The notes beneath the pieces were generated by a model. The model had not been told where the DNA came from. It did no database searches and saw only the letters and a program-made list of their open reading frames with translations. A stretch of DNA of 36,566 nt. Source: Verrucomicrobiota bacterium (lineage in GTDB: Bacteria; Verrucomicrobiota; Verrucomicrobiia; Limisphaerales; SIBE01). The position numbers and the translations under genes are program-made. The stretch spans positions 1 through 36,566 of the forward strand of contig VHCZ01000033.1 in NCBI GenBank assembly GCA_016871535.1, read 5' to 3'. Below are positions 1-36,566 of the stretch, one piece after another (position 1 is the stretch's first letter; the number at the start of each line of letters is the position of its first letter).

Positions 1-126
1 GTCTTTTGTCCGTGGCCTGCGTTGGCTCGGTCCTTACAGCCCGCGTTGGGGATGCTCGGACCTCGCCGCCTTGGCCACAGCCAAAATCCCTCGCCGCAGG
101 ACCCCGCGCAATTTTCGGACACGCTC

Positions 127-432
127 TTAGAGTTTGATCTTCGCCGCTTTGTCCGCGATGGCTTTCATTTCGCGCGCGTCGAAGGCCCGAAGCGTTGTAG
201 TTTGAACGTTCCCCTGTGCCGCGAGCGCAAGCATCAGGCTGGTGGCGGTTTCTTCGTCCGGCGCGTCAAACAGAACGACGCCGTCGTAATCTCCTAGAGT
301 CCAATAAACGACGCGAACTTTGGCGCCGGCCTTTTCCGCAGCCGCCTCGAATGCGGCGGCGCGCTCCGGAGATTTCCGGTAATTCTTGACGCCTTGTTCC
401 GTGAAACGAATCAAAGTGATGTAGGTAGCCAT
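127..432 (-). CDS. GYD domain protein
   Basis: This 101-residue protein reads MATYITLIRFTEQG at the start and carries the LGDYDGVVLFDAPDEE segment (about residues 46-62), which contains the GYD-type D-Y-D signature of a small ferredoxin-like alpha/beta family. Full length is about 100 residues in the family, so the gene looks complete. The family has no established reaction; members are small cytosolic proteins often annotated only by the domain. It stands alone, divergent from the aminopeptidase gene that begins 130 bp away, and the intergenic region must hold both promoters. The 126 bp between it and the window edge hold no gene I can support. Confidence 0.85.
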   Translation of the reverse strand: MATYITLIRFTEQGVKNYRKSPERAAAFEAAAEKAGAKVRVVYWTLGDYDGVVLFDAPDEETATSLMLALAAQGNVQTTTLRAFDAREMKAIADKAAKIKL

Positions 433-561
433 ACTGGTATCAGATGAACCACGCCGGGAACCAAGTCAAGAGAATCAAGAGAATCTACGGCATGGACGGA
501 TGGGCCTTCTCATGACAGATTCTGAAGGCACAATCGCAGGCCAACGAACAGGTTCCGGACG

Positions 562-1710
562 ATGAAACATTTTCAATTTCCGCCATTTGATTTGACTCGG
601 CTGTTACGGACGGTTTTTGCGCCAAAAGCGGGCGAAAGAATCGCGATCCTCATCGATCTCCCCGATCCCGCAGACCTGAAGCAGTTCGCGTTTCTCAAGA
701 ACCCTGACCTGGCGGTCCAGAAGCTCGCCCACGATGTGATTTACCAGGGGCTAAAGCGACGCGTACTGTCCGAGCTGAATTTGCAGGGCGGCGAACTATT
801 CGCGTATCGCGTCACGGGCGGAAGCAACCTGGATCTCCCGGATAGCGCGGTCGATGTCGCAGGCCGCGCCTTGAGTTTCGAGCGCGACATTTATCCCCGG
901 TTCAACGTCTTGCTCTGTGTCTCCACCTTTTCCGCCACCGCGCCGCTAACGGCTTTCGCCAAACGCTTCGGTTTTCGCGGCGCCACCATGCACGGCTTGA
1001 ACGAAATCATCCTGCGCACAGGCTTGGCCGTGGATTACGACGAAGTGAGCCGGCAAGCGGAGAAATTGCGCCAGGGACTCACGCGCTCCGATCAATTCGA
1101 GATCGATTTCACGGTAGGCGCCACCACGACGCGGCTCACCATCCATTGCGGCCAGCAAGAAGCCCAAAAGAGTCGCGGGCTCTGTCGCGGCGAAAAGCCG
1201 GATGTGGCCAATCTCCCGGCCGGCGAAGTCTATTTCGTGCCGACAGGCGCGGAGGGAAGCTTCCCGATGCGCTATGAGAACGGGACCCTCGGACTGATGG
1301 AGGTTTCGGATGGGCGCATTCAGAAGGCCCGGCTGTTGGCGGGCGAACAAGAGATCATCGATTCGCACAACCAGAAACTAGGTTCCGATCCTCTAACGGG
1401 AGAACTCGGTGAGCTGGGCTTCGGCACGCAGGAGTTGCCGGTGTCCGGCCGCGACATTCAAGACGAGAAGATTCTGGGAACATTCCACGTCGCCACAGGG
1501 CGGAGCGATCACCTCGGCGGCAGCCTCACTCCCGATCGCTTCGCCAAGCCGCAAAACGCGACCCACGACGACATTCTTTTTTCGCCGACGAAGACGCCGG
1601 AAATCCAGGTTCCCGAAGTCCGGATGCGCCGCGACGGGGAGACGAAAGTTGTGCTTCGGAATTTTCGACCCGCAGAATACCTCCGAAGCCTGCTCGCTCC
1701 GGGAGCATGA
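562..1710 (+). CDS. M29-family aminopeptidase-like metalloprotein
   Basis: The 382-residue protein matches the thermophilic aminopeptidase (peptidase M29, AmpS) pattern in its second half. Visible are LPAGEVYF (E222), GELGFGTQ (E284), ILGTFHVATG (H309) and THDDIL (H335, D337), in the order and spacing expected for the two-metal site of M29 enzymes (E, E, H, H-x-D). The usual Tyr after the first His is not obvious: the segment reads GRSDHLGG. M29 enzymes release N-terminal amino acids in the cytosol using Zn or Co. The stop codon overlaps the start of the next gene by 4 bp (ATGA type), implying translational coupling with the ovothiol-type methyltransferase, so the substrate may be a small histidine- or cysteine-containing peptide rather than general peptides. 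That last point is inference. The closest alternative is a divergent M29 paralogue that has lost peptidase activity. Confidence 0.78.
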   Translation: MKHFQFPPFDLTRLLRTVFAPKAGERIAILIDLPDPADLKQFAFLKNPDLAVQKLAHDVIYQGLKRRVLSELNLQGGELFAYRVTGGSNLDLPDSAVDVAGRALSFERDIYPRFNVLLCVSTFSATAPLTAFAKRFGFRGATMHGLNEIILRTGLAVDYDEVSRQAEKLRQGLTRSDQFEIDFTVGATTTRLTIHCGQQEAQKSRGLCRGEKPDVANLPAGEVYFVPTGAEGSFPMRYENGTLGLMEVSDGRIQKARLLAGEQEIIDSHNQKLGSDPLTGELGELGFGTQELPVSGRDIQDEKILGTFHVATGRSDHLGGSLTPDRFAKPQNATHDDILFSPTKTPEIQVPEVRMRRDGETKVVLRNFRPAEYLRSLLAPGA

Positions 1711-2468
1711 TCTCCAGCTTTTATGAATCGGATCGGGCGCTGTCGGAGTACCTCCTTTTCCATTACGGCACGCGCGATCAGGTCCTCTCCTTTCCCTTTG
1801 GGCCATCGGACGCGCTGGATTTTCCGGTGCGGTGCGTGAGGGAATGTCTCGATCCGAAGCGCCTACCCTCCAATGCCGTTGCGCTGGACCTTGGCTGTGC
1901 GGTGGGCCGGTCCACTTTCGAACTGGCTCGACTGTGCGAGCGCGTGGTCGGGATCGACTGCTCCCGGCGTTTCGTGGAAGCGGCGGAGCGCCTGCGGCGT
2001 GAAGGCGCTTTGTCCTACCAGTACCTCGAAGAAGGAACACTGGCCAAGGCCGCCGTGGGTTCGGTTCCGAAAGAAATCGACCGCCGCCGCGTTCACTTCG
2101 AGGTCGGCGACGCGCAGAATCTCCGCCCGGGCCTGGGCGAATTCGACGTGATCCTGATGGCCAATCTCATCGACCGGCTCTCGGACCCAGAAGCTTGCCT
2201 GCGCGGGTTGTGCCGATTGGTCCGGCTCGCCGGACAACTGATTATCACATCGCCGTACACGTGGCTGACGGATTACACCCCACGCGAGAAATGGCTTGGA
2301 GGTTACGAGAAGGACGGCGTGGCGGTGACAACGCTGCAGGCGCTGCGGGGCATCCTCGAACCCGATTTTAGCCTCGCCTTTCGCAGAGACTTGCCGTTTC
2401 TGATTCGGGAACACGCGCGAAAGTTTCAGTGGAGCATCGCGGAAGCCACGCTCTGGATTCGCGTTTGA
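1707..2468 (+). CDS. putative 4-mercaptohistidine N1-methyltransferase (OvoA C-terminal family, stand-alone)
   Basis: The 253-residue protein is a class I SAM methyltransferase with motif I at LDLGCAVGRS (residues 60-69) and the acidic turn VVGIDCSRRF. It has the hallmarks of the C-terminal methyltransferase domain of OvoA: an N-terminal YESDRALSEYLLFHYG stretch, LDFPVRC, MANLIDRL, ITSPYTWLTDYTPREKWLGG, and the C-terminal IREHARKFQWSIAEATLW. In ovothiol synthesis this domain methylates the imidazole N of 4- or 5-thiohistidine. Normally it is fused to, or lies next to, the sulfoxide synthase (DinB/FGE-sulfatase domains). Neither is present in this window, so this is a free-standing version. 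It overlaps the M29-like gene by 4 bp and is followed 21 bp later by the DUF1501 gene. Confidence 0.85.
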   Translation: MISSFYESDRALSEYLLFHYGTRDQVLSFPFGPSDALDFPVRCVRECLDPKRLPSNAVALDLGCAVGRSTFELARLCERVVGIDCSRRFVEAAERLRREGALSYQYLEEGTLAKAAVGSVPKEIDRRRVHFEVGDAQNLRPGLGEFDVILMANLIDRLSDPEACLRGLCRLVRLAGQLIITSPYTWLTDYTPREKWLGGYEKDGVAVTTLQALRGILEPDFSLAFRRDLPFLIREHARKFQWSIAEATLWIRV

Positions 2469-2489
2469 ACGAACTTGCCCTGTCACAGT

Positions 2490-3926
2490 ATGAAAACCAG
2501 TTCTCCTCCGCTTCTCTCCCGCCGCCATTTCTTGTGGAGCACGGCGGGCGGCATCGGGGGCATCGCGCTGGCCTGGATGTTGGATCGAGAAGCGCGCGCT
2601 GCCGGGAAGACATCCGGCGTTCCGGCCCGGCTGCCTCATTTCCCGCCGCGAGCGCGACGCGTCGTACAGGTCTTTTGCGCCGGCGGTGTCAGCCACATCG
2701 ACACGTTCGATTACAAGCCCGATCTGGCGAAATTCCACGGCAGGACGCTGGAGGGCAAAGGCGAGAACAAAGGCTTCTTCGGCCAGCCGGGCCGGGTGAT
2801 GAAAAGTCCGTTCGAGTTTCGTCCGCACGGCCAGTGCGGGCATCCTGTGAGCAGCTTGCTTCCGCACCTGGCCGGCGTCGTGGATGAACTGACCTTCATT
2901 CATTCCCTGGTGGCCCGGAGCAACAACCACACGCCGGCGAGCTTTCAGATGAACACCGGGTTCACGATGAACGGCTTTCCCAGCATGGGTGCCTGGCTGA
3001 GTTACGGCCTGGGAACCGAAAACGAAAATTTGCCGGCCTTCGTCGTGCTGCCGGATCAGCGCGGCTTGCCCGCGGGCGGCTCGATCAATTGGACGGCGGG
3101 ATTCCTGCCCGCGCACTATCAAGGCGTCGCGTTCCGCACCAACTCGCCGGAGCCGATTCCCGATCTCAAGACGCCGCCGCAAATCTCGTCTTCAGCGCGA
3201 GCGATTGGATCCGAACTCATCGAGCGCATGAACCGGGACTTTGCGGAAGCGCATCCGGGTGACACCGCGTTCGCGGCGCGCCTTCGCTCGTACGAGCTGG
3301 CCGCGCGAATGCAGTTGAGCATTCCGGAAGCGACCGACCTGAGCGGCGAATCGGAAGCGACGAAACAGCTTTACGGCCTGGATCGGGAAGCCAGCCGCGG
3401 ATTCGGACAAAGCTGTCTTCTGGCGCGGCGGCTATTGGAGCGCGGCGTCCGGTTCGTGCAGTTGTTCAATGGCGGCGCCTTCGGCAGCCCTCGCATCAAT
3501 TGGGATGGCCACGAAAATGTGGAAGAGAATCATCGAAATCAGGCGGCGACCATGGACAAACCGGTGGCCGGACTGATTCGAGATTTGAAGCAACGTGGGT
3601 TGCTCGACGACACGCTCGTGATCTGGAATACCGAATTTGGCCGCGGTCCGGCCACGCAAGGAATCAATTCACCGGGACGCGACCATCATCCGGATGCGTT
3701 CACGTGTTTCCTGGCGGGGGCCGGAGTCAAACGGGGTTTCAGTTACGGTGCGAGCGACGAGGTCGGTTATTTCGCGTGCGAGAATCCGGTGAGCATTTAT
3801 GATTTCCACGCCACGATTCTGCACTTGCTCGGGATCGATCACGAGAAGCTGACGTTTTATCACAACGGGATCAACCGCCGGTTGACGGACGTGCATGGAA
3901 ATGTCGTGAAGGGGATCATGACCTAG
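2490..3926 (+). CDS. Tat-exported DUF1501 protein
   Basis: A 478-residue protein of the DUF1501 family, a sulfatase/alkaline-phosphatase-like fold expanded in planctomycetes and verrucomicrobia. A twin-arginine signal is clear near the start (LSRRHFLWSTAGGIGG, then a short hydrophobic run ending ARAAG). Family motifs include VQVFCAGGVSHIDTFDYKPD, GHENVEENH, IWNTEFGRGP and GRDHHPDAFTCFLAGAGVKRG, with His/Asp residues that could bind metal. I chose the ATG at 2490 over the in-frame TTG at 2475 because the Tat motif follows it directly and the TTG lacks a better ribosome site. Most DUF1501 genes sit beside a DUF1549/DUF1553 cytochrome-like partner (PSD1 group); none is present here. Function is unknown; the likely place of action is the periplasm. 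Confidence 0.9.
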   Translation: MKTSSPPLLSRRHFLWSTAGGIGGIALAWMLDREARAAGKTSGVPARLPHFPPRARRVVQVFCAGGVSHIDTFDYKPDLAKFHGRTLEGKGENKGFFGQPGRVMKSPFEFRPHGQCGHPVSSLLPHLAGVVDELTFIHSLVARSNNHTPASFQMNTGFTMNGFPSMGAWLSYGLGTENENLPAFVVLPDQRGLPAGGSINWTAGFLPAHYQGVAFRTNSPEPIPDLKTPPQISSSARAIGSELIERMNRDFAEAHPGDTAFAARLRSYELAARMQLSIPEATDLSGESEATKQLYGLDREASRGFGQSCLLARRLLERGVRFVQLFNGGAFGSPRINWDGHENVEENHRNQAATMDKPVAGLIRDLKQRGLLDDTLVIWNTEFGRGPATQGINSPGRDHHPDAFTCFLAGAGVKRGFSYGASDEVGYFACENPVSIYDFHATILHLLGIDHEKLTFYHNGINRRLTDVHGNVVKGIMT

Positions 3927-3969
3927 GCGTATCTCTTCAGTTCAACCCGAAGCCAATCTTATCCGTGTC

Positions 3970-3992
3970 GATTCGCGTTCATTCGTGGTTTC
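3970..3992. repeat. 23-bp dispersed repeat, copy 1
   Basis: The segment beginning GATTCGCGTTCATTCG recurs at 34295-34317, where it follows a stop codon directly. The two copies differ at two positions near the 3' end. Both lie in short intergenic DNA. No function is visible. Confidence 0.6.
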
Positions 3993-4070
3993 CTGACTGA
4001 ATTGTTACGGCTTAGGCGACGGTCCCCACTGATTCCAAAACCCGCTTGCGTGGCGAATAAAAGAGTCGAA

Positions 4071-6740
4071 ATGAATTCTCCAGTACCTTCCGAAGCCAAA
4101 GTCGTCATTGTCGGCGGCGGCATCATTGGCTGCAGCGTCGCGTACCACCTCGCCAGGCTGGGCTGGAAAGACATCGTCCTGCTGGAGCAAAACCAACTGG
4201 CGGGCGGCACGACGTGGCACGCGGCTGGTTTGATTGGCCGGTTGCGCACCAGCAACAGCATGACCAAGATCAACAAATACAGCGCGGAACTGTATGCGTC
4301 GCTGGAGAAGGAAACCGGCCATTCCACAGGTTGGAAACAGGTGGGGAGCCTGATTGTGGCGCGCTCGGAAGATCGGATGATTCAACTGCGGCGCACGGCG
4401 GCGATGGCGGAATTGTTCGGCGTCGAAGTCCAGCTCATCGCTCCGAAAGCCGCCCTGGAGAAATGGCCGTTGCTTCGGATCGACGATGTCCTGGGCGCGG
4501 CCTGGTTGCCGCACGATGGAAAGGTGATCCCAAAAGAAGTCGCGCTGGCACTGGCGAAAGGAGCCGAGGCGCGAGGCGTCCGCGTCCTCGAAAATGTCCG
4601 CGTGATCGAGGTGCTGCACCGGAAGGGCCGGGTGAGCGGCGTGCGTGTGGCTTCCGGAGCATCGCCGATCGCCAATAGCCAATTGCCTAGCGCCGGCTCC
4701 GAATCTCAAATCTCAAATCTCAAATCTCAAATTCTCGAAGCCGAGTTTGTCGTGCTTTGCGGCGGGATGTGGGCGCGGCAACTCGGCCTGGCGTGCGGCG
4801 TGAATCTTCCGCTCTATCCGGTCGAGCACCATTATGTCGTGAGCGCTCCAATTTCGGGCGCTTTCGATGAGTTGCCCGTCGGGCGGGACCCGGACCTGTG
4901 CCTTTATTTCCGAGGCGAAGGAAATGGCGTGATGCTGGGCGCGTTTCAGAAATACACCAAACCGTGGCTTTCGTATCCGGTTCCCGACCGTTTTTCTTAC
5001 CAACTCCTGGAGGCGGACTGGGAGAAATTTTCGGAACCTCTCCAAGCCGGCCAATGGCGCATTCCCGCGCTGGCCGGCGTGAAGTTTGAGAAGTTCGTGA
5101 ACGGCCCGGAGAGCTTCACCCCGGACAACAACTTCCTCATGGGCGAGACTCCGGAACTACAGGACCTGTTCGTGGCCGCCGGCTTCAACTCGGTCGGCAT
5201 CGCAAGCGCGGGCGGCGCCGGCAAATATCTGGCGGAATGGATGAGCGAAGGCCAGCCGACCATGGATTTGTGGTCGGTCGATGTGCGCCGCTTCGCGCCT
5301 TTCGCCAACAACCTGGCCTTTTTGCGCGAGCGAGTCACGGAGGTGCTGGGGCTGCATTATCAACCGGCCTGGCCGAACCGCGAGTTCGAGACCGGACGCG
5401 GTTTGCGCAAAAGCGCGCTCCACGACCGCCTCGCCGCCCAAGGCGCTTGCTTCGGGTGCAAGAACGGGTGGGAACGCCCGAATTGGTTCGCGCGACGCAA
5501 TGATGAACCCACCCCTGCTCCCCTCCCAGGAGGGGAACTGGCCCGCGATGTCCCACCGGGAAGCTCCCCTCCTGGGAGCAGCAAGGAGTGGGGCCACAAC
5601 ACAGGTGCGCACGACAAATTCCAGAAATATGCCGAAAAGCCGGTTGTTGAATACTCCTTCAGCCGCCAGAATTGGTTCGCCAACCAGGCCTTCGAGCACC
5701 GCGCCGCGCGGGAAAACGTCGCTCTGTTCGACCAAAGCGGCTTTTCCAAGTACATGTTCCGAGGCCGCGACGTCGTTCAAGTTTTGCAGCGGCTTTGCGG
5801 CAACGACATCGATATCCCGATGGGACGCGCGGTGTACACCGGGCTGTTCAACGAACGCGGAGGATTTGAGTCTGACCTCACGCTCATCCGCATCGCCGCG
5901 GACGAGTATTACGTGGTTTCCGGGTCGGCCCAGACGACGCGCGATCTCGATTGGATTCGGCGCAACCTCCGCGAGCCCGAACACGCGGAAATCGTCGATG
6001 TGACCGAAGCATACGCGGTTCTGGGTTTGATGGGACCGAACTCGCGCGCGCTGCTCGGACGGTTGACGGAGGCTGATTTGGGCAACGAAGCTTTTCTCTT
6101 CTGCACCGCACAAACCATCTCCGTGGGACCGGCGACTGTCCGCGCGGTGCGGATCACTTACGTGGGCGAATTGGGCTGGGAACTACACGTACCCGCGAGC
6201 CAGGCGACGCTGGTCTATGACGCGTTGAGGGAAGCGGGAGGGGATCTCGGCCTGATCAACGCGGGCCATTACGCGATCAATTCGTTGCGCCTGGAGAAAG
6301 GCTACCGCGCCTGGGGAGCGGACATTTCGCCCGACGACACGCCGCTCGAAGCGGGGCTTGGTTTCGCGATCGCGTGGAACAAACCGACTCCGTTCATTGG
6401 CCGCGAAGCCCTCGTCGAACAGAAAAAGAACGGCGTCAAACGCCGGCTCGTGGTCTTCGTCCTGCAAAATCCCGATCCGACGCTGTGGGGCAGCGAACCG
6501 ATTTTCCGCGATGGCCAACCGGTTGGGTACACGACTTCCGGCTCTTACGGACACACGGTCGGTGGAGCCGTCGGCATGGGTTACGTGAACAGCGCGGCGG
6601 GCGTTACGGATGACTCTGTCCGCAAGGGGCGCTTTGAGATTGAGGTCAACGGAAAGCGCTATCCAGCCTCGGCGCATTTGCGCGCGCCGTATGACCCGGA
6701 GCGCAAGCGGATTCTGGGGCAGCAAACAGTAATTCAGTAA
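4071..6740 (+). CDS. FAD-dependent oxidoreductase fused to GcvT domains (dimethylglycine/sarcosine dehydrogenase type)
   Basis: An 889-residue protein. The N-terminus is a DAO-type FAD domain (VVIVGGGIIGCSVAYHLARLG, residues 11-31) with GGTTWHAAGL, in which H50 matches the His that carries covalent FAD in dimethylglycine and sarcosine dehydrogenases. An FAO-type middle domain follows (to about 470), then a folate-binding aminomethyltransferase domain (VSGSAQTTRDL, YVGELGWELH, LRLEKGYRAWG) and its C-terminal barrel. The expected activity is oxidative demethylation of an N-methyl amino acid with transfer of the one-carbon unit to tetrahydrofolate. I chose ATG 4071 because the FAD motif starts 10 residues later; the upstream in-frame TTG at 4002 adds a tail unlike the family. 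Two repeat-derived inserts keep frame: residues about 198-222 (heptamer repeat) and 480-508 (palindromic element between the oxidase and GcvT halves). No partner gene is adjacent. Confidence 0.9.
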   Translation: MNSPVPSEAKVVIVGGGIIGCSVAYHLARLGWKDIVLLEQNQLAGGTTWHAAGLIGRLRTSNSMTKINKYSAELYASLEKETGHSTGWKQVGSLIVARSEDRMIQLRRTAAMAELFGVEVQLIAPKAALEKWPLLRIDDVLGAAWLPHDGKVIPKEVALALAKGAEARGVRVLENVRVIEVLHRKGRVSGVRVASGASPIANSQLPSAGSESQISNLKSQILEAEFVVLCGGMWARQLGLACGVNLPLYPVEHHYVVSAPISGAFDELPVGRDPDLCLYFRGEGNGVMLGAFQKYTKPWLSYPVPDRFSYQLLEADWEKFSEPLQAGQWRIPALAGVKFEKFVNGPESFTPDNNFLMGETPELQDLFVAAGFNSVGIASAGGAGKYLAEWMSEGQPTMDLWSVDVRRFAPFANNLAFLRERVTEVLGLHYQPAWPNREFETGRGLRKSALHDRLAAQGACFGCKNGWERPNWFARRNDEPTPAPLPGGELARDVPPGSSPPGSSKEWGHNTGAHDKFQKYAEKPVVEYSFSRQNWFANQAFEHRAARENVALFDQSGFSKYMFRGRDVVQVLQRLCGNDIDIPMGRAVYTGLFNERGGFESDLTLIRIAADEYYVVSGSAQTTRDLDWIRRNLREPEHAEIVDVTEAYAVLGLMGPNSRALLGRLTEADLGNEAFLFCTAQTISVGPATVRAVRITYVGELGWELHVPASQATLVYDALREAGGDLGLINAGHYAINSLRLEKGYRAWGADISPDDTPLEAGLGFAIAWNKPTPFIGREALVEQKKNGVKRRLVVFVLQNPDPTLWGSEPIFRDGQPVGYTTSGSYGHTVGGAVGMGYVNSAAGVTDDSVRKGRFEIEVNGKRYPASAHLRAPYDPERKRILGQQTVIQ
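4671..4735. repeat. heptanucleotide repeats inserted in frame in the FAD oxidoreductase gene
   Basis: Two GCCAATW units (4671-4684) are followed by four perfect AATCTCA units (4702-4729). The encoded residues (SPIANSQLPSAGSESQISNL) interrupt the FAD domain between VRVASG and LEAEFVVLCGG, which would otherwise be contiguous in the family. The insert therefore acts as a low-complexity loop, and a change of one repeat unit would shift the frame. Confidence 0.75.
5508..5594. repeat. 87-bp palindromic element inserted in frame
   Basis: The left arm (from CCCACCCCTGCTCCCCTCCC) and the right arm (ending GGGAGCAGCAAGGAGTGGGG) are imperfect reverse complements around a short centre. The element is 29 codons long and encodes a Pro/Gly/Ser-rich stretch at residues 480-508 of the oxidoreductase, at the junction of its oxidase and GcvT halves. 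It resembles REP/MITE-type mobile palindromes, such as those that insert in frame into rickettsial proteins. Confidence 0.75.
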
Positions 6741-7079
6741 GCAACTTCTCAGTTAACGACGGTGGAGCGAGGCTCCGGCCTGCTCCTTATAATTACACGC
6801 AAATTTTTCTGTTTAGAATCCCAACGGGATTCCGACGCAAAGCCCAGGGTTGCGAGGCACGAGCTACCCAGCTACCCGGCTAGCCGTGGCAAAGCGGTGT
6901 CGCTGCTACGCTCTGCCACCGCAGTCCAAAATCGTCGCAAGCTGCAGCGATTCCCGACGATACTGATAGATTGAAAAATTGTTAAGAATCTGCGCTACGA
7001 ACGTAGCGGCGACCAACCTCATTCGGAGATCCGTCTCCCTGCACGCTTCCGGGCCGCAAGCAGAATCTCGCGCAGACGT
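6741..7079. other. Intergenic region with repeat fragments, no gene
   Basis: The 339 bp contain the 25-bp dispersed repeat (6752-6776), a GAATCCCAACGGGATTC palindrome (6816-6832), and a small inverted repeat in the stretch TGGCAAAGCGGTGTCGCTGC...CTCTGCCA (about 6889-6923). An AT-rich TTGAAAAATTGTTAAGAAT run lies near 6972-6990. I see no coding sequence. Confidence 0.6.
6752..6776. repeat. 25-bp dispersed hairpin repeat, copy 1
   Basis: GTTAACGACGGTGGAGCGA plus GGCTCC; a second copy with one mismatch is at 10765-10789. It contains a GGAGC/GCTCC hairpin. It lies just after the FAD oxidoreductase stop codon, with a T-rich stretch about 25 bp further on. Confidence 0.65.
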
Positions 7080-7553
7080 TTACCGACTATCATGTCTTTG
7101 TTTGAGGCCGGTGGTGTCCGGAAGCTGCCAGACCTTGGCCGGATCGGTGCCGGCGATACAGGCGGCTGTCGCGGCGGCCATTGCGCCGGCGGCGCCGGAG
7201 GTGACCATGCCCGATTCCGCTCCTGAGAGCTCAGCCAGCCGTTTTCCGACGGCGCGCTGCAACTCAAACATGTCCACGAAGTGCATGGCGGCTTGTGCCT
7301 TGGTCTCGCGCACTTCGGGCAGTTCCAGCGAACCGCTCAGATAAGTCCAGGTCCCGCGCGCATTGATGAGCGGGCGGACCCCGATTCGCGTGTAGATGTT
7401 GCCCTTCGGAGATTTGCCGACAGCCGCTTGCACTTTCCCGATGGTGTCCTCGACCACAAAAATCGCCAGCCACGGCATCGCGCTCATCGTTCGTATGAAG
7501 GTCCGCCGGCTGGCGAGAAAGTTTGGAGATTTCATTCCCCCTTTGTGCGCCAT
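7080..7553 (-). pseudogene. Truncated SelA-like PLP-dependent enzyme
   Basis: The 157-residue reading frame has a Tat-like N-terminus (SRRTFIRTMSAMPWLAIF) and then the N-terminal part of the SelA-like aspartate aminotransferase-fold family (IGVRPLINARGTWTYLSGSLELPEV, AAMHFVDMFELQRAVGKRLAELSGAESGMVTSGAAGAM). The match stops abruptly after LPDTTGLK and the frame ends eight codons later. Intact homologues continue for roughly 300 further residues, including the PLP-binding lysine, so nothing catalytic remains. It is read toward the repeat-rich gap at 6741-7079, and the lost portion was probably removed by a deletion ending there. It is divergent from nothing and lies 88 bp downstream of hpnA on the same strand. 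Confidence 0.75.
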
Positions 7554-7641
7554 TTATGTCACCAACTCAATTCCAATGCCTGGACCGAACACGGTCCAAA
7601 CTCGATGATCTGTTCATGGTTCGATTCGACCGGAACTCAGC

Positions 7642-8664
7642 TCACGGCCTTCTAGAAGTGGTTTTGACGTACCCGTTGGCTCTGAACCACTCGACAGCGT
7701 CGATCAACGCCTGCTTCGGAGGAGTCTGCGGCAAGCCCAGTTCGCGCACGGCCTTGTCCGCGTTGAAAAACATCTTGTATTTGGCCATGCGCACGCCCGC
7801 CAACGGAGCTTTGGGCGGCTGGCCCGTGAATCGTGCCAGCGCTTCGCCGATGTGCGCCGCAGCCAGCGCCAGCCCATACGGCACGCGGAATCTTGGCGCG
7901 GGCACGCCGGAGATTTCTTCCAGGACGGCAAAAGCTTGTTCCATCGTCCAATTGCCGCCGGCATGGCCGAGAATGTAGCGCTCGCCGACGCGCCCCTTCT
8001 CCGCCGCCAGAATGTGCCCGACCGCGACATCGCGGACATGAACCCAGTTCAGCCCGGTGTCGAGGTAAGCGGGCATTTCGCGGTTCAGAAAGTCCACAAT
8101 GACCTTGCCCGTGGGCGTGGGTTTGACGTCTCGAGGGCCGACCGGCGCGCTCGGATTCACAATGACTACGGGCAAGCCGCGACCAGCCAGTTCGAGGGCG
8201 ACCACCTCGGCTCTCCATTTCGAGAGCTTGTACGGATTGGACATCTGAGCTTCCGAGACGGGCGCGGCTTCATCCGTCGGCGTCACGACGCCGTCAAGGG
8301 ATTTCGGCAATCCGACGCAGCCCACGGTGCTGGTGTAAATGATGCGCGAGCAGCCGGCGGCTGCCGCGGCCTCGATCACGTTGCGCGTCCCGTCCACGTT
8401 GGCCGCGAACATCGGGGTATAATCGCGCAGCCACAGGTGGTAACTCGCCGCGACGTGGAAACACCAGTCGCACCCGCGCATCGCGTCCCGCAAAAGCGCC
8501 GGATTACCGACATCGCCGGTGACGCGCTCGAACTCGACGCCGGCAAGGCCGCGAAGATCGCTTTGCGGCCGCAGCAGCGCGCGAACTGCATGCCCGCACG
8601 CGCGGAGTTCGTGGACCAGGTTCGCGCCGATAAACCCGCCTGCGCCGGTGACGAAACATTTCAT
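7642..8664 (-). CDS. hpnA: HpnA-like NAD(P)-dependent sugar epimerase/reductase
   Basis: A 340-residue extended SDR protein. The Rossmann motif TGAGGFIG is at residues 6-13, the catalytic S/T and Y-x-x-x-K are at YTSTVGCVG (110-118) and YKLSK (Y145, K149), and VNPSAPVGPRDVKPTPTGK follows. The VAASYHLW and NWVHVRDVAVGHILA stretches are typical of the hopanoid-associated sugar epimerase HpnA and its dihydroflavonol-reductase-like relatives. HpnA acts on a nucleotide sugar, probably for side-chain modification of hopanoids or related polar lipids. No other hpn gene is in the window, so the hopanoid link is only by family. It is divergent from the ebo-like cluster, separated by 455 bp of repeat-rich DNA. 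A general dihydroflavonol 4-reductase-like enzyme is the alternative. Confidence 0.82.
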   Translation of the reverse strand: MKCFVTGAGGFIGANLVHELRACGHAVRALLRPQSDLRGLAGVEFERVTGDVGNPALLRDAMRGCDWCFHVAASYHLWLRDYTPMFAANVDGTRNVIEAAAAAGCSRIIYTSTVGCVGLPKSLDGVVTPTDEAAPVSEAQMSNPYKLSKWRAEVVALELAGRGLPVVIVNPSAPVGPRDVKPTPTGKVIVDFLNREMPAYLDTGLNWVHVRDVAVGHILAAEKGRVGERYILGHAGGNWTMEQAFAVLEEISGVPAPRFRVPYGLALAAAHIGEALARFTGQPPKAPLAGVRMAKYKMFFNADKAVRELGLPQTPPKQALIDAVEWFRANGYVKTTSRRP

Positions 8665-8744
8665 GGTGCCTGCCCGTTATCGAAAGACTCTCCCCGTCGT
8701 TCAACACAATTCGCGGGCAGACGACGTGCTTCCCATGAACCGGG

Positions 8745-8837
8745 CAGGGACGGATTCCACTCGATTCCACTCCGTCCCTGACCTTACTCAGCGGTCGAGA
8801 GGGCGATTCCAGGGACGCGGTGGAACGCGTCCTTACC
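8745..8837. repeat. Hairpin repeat family, copy 1
   Basis: CAGGGACGGATTCCAC and GTGGAA-type arms form a hairpin (8745-8780), followed by GTGGAACGCGTCCTTACC (8820-8837). The reverse complement of the last 18 bp occurs exactly at 32966-32983, and GGGACGGATTCCAC matches 32988-33001 in reverse complement. This defines a dispersed palindromic family. Confidence 0.75.
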
Positions 8838-8891
8838 TTCATTGTCTGTGTGCATGCTTCCGAAGCCATGGCAGCGTTCCCATGAACGTCT

Positions 8892-8976
8892 GGGCAGGGC
8901 GAGCCTGTCCCCAGCGAGCCGATTCGGACGTGTTCCAAGCACGTGGAGCGGCTCGCCGAGACGGACTCGCCCTGCC
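8892..8976. repeat. MITE-like inverted repeat
   Basis: The left arm begins GGGCAGGGCGAGCCTGTCC and ends CGAGCC at about 8920; the right arm (8950-8976) begins GGCTCGCCGAGACGGACTCG and is an imperfect reverse complement. About 29 bp separate the arms. There is no coding capacity; it looks like a small non-autonomous or REP-type element. Confidence 0.7.
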
Positions 8977-9119
8977 TATTCATCGTTCATCGCGTCCATC
9001 GCTGAGGAATCCTAGTTGTCATTGACAGGATCGAGAGCTACTTTTTTCTTATGGTTTCCCGGTGAACGAACGTCATCGTATTTATGCCCATGACCACTTA
9101 TCTCCAACGAGCCAGGATT

Positions 9120-9389
9120 ATGACACGCCAACAAGTGCTGGACCTCTATTTCATGGACACGCGGTGCAAGCTTATTGACCTCGCCGCGTTTCTCGACCGC
9201 ATCGATCGCGCGGAAGGCGAGGCTGACTTTCGCCTCAACGCATTTCGTCAGGCCTTGAAGGAACTCGACGGCAAAGAGCCGCAGCGCGCCAAACAAGTCC
9301 TGCTCGCCTTCAGTGATCCGACCACGAAACCCATCGCCAAGGCCACGACGAAGGCCGCTTGCGGAGCGTTCAAGGAAGTTGAGGGATGA
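9120..9389 (+). CDS. Small unknown protein leading the ebo-like cluster
   Basis: An 89-residue protein (MTRQQVLDLYFMDTRCKLIDLAAFLDRIDRA...) predicted to be mostly helical and charged, with no signal peptide or membrane segment. I do not recognise a named domain. It precedes the EboB-type gene by 71 bp and probably shares its transcript. It is far shorter than EboA (about 200 residues), so it is not a full EboA. I chose ATG 9120 because it has a weak AGG upstream (GAGCCAGGATT) and the more strongly coding-like sequence starts there; ATGs at 9084 and 9090 are alternatives adding 10-12 residues without a ribosome site. The conserved-looking middle (DTRCKLIDLAAFLDRID) argues for a real gene. Confidence 0.65.
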   Translation: MTRQQVLDLYFMDTRCKLIDLAAFLDRIDRAEGEADFRLNAFRQALKELDGKEPQRAKQVLLAFSDPTTKPIAKATTKAACGAFKEVEG

Positions 9390-9452
9390 AAGTTGAAAGT
9401 TGAGAGAGGCTGCGGCCTTGGCCGACTCTCAACTCTCAATTTCCAACTTGCA
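9376..9452. repeat. Heptamer repeat pair in inverted orientation
   Basis: AAGTTGA units (9376, 9390, 9397) run through the stop codon of the small gene. After a GGCTGCGGCCTTGGCC core they are answered by CTCTCAACTCTCAA and CCAACTT (9426-9450), the reverse complement. The element could fold into a hairpin between the small gene and eboB. Confidence 0.7.
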
Positions 9453-9460
9453 ACGGATTT

Positions 9461-10264
9461 ATGCGCTACATCGAACCTCACGGTCACATGGTCAGCCGGG
9501 TGACGGATGATTACATCGACATGGCCACGGCGGGCTGTCAGGCGGTCTGCGAGCCGGCGTTCTGGGCCGGATTTGACCGCAGTTCGGTCCAGGGCTTTTA
9601 CGATTACTTCTGCCAGTTGACCGAGCACGAGCCGAAGCGTGCGGCCAAGTTCGGCCTGCGCCATTACACCTGGCTCTGCATCAATCCAAAGGAATCCGAG
9701 GACACGAAGCTCGCCGAGGAAGTGGTGTCGATCATCCCGAAATTCCTGGACCGGCCCACCGTGCTCGGCATCGGAGAAATCGGCCTAAACAAAAACAGCA
9801 AAAACGAGATCAAGGTCCTGGAGTGGCACATCGATCTCGCGGCGAGGCAGGACCAGCTTATCCTCGTCCACACGCCGCATCTCGAAGACAAACTCAAGGG
9901 CACCCGCCTGATCATCGATGCGCTCAAGAGCGACCGGCGGATCAAGCCCGAACGCGTAATCATCGATCACGTGGAGGAGCACACGATCAAACTGGTGCTC
10001 GACGCGGGTTTCTGGGCGGGGATGACGCTTTACCCGGAATCCAAGTGCACCCCGGCGCGCGCCATCGACATGATTGAGGTGTACGGCCACGAACGGCTTT
10101 GGATGAACAGCGCGTGCGACTGGGGCGTGAGCGTGCCGCTGGCCGTGCCGCGCACCGGGTTGGAAATGAAGAAGCGGGGGCACGCCGAACAGGCCATCGA
10201 CCGGATGATTTATCAGAACCCGGTTCAGTTCATGAGCCAGTGCCCGAAGTTCACGCTGGCGTAG
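9461..10264 (+). CDS. eboB: EboB-type TatD-family metal-dependent hydrolase
   Basis: The 267-residue TIM-barrel protein starts MRYIEPHGHMVSRVTDDY (metal-type H7, H9) and contains VCEPAFWAGFDRSSVQGFYDYF, LGIGEIGLN, LVHTPHLEDKLKGT, VIIDHVEEHT and MNSACDWGVSVPLAVPRTG. The whole pattern fits the TatD-like hydrolase encoded in ebo (EDB) clusters, which are found in cyanobacteria, proteobacteria, Bacteroidetes and some algal plastids. In cyanobacteria the cluster is linked to moving a scytonemin precursor to the periplasm; the hydrolase's own reaction is not known. It is likely cotranscribed with the small gene upstream and eboE downstream. EboC (prenyltransferase) and EboD (sugar-phosphate cyclase-like), expected neighbours, are absent. 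Confidence 0.85.
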   Translation: MRYIEPHGHMVSRVTDDYIDMATAGCQAVCEPAFWAGFDRSSVQGFYDYFCQLTEHEPKRAAKFGLRHYTWLCINPKESEDTKLAEEVVSIIPKFLDRPTVLGIGEIGLNKNSKNEIKVLEWHIDLAARQDQLILVHTPHLEDKLKGTRLIIDALKSDRRIKPERVIIDHVEEHTIKLVLDAGFWAGMTLYPESKCTPARAIDMIEVYGHERLWMNSACDWGVSVPLAVPRTGLEMKKRGHAEQAIDRMIYQNPVQFMSQCPKFTLA

Positions 10265-10294
10265 CTGATCCAAGTTGGCCTAGGCTCCCGTCCT

Positions 10295-10709
10295 ATGGGA
10301 AGAATCACCGTTGAACTTAAGCTGACTAATTACTTGGATTTCAAGTTGCGTCAGATCCGACGGCTGAAGCGTGCGCCGCGGTCTTTGCGTGTGGAAGCGC
10401 TGGTGGACACAGGAGCTACGCGACTCTACCTGAAATCGAGTGTGATCAAAGCGCTCGGATTGGACAAAAGCGGTGAAGTGGACTCTCAAACCACGAATGG
10501 CATCCGCCGCCGCAACACCTACGATCCGGTGCATTTAGAACTCATGGGCCGCGAGGGGAATTTTGACGTCGTCGAGGTGGATGAGTCAGTCCCCCAATTT
10601 GCTCGGCCAAATCCCTCTTGGACACCTCGATCTGATCGTGGACCCCAAGGGCCGAAGACTCATTCCCAATCCGGCTCACGGCGAGAAACTGATGACGGAA
10701 GAGTACTGA
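10295..10709 (+). pseudogene. Retropepsin-like aspartic protease, frameshifted
   Basis: The frame starts MGRITVELKLTNYLDFKL and carries the aspartic protease signature VEALVDTGATRLYL (D-T-G-A) and a downstream LGLDKSGEV stretch, as in bacterial clan AA (gag-type) single-domain proteases that work as dimers. After VDESVP the original frame runs into unrelated residues, but dropping one C from the C5 run at 10591-10595 restores NLLGQIPLGHLDLIVDPKG and RRLIPNPAHGEKLMTEEY with a stop at 10709, giving a normal 137-residue protein. This is either a real +1 frameshift or a homopolymer sequencing error. Without repair the frame would run on to 10852. It lies in the ebo-like cluster, 30 bp after eboB. 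Confidence 0.8.
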
Positions 10710-10764
10710 GCCAGCCGCGTCTATCTCGACCCGGGCGCTTTCGCTTCGGTTCCGTAACCCCTCG

Positions 10765-10789
10765 GTTAACGACGGTGGAGCGACGCTCC
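10765..10789. repeat. 25-bp dispersed hairpin repeat, copy 2
   Basis: Matches 6752-6776 with a single mismatch (GCGACGCTCC here, GCGAGGCTCC there). Both copies lie just downstream of a coding region on the plus strand. Confidence 0.65.
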
Positions 10790-10806
10790 TGCGGAGCTTT
10801 TCTTTT
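10777..10806 (+). terminator. Candidate intrinsic terminator
   Basis: GCTCC-TGC-GGAGC (10785-10797) is followed by TTTTCTTTT. An overlapping alternative hairpin (GGAGC-GAC-GCTCC, from 10777) belongs to the 25-bp dispersed repeat at 10765-10789, so the repeat supplies part of the terminator. It lies after the protease pseudogene and before eboE. The stem is short (5 bp), so strength is uncertain. Confidence 0.5.
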
Positions 10807-10916
10807 GATGGCATTGGCTCGGCAGTCGCCCCACCTTAACTATCTTAATTGAGGGGATACTCGGTTCCCTTCTTTACGCTTCGCGTCCTAGCTCCGTTGG
10901 TGTTGAATCTTCGGCC

Positions 10917-12101
10917 ATGCAACTCAGTCACGGGCTTCAACTAGCGTACTCGACAAACATCCACCGTGGAGAAAGTTGGCTGGAAACTTTCGCGGCGTTG
11001 CAGCAGTACACGTTGGCCGTACGCGAGCGGGTCTGTCCCACCAGGCCGTACGCGATCGGACTGCGTCTGAGCGACCTGGCGTCGCGAGAGCTTTCCGAGC
11101 CGAAGAGCCTCGCGGCGTTCCAGCGCTGGCTCGACGAGAACGATGGCTACGTTTTCACGATCAATGGTTTTCCCTTCGGCCGGTTCCACGGCGGCCGCGT
11201 CAAGGAGCAGGTCTATGTGCCGGACTGGACGACGCCAGAGCGCCTGGCGTACACGAACCGGTTGTTCGACCTGTTGGCTCAACTTGTGCCCGGCGGCGTG
11301 GAAGGAAGCGTCAGCACCGTGCCTTGTTCGTTCAAAGAATTCATCAAGAACGAGAATCAAATCCGGCAGATGCGGGCAAACCTCTGGCGCTGCATCGAAC
11401 ACATTTCGGCGTTGAGCGAACGAACCGGTAAGACACTACATCTGGGCCTGGAACCGGAACCGCTTTGCTTTCTGGAAACCAGCTCGGAGACGGCGGAGTT
11501 CTTCGACCAGATGCGGGCTGATCGTCCGGACGATCCGAGGTTGGAGCATTGCCTCGGGGTCAACTACGACACCTGCCATCTGGCGGTCGAATTTGAGGAG
11601 CCGGCGGCGGTGCTCCGGCGTTTCCAGAAGCATCGGATCAAAATCAGCAAACTCCATTTAAGTTCGGCGCTGAAAGTCCGGCCCACGCCGGAAGTTCGTT
11701 CGGCTCTCGGCGCCTTTGCGGACGACGTTTACCTGCATCAGGTCGTCGCTCAAGCCGAAGGCGGCGAGCTCACTCGTTTTCGGGATCTGGGCGACGCCCT
11801 GAATTGCCAATTGCCAATCGCCAATCGCCAATCTGAGGAATGGCGCATCCATTTCCACATCCCGCTGCACAGCCAGCCGACTCCGCTTTTCAACAACACC
11901 TCGGACCACCTCCTCGGCGTGATGGATGCGCTCAAGGAAAATCCCGGACTCTGCTCTCATTTGGAAATGGAGACCTACACCTGGGAAGTGATGCCCGCGG
12001 AAATGAAGAACCGCAGTGTGGTGGATCAGTTGGCCGGCGAATATGAATGGTGTCTGGCCAAACTGGCCGAACGGGGCATCGTGCGGGCGACTCCCAGTTG
12101 A
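10917..12101 (+). CDS. eboE: EboE-type TIM-barrel protein (sugar isomerase/epimerase-like)
   Basis: The 394-residue protein begins MQLSHGLQLAYSTNIHRGESWLETFAALQQYTLAVRERV and has VFTINGFPFGRFHGGRVKEQVYVPDWTTPERLAYT, EGSVSTVPCSFKEF, LHLGLEPEPLCFLE, NYDTCHLAVEFE and HIPLHS, the pattern of EboE ('metabolite traffic protein') in the xylose isomerase-like TIM-barrel superfamily. Acidic and His residues in these motifs suggest a metal site. Its reaction is unknown; the ebo clusters are associated with export or processing of prenylated or aromatic metabolites. Residues 296-304 (NCQLPIANR) come from a heptamer repeat inserted in frame. The gene follows a 200-bp gap containing a terminator-like hairpin, so it may have its own promoter. 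Confidence 0.88.
   Translation: MQLSHGLQLAYSTNIHRGESWLETFAALQQYTLAVRERVCPTRPYAIGLRLSDLASRELSEPKSLAAFQRWLDENDGYVFTINGFPFGRFHGGRVKEQVYVPDWTTPERLAYTNRLFDLLAQLVPGGVEGSVSTVPCSFKEFIKNENQIRQMRANLWRCIEHISALSERTGKTLHLGLEPEPLCFLETSSETAEFFDQMRADRPDDPRLEHCLGVNYDTCHLAVEFEEPAAVLRRFQKHRIKISKLHLSSALKVRPTPEVRSALGAFADDVYLHQVVAQAEGGELTRFRDLGDALNCQLPIANRQSEEWRIHFHIPLHSQPTPLFNNTSDHLLGVMDALKENPGLCSHLEMETYTWEVMPAEMKNRSVVDQLAGEYEWCLAKLAERGIVRATPS
11802..11829. repeat. Four heptamer units inside eboE
   Basis: AATTGCC twice then AATCGCC twice, in frame inside the eboE gene (residues about 296-304). The same word family (GCCAATT/GCCAATA) is found inside the FAD oxidoreductase gene at 4671-4684. Confidence 0.75.
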
Positions 12102-12111
12102 AACGGAGCCA

Positions 12112-12177
12112 GGCAGGGCTGCGCTGCCGCGCAGCCGGTTTTCTGTCGTAGCGGCGGCGCGGCAGCACCGCTCTGCC
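12112..12177. repeat. Inverted-repeat element between eboE and the glycosyltransferase gene
   Basis: The left arm GGCAGGGCTGCGCTGCCGCG (12112-12131) and right arm GCGCGGCAGCACCGCTCTGC (12157-12176) are imperfect reverse complements separated by about 25 bp. The left arm alone is also a GCTGCG...CGCAGC hairpin. It fills nearly all of the 92-bp gap. Confidence 0.65.
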
Positions 12178-12193
12178 AACATCCTGAATCATC

Positions 12194-13021
12194 ATGGAGA
12201 TCCCGGTTGTCATCGCGCACATGAATGCCGCGCCGTATCTGAAGCCGGTGCTGGCCACGGCTCGGAGCTTCAATTCCCGCGTCATCTTGATCGGCAATCA
12301 AACAAACGCGGAACTGGGCTCGCTGGCCGAATGCGTCCGGTTCGAACCTTACGCGCGCGAGGCGGCCTGCTTCCAAAAGATCTATCGGCACCTGAGCAGC
12401 AACCCGCATGGCTTCGAGCTGTTTTGCTTTCAGCGCTGGTTCCTGCTCCGCGATTTTCTGGAGAGCCGGAACCTCGAGCTATGTTTCGCGATGGACTCGG
12501 ATGTCTTGCTTTACGCGCATGCTGGAACTGAGTTTGCGCGCCTCTTCAGTCCGGCATGCCCGTTCACTTTGCTGAATGGAACTTCCGGTGGCAGCTCCTT
12601 TTTCACGCGCGAAAGTCTCGCCCATTTTTGCCGATTCCTCCGCGAAACTTACGAGGACAAATCCAGCCTGCGCTTTCAACTTTTGACGGCCACGTTTTCG
12701 GAGTTTCAGAAAGCGCGCCGGCCTGGAGGCGTCTGCGACATGACGTTGTTTCGGCTGTTCGCTCAGGAGACCCACGCGCGCTTCGGCGAAATGTGCGCGG
12801 TGATCGACCACTCGACCTACGACCGCAACATCAATCTTTCCGACGGTTTTGAGATGCTGGGGCCGATGAAGCGGATTTACGCGCGCGGAGGTTTGCCTTA
12901 CGGGAAAGCGCTCGACTCCGAGACGTTCATTCAATTCAAAACCTTGCACTTTCAGGGCGACGCGAAGCAATGGCTGCCGGATATGGCGGAGCGCATCCTT
13001 GGCTTGGAAGAAGGCTCGTAA
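12194..13021 (+). CDS. Glycosyltransferase-like protein (GT-A fold, DxD)
   Basis: A 275-residue protein starting MEIPVVIAHMNAAPYLKPVL. The N-terminal strand pattern, a central LELCFAMDSDVLLY with a D-S-D motif (about residues 97-99), then LLNGTSGGSSFF and a C-terminal KTLHFQGDAKQWLP suggest a GT-A nucleotide-sugar transferase; the Asp pair would bind the metal and sugar nucleotide. I cannot assign a CAZy family or acceptor. It is probably the last gene of the ebo-like transcription unit, 92 bp after eboE, and ends just before a strong bidirectional terminator. No signal or membrane segment is visible, so it should act in the cytosol. Confidence 0.65.
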   Translation: MEIPVVIAHMNAAPYLKPVLATARSFNSRVILIGNQTNAELGSLAECVRFEPYAREAACFQKIYRHLSSNPHGFELFCFQRWFLLRDFLESRNLELCFAMDSDVLLYAHAGTEFARLFSPACPFTLLNGTSGGSSFFTRESLAHFCRFLRETYEDKSSLRFQLLTATFSEFQKARRPGGVCDMTLFRLFAQETHARFGEMCAVIDHSTYDRNINLSDGFEMLGPMKRIYARGGLPYGKALDSETFIQFKTLHFQGDAKQWLPDMAERILGLEEGS

Positions 13022-13057
13022 ATCAAGTTTGAACGCCTGCCGTCGAGTGGGTCTTGA

Positions 13058-13091
13058 CAAAAAGCATGTCCCGTACGGGACATGCTTTTTG
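13058..13091. terminator. Bidirectional intrinsic terminator (34-bp perfect palindrome)
   Basis: CAAAAAGCATGTCCC-GT and its exact reverse complement form a perfect palindrome. A 9-bp GC-containing stem (GCATGTCCC/GGGACATGC) is flanked by A5 on the left and T5 on the right, so it works as a terminator on either strand. It sits between the convergent glycosyltransferase (+) and DhnA-like (-) genes, exactly where one is needed. Confidence 0.88.
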
Positions 13092-13108
13092 CGATGTTCC
13101 CTCGACGC

Positions 13109-14416
13109 TCAGCCGAATTTGCGCTTCAGCCGAACATCGTCGTAAGCCCGGCGTTGAGCGGAGGTCATTCGGCCAAAATCCGGCGCGCCGTTGGGCAGGC
13201 GAGGCCATTCGCCATTTGCCGTTGCCTCGGCCTGAGCGCTGCGGCGTGGACTGGCCGTGCGATCAGGAATCGGCCGGGACTCTGCCGGTTTGCGTTCCGC
13301 GAGCGGATTATTTCTCACATCGCCGGTCGCCCGTCGTGCCGCGCTCCCATCGTAACTCATCGATTGGTCCGTCAGTTTGAGGTCATCGGCAAGCGAGCGG
13401 TGCGGCTTGATGTTCCTGGCCTGCAATACGCCATGGTAAGCGCGCACGGCTTCTTCGGGACCGATCCGGCCATCCGTGATCAGCCGGAGCATCTCGATGA
13501 ACGCAAGCTGGTGTTCGGCGTGGTTGATCTTGCGTCCGAACAAGGCCACGCGCGCGCCGTATTTCTGCGCGTCATGAATGAGCCGGAACGCGTCGTGAGT
13601 CGTCCCCGCGCTGCCGCCGAGGATGCCGACGACCAGATTGGGGTCGTACTGCGCCAGTTCCTCCATCGCCTTCGGCCCGTGGTAAACGATCTTCAAAAAG
13701 ATCGGCCGCCCCGATTCGGGCACACCGGCGAGGGTTCGAAGAATATTGTCATTGATGAACTCGCCGAGCTTTTCCGGGGGGATGCCGCTCGCGACGTTTG
13801 GATCGAACACTTCCAGGAAGTGCCGGAATTTCTTTCGCTCCGCCTCTTCCCGGAATTCTTTGTACCAAAGCAACGCTTCGCGATCGTGGTCGAGATCGTT
13901 GACGAATGTGACCGAGTAAAGGCCCAGGTTGGCTCCGGGAAACTCATCGCTCGTGCGGTCGCACTCGATTTCGCCGCACTGAATCTGATCGATGGTCGCG
14001 CTGCGGAACGGCTGGGACGGCTCGCGTGTGTAACAGCCGTGCCGGACGGCCCACACGTCGGTGGTGTCGTTGGCCCGGGCGGCCGGGGTGACGTGCGAGT
14101 TACCGAACAGCCCTTCCTTGATCGTGAGCTGCTCGTTCACATACGCCGACATCAGCATGATGTCCACGATTCCCTGGTGCGTAACTTCGCGGATGATGTC
14201 GAGAAACTCAGGCAAGTTGCGGTAGCCGAACTCTTCCCGGGTCCAGACTTCGGGGGAGAATTGCGTCGGCCGCGCCCCGCGACGCGCCAGGTAATCGCGC
14301 GGCCCCGGCGCGCGCACGCCAAACGCCATGTCGGCGTCCTTGGCGTCCGCGAGGATAAAGGCGCGCGAGGCTGAATTGGCCTTGATCTCGGCAAGTTTGG
14401 CGTCAAGAGATTTCAT
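13109..14416 (-). CDS. DhnA/DeoC-type aldolase-family protein, last gene of the BMC operon
   Basis: A 435-residue protein whose core looks like a TIM barrel: IVDIMLMSAYVNEQL, GLYSVTFVNDLDHDREALLWYKEF, RPIFLKIVYHGPKAMEELAQY, NLVVGILGGSAGTTHDAF and KYGARVALFGRKINHAEHQLAFIEML. The Lys in FLKIVYHG and the GGSAGT phosphate-loop-like motif recall class I DhnA/FbaB/DeoC aldolases, so a Schiff-base aldolase acting on a phosphorylated sugar is plausible; I cannot name the substrate. After about residue 345 comes a Pro/Arg/Ala-rich linker and then a conserved-looking tail (PNGAPDFGRMTSAQRRAYDD and on to KRKFG) that may be a targeting helix. It is the 3'-most gene of the leftward BMC operon; its start codon abuts a heptamer repeat with no visible Shine-Dalgarno. 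Confidence 0.65.
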   Translation of the reverse strand: MKSLDAKLAEIKANSASRAFILADAKDADMAFGVRAPGPRDYLARRGARPTQFSPEVWTREEFGYRNLPEFLDIIREVTHQGIVDIMLMSAYVNEQLTIKEGLFGNSHVTPAARANDTTDVWAVRHGCYTREPSQPFRSATIDQIQCGEIECDRTSDEFPGANLGLYSVTFVNDLDHDREALLWYKEFREEAERKKFRHFLEVFDPNVASGIPPEKLGEFINDNILRTLAGVPESGRPIFLKIVYHGPKAMEELAQYDPNLVVGILGGSAGTTHDAFRLIHDAQKYGARVALFGRKINHAEHQLAFIEMLRLITDGRIGPEEAVRAYHGVLQARNIKPHRSLADDLKLTDQSMSYDGSAARRATGDVRNNPLAERKPAESRPIPDRTASPRRSAQAEATANGEWPRLPNGAPDFGRMTSAQRRAYDDVRLKRKFG

Positions 14417-14455
14417 GAAATGCCGAATGTCGAATGACCAATGTCGAAAGAATGA
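14417..14455. repeat. Heptamer repeat at the leader of the DhnA-like gene
   Basis: CGAATGT, CGAATGA, CCAATGT, CGAAAGA (14424-14451): degenerate 7-bp units directly upstream (minus strand) of the start codon at 14416. A partial reverse-complement counterpart lies at 14502-14515. Confidence 0.65.
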
Positions 14456-14516
14456 CGCGGCGCGAATGCCGAGCGTGGCGGTCTGTCCTCCGTCCCAATG
14501 CGGATTCTCGTCATTT

Positions 14517-15048
14517 CTACACCTTGACCTTGGCCAGTGTCTCCTTCAGCGCCTTGGCCGAATTTTGCAGGCCGGTTAGTTCCTTTGGCCACAGCTTGAG
14601 TTCCGCGTGTTTCTCCACTCCGCCGCGGGCGACGACGCTGGGCGCGCTCAGGCAGATATCGCGAATTCCGTAGGCGCCTTGAAGGAGCGACGAGACGGGC
14701 AGGAGCGCTTTCTTGTTGAGCAACACGCAATGGATCAAGTCGCGAATCGCGAGGCCGACGGCCCAGCCGGCGCCGCCTTTGCGTTTGATCACTTCCGCGC
14801 CGCTGCCTTTGGTGCGCTCGAAGATGGCATTTTGAAAACCCGGCGTGCATTCCGGCAGGCCAGACACCGGCGTAAATCTTCTGATCGCCCGCAAAGGCCG
14901 TGCCGTGGAGCAAGTCGAGTGCCTCACCCTCGGCCAGGTCCTGGTTCGCGTCGAGAATTTGAATCTCCGCGACCAGGCCCGCGCACTGAAGCGCGAACGC
15001 AGCGCACGAACCCACGCGTCCTCCGCCGCCGATGATCGTGACTTTCAT
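14517..15048 (-). pseudogene. Lactate/malate dehydrogenase remnant with central deletion
   Basis: The first ~60 codons encode an intact Rossmann start (MKVTIIGGGGRVGSCAAFAL, then ILDANQDLAEGEALDLLHGT and GDQKIYAGV). The reading then jumps, in another frame, to the C-terminal part of the same enzyme (FQNAIFERTKGSGAEVIKRK, GGAGWAVGLAIRDLIHCVLL, SLLQGAYGIRDICLSAPSVV) and ends at 14517. The missing stretch, roughly 145 residues, includes the substrate loop Arg and the catalytic Asp/His region, so no activity is possible. In PV-type BMC operons an intact lactate/malate dehydrogenase-like gene normally sits here, next to the aldolase, and is thought to help balance NAD in lactaldehyde metabolism. 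Confidence 0.85.
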
Positions 15049-15057
15049 GAGGCAAGT

Positions 15058-15098
15058 AATCAGTTATCAGTAATCAGTAGTCAGTAACCAGTAGTCAC
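15058..15098. repeat. Degenerate heptamer repeat (AATCAGT family)
   Basis: AATCAGT, TATCAGT, AATCAGT, AGTCAGT, AACCAGT in a row (15058-15092). It lies in the 92-bp gap between the aldolase stop and the dehydrogenase pseudogene start. Confidence 0.7.
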
Positions 15099-15140
15099 CT
15101 CAGCAACATTGCCAAACGCTGATCGTTGCCTAGATTCACG

Positions 15141-16193
15141 CTACTTCAACCGTGTCATGATCTGGTCCGTAATGGCCTGGACCGCGGCCTCCGCGTCTGC
15201 GTCGTAGCCGGCCGCCGATTCTTGTTTTGCAGGCGTGGCGCAGGAGACCCCCGGGCGCCACTCAGCGTTGTCGCACAATTCACATTCTTTGAGCCCGTGG
15301 CGCGGATCGGGAATGCCGAGGCTTTGCTTGATCTTCAGCAGGTCCTGGAGTTGCGCGGGCGTGAAGGTATTCGGAGTTTTGCCCAGTTGCGCCGCCACCA
15401 GAACGGTCCGGCAGTAAGCCTCCAGGATCTCCATTTTGAAGTAGGCGTCCTCGACGTTGTTGTGGCTCCACGCCACGACTCCGTGGTTGGCCATCAAGAT
15501 CGTGTTGTGCTTATCAACCAGATCCGCCACAAGTTGGCCCATCTCCGGCGTGCCCGGCGTGCGATACGGCGCGATCGCCACCGAAGAAAAGACTTCGTAT
15601 TCCGGGATCATGCACGTGGGCGGTTCCATCCCGGCCACCGCGAATCCGGTCGAGTAAGGCGGATGGCAATGCACCGTGGCCACGGCCCGCGGCTGGCGCT
15701 TCAGGATCTGGAGGTGCATCAAGATTTCGCTCGTTCGCTTCATCGTTCCGGCAAGCTGGTTGCCCTCGAAATCCACCAGGCACATGTCTTCGGGTTTCAT
15801 GAACCCCTTGCTCACGAGCGTCGGCGTGCAGATCGCGATGTCGTCGCCGACGCGGATGGCAATGTTGCCGCCGTTGCCATCGACGTAGGCGCGCTGCCAC
15901 AAACGGCGGCCCACGTCGCAAATCTCTTCTTTCAACCTTTGGCAGTAGGGCGAATTGAAAAAGGCTTCGAGGTCGGCCTTGGCGCTTTTTGAATTCAGCG
16001 GCTTGCCGGGCGGAACGCCAGGGGCCCCATTCGACGAGGATGTCGATCCGGACTTGGTTGCGTTGCGCGATTCCAGGTCGCGCAACAAATCCCGCGCCGA
16101 AGGCGTCAAGATCGCATCGGCAGGCAAGCGGGACACGTCGCCGCCGGAGCGAATCAATGCTTCGATTTCTTTGGCGCTGATGACAGTTTTCAC
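15141..16193 (-). CDS. Class II aldolase (deoxysugar-phosphate aldolase of PV-type BMC)
   Basis: A 350-residue protein. Residues 75-320 are the class II aldolase/adducin domain, with catalytic-type E156 (RTSEILMH) and zinc ligands H175, H177 (TVHCHPPYSTG) and H237 (ANHGVVAW), as in L-fuculose- and L-rhamnulose-phosphate aldolases that yield lactaldehyde plus DHAP. FucA is about 215 residues, so this one is much extended. The N-terminus (VISAKEIEALIRSGGD, LPADAILTPSARDLL) resembles the start of EutQ-type BMC proteins and is joined by a Ser/Gly/Pro linker. The C-terminus has a linker (PAKQESAAGYDADAE) and a short amphipathic helix AAVQAITDQIMTRLK, a likely encapsulation peptide. A CELC...C cluster (C304, C307, C318) is unexplained. 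It stops 93 bp before the dehydrogenase remnant. Confidence 0.88.
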   Translation of the reverse strand: MKTVISAKEIEALIRSGGDVSRLPADAILTPSARDLLRDLESRNATKSGSTSSSNGAPGVPPGKPLNSKSAKADLEAFFNSPYCQRLKEEICDVGRRLWQRAYVDGNGGNIAIRVGDDIAICTPTLVSKGFMKPEDMCLVDFEGNQLAGTMKRTSEILMHLQILKRQPRAVATVHCHPPYSTGFAVAGMEPPTCMIPEYEVFSSVAIAPYRTPGTPEMGQLVADLVDKHNTILMANHGVVAWSHNNVEDAYFKMEILEAYCRTVLVAAQLGKTPNTFTPAQLQDLLKIKQSLGIPDPRHGLKECELCDNAEWRPGVSCATPAKQESAAGYDADAEAAVQAITDQIMTRLK

Positions 16194-16196
16194 GCG

Positions 16197-16502
16197 TTAC
16201 TTCTGAAACGGATTGTAAAAGATTTCATCCACCAGGGCCGCGTTGATCGCGTCCACGGGCGTGGGTTCGTCGAACGGCTGCGCGGCTTCACGGCCTTCGA
16301 CAAAGCCGATCGTCTGCCCAACCCCGCCGCCGAGATTATCGTAAACCACGAGGCTCGGGTCTTTGCTGAGACCGGTCGGGGTTTGTGTGCCGCGCTGGAA
16401 GTGGTCTCGGGTAAACGGCGACACAACCAGCCACCGCGCACCGTGAAGGGCGGGAATGGTCTTGCTCAAAGTTACACGGCCAATGACGGAGCCAAGTTTC
16501 AT
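16197..16502 (-). CDS. BMC-P shell vertex protein (EutN/CcmL family), paralogue 1
   Basis: A 101-residue pentameric vertex protein. It shows the family's start (MKLGSVIGRVTLSKTIPALHGARWLVV), a central LVVYDNLGGGVGQTIGFVEG and the C-terminal PVDAINAALVDEIFYNPF. BMC-P pentamers cap the twelve vertices of the compartment. It lies 3 bp upstream of the aldolase start on the same strand, so the two are tightly coupled. It is more divergent than the other two BMC-P proteins in the operon (for example NAALVDEI in place of the usual IVGIVD), which suggests a specialised paralogue. Confidence 0.9.
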   Translation of the reverse strand: MKLGSVIGRVTLSKTIPALHGARWLVVSPFTRDHFQRGTQTPTGLSKDPSLVVYDNLGGGVGQTIGFVEGREAAQPFDEPTPVDAINAALVDEIFYNPFQK

Positions 16503-16514
16503 AGACTAAACACC

Positions 16515-16632
16515 CAATTCCGAATGACGAATGTCGAAAGAAATCCGAAATCCGAATGTACTACGGCGCCGTTCTTCGGACTTCGGGCTTGAGAATTCTT
16601 TCGTCATTCGGATTTCGCTCTTCGTCATTCAA
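16515..16632. repeat. Inverted heptamer-type element between two BMC-P genes
   Basis: The left arm (16515-16558) is built of CGAATGA, CGAATGT, CGAAAGA and AATCCGA units; the right arm (16591-16632) carries the reverse complement (TCGTCATTCGGATTTCG and TCGTCATTC). A GC-rich core separates them. The right arm overlaps the 3' end of the second BMC-P gene by 4 bp. Confidence 0.7.
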
Positions 16633-16907
16633 ACTGGCACTCCGGGTTCCTTCTCATCCACGACGCCAATGACCATCCAGCGCGCGGGACTTTTGTCGTC
16701 GCCGACCGCTTTTCGCGCCGCCAGGCCGTCCGAGGAGATGATCACGCGCTGGTGCATGCCCGCGCCATGCGCGTCGATGGCCACTTGCGGCGCGCCCTCC
16801 GCATCGCCGGCCTGATTGATCGGCTGGCAGATCACGAGCCGCCAGCCCTCGAAGCTCGGATGCTTGCGAGTAGCCACAACGTTGCCTTCGACGCGAGCCA
16901 ACAACAT
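16629..16907 (-). CDS. BMC-P shell vertex protein (EutN/CcmL family), paralogue 2
   Basis: A 92-residue pentamer-forming shell protein: MLLARVEGNVVATRKHPSFE, then LVICQPIN, an AIDAHGAGMHQRVIISSDG stretch and the closing MVIGVVD strand, all typical of EutN/CcmL. The stop lies inside a heptamer-type repeat. The start is 9 bp after the aldehyde dehydrogenase stop, so the two genes are cotranscribed. One of three BMC-P paralogues in this operon, in line with PV-type loci. Confidence 0.92.
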   Translation of the reverse strand: MLLARVEGNVVATRKHPSFEGWRLVICQPINQAGDAEGAPQVAIDAHGAGMHQRVIISSDGLAARKAVGDDKSPARWMVIGVVDEKEPGVPV

Positions 16908-16916
16908 ACAACAGGG

Positions 16917-18416
16917 TTAGTAGATGCGCAGATTATCCACCATGACGCACCGCCGGACGCGACAGAACGTTTTGGGATTGGTCACGCCCTCACCGGTTGG
17001 CGTGGCGATCGAGTAGCTCAGATACCCTTCGCCGCCGAGACCCAGGCCGGACATGCACGGTCCGTTCTTGATGAACAATGTGGTGTCGAGCGCGCGAGCC
17101 ATCGCTGTCATGTTCTCGACATCGTGCGAGTGAATGATGCTTGTGTGTTTGTAGCCGTGCTCGGCTTCGATCGATCGCGCGATGCCTTCCTCGACGGTTT
17201 TCACGCGGACAATCGGCAAGAACGGCATCATCTGTTCCTCGACCACGAACGGATGATTCGCGCCGGTCTCCGCAAAAAGAATCTGGGTGCCGGACGGAAT
17301 CTCGATTCCCGCAGCCTTCGCCAGCGCCACGGGATCTTTGCCGATAAACTCCTTGTTCACCGAAGCGTGCGGGCAGCCGCCGCCCTGGGCCTCTTTGAAC
17401 GTGAAGGCGGCTTTGGTCAGCGCATCGAGTTGCGCAGAATTGAGACGCACGGCGCCGCTTCGTTCCATCTCAATCATGAGCTTGTCGGCAATGTCTTCCA
17501 ACGCGAACACTTCCTTCTCGCCAATGCAGAGCAAGTTGTTGTCGTAGGCTGCGCCCTGAATGATGGTCCGGGCTGCGCGCTTCATGCAGGCCGTATCATC
17601 GACGAGCACAGGGGGATTGCCCGGCCCGGCGCAGATGGCGCGCTTGCCGGTTTGCATGGCTGCCTTGACAACGCCAGGGCCGCCAGTGACCAGAAGCAAG
17701 CGCACGGCCTCGTGTTTGCACATGGCGGCGAAGCTTTCCATCGTCGGCTTCTCGATGATGCACGCGATATTCTCAATGCCGGTTTCGCGATGAATCGCTT
17801 CGTTGAAGGCGCGCACGGCAGTAGCGGCGCAACGCGAGGCGGCCGGATGCGCATTGAACACGACGGCGTTGCCTGCGGCGGCGATGTTCACGATGTTGCC
17901 GCTGAGCGTCGGGATGGAGTGCGTGCTCGGCGTCACGGCGGCTACGACCCCAAACGGCGTGTACTCCTCCAACGTAATGCCGTGATCGCCGCTATGCCCG
18001 TCGGGGTGAATCCAATCCACCCCGGGGACGAGTTTGATGATCTGGAGTTTCTCGATCTTGTGGTCGAGCCTGCCGATCTTCGTTTCGTCCAACTCCAGTT
18101 TGCCCCACGCCTGAGCGTTCTGGTTGCAAAGGGTCTTGACGATTTCCTCGATCTTGCGGCGCGCGGCGACGCCCTTCTGTTGCAGTTGGAGGAAAGCTTC
18201 GTGCGCGGCGGCGCAAGCTTCGTTTGCATCCTGGAACACGCCGAACTTGCCGCGCAAGGCCGGACTGACGGGGGAATTTCCTTTGCCGTTGCAACCGCAC
18301 GCCGGCGTGGCGGGCGTCGGAGACGTTGTTGCTGCCTGTTGCGCCGGAGCACTGCCCAGGCGGCCCAGCACTTCACTCACAATGTCACGGATCAAAGCTT
18401 CGTTGACAGCACTCAT
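16917..18416 (-). CDS. pduP: CoA-acylating aldehyde dehydrogenase (PduP type)
   Basis: A 499-residue aldehyde dehydrogenase. The catalytic Cys is C297 in YDNNLLCIGEKEV, the position used by CoA-acylating PduP/EutE enzymes; VTPSTHSIPTLSGN, VTGGPGVVKAAM and AGPGNPPVLVDD are the usual NAD/CoA-site motifs. Residues 1-20 (AVNEALIRDIVSEVLGRL) form an amphipathic helix much like the PduP encapsulation peptide, followed by a Pro/Thr/Ala linker with a CGC motif at 40-42. In this operon the substrate is expected to be lactaldehyde from the aldolase, giving lactyl-CoA and NADH inside the shell. The operon context and length (PduP is about 460-480) fit. The 202-bp gap upstream is larger than the others and may contain an internal promoter. 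I see no Shine-Dalgarno. Confidence 0.93.
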   Translation of the reverse strand: MSAVNEALIRDIVSEVLGRLGSAPAQQAATTSPTPATPACGCNGKGNSPVSPALRGKFGVFQDANEACAAAHEAFLQLQQKGVAARRKIEEIVKTLCNQNAQAWGKLELDETKIGRLDHKIEKLQIIKLVPGVDWIHPDGHSGDHGITLEEYTPFGVVAAVTPSTHSIPTLSGNIVNIAAAGNAVVFNAHPAASRCAATAVRAFNEAIHRETGIENIACIIEKPTMESFAAMCKHEAVRLLLVTGGPGVVKAAMQTGKRAICAGPGNPPVLVDDTACMKRAARTIIQGAAYDNNLLCIGEKEVFALEDIADKLMIEMERSGAVRLNSAQLDALTKAAFTFKEAQGGGCPHASVNKEFIGKDPVALAKAAGIEIPSGTQILFAETGANHPFVVEEQMMPFLPIVRVKTVEEGIARSIEAEHGYKHTSIIHSHDVENMTAMARALDTTLFIKNGPCMSGLGLGGEGYLSYSIATPTGEGVTNPKTFCRVRRCVMVDNLRIY

Positions 18417-18618
18417 AATTCATTGATCAAAGGAGCCAAAAACCTGCTGGCAGGACGTAAGTGACTGGATTCTACTTTGCACGGCAGACATCGAATCGCA
18501 ACATGCGAACGGAGAAGCCATTGTGCTCATCGCTGCTGATGGCGCCTCTGTGCATGCGATCTTTCGAGCGGTTAGGTATCCAAAGCCGTTTCATAGCGGT
18601 AGCATTCGGCCGCAGAGT

Positions 18619-18936
18619 TCAGCGCGGCTCCTTTGCGCTGTAAATCTGTTTCCCCAGCACATCGACCGAATCGACGATGCCGATGATGACCGCATCGACG
18701 GGCGCTTCTTTAAGTCCGGGCGCAAGCCGGGCGCTGCTGCCCTGGCAAAACATGACCATCTCGCCGATGCCAGCCCCCACGCTGTCCACGGCGACAATCG
18801 TGTTCACGCCCGGGCGGAACTTGGTGGGGTCCTTGTCATCGACCAGTTGAGGGCGCAGGAGGAGCAGTTTGCGGCCGCCCATGCTGGCGTCTTTCTTGGT
18901 CGAAACGACCGAGCCTTCGACTTTGGCGAGGAACAT
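18619..18936 (-). CDS. BMC-P shell vertex protein (EutN/CcmL family), paralogue 3
   Basis: A 105-residue EutN/CcmL protein: MFLAKVEGSVVSTKKDASMG, RKLLLLRPQLVDD, VAVDSVGAGIGEMVMFCQG and the closing VDAVIIGIVDSVDV are textbook for the family. It is the most canonical of the three BMC-P paralogues here and so the best candidate for the main vertex protein. Its start codon is directly preceded (minus strand) by six perfect copies of a 7-bp repeat, leaving no room for a normal Shine-Dalgarno. Transcribed with the BMC-H gene upstream. Confidence 0.94.
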   Translation of the reverse strand: MFLAKVEGSVVSTKKDASMGGRKLLLLRPQLVDDKDPTKFRPGVNTIVAVDSVGAGIGEMVMFCQGSSARLAPGLKEAPVDAVIIGIVDSVDVLGKQIYSAKEPR

Positions 18937-19071
18937 GTCAGTTGTCAGTTGTCAGTTGTCAGTTGTCAGTTGTCAGTTTGTCGGCGCTCCGAACCCGCGA
19001 TCCGCGATTCGCTACCTGGCGCCTTCCAGTCGTCGGCGTCTCAGGACTGACAACTGGAGACTGACAACTGA
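18937..19071. repeat. Six perfect GTCAGTT units and an inverted counter-arm
   Basis: GTCAGTT repeats six times without error (18937-18978). After a GC-rich core, ACTGACA/ACTGGAG/ACTGACA units (19046-19066) give the reverse complement, so the element can fold as a long hairpin. It fills the whole gap between a BMC-H stop and a BMC-P start; the six-copy arm touches the BMC-P ATG. Confidence 0.85.
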
Positions 19072-19356
19072 TTACTTCTTCTTGGGCAGGACCGCATCGA
19101 CTTCCGCGTGAGGCCGGGCAATCACATGCACGCTGACGACTTCACCCTTGATCGCTTTGACTGCTTGCGCGCCGGCGTCGGTCGCCGCTTTGACGGCGGC
19201 GACATCGCCAACCACGACCGCGGTGACGAGGGCGCTGCCGACCTGTGTCATCGGGCCGGCCAGTTCGACGTTTGCGGCTTTGAGCATCGCGTCGGTGCCC
19301 TCGACCAGAGCGACCAGGCCGCGTGTTTCCAGGAGTCCAATTGCTTGATGAGCCAT
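19072..19356 (-). CDS. BMC-H hexameric shell protein, paralogue 1
   Basis: A 94-residue single BMC-domain protein: MAHQAIGLLETRGLVALVEGTDAMLKAA, then the pore segment TQVGSALVT and [18 protein letters not shown], the signature of facet-forming hexamers. The pore loop reads GSA, the common form with a small, polar central hole. The C-terminus ends in lysines (PKKK). It is one of three BMC-H paralogues, and the only one downstream of ackA. Confidence 0.95.
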   Translation of the reverse strand: MAHQAIGLLETRGLVALVEGTDAMLKAANVELAGPMTQVGSALVTAVVVGDVAAVKAATDAGAQAVKAIKGEVVSVHVIARPHAEVDAVLPKKK

Positions 19357-19362
19357 AATTGA

Positions 19363-19390
19363 GTTGAGAGTTTGGAGTTGAGAGTTGAAG
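19363..19390. repeat. Heptamer repeat (GTTGAGA family)
   Basis: GTTGAGA, GTTTGGA, GTTGAGA, GTTGAAG in tandem between ackA and the BMC-H gene, directly in the leader of the latter on the minus strand. Confidence 0.7.
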
Positions 19391-19402
19391 CGGTGAAAGC
19401 GG

Positions 19403-20593
19403 TTAGTCTTTTGGGGTTTCCAGAAAGCGTTTGACTTCGCGGGCGACGACGAGTTCTTCGTTCGTCGGGATGATCAGGATTTTGACACGCGAGTTTGGCG
19501 CGCTAATCACGGCTTCTTGCGCCCGGAAGGAAAGGTTTTTTTCGCGATCCAGAATGATGCCGAGCTGATCCAGGTTCGCGCAGATGGATTCGCGCAGTTC
19601 GGCGCGGTTTTCTCCGATGCCGGCGGTAAAGACAAGCGCGTCGGCGCCGTTGAGTTGAAGACAATACGCGCCGATCCAGTGCCGGATTTGATGAACGAAG
19701 ACGTCCAAGGCCAATTGAGCTTGTTTGTTGCCCTGGGCGGCTTGCGTCTGAATGTCGCGAATGTCATTCGCGCCGCCGGACAGGCCTTTCAGACCGGATT
19801 CTTTGCACAAGAGCCGCTCGGCTTCGTCCTGCGTGAGTCCAGCGGTCCGCATCAGGAAGGGCAGCGCGAATGCATCGAGGTCGCCGACGCGATTGTTGTG
19901 GGGCAAACCTGACTGCGGGCTCATGCCCAGGCTATTGCCGACGGCAACGCCATTGAGAATTCCGCTGATTGAAGAGCTGCCGCCCAGATGACAGGAGATG
20001 ACGCGCAAGTCCGGCTTCCGCACCGGACTGCTTCCGCCGTCCACGTAAAGCCGGCGCGCGCGTTGGGCGACGTCTTCGCGGCCGAGAAACTCCGCCGAAC
20101 GTTCGGCGATAAACTTGTGGCTGGCGCCGTGAAAACCCCAGCGCCGCACGCCTGCGTCATGCCACGCTTGCGGCACGGCGTAGCGCATCGCGGCTTCCGG
20201 CGCCCATTGATAGAAGGCCGTTTCAAACAACCCCACCAGCGGAGTTCCGGGCATCCGTTGAGCGAAGAGCCGGATGCCGGCGATGTAAGGCGGGTTGTGC
20301 GCAGGGGCGATGCTGTTGCACGCTGCCATCGCGCGGACGGTTTTTTCATCGAGCCGCACGCAGCCATTTACCCCGAGCGCCAGCACGGTCTTGAAGCCGA
20401 CGGCTGCCAGATCTTTTTCGCTGGCGATGTGGCCGGCGTCGCGCAACTGGGCCAGGCAATCTTCAATCGCCTTTGGATAATCGGTCACGCGCTCGAAGCC
20501 GCCCTTGTTCAAGAGGCTTTCCTGGCCGTTTGAGAATTCGAACAGCCGCCACTTGAGCGACGTGGAACCGAGATTGGCGACGAGAACCTTCAT
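19403..20593 (-). CDS. ackA: Acetate/propionate-type kinase, divergent BMC variant
   Basis: A 396-residue ASKHA-fold kinase close to AckA length. Visible motifs are NLGSTSLKW (residues 7-15), FHGASHKFIAERS (H155), CHLGGSSSIS (H202), NNRVGDLDAFALPF (R235) and TAGIGENRAELRE near the C-terminus. Expected reaction: acyl-phosphate (here lactyl- or propionyl-phosphate) plus ADP to acid plus ATP. Several residues differ from standard acetate kinase: the GHRVVHGG segment is replaced by VGFKTVLALG, and the conserved FDTAFH reads FETAFY (E124 for the usual Asp). It has no obvious encapsulation helix, so it probably works in the cytosol on acyl-phosphate leaving the shell. A heptamer-type repeat separates it from the BMC-H gene downstream. 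Confidence 0.88.
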   Translation of the reverse strand: MKVLVANLGSTSLKWRLFEFSNGQESLLNKGGFERVTDYPKAIEDCLAQLRDAGHIASEKDLAAVGFKTVLALGVNGCVRLDEKTVRAMAACNSIAPAHNPPYIAGIRLFAQRMPGTPLVGLFETAFYQWAPEAAMRYAVPQAWHDAGVRRWGFHGASHKFIAERSAEFLGREDVAQRARRLYVDGGSSPVRKPDLRVISCHLGGSSSISGILNGVAVGNSLGMSPQSGLPHNNRVGDLDAFALPFLMRTAGLTQDEAERLLCKESGLKGLSGGANDIRDIQTQAAQGNKQAQLALDVFVHQIRHWIGAYCLQLNGADALVFTAGIGENRAELRESICANLDQLGIILDREKNLSFRAQEAVISAPNSRVKILIIPTNEELVVAREVKRFLETPKD

Positions 20594-20610
20594 GAGGCGC
20601 TGGCGCGCAA

Positions 20611-20637
20611 TTTGTGATTTGAGATTTGAGATTTCAA
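20611..20637. repeat. Heptamer repeat (TTTGAGA family)
   Basis: TTTGTGA, TTTGAGA, TTTGAGA, then TTTCAAAT, between the ackA start and the BMC-H stop. The reverse complement of this word (AATCTCA) is the one inserted inside the FAD oxidoreductase gene at 4702-4729. Confidence 0.75.
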
Positions 20638-20638
20638 A

Positions 20639-20917
20639 TTACTGGAGCCATCGGCCGAGTGTGGATAATCCTTCGTGCGGGCGTGGAATCACTTGCACGC
20701 TGATGACTTGGCCGACTTGCGCGGCCGCCGCAGCGCCGGCGTCCGTCGCTGCCTTGACCGCGGCAACGTCGCCTCGGAAGAAAGCCGTGACGTAGCCGCT
20801 GCCGATCTTTTCCCAGCCGACGAACGTGACGTGGGCGGCTTTGAGGGCGGCGTCGCTGGCTTCGAGCAGGGCGCTCAGGCCTTTGGTTTCGATCATTCCA
20901 ATTGCTTGTTGAGCCAT
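20639..20917 (-). CDS. BMC-H hexameric shell protein, paralogue 2
   Basis: A 92-residue BMC-domain protein: [28 protein letters not shown], pore segment [27 protein letters not shown]. The pore loop is GSG, flanked by aromatic residues (W, Y, F F) that are unusual compared with its two paralogues and could alter facet contacts or pore lining. The C-terminus ends LSTLGRWLQ. Cotranscribed with the next BMC-H gene, 47 bp away, separated by a heptamer repeat. Confidence 0.95.
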
Positions 20918-20923
20918 AAATCA

Positions 20924-20951
20924 GTGGGGAGTTTGGAGTTGAGAGTTGAGA
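20924..20951. repeat. Heptamer repeat (GTTGAGA family)
   Basis: GTGGGGA, GTTTGGA, GTTGAGA, GTTGAGA in tandem, in the leader of BMC-H paralogue 2 (minus strand). The same word family occurs at 19363 and 21262. Confidence 0.7.
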
Positions 20952-20964
20952 GACCCGAGACGAC

Positions 20965-21255
20965 TTACTTCTTCGTCGGCGCCGCCTCGCCAAGGAACGC
21001 CTTGAGAAGGTCCTCGTGTGGTCTGGCGATGATATGCGAACTGATCAGTTCACCGACCTTGCTCGCCGCCTTGGAGCCGGCGTCCACGGCGGCTTTAACG
21101 CTGCCGACGTCGCCTTTGGCCAAGACCGTGATGAGGCCGCCGCCGATCTGGACGGTTTTCACCAGCGAGACGTTCGCGGCTTTGACCATGGCGTCGCTGG
21201 CTTCCACACTGCCGACGTATCCTTTGGTTTCAATCATTCCTAATGCTTCGCTCAT
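20965..21255 (-). CDS. BMC-H hexameric shell protein, paralogue 3
   Basis: A 96-residue BMC-domain protein: [31 protein letters not shown], pore segment [31 protein letters not shown]. The pore loop is GGG, which leaves a more open, less polar pore than GSA. The tail is AAPTKK. It is the first shell gene after pduL and the likeliest main facet protein by position; this is inference. Confidence 0.95.
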
Positions 21256-21261
21256 AGATTT

Positions 21262-21331
21262 GTTGAGGGTTGGGAGTTGAGAGTTGGGGGAAGTATTCAG
21301 CGATCACTAATCAGTTGTCAGTTGTCAGATT
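21262..21331. repeat. Two adjacent heptamer repeats with different words
   Basis: GTTGAGG, GTTGGGA, GTTGAGA, GTTGGGG (21262-21289) are followed by TCAGTTG, TCAGTTG, TCAGATT (21311-21331). Together they occupy the gap between pduL and the first BMC-H gene. Confidence 0.75.
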
Positions 21332-21339
21332 CGAGGGCT

Positions 21340-22017
21340 TCATCGGATCAGTTCGCATGGGGTGTCCGGTTGGAGGTTGCAAGCGTTGCCTTCGTCGGTA
21401 TCGATATGAACCTCCAGCTTAAAGCTTTTGTCCACGCGGACGAGAAGCTTGTCGAACGTTAAGCCGCACGGCCCTCCCACTTTGAGCTTCATGTCCTGGC
21501 CGTTCTTCACCCCGTAGAACTCAGCATCGTCCGGGTGCATGTGCACGTGGCGCAAAGCGCGAATCACGCCTTTGGACATTTCAAAAAAACCGGCCGGGCC
21601 CATGAGCATCGCGCCGGGAGTGCCTTCAATGTTCCCGGACAGCCGCAAAGGAATTTCAAAACCAAGGGCGATGGCGTCGGTGTAGGCCAGTTCCACTTGA
21701 TTCAACGTCCGGCAAGGTCCGAGGATGCGGAGATTGGAGATGACCCGACTGCGCGGCCCGATCAACGTCACGGCTTCCTGCGCCGCGAACTGCCCCTCCT
21801 GATAAAGCCATTTGAAAGGTGTCAACTGATGGCCTTTGCCAAACAAGATCTCAACCGTCTCCTGCGTCAGGTGGCAGTGCCGGGCGCTTACGTTGACGAC
21901 GAGAGGATTTGGCCCCGCGGCTGAACGCGGCAACGGTTTTCCAAGGCGGCGATAAACGGCCTGTCGAACGAGGTGTTCGACCACAGCCCGATGAACCGTT
22001 TCGCCAAGTGCTGCCAT
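21340..22017 (-). CDS. pduL: Phosphate acyltransferase PduL
   Basis: A 225-residue PduL protein. Both zinc sites are intact: H47 and H49 (SARHCHL), E109 (LNQVEL), H157, H159 and H161 (RHVHMHPDD) and H204 (LEVHIDTDEGNA). It swaps CoA for phosphate, here turning lactyl-CoA into lactyl-phosphate and freeing CoA inside the compartment. Residues 5-25 (GETVHRAVVEHLVRQAVYRR) form the amphipathic helix typical of a PduL encapsulation peptide, followed by a short Pro-rich linker. It is the first gene of the leftward BMC operon, 89 bp from the divergent DeoR gene. The start at 22017 keeps the whole helix; no Shine-Dalgarno is apparent. Confidence 0.95.
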   Translation of the reverse strand: MAALGETVHRAVVEHLVRQAVYRRLGKPLPRSAAGPNPLVVNVSARHCHLTQETVEILFGKGHQLTPFKWLYQEGQFAAQEAVTLIGPRSRVISNLRILGPCRTLNQVELAYTDAIALGFEIPLRLSGNIEGTPGAMLMGPAGFFEMSKGVIRALRHVHMHPDDAEFYGVKNGQDMKLKVGGPCGLTFDKLLVRVDKSFKLEVHIDTDEGNACNLQPDTPCELIR

Positions 22018-22042
22018 AAAAACAGGGGGTCTTTCTGGATGT

Positions 22043-22062
22043 ATTTGAAAGAAATGTCAAAT
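22043..22062. promoter_or_regulatory. Candidate operator in the divergent BMC/DeoR promoter region
   Basis: ATTTGA-N8-TCAAAT is a perfect 6-bp-arm inverted repeat in the 89-bp gap between pduL and the DeoR gene. On the minus strand a TTGACA -35-like hexamer lies inside it, which would suit repression of the BMC operon, but I could not find a good -10. Next to it is a direct repeat, CAAAATCTAT-CAAAATCTAC (22072-22091). Either could be the regulator's site. Confidence 0.45.
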
Positions 22063-22106
22063 GAATTATTGCAAAATCTATCAAAATCTACCAGAGTCGC
22101 GCTCGA

Positions 22107-22865
22107 ATGCAGGCTGAAGAACGTCAATTGCGCATTGAAGAGTACCTCCAGAAAGTGGAGTTCGCCTCGCTGGATGAACTGTCTGAACACGTTGATGCCT
22201 CGACTTCTACAGTGCGCAGAGATCTCACAATTCTGGAGACAAAAGGCATTTTACGTCGCACGCACGGCGGGGCAAGGCTCGTCAACCCGCGCTCGGACGA
22301 GTTCGCTTTCTCAGCGCGAGACACGCATCAGTTGACGGAGAAGGAGGCCATTGCGAAGGCGTGTGCAGATCTGATCAAACCCAACCAGACGATCATCATG
22401 GACGCCGGCACGACGGTTTATCATGTCGCGCGGTATCTTGAGGACAAGAAGCCGCAGATCATCACCAACTCACTGCCCGTCGCGAATCTGTTTGCCGGAG
22501 ATACTCGGCTGGAAGTTGTGCTTTCCGGCGGCGTGATTTACCCGCGTCTGGGCGTGCTGGTTGGGCCGCTGGCGGTGGACGCTTTCTCCAGGATTCACGC
22601 CGATGTCGCGATCATGGGCGCCGGCGGAATCACGCTGGATGGGGTTACAAATTCGCACGGGTTGTTGATCGACATTCAACGGGCGATGATTCACGCGGCG
22701 CAAAAAGTGATCCTGTGCCTCGATCATACGAAGTTCGGGCGCAAGTCAGTGTCGAATCTCTGCGACCTGGATTGTATCGACACGATTGTCACCGACAGTC
22801 ACGCGCCAAAGGACTTAGTCGAGGGCTTGCGGACGCGGGATTTGGACGTTGTGGTTGCTGGCTGA
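22107..22865 (+). CDS. DeoR-family transcriptional regulator of the BMC operon
   Basis: A 252-residue DeoR/GlpR-type regulator. The N-terminal winged helix (SLDELSEHVDASTSTVRRDLTILETKGILRRTHGGA, about residues 21-56) binds DNA, and the C-terminal DeoRC domain (NQTIIMDAGTTVYHVARYL, ITNSLPVANL, VVLSGGVIYPRLGVLVG, LCLDHTKFG) normally senses a phosphorylated sugar. It is divergent from pduL, the usual position for the DeoR gene in PV-type loci, so it probably represses the BMC operon until a deoxysugar phosphate appears. Both the effector and the site are inferred. Confidence 0.92.
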   Translation: MQAEERQLRIEEYLQKVEFASLDELSEHVDASTSTVRRDLTILETKGILRRTHGGARLVNPRSDEFAFSARDTHQLTEKEAIAKACADLIKPNQTIIMDAGTTVYHVARYLEDKKPQIITNSLPVANLFAGDTRLEVVLSGGVIYPRLGVLVGPLAVDAFSRIHADVAIMGAGGITLDGVTNSHGLLIDIQRAMIHAAQKVILCLDHTKFGRKSVSNLCDLDCIDTIVTDSHAPKDLVEGLRTRDLDVVVAG

Positions 22866-22884
22866 ACGCGTCTGGTTCGAACAT

Positions 22885-22909
22885 GCGCCGTCTCCTCATG
22901 CGACGGCGC
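22885..22909. repeat. Hairpin after the DeoR gene
   Basis: GCGCCGTC-N9-GACGGCGC, a perfect 8-bp stem located 20 bp after the DeoR stop. It has no T-tract, so it is a weak terminator candidate or a REP-type hairpin between convergent genes. Confidence 0.45.
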
Positions 22910-22941
22910 AGTGGTCGATGGGGACGCCCTTCTCCCTCCGG

Positions 22942-24753
22942 CTACCGGCCGCGCAATCGGTAAAATTTGCTCCCACTCAGAATCGGAATCTTAGCTGAGG
23001 TCGTTTCGCCTGTGACCACCGGGGTCAGCGAAGCTGGCGTCCAGTTTGGCGACGCCAGACTGTCACTCACTTCGACGATAAACCCCGCCGCGCTGGAGGG
23101 CCAGGAGAGGAGGATGTTCTTGCCGGACACCTCGACGCGCAGCGCGGCACGCGCCGCTTCGGTTTGAAGGGTCAACTTGATTGCCCCCGCCTCACCGCCG
23201 AAAGCATCCACAGCGATCTGATACTCTGTCCCGGCCTGGGCGAGGAAAGTGAGCAAACTCGTGCTGCCGCCGTTGACTTCATCATCATCGTTACTTTTCA
23301 CCAGCATCAGGTTTGCAGGCGATGATCCGGTGTAAACCGCAAGTAGCGTATCTATGCTGCTTCCAGCGGTGCTGACAATCACAGTGCCGTCTTGCGGGGC
23401 TGTCCATGACCACCAGACCGACTTTCCGCCGGGCTTGCTTGCATGATTCGGTTCCGCAGTTTCCTTTGTCGCATTGACATTCGAGCCTTCGACGGAAACC
23501 GAGGCGCCGGTTAACTTGATCCGGTTGATGAAGTTGTCATTTGCAGGGCCGCCAATAACAGGATTCACCGTCAACGTAGCGTTGGCGCTGGTCGTTTGAC
23601 CGATTGAATTGCTGACGATCACCGAATATTCTCCTGCATCGGTGGCCGCAACGTTCGCGAGCGTTATCGTGGAGCCGGTCGCGCCGGAAATGGGCGCACC
23701 GTTCTTCTGCCACTGATACGTCAATGGTGGATTCCCGGAAGCTTGCACCGTAAAGGTTGCCTTGGTCCCTGAGGCAACCGTCTGACTCTGCGGTTGCAAA
23801 GTAATCGCGGGAGGTTTGTTGGAATCCTCTTGGGTCGTGAAAGTTGTGGGAACTGAAAAATCGCTCCAAGCATCGTGATTGTCCTTGTAACGAACTTGCC
23901 AGGCGAATCGGGTTGCAAAAGCCAGGTCGGGAACCAAAGACGGGAAGACCGTCAGACCCGTTAATCGCGCCTTGTCCTCACCACTGTCAAAGACCACTTT
24001 CCCATCGCTGCTTCGACGAATCAGCCACTGGCTTGCGGTATGAACATCCCCGACGTCCGGATCGCTGAAGGGGCCGCCGGTTAACGTCAGGATCAACGGG
24101 ATATTGGACGCCCCATTCGCTGGCGATGCGTTGGTCGGCTGATTGGGCGGACGGTTCGGAGTCGTCGTGCTCGCTTTGAGTACGATTTGCGGTGGCGTGA
24201 GCTCCTTGCGTTGGCCGGCTTCGCGATAGATCGCTTTTGCTGTTATTGTCTTTTCGCCGGTTTCTCCAGTCGGTACGCGGACCGTGTAGGTGAACGACAC
24301 GGGACTGGCGGGAACGGTTGACCATGCCCATTCCAAGGAACCCGACTGGCCGGTGTCGGGCTTGATCGGTGGTTCGTTCTGACCAGAAACATAAGTCCAC
24401 ATCTGAGGAAGCTGGACCTCCCAGCCGAGCGCAGACGGTTGGCCTGAATATTCAATCGTGCAGTCAATGATGATATCGCCGCCGCTTTGGGAATAAGACT
24501 GGAAATTGGGACTTTGGGCCGCCTTTGGTTCCGATGAAAGCGCGAGCAGGGAAATGGATCGGGGTGGAGTTGTGTTGGCCTTGCTCGGTCCCTGTCCCAA
24601 CCCATATCCATCTTCAGTTCCACTCTCGGCATGATACTCTCCTGTGCGAGCCGTTCCCGATCGGAAATTATACAGTTCAATAACTCGGGTGAGCTCCGAC
24701 AAACCAATTCGCCAATCCCGGCTCGAATTTCTCCCTGAAACGCTGTTTCCCAA
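22942..24753 (-). pseudogene. C-terminal part of a broken multi-domain secreted protein
   Basis: This frame encodes about 600 residues. From around residue 20 it reads VIELYNFRSGTARTGEYHAE..., then a DUF11/PKD-like stretch, a fibronectin-type region (FATRFAWQVRYKDNHDAWSDFSVP), an immunoglobulin-like I-set domain (ITLQPQSQTVASGTKATFTV, LTYQWQKNGAPISGATGSTI, ATDAGEYSVIVSNSIG), a VWWSWTAPQDGTVIVSTAGS domain with a following Asp-rich loop (SNDDDEVNGG), and a C-terminal strand-rich end SKFYRLRGR typical of verrucomicrobial exported proteins. It has no signal peptide of its own; the upstream part of the gene is in another frame, with the switch at about 24,660-24,730. I take it as the tail of one large gene that starts at 26312. 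A separate gene starting at 24753 is less likely. Confidence 0.65.
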
Positions 24754-25334
24754 AGCTTGTTGCCACTGCTGTCGATCCGGCAGAATCCAAGGTTTCGGCC
24801 GCCAACGACGAAACCTCCGTCGCCTGCCTGAGCAAGCGCGTAAACAACATTCTCGCCCGAGTCTCCGTAGTTTCTATCCCAAGCCTTGTTGCCATTGGCG
24901 TCCAATCGCACAATCCAAGCATCGTAGGAACCATTGTTCCCACTGGACTTGTTTCCACCGGCTCCGGATTTTGAACTCCCGGCAAGGATGTAGCCGCCGT
25001 CTGACGTCTGTTCAATTACCGCCAACTCATCGCTGTCCGTACCGCCGAACGACTTATCCCATTCCTGAACGACCGACTGCGTCCCTGTGCTGGTGAAGTT
25101 GGCTGTGACGGTCTTGTTGCGATCCATCGTCACGCTTAGCGGGTTCGCGCTGCCGTTGGCGTCGCCACTCCAACCGCTGAACTGGTAACCGCTCGCCGCT
25201 GTGGCGGTGAGCGTCACTTGGCTGCCTGAGGAGAAGCTGGTCTGATTGGGATTTTTGCTGACAGTTCCGTTACTCGCAGAGACGTTTAGTGTGTAAAATA
25301 CCGGTTGTTGAACATACGCATCGCTGAGGAACAA
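24243..25334 (-). pseudogene. Middle part of the broken secreted protein (InlB B-like and beta-propeller-like repeats)
   Basis: The meaningful part runs from 25334 to about 24,700: SDAYVQQPVFYTLNVSASNG, SGYQFSGWSGDANGSANPLS and TMDRNKTVTANF form a divergent InlB B-repeat-type domain, followed by a delta-60/propeller-like unit (WDKSFGGTDSDELAVIEQTS, DGGYILAGSSKSG, YDAWIVRLDANGNKAWDRNY). Below about 24,700 the frame stays open but reads unrelated residues, while the other frame picks up the coding sense. Upstream it is the same frame as the M23 part, separated by a single in-frame TGA at 25338-25340. The start at 25334 (TTG) is therefore not a real one. Confidence 0.6.
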
Positions 25335-25463
25335 TGCTCACGCGAATCGAGCCAAGCTGATTGTTCCGCTATTTCGCCACGTGGTCTCGCCAACCACCCG
25401 CCACTGGGCACCCGCGTCTGCCGCAGCCTGAGGAACAATGCTCACGCGAATCGAGCCAAGCTG
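25324..25463. repeat. 36-bp perfect direct repeats at the break point
   Basis: The same 36 bp (beginning CTGAGGAACAATGCTCACGC) occur at 25324-25359 and 25428-25463. A further match (GATTGTTCCGCTATTTCG) links 25358 and 25609, and ATACGCATCGCTG links the left edge near 25314 with about 25474. These fit loss of sequence between tandem domain repeats by recombination or slippage, leaving an out-of-frame stub. Confidence 0.8.
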
Positions 25464-26312
25464 CTGCACCTGGGAATACGCATCGCTGTTGATCCAGATT
25501 TCCCGATTGGCTGCCGTTAATGTCACGACCTTGTTCGGCGGTACAGGGCCCCATCCGGCAATAGTTTTAAACTCGACCTGATATTCGCCCAAAGCGACGT
25601 CTGCTTTGATTGTTCCGCTATTTCGCCACGCGGTTTCCCCAACCACGCGCCATTGGGCGCCTGCCTCAGCGGCAGCCTGAGGAACTATGCTTACACGAAT
25701 CGATCCGGTTTGAGGTGTTGTGGACAGGCTTCTACGCGCGTCGATGAAATCGGATGGATCGGTCCATCCGGTCGGCTTCGGAGCCGCTGAATAACCAGGC
25801 CCAGGGCTTCCCCAATTCGGGCAATTCGAAAACCGCACTTCGAAATGAAGGTGGCATGAACTGACTGCTCCATCTCCGTTTCCAATGGTACCAATCTGTA
25901 CGCTCCGTGAGACCGATCCGCTCGTCTTGAGCTGATTCTGCAAATGGCCGTAAAGAGTCTCAACCTGGGTGCCGTCTGGAAGATCGTGTCGAACGATGAT
26001 AACCTTTCCCCAGCCAGTCCCGGTTCCTGCGAAAACGATCGTGCCACTTGAGGCAGCGTAGACGGGCAGTCCACAGTCTGTGTTGCCGCCAGTCTCGGCG
26101 TTCCAGTCTTCACCCAGATGGTATTTGCCGTTAACGGAGTAGAAATCACCGAACTCTTGAGCGCTGTACCATCCGTCTCCGTCAGCAGCTTCCGTGTACC
26201 TTCGGTTGCGGTCGGAGCCAATCGGATAGTCGAAGCCGTCTGAGACGGCTCCGACGGCGTGCAAAGTTACCAAGAGGCAGGCAAGGATTGGATATGGAAG
26301 GGTCGTATTCAT
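25338..26312 (-). CDS. M23-type metallopeptidase head of the broken secreted protein
   Basis: The 324-residue frame starts with a signal peptide (MNTTLPYPILACLLVTLHAVGAVS) and then an M23/LytM endopeptidase domain with H65 and D69 (YHLGEDW) and H154-x-H156 (CHLHFEVRF), the complete zinc site. Such enzymes cut peptidoglycan cross-links or Gly-rich peptides outside the membrane. After it come repeat units of about 70 residues (GSIRVSIVPQAAAEAGAQWR, VVGETAWRNSGTI...), one full and one partial. The frame ends at a TGA created where two repeat copies have been joined out of frame. Without that junction the protein would continue into the InlB-like and Ig-like parts downstream. The peptidase domain itself may still be made and exported. 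Confidence 0.75.
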   Translation of the reverse strand: MNTTLPYPILACLLVTLHAVGAVSDGFDYPIGSDRNRRYTEAADGDGWYSAQEFGDFYSVNGKYHLGEDWNAETGGNTDCGLPVYAASSGTIVFAGTGTGWGKVIIVRHDLPDGTQVETLYGHLQNQLKTSGSVSRSVQIGTIGNGDGAVSSCHLHFEVRFSNCPNWGSPGPGYSAAPKPTGWTDPSDFIDARRSLSTTPQTGSIRVSIVPQAAAEAGAQWRVVGETAWRNSGTIKADVALGEYQVEFKTIAGWGPVPPNKVVTLTAANREIWINSDAYSQVQQLGSIRVSIVPQAAADAGAQWRVVGETTWRNSGTISLARFA

Positions 26313-26357
26313 GGCTTTTCCTCATTGTGCGGCCTCCTTCCCGTCCAAGAACAAGAA

Positions 26358-26380
26358 GGGGCGCGACCTACTCGCGCCCC
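26358..26380 (-). terminator. Candidate terminator hairpin
   Basis: GGGGCGCGA-CCTAC-TCGCGCCCC, a perfect 9-bp stem. Read on the minus strand it is followed by TTCTTGTTCTT, a weak U-rich tail. It lies 220 bp downstream of the PD-(D/E)XK-like gene and just upstream of the M23 gene, so it could stop transcription between them. Confidence 0.45.
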
Positions 26381-26418
26381 AACACGGGCACTGGCATGCC
26401 TTCCGAGGAACGCTTTCG

Positions 26419-26442
26419 GGCACGCCCACGTGCGGGCGTGCC
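26419..26442. repeat. Hairpin, 9-bp perfect stem
   Basis: GGCACGCCC-ACGTGC-GGGCGTGCC in the 289-bp gap between the M23 and PD-(D/E)XK-like genes. No T-tract. The gap holds no gene. Confidence 0.5.
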
Positions 26443-26601
26443 TCGAACAGTTGTCCTCGGATCGAAAATGCCAGTTTCGTGTTGGACAGCGGCCGAAGCT
26501 CGCAGATTGTTTGTTGTTACTTGGTTTACTTCATTCGTTGTTATTTCGTCCGACCCAGCCACAAATTCTTCGCGGCAGGGAAATCCTTTCGCTGGCCGCG
26601 T

Positions 26602-27144
26602 TCACTTCACGGTGAACACCCTCGGTTTGAAACTACCAGGTGGTTTGACGAGCTTGAAGTTCTCATCGCTGGCCGTCGCGAGGTAGATCCCCTCGTGCAT
26701 CACCCGGTCCGCCAGCGCCCCGCGCACGTCCACCGCCGAGATGATGCCGTAAAGCTTCATGCCGCGGTACTGGGGAAAGCAATCGAAGAACTCCTGAAAC
26801 TTCTTCAGGGATTTCTTTAATCCGTCTGCGTTCAACTCGCTCTTGATCTCAACGCAGAAGACTTCGCCGTGACGGCCATTGCGGACGCCGATCAGGTCGT
26901 ACTCCTGGGCGAAGCCGCCTTTGGCGGGCTTGGCCCGCCGGGCGAAGTTGTCCGCGCGAAATCGGGTGCGGAGTATCTTCTCCATCGACTCGAAAGCCAA
27001 ACCTTCGGTGAACGATCCGAACTTGTTGCCCAACCCGCCGAGTTGCTTGGTGACTTGGCGAAGGGTTTCCTCCGTCCTTTCCTGGGCGGCTTCGGTTTGC
27101 TTCGCCAAAGTGGCGATCAGGCTTTTTAGCTCCTCGTCCGTCAT
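26602..27144 (-). CDS. DUF3782-like PD-(D/E)XK nuclease-fold protein
   Basis: A 180-residue protein with an N-terminal coiled coil (TDEELKSLIATLAKQTEAAQERTEETLRQV) and a C-terminal PD-(D/E)XK-type core: GFAQEYDLIGVRNGRHGEVFCVEIKSEL, giving the D...E-x-K triad, then KKFQEFFDCFPQY and LYGIISAVDV. This domain layout is that of DUF3782-type proteins, common in cyanobacteria and other multi-repeat genomes and thought to be nuclease relatives. No partner antitoxin or methylase is nearby, so I do not assign a restriction or toxin role. Complete start to stop. Confidence 0.75.
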   Translation of the reverse strand: MTDEELKSLIATLAKQTEAAQERTEETLRQVTKQLGGLGNKFGSFTEGLAFESMEKILRTRFRADNFARRAKPAKGGFAQEYDLIGVRNGRHGEVFCVEIKSELNADGLKKSLKKFQEFFDCFPQYRGMKLYGIISAVDVRGALADRVMHEGIYLATASDENFKLVKPPGSFKPRVFTVK

Positions 27145-27492
27145 GGTGACAGACTATTTTGCGCAACTCTTCCCGTCAAGTGACACATAACTTTGCTTCG
27201 GAACCGTTCAGCAAAATGGCGATCGCACGCGCCTTCACGTGCTGTGGTCGGTGCCCTTGCCGACCACATGGTACGCTCGCAAAATTCGTCGTTCGGTAGC
27301 TGGACAGTGCCCCGATCCGACCGGCGAGGCGCGTGTGCTCCCCATGACACCGTCGCGACACGTGGGACTCTCAATTCCATCCCGTGCGCCGCGCGTTAAC
27401 TTCCCACCCACGCCGTGGCTCGCTCAATTCAAGCTCGATACCAGGCTGGGCCATTTGCATTTTCAGGGCCAACCCGTAGGCTTACCGGCGGC
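27145..27492. other. Intergenic region with a hairpin, no gene
   Basis: A 348-bp gap between divergent genes. It holds one hairpin (TGTGGTCGG-N8-CCGACCACA, 27243-27268) and no coding sequence I can support. An in-frame GTG at 27415 could extend the LOG gene, but the added residues have no family match. Confidence 0.55.
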
Positions 27493-28515
27493 ATGGACAA
27501 ACCATCGTCGGACATCGAACTGAAGCGCCGCATCCAGGACTTGATCGCGTTCAAGGGTGGCGGGCACAACGCGGACCTGGTCGAGGATATCATCGAGACG
27601 ACGCTGAAGCTGTTGCAGGATGTCGAAGATCGCGGTGACGTTCGCGTCATGCAAACCGCGATGCGGGAATTGCGCTACGCGTTCCGCCTGTTCGCCCAGT
27701 ATTCCGGCACAAGGAAGGTGACCATCTTCGGCTCAGCGCGCACCTCGGCGGATCAGACGGAATATAAGCAGGCGGTGGAATTCGCGCGGAAGATGGCGGC
27801 GACTGGATTCATGGTGATTACGGGCGCCGGTCCGGGGATTATGCAAGCGGGACACGAAGGAGCGGGACCCGAGAAAAGCTTCGGGGTGAACATTCGCTTG
27901 CCCTGGGAGCAAACGCCTAACCCGGTGATGGTCCACGACAAGAAGCTGATCACGTTCAAATACTTCTTCACCCGGAAACTCATTTTCATCCGGCACTCCG
28001 ACGCCATTGCGCTGTTTCCCGGCGGGTTTGGAACTCTCGACGAAGGGTATGAAGCGTTGACGCTGATGCAAACCGGCAAAAGCCAGATCATGCCGCTGGT
28101 CTTGATCGACCGGCCCGGGGGCACGTACTGGAAGACCTGGGACAAAAACATCCGCGAACATTTGCTGCGGAATGAGCTGATCGCGCCGGAGGACCTTTTC
28201 CTGTATCAAATCACCGACGACGCGGACGAAGCGGTCAAATGCATCACGCGGTTCTATCGCAACTTCCACTCCACCCGATTTGTCAGAGAATTGCTGGTCA
28301 TCCGCTTGAAACACGTGCCTTCGCCCACCGCCATCGAGGCTTTGAACGAAGACTTTGCGGACATCGTCACGGGCGAGAAATTCCGTCTGATTAGCGCCAC
28401 GCCTGAAGAAATTGAGGACGGCGACGTCGTGGAACTGCCGAGGATTTCGTTTGGATTCGACCGCCGCAGCTATGGCCGGCTCCGAAAGCTCATCGATCTT
28501 TTGAACAGCTTTTGA
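27493..28515 (+). CDS. LOG-family protein (TIGR00730, Rossmann fold)
   Basis: A 340-residue protein with the LOG motifs TGAGPGIMQAGHEGA and FPGGFGTLDEGYEALTLMQTGK (P-G-G-x-G-T-x-x-E), which form the nucleotide 5'-monophosphate site. Family members are cytokinin-riboside phosphoribohydrolases or related nucleotidases, once misnamed lysine decarboxylases. This protein is longer than LOG itself (about 200 residues), with about 90 extra N-terminal residues and a C-terminal tail, as in the larger bacterial type II LOG-like group. I chose ATG 27493 (MDKPSSDIELKRR) over GTG 27415. It is convergent with ogt, the stops being 9 bp apart. Confidence 0.85.
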   Translation: MDKPSSDIELKRRIQDLIAFKGGGHNADLVEDIIETTLKLLQDVEDRGDVRVMQTAMRELRYAFRLFAQYSGTRKVTIFGSARTSADQTEYKQAVEFARKMAATGFMVITGAGPGIMQAGHEGAGPEKSFGVNIRLPWEQTPNPVMVHDKKLITFKYFFTRKLIFIRHSDAIALFPGGFGTLDEGYEALTLMQTGKSQIMPLVLIDRPGGTYWKTWDKNIREHLLRNELIAPEDLFLYQITDDADEAVKCITRFYRNFHSTRFVRELLVIRLKHVPSPTAIEALNEDFADIVTGEKFRLISATPEEIEDGDVVELPRISFGFDRRSYGRLRKLIDLLNSF

Positions 28516-28524
28516 GGCAAGTTC

Positions 28525-29055
28525 TCAAAACCAGATTCCTTCACGTGCGAGCAGCAGGCGCTTCAAGTCAAGGCCGCAGGAGAATCCTCCAATCGCGCCA
28601 TGCGCCGCCACGACGCGGTGACACGGGATGAGCACTGGAATCGGATTGGCGCCGCACGCCTGGCCAACCGCGCGCACCGCTTTGGGACGCCCGATCGCCT
28701 GGGCGACCTGGCCGTAACTCATCGTTTGGCCCGGCGGAATCCGCAACAAAGCCTGCCAGACCGACTGCTGGAAATCCGTGCCGGCCTCCAGGTCGAGCGG
28801 AGGCAAGCGCCCCGGAACCCTGGCCTGCAATGCTTCTTCAAGCGCGGACTGAAGCGTGGCAATCCACGGTGAATTCATCGCGGAAGATTGACTGGGCGGA
28901 GTGCGATGCTGGCCGGATTGAAGCTTCGCAGGAAAATCAAGCCGCACTAAACCGCGCTCTGAAAAATAAGCGGTGAATACGCCGTCCTTCGTCTCGATCT
29001 CGGCGATCGCAGGTGAGTTGTTATCGGCGGGAGCTTTCGTCAACCGACGGTTCAT
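28525..29055 (-). CDS. ogt: Methylated-DNA--protein-cysteine methyltransferase
   Basis: A 176-residue O6-alkylguanine DNA alkyltransferase. The acceptor Cys is C145 in IPCHRVVAAHGAIGGFSCG, preceded by the DNA-binding helix-turn-helix (YGQVAQAIGRPKAVRAVGQA) with its Arg finger. It repairs O6-methylguanine by irreversible transfer of the alkyl group to itself. The family's N-terminal domain (DGVFTAYFSERGLVRLDF) is present, so it is complete. It is the last of three tightly spaced leftward genes, 21 bp after the 175-residue membrane protein. Confidence 0.94.
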   Translation of the reverse strand: MNRRLTKAPADNNSPAIAEIETKDGVFTAYFSERGLVRLDFPAKLQSGQHRTPPSQSSAMNSPWIATLQSALEEALQARVPGRLPPLDLEAGTDFQQSVWQALLRIPPGQTMSYGQVAQAIGRPKAVRAVGQACGANPIPVLIPCHRVVAAHGAIGGFSCGLDLKRLLLAREGIWF

Positions 29056-29076
29056 GGAGAGTCAATGCGCCTGTCT

Positions 29077-29604
29077 TTACCTGAGGGCCATCGCCAGGAC
29101 GACCCAAATCACGAACAAGAGGACAATGGAGACAAAGATCACGCGGTTCCGCGCGATCCGTTTTTCGTAGCGCAGTGGCCGAAGGCCCTTGATGGTGCCG
29201 GCCGCAAGGTAGCTCACCAGTTTTGGATTTGGGGTTGCCGGACCGTGAAAGTGATTCCGGATTCGCCGCCAGGCTGCCGCCAGGTCATGCTTCCGCACGC
29301 CAAGCTCGTTGTCGCGCGCGGGCGTGGATTCCTCCGCGGAAGCGGGGGGAGTGTTCGGCGGACTGATCAGTTCGAACACGGGTTCGCGCGCGCTGGCGGG
29401 CAAAGTGGACGCAGTCGGAGACACAGACGGCGCGGCTCCGGTCATTTGGCCGGGTGTGACCGAGGAACGGACTCGCGGCTGGGTTTGTTCTTTCTGAACT
29501 TTGGAATGGAGTTGCCTGATCTGGGCTTCGAGCGCCGCAATCTGAGCTTCGAGCGCGCGGGAACGGTCAGAAATGGGGTCGGGTTTTTTCTTGAACAAAC
29601 CCAT
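29077..29604 (-). CDS. Unknown tail-anchored membrane protein
   Basis: A 175-residue protein: a short basic start (MGLFKKKPDPIS), a predicted coiled coil (RSRALEAQIAALEAQIRQLHSKVQKEQ, about residues 14-40), a long Pro/Ser/Ala-rich linker, and one C-terminal membrane segment (VIFVSIVLLFVIWVVLAMAL). It should sit in the inner membrane with the N-terminus in the cytosol. I chose ATG 29604 because the coding-like sequence starts there; the longer open frame to 29898 antisenses or overlaps its neighbour. It is paired with the coiled-coil protein upstream (32-bp gap). No known family recognised. Confidence 0.75.
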   Translation of the reverse strand: MGLFKKKPDPISDRSRALEAQIAALEAQIRQLHSKVQKEQTQPRVRSSVTPGQMTGAAPSVSPTASTLPASAREPVFELISPPNTPPASAEESTPARDNELGVRKHDLAAAWRRIRNHFHGPATPNPKLVSYLAAGTIKGLRPLRYEKRIARNRVIFVSIVLLFVIWVVLAMALR

Positions 29605-29636
29605 AGCTCGCAAACCTCCATCAACTCGCGTTCGCC

Positions 29637-30320
29637 CTAGCGAAGCTGGAAAATCAACCACGCGATCAATCCGAGGAGTCCCACGCACGCCACTGGCCAG
29701 GTCAACGCAAATCCCAATCGGCAAAGCTGTCCAAAACTCTTGCCTTCCCAGAAGGACCCGGGCGCCTGAGCGGTCTTCCCTCCGTTCCGCGTGAGGGGGT
29801 CTTCTCCCTCCAGGAGCGGCCATTTCAAGCGGGCCTGGTTCCATTCCATACGCGAGTTCTCGATCGTGGTGAGCGCGCGGGTCAGTTCGACGTTCCAATT
29901 CTCCTGGTTCCAGGTTTGCTCTTGAATGGATTGGACGTTGGCGAGCGCCTCTCGCAAGCCCGTCAGCGTTTTGGCCATTTGTTCGGCGCTGGTTCGCGCG
30001 TCGGTTTCAGCCTTTTCCAGCAAGCCGACGCCCCGGGTCAGGTGCTGCAGCATTTCTTCGCGCCCGGTTTGCAGTTCGACCCGCCGCCGCCGCGCTTCCT
30101 CCAGCGCCGCCCGCTCGCGCTCCAATTGCTCTTGCGCGCGCTTCAATTCCGCGAGGCGTTGCTGGGTTTCGCCGACTCGGGCTTCCAGTTCTTCGCGCGT
30201 GGGAAGGCGATTGGGAAAACCGGACGCGGCCTGGGCCGGATTCAAGGAGGCCGTGGCTTGCGACCTCGTGCTCTGATAGTCTGTATCGACAAAGTCCGAC
30301 TCGTCAAACTTCGAGGTCAT
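29637..30320 (-). CDS. Unknown coiled-coil protein with C-terminal membrane anchor
   Basis: A 227-residue protein dominated by a long charged coiled coil (LEARVGETQQRLAELKRAQE and on to about residue 115), then a helical segment, and one hydrophobic segment at the C-terminus (LGFALTWPVACVGLLGLIAWLIFQL). The layout parallels the next gene downstream (coiled coil, linker, C-terminal anchor), so the two probably form a membrane-tethered complex. No enzyme motif is visible. First gene of a short leftward unit that also includes ogt. Confidence 0.75.
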   Translation of the reverse strand: MTSKFDESDFVDTDYQSTRSQATASLNPAQAASGFPNRLPTREELEARVGETQQRLAELKRAQEQLERERAALEEARRRRVELQTGREEMLQHLTRGVGLLEKAETDARTSAEQMAKTLTGLREALANVQSIQEQTWNQENWNVELTRALTTIENSRMEWNQARLKWPLLEGEDPLTRNGGKTAQAPGSFWEGKSFGQLCRLGFALTWPVACVGLLGLIAWLIFQLR

Positions 30321-30480
30321 AGCGGGACTCTAGACATCGCTGCGCTGCGTGTAAAGAATTCAAAGATAGTGAATGGATCAATCCACGACGCTGGGGACGT
30401 TGTCCGCTGCTTCAAAGGCGAGTTGTAGTAACCATAGGGTCCTGTTAGTTTGCTCTCAGTGTCTTGAACCAAACTCGAGT

Positions 30481-31215
30481 ATGATCACCGAATTAGGTTT
30501 TGGGAATTTCAAGTCTTGGAAACGAGTCCAGAAGATGCGATTCGCCCCGATTACGGGATTCTTCGGAGCGAACAGTTCCGGTAAGACAAGTGTGCTTCAA
30601 CTACTCCTCATGATTAAGCAAACGGTAGAATCTACGGACCGTCTGCAGGTTTTAGACTTCGGGAGCGAGAAGAGTCCCGCGAATCCAGGCAGTTTTCGGG
30701 ACGTGATGTTCTCGCATCAAACGCCTGGCACGCTGGACTGGCGCATTTTGTGGAAGCTCGATCACCCTCTCGCCGTGAAGAAACCGGAGGCCAAGACGGA
30801 TGATTTGTTTACAGGTGACACGATCGGATTCGAGGTGGAGATTGGAGAGAATGAAAAGAAGCGGTTGGTCGTGAATCGACTTATTTATTCATTTGCCAAT
30901 CGAGATTTTGAGATGCGTCGAAAGCTTACCGGGAAGGATAATTATGATCTCACGGTAAGCCCGGCCGACGACTTCCGATTCGTTCGAACCCCAGGACGTG
31001 TCTGGGGACTTCCTTCGCCTGTGAAATGCTACGGATTCCCTAACGAGGTCAACGCACGATTTCAAAATGCGGGCTTTCTTTCCGATCTCGAGGCAAAGGG
31101 AAAAGGCGGGAGACATTGGAACAACGCGTAGCGGCTTGGCTGAAGGAACTTGGCTTAATCAGTGCATTTCTCGTTGAGCCGGTTTCAAAGAAGGCGCAGA
31201 GGCCTTCTAACCCAC
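30481..31215 (+). pseudogene. AAA ATPase (DUF3696-like) remnant
   Basis: The frame starts MITELGFGNFKSWKRV and has a clear Walker A (FFGANSSGKTSVLQLLL), as in single-protein ATPases of the DUF3696/AAA_21 (OLD-like) group. It continues to NAGFLSDLEAKGKGG and ends at 31131. The coding sense resumes in a different frame with LEQRVAAWLKELGLISAFLV (31122-31181), a piece that lies much further along in intact homologues. So a block of about 100 residues is lost with a frameshift, and everything after EPV (Walker B, signature and C-terminal domain) is missing where the permease gene begins. Codon use is more AT-rich than in most neighbours, suggesting an acquired gene. Confidence 0.7.
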
Positions 31216-31220
31216 CAAAG

Positions 31221-32945
31221 TTAAAGTTCAAAATCCCGAACTTTCCGCAGTCCCAGTTTCAAAGGCAAGTGACCCAAAATGAAGGAAACCGCCAGGAAGA
31301 TGAACCAGGAATTTTCCAATGATCCGAGGACAGCACTGCGCCCGCGCGACCACGGGGAGCCCAGCGCCAGCAAGACGACCGAGCCGGCAATGTATAGAAA
31401 ACTGAGGACCAAACAAAACGTGCCGCCGAAGCCGCTGACAATTTTGCTCGGATTGTCTTCCTTGAAATTCGGATAAAGCACCCCCAGACCGACCGCCAAT
31501 CCGTTCAAAGCAAATGTCATCACGCTCACGGCCGTCGCGAAATAGAGTGTGCGCGTCCACGGCATCTTGAGCATCTGGCACGAAAGCAAGACCAGTCCCA
31601 GCGTGATGCAGAGCGAAGCCGAACTGGCCAGCGCGAACTTGGCTTTGATCATCCGCCCCAACCCCAGCGGCGCCAGCCCAAGCACCCAGAGCCGCTTTCC
31701 TTCGAGCGAGAATTGCGGATACACAAAACGCGTGGTCAACGTCGCCAGATTGAGCGAGCAGGCGCCCAGGTTGAGGTACGCCACCAGATTCACCCAGAAC
31801 GGATTGGTCAGTTGATGGGAGAAATGGCGCAAGTTGATGATGTAGGCGCCGAGCAACCCAAACAGAACGAACGTTTGCCCCCATTGCGTCGTGTCGCGCC
31901 AAAACAACCGAATGTCCTTTGCCATCAAGGCGCGTGTATCCGTCTTCACCCCAGGCAAGGCGCGCAAAGCCGATTCCACCCATCCCTCAGCGTATCCAAA
32001 GCTCGGACTCCGGCTGCGCCGCCCGCGAAGAAAACTCCATCGCTCCATAATTCCGCCCCGGCTTTGCACCGCTGAAAACGCTTCGTAGAAAATCCCGCCC
32101 GTTTTGGTGAACGAAAGAAATCCGAAGAACAGCACGTAACTCGACAACACCAAAGCGAAGAAACTCGCCGAGGCCAGGGCGCCTTCCGACCAGTTCAAGA
32201 CTCCCGCGGAAAGCCAATAGCTCGGCAGAAAAGGGAATTGCGCAAAGCGCGTCTTCAAAAGCAACCGATCCAAAACCGTGAGGACGCGCGTCTCCAGCAT
32301 GGGATCGGTGATCGGTTCGGGCTGGAACCACCACGCCGCTCCCGCCAATCCTCCCAACGCCACTCCAAGCGCGACCATTTGAAATGCGCGGCGATCCAGA
32401 TATCGGCCCAGGCTTACCGCCAGCCACGAGCCCGCCACGCCCGGCAGGATGATGAAAAGTCCAATCAGGAACAATGTGAGCAGATAAAAATGCCAGGGCA
32501 CGCCCCGGGTCAGTCCGTAAGCCGCAAGCAGCGGCGCGATGAGAAACACGAACGCCCACGAGGCCAGCAGCGTGGATTCGATGAATTTCCAGCGGAAGAT
32601 CGTTTGCGTCGAGACTGGGAGCGCGAGCAGATAAGACGTTTCCCGATTGCGAAACAGGTTCGTGTAACCGATGACCAGGTTGCTCAGCAACAGCAGCGCG
32701 AACAAGAAGGCGAACAGCAAAAACAAAAGCCGTTCCGTCAACAAACCTCCCAATCCGGGAAAGCGTCCCATGAATCTCAAGCCGCGGTGAAACAGGAGGA
32801 AGGACAACGCCAGGTAGCCCAGGATGAAAACCGCGATGACCGACCAGAGAAAACTGGATTGTTCGCGGATGGATTTCACACGCCGCCACGCCTGCAGCGT
32901 GTTGATCTGGACCAGAATCAGCAATGGAGAATGGATCGGTTGCAT
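31221..32945 (-). CDS. ABC-2-type exporter permease
   Basis: A 574-residue, strongly hydrophobic protein with about twelve membrane segments, for example FLWSVIAVFILGYLALSFLLF, LLFLLFAFLFALLLLSNLVI and HFYLLTLFLIGLFIILPGV, and a long middle cytosolic loop (about residues 250-330). The pattern is that of the putative ABC exporter family in which one large permease is paired with a separate ATPase. No ATPase gene of that type lies on the same strand nearby; the AAA remnant downstream is unrelated. It may therefore depend on a distant ATPase or be an orphan. The substrate cannot be predicted. Confidence 0.75.
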   Translation of the reverse strand: MQPIHSPLLILVQINTLQAWRRVKSIREQSSFLWSVIAVFILGYLALSFLLFHRGLRFMGRFPGLGGLLTERLLFLLFAFLFALLLLSNLVIGYTNLFRNRETSYLLALPVSTQTIFRWKFIESTLLASWAFVFLIAPLLAAYGLTRGVPWHFYLLTLFLIGLFIILPGVAGSWLAVSLGRYLDRRAFQMVALGVALGGLAGAAWWFQPEPITDPMLETRVLTVLDRLLLKTRFAQFPFLPSYWLSAGVLNWSEGALASASFFALVLSSYVLFFGFLSFTKTGGIFYEAFSAVQSRGGIMERWSFLRGRRSRSPSFGYAEGWVESALRALPGVKTDTRALMAKDIRLFWRDTTQWGQTFVLFGLLGAYIINLRHFSHQLTNPFWVNLVAYLNLGACSLNLATLTTRFVYPQFSLEGKRLWVLGLAPLGLGRMIKAKFALASSASLCITLGLVLLSCQMLKMPWTRTLYFATAVSVMTFALNGLAVGLGVLYPNFKEDNPSKIVSGFGGTFCLVLSFLYIAGSVVLLALGSPWSRGRSAVLGSLENSWFIFLAVSFILGHLPLKLGLRKVRDFEL

Positions 32946-32964
32946 ACGACCTTACCCATGAAGA

Positions 32965-33006
32965 GGGTAAGGACGCGTTCCACTGGAGTGGAATCCGTCC
33001 CTACCC
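32965..33006. repeat. Hairpin repeat family, copy 2
   Basis: GGTAAGGACGCGTTCCAC, a TGGA loop, and GTGGAATCCGTCCCTACC form an imperfect hairpin. Both arms match the element at 8745-8837 (18 and 14 bp exact, reverse complement). It lies 20 bp upstream of the permease start codon. Confidence 0.75.
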
Positions 33007-33544
33007 GCTTCACGGGAAGCTTGTAGCCGTTCACGCTCTGGCGTGGGACGATTATCTTGATAACGGCTGATGGGGGAGAGGGGCGTGAGAGCGTTTTGGA
33101 TGAAAATGGCGTTGGGTTGGAGGTCAGCGAGGGACTGAGTGTGGAGAGGGGGTTGAAGCAAACGGGGGAGTCTCCGGTAGGTTTCGAGAACTCCCCACGC
33201 ACCTCCTGGCAGGTTCTTCAGCAGGCGAAAAGGTTTTGGCGCTGAGAAAGGGGCCAGCGTCATGCACTCATTGGGAATAATCTTTGGCTGGGAAGAGTGA
33301 ACTCCATTCGGAGCCGAGGATCAAGGATGAAGGTTGGGATTTTTCGCTTTTCTCCTTGCCTCTGCGGCGGAGATAGAGATTGGAGTCGCCCCAGCCGTGC
33401 AGTTCACTGGAACCGCGCAAGGCCTGGCCGGGGCGACTGGCGTGGGAATCTTTGCGGGCGCGGTGAACGACCAGGATGGCCAAGTGAAATATCTGTAAGG
33501 AGCGAGCAACAAAGTCTGGCCGAAAAAGAACTGCCGCCCTTCGG

Positions 33545-33646
33545 GTTGCGCCGAATTTGGCTTGAGGCTTCGTTGCTCCTCGGTCACAGCCCACTGTGGA
33601 AGATGCTCCCTCGTCGCGCCACGCCCCAAGCCAAATTGGGCGCAAC
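33545..33646. repeat. 102-bp MITE-like element with 24-bp inverted ends
   Basis: The left end GTTGCGCCGAATTTGGCTTG (33545-33564 and on) and the right end (33623-33646, ending AAATTGGGCGCAAC) are reverse complements with two mismatches over 24 bp. The 54-bp centre has no coding capacity. It lies 47 bp before the unknown 200-residue gene. Confidence 0.75.
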
Positions 33647-33693
33647 GATTGTATGGTTATTTCGGAGACACCACACTAAACTCCGGCGCAGCT

Positions 33694-34296
33694 ATGAAGA
33701 ACCCCGTCCACGAAATCGAAGAATCCATGAAGCTGGTGGACCTGCATCCGACGCTGGAGGAAGTCGTGAGCGCAAACGGCCTGGACCGCAAAAAGTTGAC
33801 CATCGGCCTCAAAATGCAGGATGACCATCCTGACTTGTCCGCGCGCGAGGAAGTCATGGTTTGCGACAGAACCAGGAGCGCGCTGTGGAAGGTTCCTTCT
33901 TTGCGGGCGCTCTTTCGTGGTGAGAGATTGCCTCCCGACATGAGAGACGAGCCGCCTCCGGCCTACATGCCTTTGTTCTTTTTCATTGAGTTGCACATCG
34001 TGACTTTCTGTAACGGCTGCGGCGACAAAACGGACGGCGAATTCGAGGAGGCTTACAGTAATCTGCGGAGGCGCCCGGACGGCAAATCGCTCAGCCCCTT
34101 GCACTTTTTTCTCTGGCAAGTGTCCGCCGGCCTGTTGGGCCGACGCGCCGTCAGCGCCGCCGAGTTCGACGCCATCTTTGGCCGGCTGACGCGGTCGGCC
34201 CGCACGTTCCGCATTGGCGCCGTGTCGCGCAATTACATCACGGTAATCCGGCAAATGCAGGAAGAGATGGACAGGGCAAAACGACTCGATCGCTGA
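33694..34296 (+). CDS. Unknown 200-residue protein
   Basis: The protein starts MKNPVHEIEESMKLVDLHPTLEEVV at ATG 33694; the open frame extends up to 33562 but that part is repeat DNA (see the inverted-repeat element). Features are a charged helical N-terminal half, a hydrophobic YMPLFFFIELHIVTFC followed by CNGCGD (a CxxC pair), and a helical C-terminus (FRIGAVSRNYITVIRQMQEEM). No signal peptide. I do not recognise a family. Its stop codon abuts the 23-bp repeat at 34295. Confidence 0.6.
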   Translation: MKNPVHEIEESMKLVDLHPTLEEVVSANGLDRKKLTIGLKMQDDHPDLSAREEVMVCDRTRSALWKVPSLRALFRGERLPPDMRDEPPPAYMPLFFFIELHIVTFCNGCGDKTDGEFEEAYSNLRRRPDGKSLSPLHFFLWQVSAGLLGRRAVSAAEFDAIFGRLTRSARTFRIGAVSRNYITVIRQMQEEMDRAKRLDR

Positions 34297-34317
34297 TTCG
34301 CGTTCATTCGCGGGTTC
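34295..34317. repeat. 23-bp dispersed repeat, copy 2
   Basis: Starts within the stop codon of the unknown gene and matches 3970-3992 apart from two positions. Confidence 0.6.
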
Positions 34318-34401
34318 AATTGGCCCCAGACGTCATCCGACAATCCGGTCCAAAACAGTTGTCCCGGCGCCCCGAACCCGCTAAAAACCTCGCCGCACCT
34401 C

Positions 34402-34533
34402 ATGGCCACTCATCAATACCTCACCGCTCCCATCAGGACCTCCGGCATGCCGCCGGGCGTCCCGTACATCATCGGCAACGAAGCCGCCGAACGCTTCAGC
34501 GCAATGGCGCCAAGTCAGATGCCCCAAGCTTGA
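34402..34533 (+). pseudogene. N-terminal fragment of a second POT peptide transporter
   Basis: A 43-codon frame: [20 protein letters not shown] then [13 protein letters not shown] matches the N-terminus of a POT/PTR2 transporter subfamily up to the E-R-F-S part of the E-x-x-E-R-F-x-Y-Y-G motif, and then turns to unrelated residues and stops. It is of a different subfamily from the intact POT gene 28 bp downstream, and pairs with the C-terminal fragment at 35955-36145. Confidence 0.72.
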
Positions 34534-34561
34534 GGCACTTCGGATCAAGACCCAATCCTGC

Positions 34562-35890
34562 ATGACACTCATTGACGAACGCGCAAAGTGGTTTGGCCAC
34601 CCGCGAGGGCTGGCGACACTGTTCTTTACCGAGATGTGGGAACGCTTCAGTTACTACGGAATGCGCGCCCTGCTGATTCTCTACATGACAGCGCTCGCGA
34701 CAAATGGAGGACTGGGCTTTACGACCGAGAAGGCGGCAGGGATTTATGGCTGGTATACTTTTCTGGTTTATGCAGTCGGGATTCCTGGCGGGTTTATCGC
34801 CGACCGATGGCTTGGACACTATCGTGCAGTCTTCATAGGAGGGGCCATCATTGCCCTAGGTCACTTCACCCTGGCAATCTCAGGCCTCTCAGCGTTTTAC
34901 GCTGGCCTGGCCATCATCATTTTTGGCACTGGACTGCTAAAACCAAACATTAGCACGATGGTGGGGCTTCTCTACGCGCCAGGCGATACGCGGCGCGACG
35001 GAGGGTTTTCAATCTATTACATGGGAATTAACCTAGGCGCTGCAGCCGCTCCAATCGTATGCGGTTATCTGGGCCAGAAGGTTGGTTGGCATTGGGGATT
35101 CGCGGCTGCGGGTGTTGGCATGGTGCTAGGCTTGGTGCAGCTTTTTTTCGGGCGTCGCCATTTGCCGAGCAACGAGCGCCTTGCTTCGGGAGACACAGCG
35201 AATACGACGCCACATCCAGGCGTACCTGGCGCCCGCCAGCTCACCGCTACAGAATGGAAACGGCTTGGTGTTATAGCAGCACTTTTTTTGTTCGCTGTCT
35301 TGTTTTGGGCCGCGTACGAACAGGCCGGATCCAGCTTAAACCTGTTCGCCGACCGCTACACAAGGCTTTCGTGGTTTGGCCGAGAGTTCCCTTCCTCGTG
35401 GTTCCAATCGCTTAACGCTGTCTTTGTCTTGGTTTTTGCGCCGGTTTTCTCCTGGCTCTGGGTAGCCTTGGCTTCACGAGAACCGTCGAGTCCGGCCAAA
35501 TTCGTGTGGGGACTTGTTCTGGTGGGAATCGGATTTCTTTTATTGGTGCCGGCTGCTGGTTTTGCCCAGTCTGGAGAAGGCATTCGCGTCAGCCCGATGT
35601 GGCTGGTTGGTGCCTATCTGTTGCACACACTCGGTGAACTGTGTCTGAGCCCCGTCGGCCTTAGCATGGTCACAAAGCTGGCGCCTATGAGGTTGGTTGG
35701 AAGCATTATGGGCTTTTGGTTTCTTACCAATGCATTTGGCAACAAGCTTGGCGGCACGATCGCAGGTTACTTTGACCGGCTGCCGCTGCCGCAGCTATTC
35801 GGTGCTGTAGCGGGCGTGGCAATCGTTAGCGGGCTCATCCTTTTGTTTTTAGTGAAACCGATCAAGAAGTTGATGGGGGGAATTAAGTGA
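34562..35890 (+). CDS. POT-family proton/oligopeptide symporter
   Basis: A 442-residue transporter with about twelve membrane segments. The PTR2 signature FFTEMWERFSYYGMRALLILY is at residues 21-41, with the proton-coupling E-x-x-E-R; a second signature-like block is FGTGLLKPNISTMVGLLY. The protein ends FLVKPIKKLMGGIK, complete though short for the family (about 450-500). It takes up di- and tripeptides with protons across the inner membrane. Codon use is visibly richer in A/T at third positions than in genes to the left, hinting at lateral gain. It lies between two fragments of a different POT gene. Confidence 0.92.
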   Translation: MTLIDERAKWFGHPRGLATLFFTEMWERFSYYGMRALLILYMTALATNGGLGFTTEKAAGIYGWYTFLVYAVGIPGGFIADRWLGHYRAVFIGGAIIALGHFTLAISGLSAFYAGLAIIIFGTGLLKPNISTMVGLLYAPGDTRRDGGFSIYYMGINLGAAAAPIVCGYLGQKVGWHWGFAAAGVGMVLGLVQLFFGRRHLPSNERLASGDTANTTPHPGVPGARQLTATEWKRLGVIAALFLFAVLFWAAYEQAGSSLNLFADRYTRLSWFGREFPSSWFQSLNAVFVLVFAPVFSWLWVALASREPSSPAKFVWGLVLVGIGFLLLVPAAGFAQSGEGIRVSPMWLVGAYLLHTLGELCLSPVGLSMVTKLAPMRLVGSIMGFWFLTNAFGNKLGGTIAGYFDRLPLPQLFGAVAGVAIVSGLILLFLVKPIKKLMGGIK

Positions 35891-35954
35891 CTCGGCGAGG
35901 CTTAGCGTGACTGTTCAGCTTGGAAAGAGCGGTTGAGCCGTTTCAAGGTTCAGT

Positions 35955-36145
35955 AGCTTCTTCACGGCCGCCGTCAATTGCTTCATTCAAAATCCCGACG
36001 GCACCGTGAAACTCAGCGGCGCCGGCTATTTCTTCTTCTTCGTCAAAGTGATGGCGGTGACCTCAATCCTGTTCGTCGTGGTGTGGCCGGGTTTTACAAA
36101 GGCAAAACCTACTTGCAGGATGAAGGGGAGCAGACGGCGGCTTGA
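35955..36145 (+). pseudogene. C-terminal fragment of the second POT peptide transporter
   Basis: Reads SFFTAAVNCFIQNPDGTVKL, then SGAGYFFFFVKVMAVTSILF, and, after a frameshift near 36080, GFYKGKTYLQDEGEQTAA to a stop at 36145. This is the last periplasmic loop, final membrane segment and tail of a POT transporter of the kind that starts with the fragment at 34402. The middle of that gene is gone and its place is taken by the intact POT gene. Confidence 0.75.
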
Positions 36146-36411
36146 AGGGTTCGACGACCCGACGAGCGGCCTTGGTGAAAACGAAAACTTTGACAAACGG
36201 AGTGACCCGAACTCCTTGACTACTTCGAGCTGTGCCCCTGTAGCTGCGTTCAACCAGGCCGCGCGCGAAGCTGGAAACACTGCCACGGCGGCCAGAGTCA
36301 TCACGGCGGCGATCACCGCCGCCAGGTAAGTCGGCGAGTTGAATCGAAGGATCTGGAGCATCCCGTGATGCGCCTGTCGCTCTGGCCTTTGCGAGAAAGT
36401 TGTTTCCACAA
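36146..36411. other. Intergenic, possible minus-strand fragment
   Basis: A minus-strand start at 36361 reads MLQILRFNSPTYLAAVIAAV and a further hydrophobic stretch, like the membrane N-terminus of some small bacterial methyltransferases, but loses that sense within about 45 codons. Too short and uncertain to call a gene. Confidence 0.3.
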
Positions 36412-36561
36412 TCAGCCTATCGGCAGCGCTTCCAGGACGCCGCGAGGCCATGCGCACAGATAGGTCGGATTTCCTTCCACCGCGAGGAAGCGTTCGCGAG
36501 CCAGATCGCTGAGCAGTGTCGCGGATGCTGGAGCGTGCGATAGGCCGGTTGGCGGAATCAT
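36412..36561 (-). pseudogene. Short N-terminal fragment, possibly DUF2071-like
   Basis: A 49-codon frame: MIPPTGLSHAPASATLLSDL followed by ARERFLAVEGNPTYLCAWPR and VLEALPIG. The RERFLAVEGNPTYLCAW stretch resembles the start of verrucomicrobial DUF2071 (YqjF-type) proteins, which are about 230 residues, so this would be a truncated copy. Evidence is thin, since it rests on about 17 residues. Confidence 0.35.
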
Positions 36562-36566
36562 GCGGT

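Follow-up and report, generated by a model that had tools for sequence, protein, structure and literature searches.

A dispersed palindromic repeat of a Verrucomicrobiota genome lies in frame within a dehydrogenase-like gene and within unrelated genes

The stretch of DNA analyzed here (the window: 36,566 nucleotides of contig VHCZ01000033.1 from a Verrucomicrobiota bacterium) contains a dehydrogenase-like gene that carries two in-frame insertions, one of which is based on a palindromic repeat. The features of this locus, together with other genes of the same genome (the host genome) that contain the repeat, are given in Table 1. The encoded protein contains the Pfam domains DAO, FAO_M, GCV_T and GCV_T_C, and its best solved relatives are dimethylglycine dehydrogenases. 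In agreement with the initial annotation, the repeat is located in frame within open reading frame 4071-6740. Its description as a linker between the oxidase and the folate domain holds in part: the repeat starts at residue 479, in a loop close to the junction of the two domains, and this position is just inside the GCV_T match (residues 450-766) and not exactly between the domains.

Table 1. Features of the dehydrogenase-like locus and other genes of the host genome containing an in-frame copy of the repeat
Feature	Position	Strand	Remarks
Gene for FAD-dependent oxidase + folate-binding protein, dimethylglycine-dehydrogenase-like	4071..6740	+	frame intact
Second in-frame insertion, 24 codons	4662..4733	+	with 7-bp tandem array 4702-4732; disordered in model
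Dispersed palindromic repeat, window copy	5505..5595	.	model positions 1-91; profile match 5505-5592; +-strand reading EPTPAPLPGGELARDVPPGSSPPGSSKEWG
Left inner arm of palindrome	5523..5539	+	contains core CTCCCAGGAGGGGA
Right inner arm	5562..5578	-	94% complementary to left inner arm 5523-5539
Remainder of the 44-codon insertion	5596..5636	+	variable among Verrucomicrobiota homologues
Urease gamma-beta fusion/linker	host genome		missing in 19/19 aligned relatives; query 137-176 vs 3 residues in 4g7e
Mfd	host genome, two copies		two-sided domain or homologue evidence
AddA	host genome, in-frame copy		two-sided domain or homologue evidence
Polyketide synthase (PKS)	host genome, copy between KS and AT		two-sided domain or homologue evidence
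Multi-domain glycosyltransferase	host genome, in chain of glycosyltransferase domains		two-sided domain or homologue evidence
HZS-alpha/cytochrome-type protein	host genome		two-sided evidence, but cytochrome match below Pfam cut-off

Comparison with other copies set the start of the window repeat at G5505 (GAACCCACC), and hence the start given in the initial annotation is located 3 nt inside the unit; the end is at about position 5595 according to the 91-position model. The unit of 88-91 bp is built of GAACCCACCCCTTCnCCCCTCCCAGGAGGGGA, ∼26 variable bases and the reverse complement, so that the family has terminal inverted repeats, and the ends of the listed host-genome copies are, by eye, GAACCC/GGGTTC-like. 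Near-full-length copies vary in length, being distributed 33:30:23 over the three classes modulo 3, which means that the 'exactly 29 codons' (87 bp) claimed for the element was a matter of where its ends were chosen. The palindrome itself is as strong as had been claimed: besides the complementarity of its inner arms (Table 1), the RNA fold of the 87 bases first delimited has an energy of -56.9 kcal/mol, compared to a mean of -38.9 for shuffled sequences (z -5.1), and none of 200 shuffles was equally stable. Within the window, the core CTCCCAGGAGGGGA occurs exactly twice, once per arm, and when up to 3 mismatches are allowed it is found at nine places against 3.3 expected. No Rfam family matched within the window, and the plasmid collection gave no match.

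The insertion in the dehydrogenase comprises 44 codons relative to the shortest homologues, about 30 of which are explained by the repeat; entry 4pab, for instance, has five residues where the host protein has 49 (479-527). The homologues were compared in an alignment of 37 rows (the window and two sets of 14 and 22 rows), in which some genomes appear twice and in which the loop coverage of rows G001 and L163 is partial or nil. The peptide EPTPAPLPGGE is present in the window row and absent from every other row, and therefore the residues encoded by the repeat are not ones conserved in homologues. The loop is very short in most rows and differently filled in several Verrucomicrobiota. An AlphaFold2 model based on 28 sequences has a mean pLDDT of 88.8, and the only internal segments with pLDDT below 50, residues 197-213 and 485-515, are the two inserts. 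The repeat is probably translated as a floppy extra loop of the enzyme. A metagenome assembly artefact or a pseudogene could also produce such an insert, especially as the genome is in 460 contigs, repeats break assemblies and several copies are close to contig ends. Both inserts leave the frame open however, invariant residues of the aligned family are retained, and further genes, as well as genomes assembled separately, contain similar inserts, all of which makes this explanation very improbable.

The second insertion contains one of two 7-bp tandem arrays located in frame within genes of the window, the other one being at 11802-11833 in ORF 10917-12101. Ten tandem arrays were found in the window, six with a period of 7 and two more with a period of 14. 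The 7-bp arrays are similar to heptanucleotide repeats of cyanobacteria.

The repeat is not unique in the host genome. A DNA search gave 83 matches on both strands, and the core with one mismatch was found at 56 forward and 54 reverse places (none with the reversed pattern as control). Of 65 loci fetched, five duplicated others, leaving 60 distinct loci. An iterated profile detected copies in 59 of these and at least 60 copies altogether, which is a lower bound because the best candidates alone were scored and some listed places were left unfetched. The 60 recovered copies, 47 of them near full length and 13 single-arm, bear directly on the idea that a low-complexity linker became palindromic at the DNA level by chance. 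Pro/Gly/Ser-rich codons in a GC-rich genome would favor such an outcome; so many related copies, mostly without two-sided coding signal, would not, and neither would the lack of an equally stable shuffle or the empty reversed-pattern control. The dispersed copies rule out a chance palindrome, to which we assign next to no probability.

To what extent the repeat occurs elsewhere was assessed with two patterns. Sampling of 196 genomes of the order gave 14 with the exact 16-base core, including both congeners and three of five further family members sampled, and a 26-base pattern with 2 mismatches was detected in the host genome only, among 288 genomes drawn from the class and the phylum (reversed-pattern control 0). 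Judged from these samples, the repeat is order-restricted and patchy in its range. Since further palindromic repeats flank many host-genome copies, the family belongs to a mosaic. On the borders of many copies, for example those at L003, L006 and L047, there are outer palindromes of the CCATGAACC/GGTTCATGG type and a GGTAGGGCGAG-type repeat, which suggests that several repeat families make up the mosaic. At L003, ORFs on the same strand at either side of the copy are in different frames and without Pfam support.

A copy was considered to be in frame within a gene when one frame runs through it and each side reaches a coding score of 7 log units or more; 600-nt ORF scores were used for this, replacing 180-nt codon-score windows because the latter were too weak for gene calls. 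By this codon test 11 of the 60 host-genome copies are in frame within genes, and the other 49 lack a two-sided coding signal. Besides the genes listed in Table 1, in-frame copies are present at L008, L044 and L056, for which domain support is one-sided or absent and the coding status derives from a crude codon score. The in-frame copy at L052 falls below the coding cut and has its core in another frame. The same rule applied to relatives G001, G002, G005 and G006, with 68 profile hits from 60 loci, yielded seven in-frame genic copies; those of congener G001 include one in a full-length Smc, at the hinge, and one in the linker of an AraC-GyrI-type regulator. An example of a predicted repeat-encoded peptide (urease, Mfd or Smc) is EPTPSPLPGGEL. 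Three genes (L007, L043 and L052) have in common a second translated module, FMGRVHGSETKEA-like, directly before the repeat.

The in-frame copies display a recurrent peptide in one preferred frame: the first arm reads PLPGGE-like in 15 of 18, that is in 9 of 11 host-genome copies, one of which (Mfd, core altered) was assigned by eye, and in 6 of 7 copies of relatives. The exceptions are L044, L032 and L266. Of 137 oriented near-full-length copies, 117, 111 and 77 are open in the respective three frames, and hence about 38% of copies would be expected in the PLPGGE frame. The corresponding tails, which are guides and not strict probabilities because the copies are partly non-independent, are 1.2e-4 for all 18, 0.004 for the host genome, whose copies prompted the idea, and, for the subsequently counted relatives, 0.015; adding the sub-threshold copy at L052 gives 15/19 and a tail of 3.8e-4.

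Some of the loops that carry the window repeat are filled by other repeats in related genomes. The dehydrogenase loop of soil Verrucomicrobia L109 and L155 contains a different palindrome, which is dispersed in both genomes and has at most nine consecutive bases in common with the window repeat according to a short-word comparison. The urease linker of G001 contains a third palindrome, to which DNA of 12 further loci among those compared is similar. The Smc hinge (L347 in the host genome, L271 in G001) has different repeat families in the two congeners, a fourth repeat being present in the host genome where G001 carries a window-type repeat; other aligned relatives have shorter loops. DNA similar to this fourth repeat was found in 15 others of 365 loci compared, some of them overlapping, including Mfd of G001. 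In Mfd, inserts in one linker are common to both congeners, and that of G001 starts with an apparent decayed arm of a window-type repeat, so that insertion into this linker probably predates the split of the congeners. The presence of window-type and unrelated repeats in similar loops of several proteins indicates that repetitive DNA seems to add protein sequence repeatedly.

Such recurrence could mean that the translated insert is adaptive, the added disordered segment helping the protein through spacing, solubility or interactions and the repeats being retained for that reason. The fact that orthologues have different repeats in one and the same loop, the 15/18 frame bias and the Mfd linker insert common to two congeners would all fit. 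The host proteins are unrelated however and have no common function, many orthologues manage with a loop of a few residues, and tolerance combined with purging predicts the identical pattern; we consider adaptive retention improbable. A role at the DNA or RNA level between genes, as terminator, stabilizer of mRNA ends or binding site with the genic copies as by-products, would account for the 49 copies without two-sided coding signal and for the very stable hairpin, and similar roles have been proposed for REPs (PMC3733652). By itself, it explains neither the frame bias nor the reuse of loops. We regard it as rather unlikely to be the main explanation, and it is compatible with the one that we favor, not exclusive of it.

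We favor, and consider very likely, that the repeat is a non-autonomous dispersed palindrome of a Verrucomicrobiota clade of which a minority of copies is tolerated in genes as disordered in-frame inserts. Copies would spread by transposition, with the enzyme acting in trans, and would insert mostly between genes, singly or beside other palindromic repeats. The minority in protein-coding genes, those seen being in frame in surface loops or inter-domain linkers, would be translated, and their stop-free Pro/Gly/Ser-rich reading may be tolerated as a disordered insert. Retention would then be near-neutral, with purifying selection purging harmful insertions.

The term 'mobile', used in the initial annotation, agrees with the dispersal and patchy presence of the repeat, from which mobility is inferred; it found no counterpart in a transposase tied to the repeat among the Y1-type genes examined. 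The host genome has 13 places with a Y1 (RAYT-type) transposase. A repeat-profile scan of these 13 Y1_Tnp loci, with L062 scanned alongside, showed none flanked by a full copy, and at L106 a truncated Y1 gene has a 16-bit remnant of the repeat at a distance of ∼95 bp. Likewise, none of 30 Y1_Tnp loci of relatives has a flanking full copy, and one (L335) has a copy more than 1 kb away. A CCCACCCC/GGGGTGGG pair around the Y1 gene of host-genome locus L096 was inspected and judged a coincidence. By eye, the host-genome copies, whose flanks often contain other repeats, have no consistent target duplication.

The best-known protein-coding palindromes are those of Rickettsia. Its RPEs are described, in the part of PMC10969869 that deals with them (citing Ogata 2000, 2002), as dispersed palindromic repeats of ∼100-150 bp that occur in intergenic positions as well as in frame within unrelated genes, where they encode a recurrent peptide. 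The window repeat is likewise palindromic, multi-copy, in frame in unrelated genes, absent from homologues and associated with a recurrent peptide, but it belongs to another phylum and has a GC-rich sequence of its own, the likeness being one of described features. The in-frame copies in several unrelated genes make the comparison apt, and the RPE-like process proposed initially is supported as a working analogy. That such a process would be notable in this phylum did not hold up, since intragenic REPs are already in print and the kind of element is therefore known: according to sections of PMC3733652, the largest number of GTAG REPs inside ORFs is that of Opitutus terrae (Verrucomicrobiota), many of them in DNA repair genes, and the REPs found at approximately one position of recB differ between two Xanthomonas species. 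The GTAG/CGTC REPs resemble the window repeat in being palindromic and within ORFs of the same phylum; the latter is longer, without GTAG/CGTC ends (by eye) and without adjacent RAYT gene. Compared to those sections, the frame bias was counted here and several sets of orthologues showed loop reuse. MITEs with ORFs or fused to genes, as outlined in part of PMC10969869, are also short, have terminal inverted repeats, lack their own transposase and form in-frame fusions, but for the window repeat no parent transposon was identified among the Y1-type genes checked, nor a target duplication. The TIRs of TIRYT transposases (TIRtrons), as far as the same sections of PMC3733652 describe them, are palindromic and may form abundant families. 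The loop repeat of L109/L155 contains GGGGAGAG, which by eye fits their GGGGWSAS motif, whereas visual inspection of copies of the window repeat did not show this motif, and no TIRYT was found with the window repeat on its flanks. A literature search of limited scope found neither the present repeat family nor loop reuse across several orthologue sets in print, and a limited search on repetitive or palindromic sequences of Pedosphaera gave nothing.

The results point to a separate protein-coding palindrome family in a phylum other than that of Rickettsia, located within conserved proteins (Smc hinge of a congener, Mfd, AddA, urease). Close relatives with empty or differently filled loops are natural before/after pairs, suitable for distinguishing neutral from useful inserts. 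Caution is required because repeat-derived peptides are part of the annotation of these genomes and of structure models based on them. More tentatively, several unrelated palindromic families may constitute a standing supply of translatable linkers that repeatedly enter the same few loops (dehydrogenase, urease gamma-beta, Mfd, Smc hinge), persist in one preferred frame, are in effect adapted to do no harm upon translation and can be transported by phages. Two viral stretches from IMG/VR (L344 and L345), identical over the 500 bases compared, contain a half-copy near the start of a lambda-type portal gene ORF (L345:10805-12544, + strand; the true start could be downstream), the sole named phage match of which is an Akkermansia phage portal (26%). 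Carriage of the repeat by phages is therefore possible.
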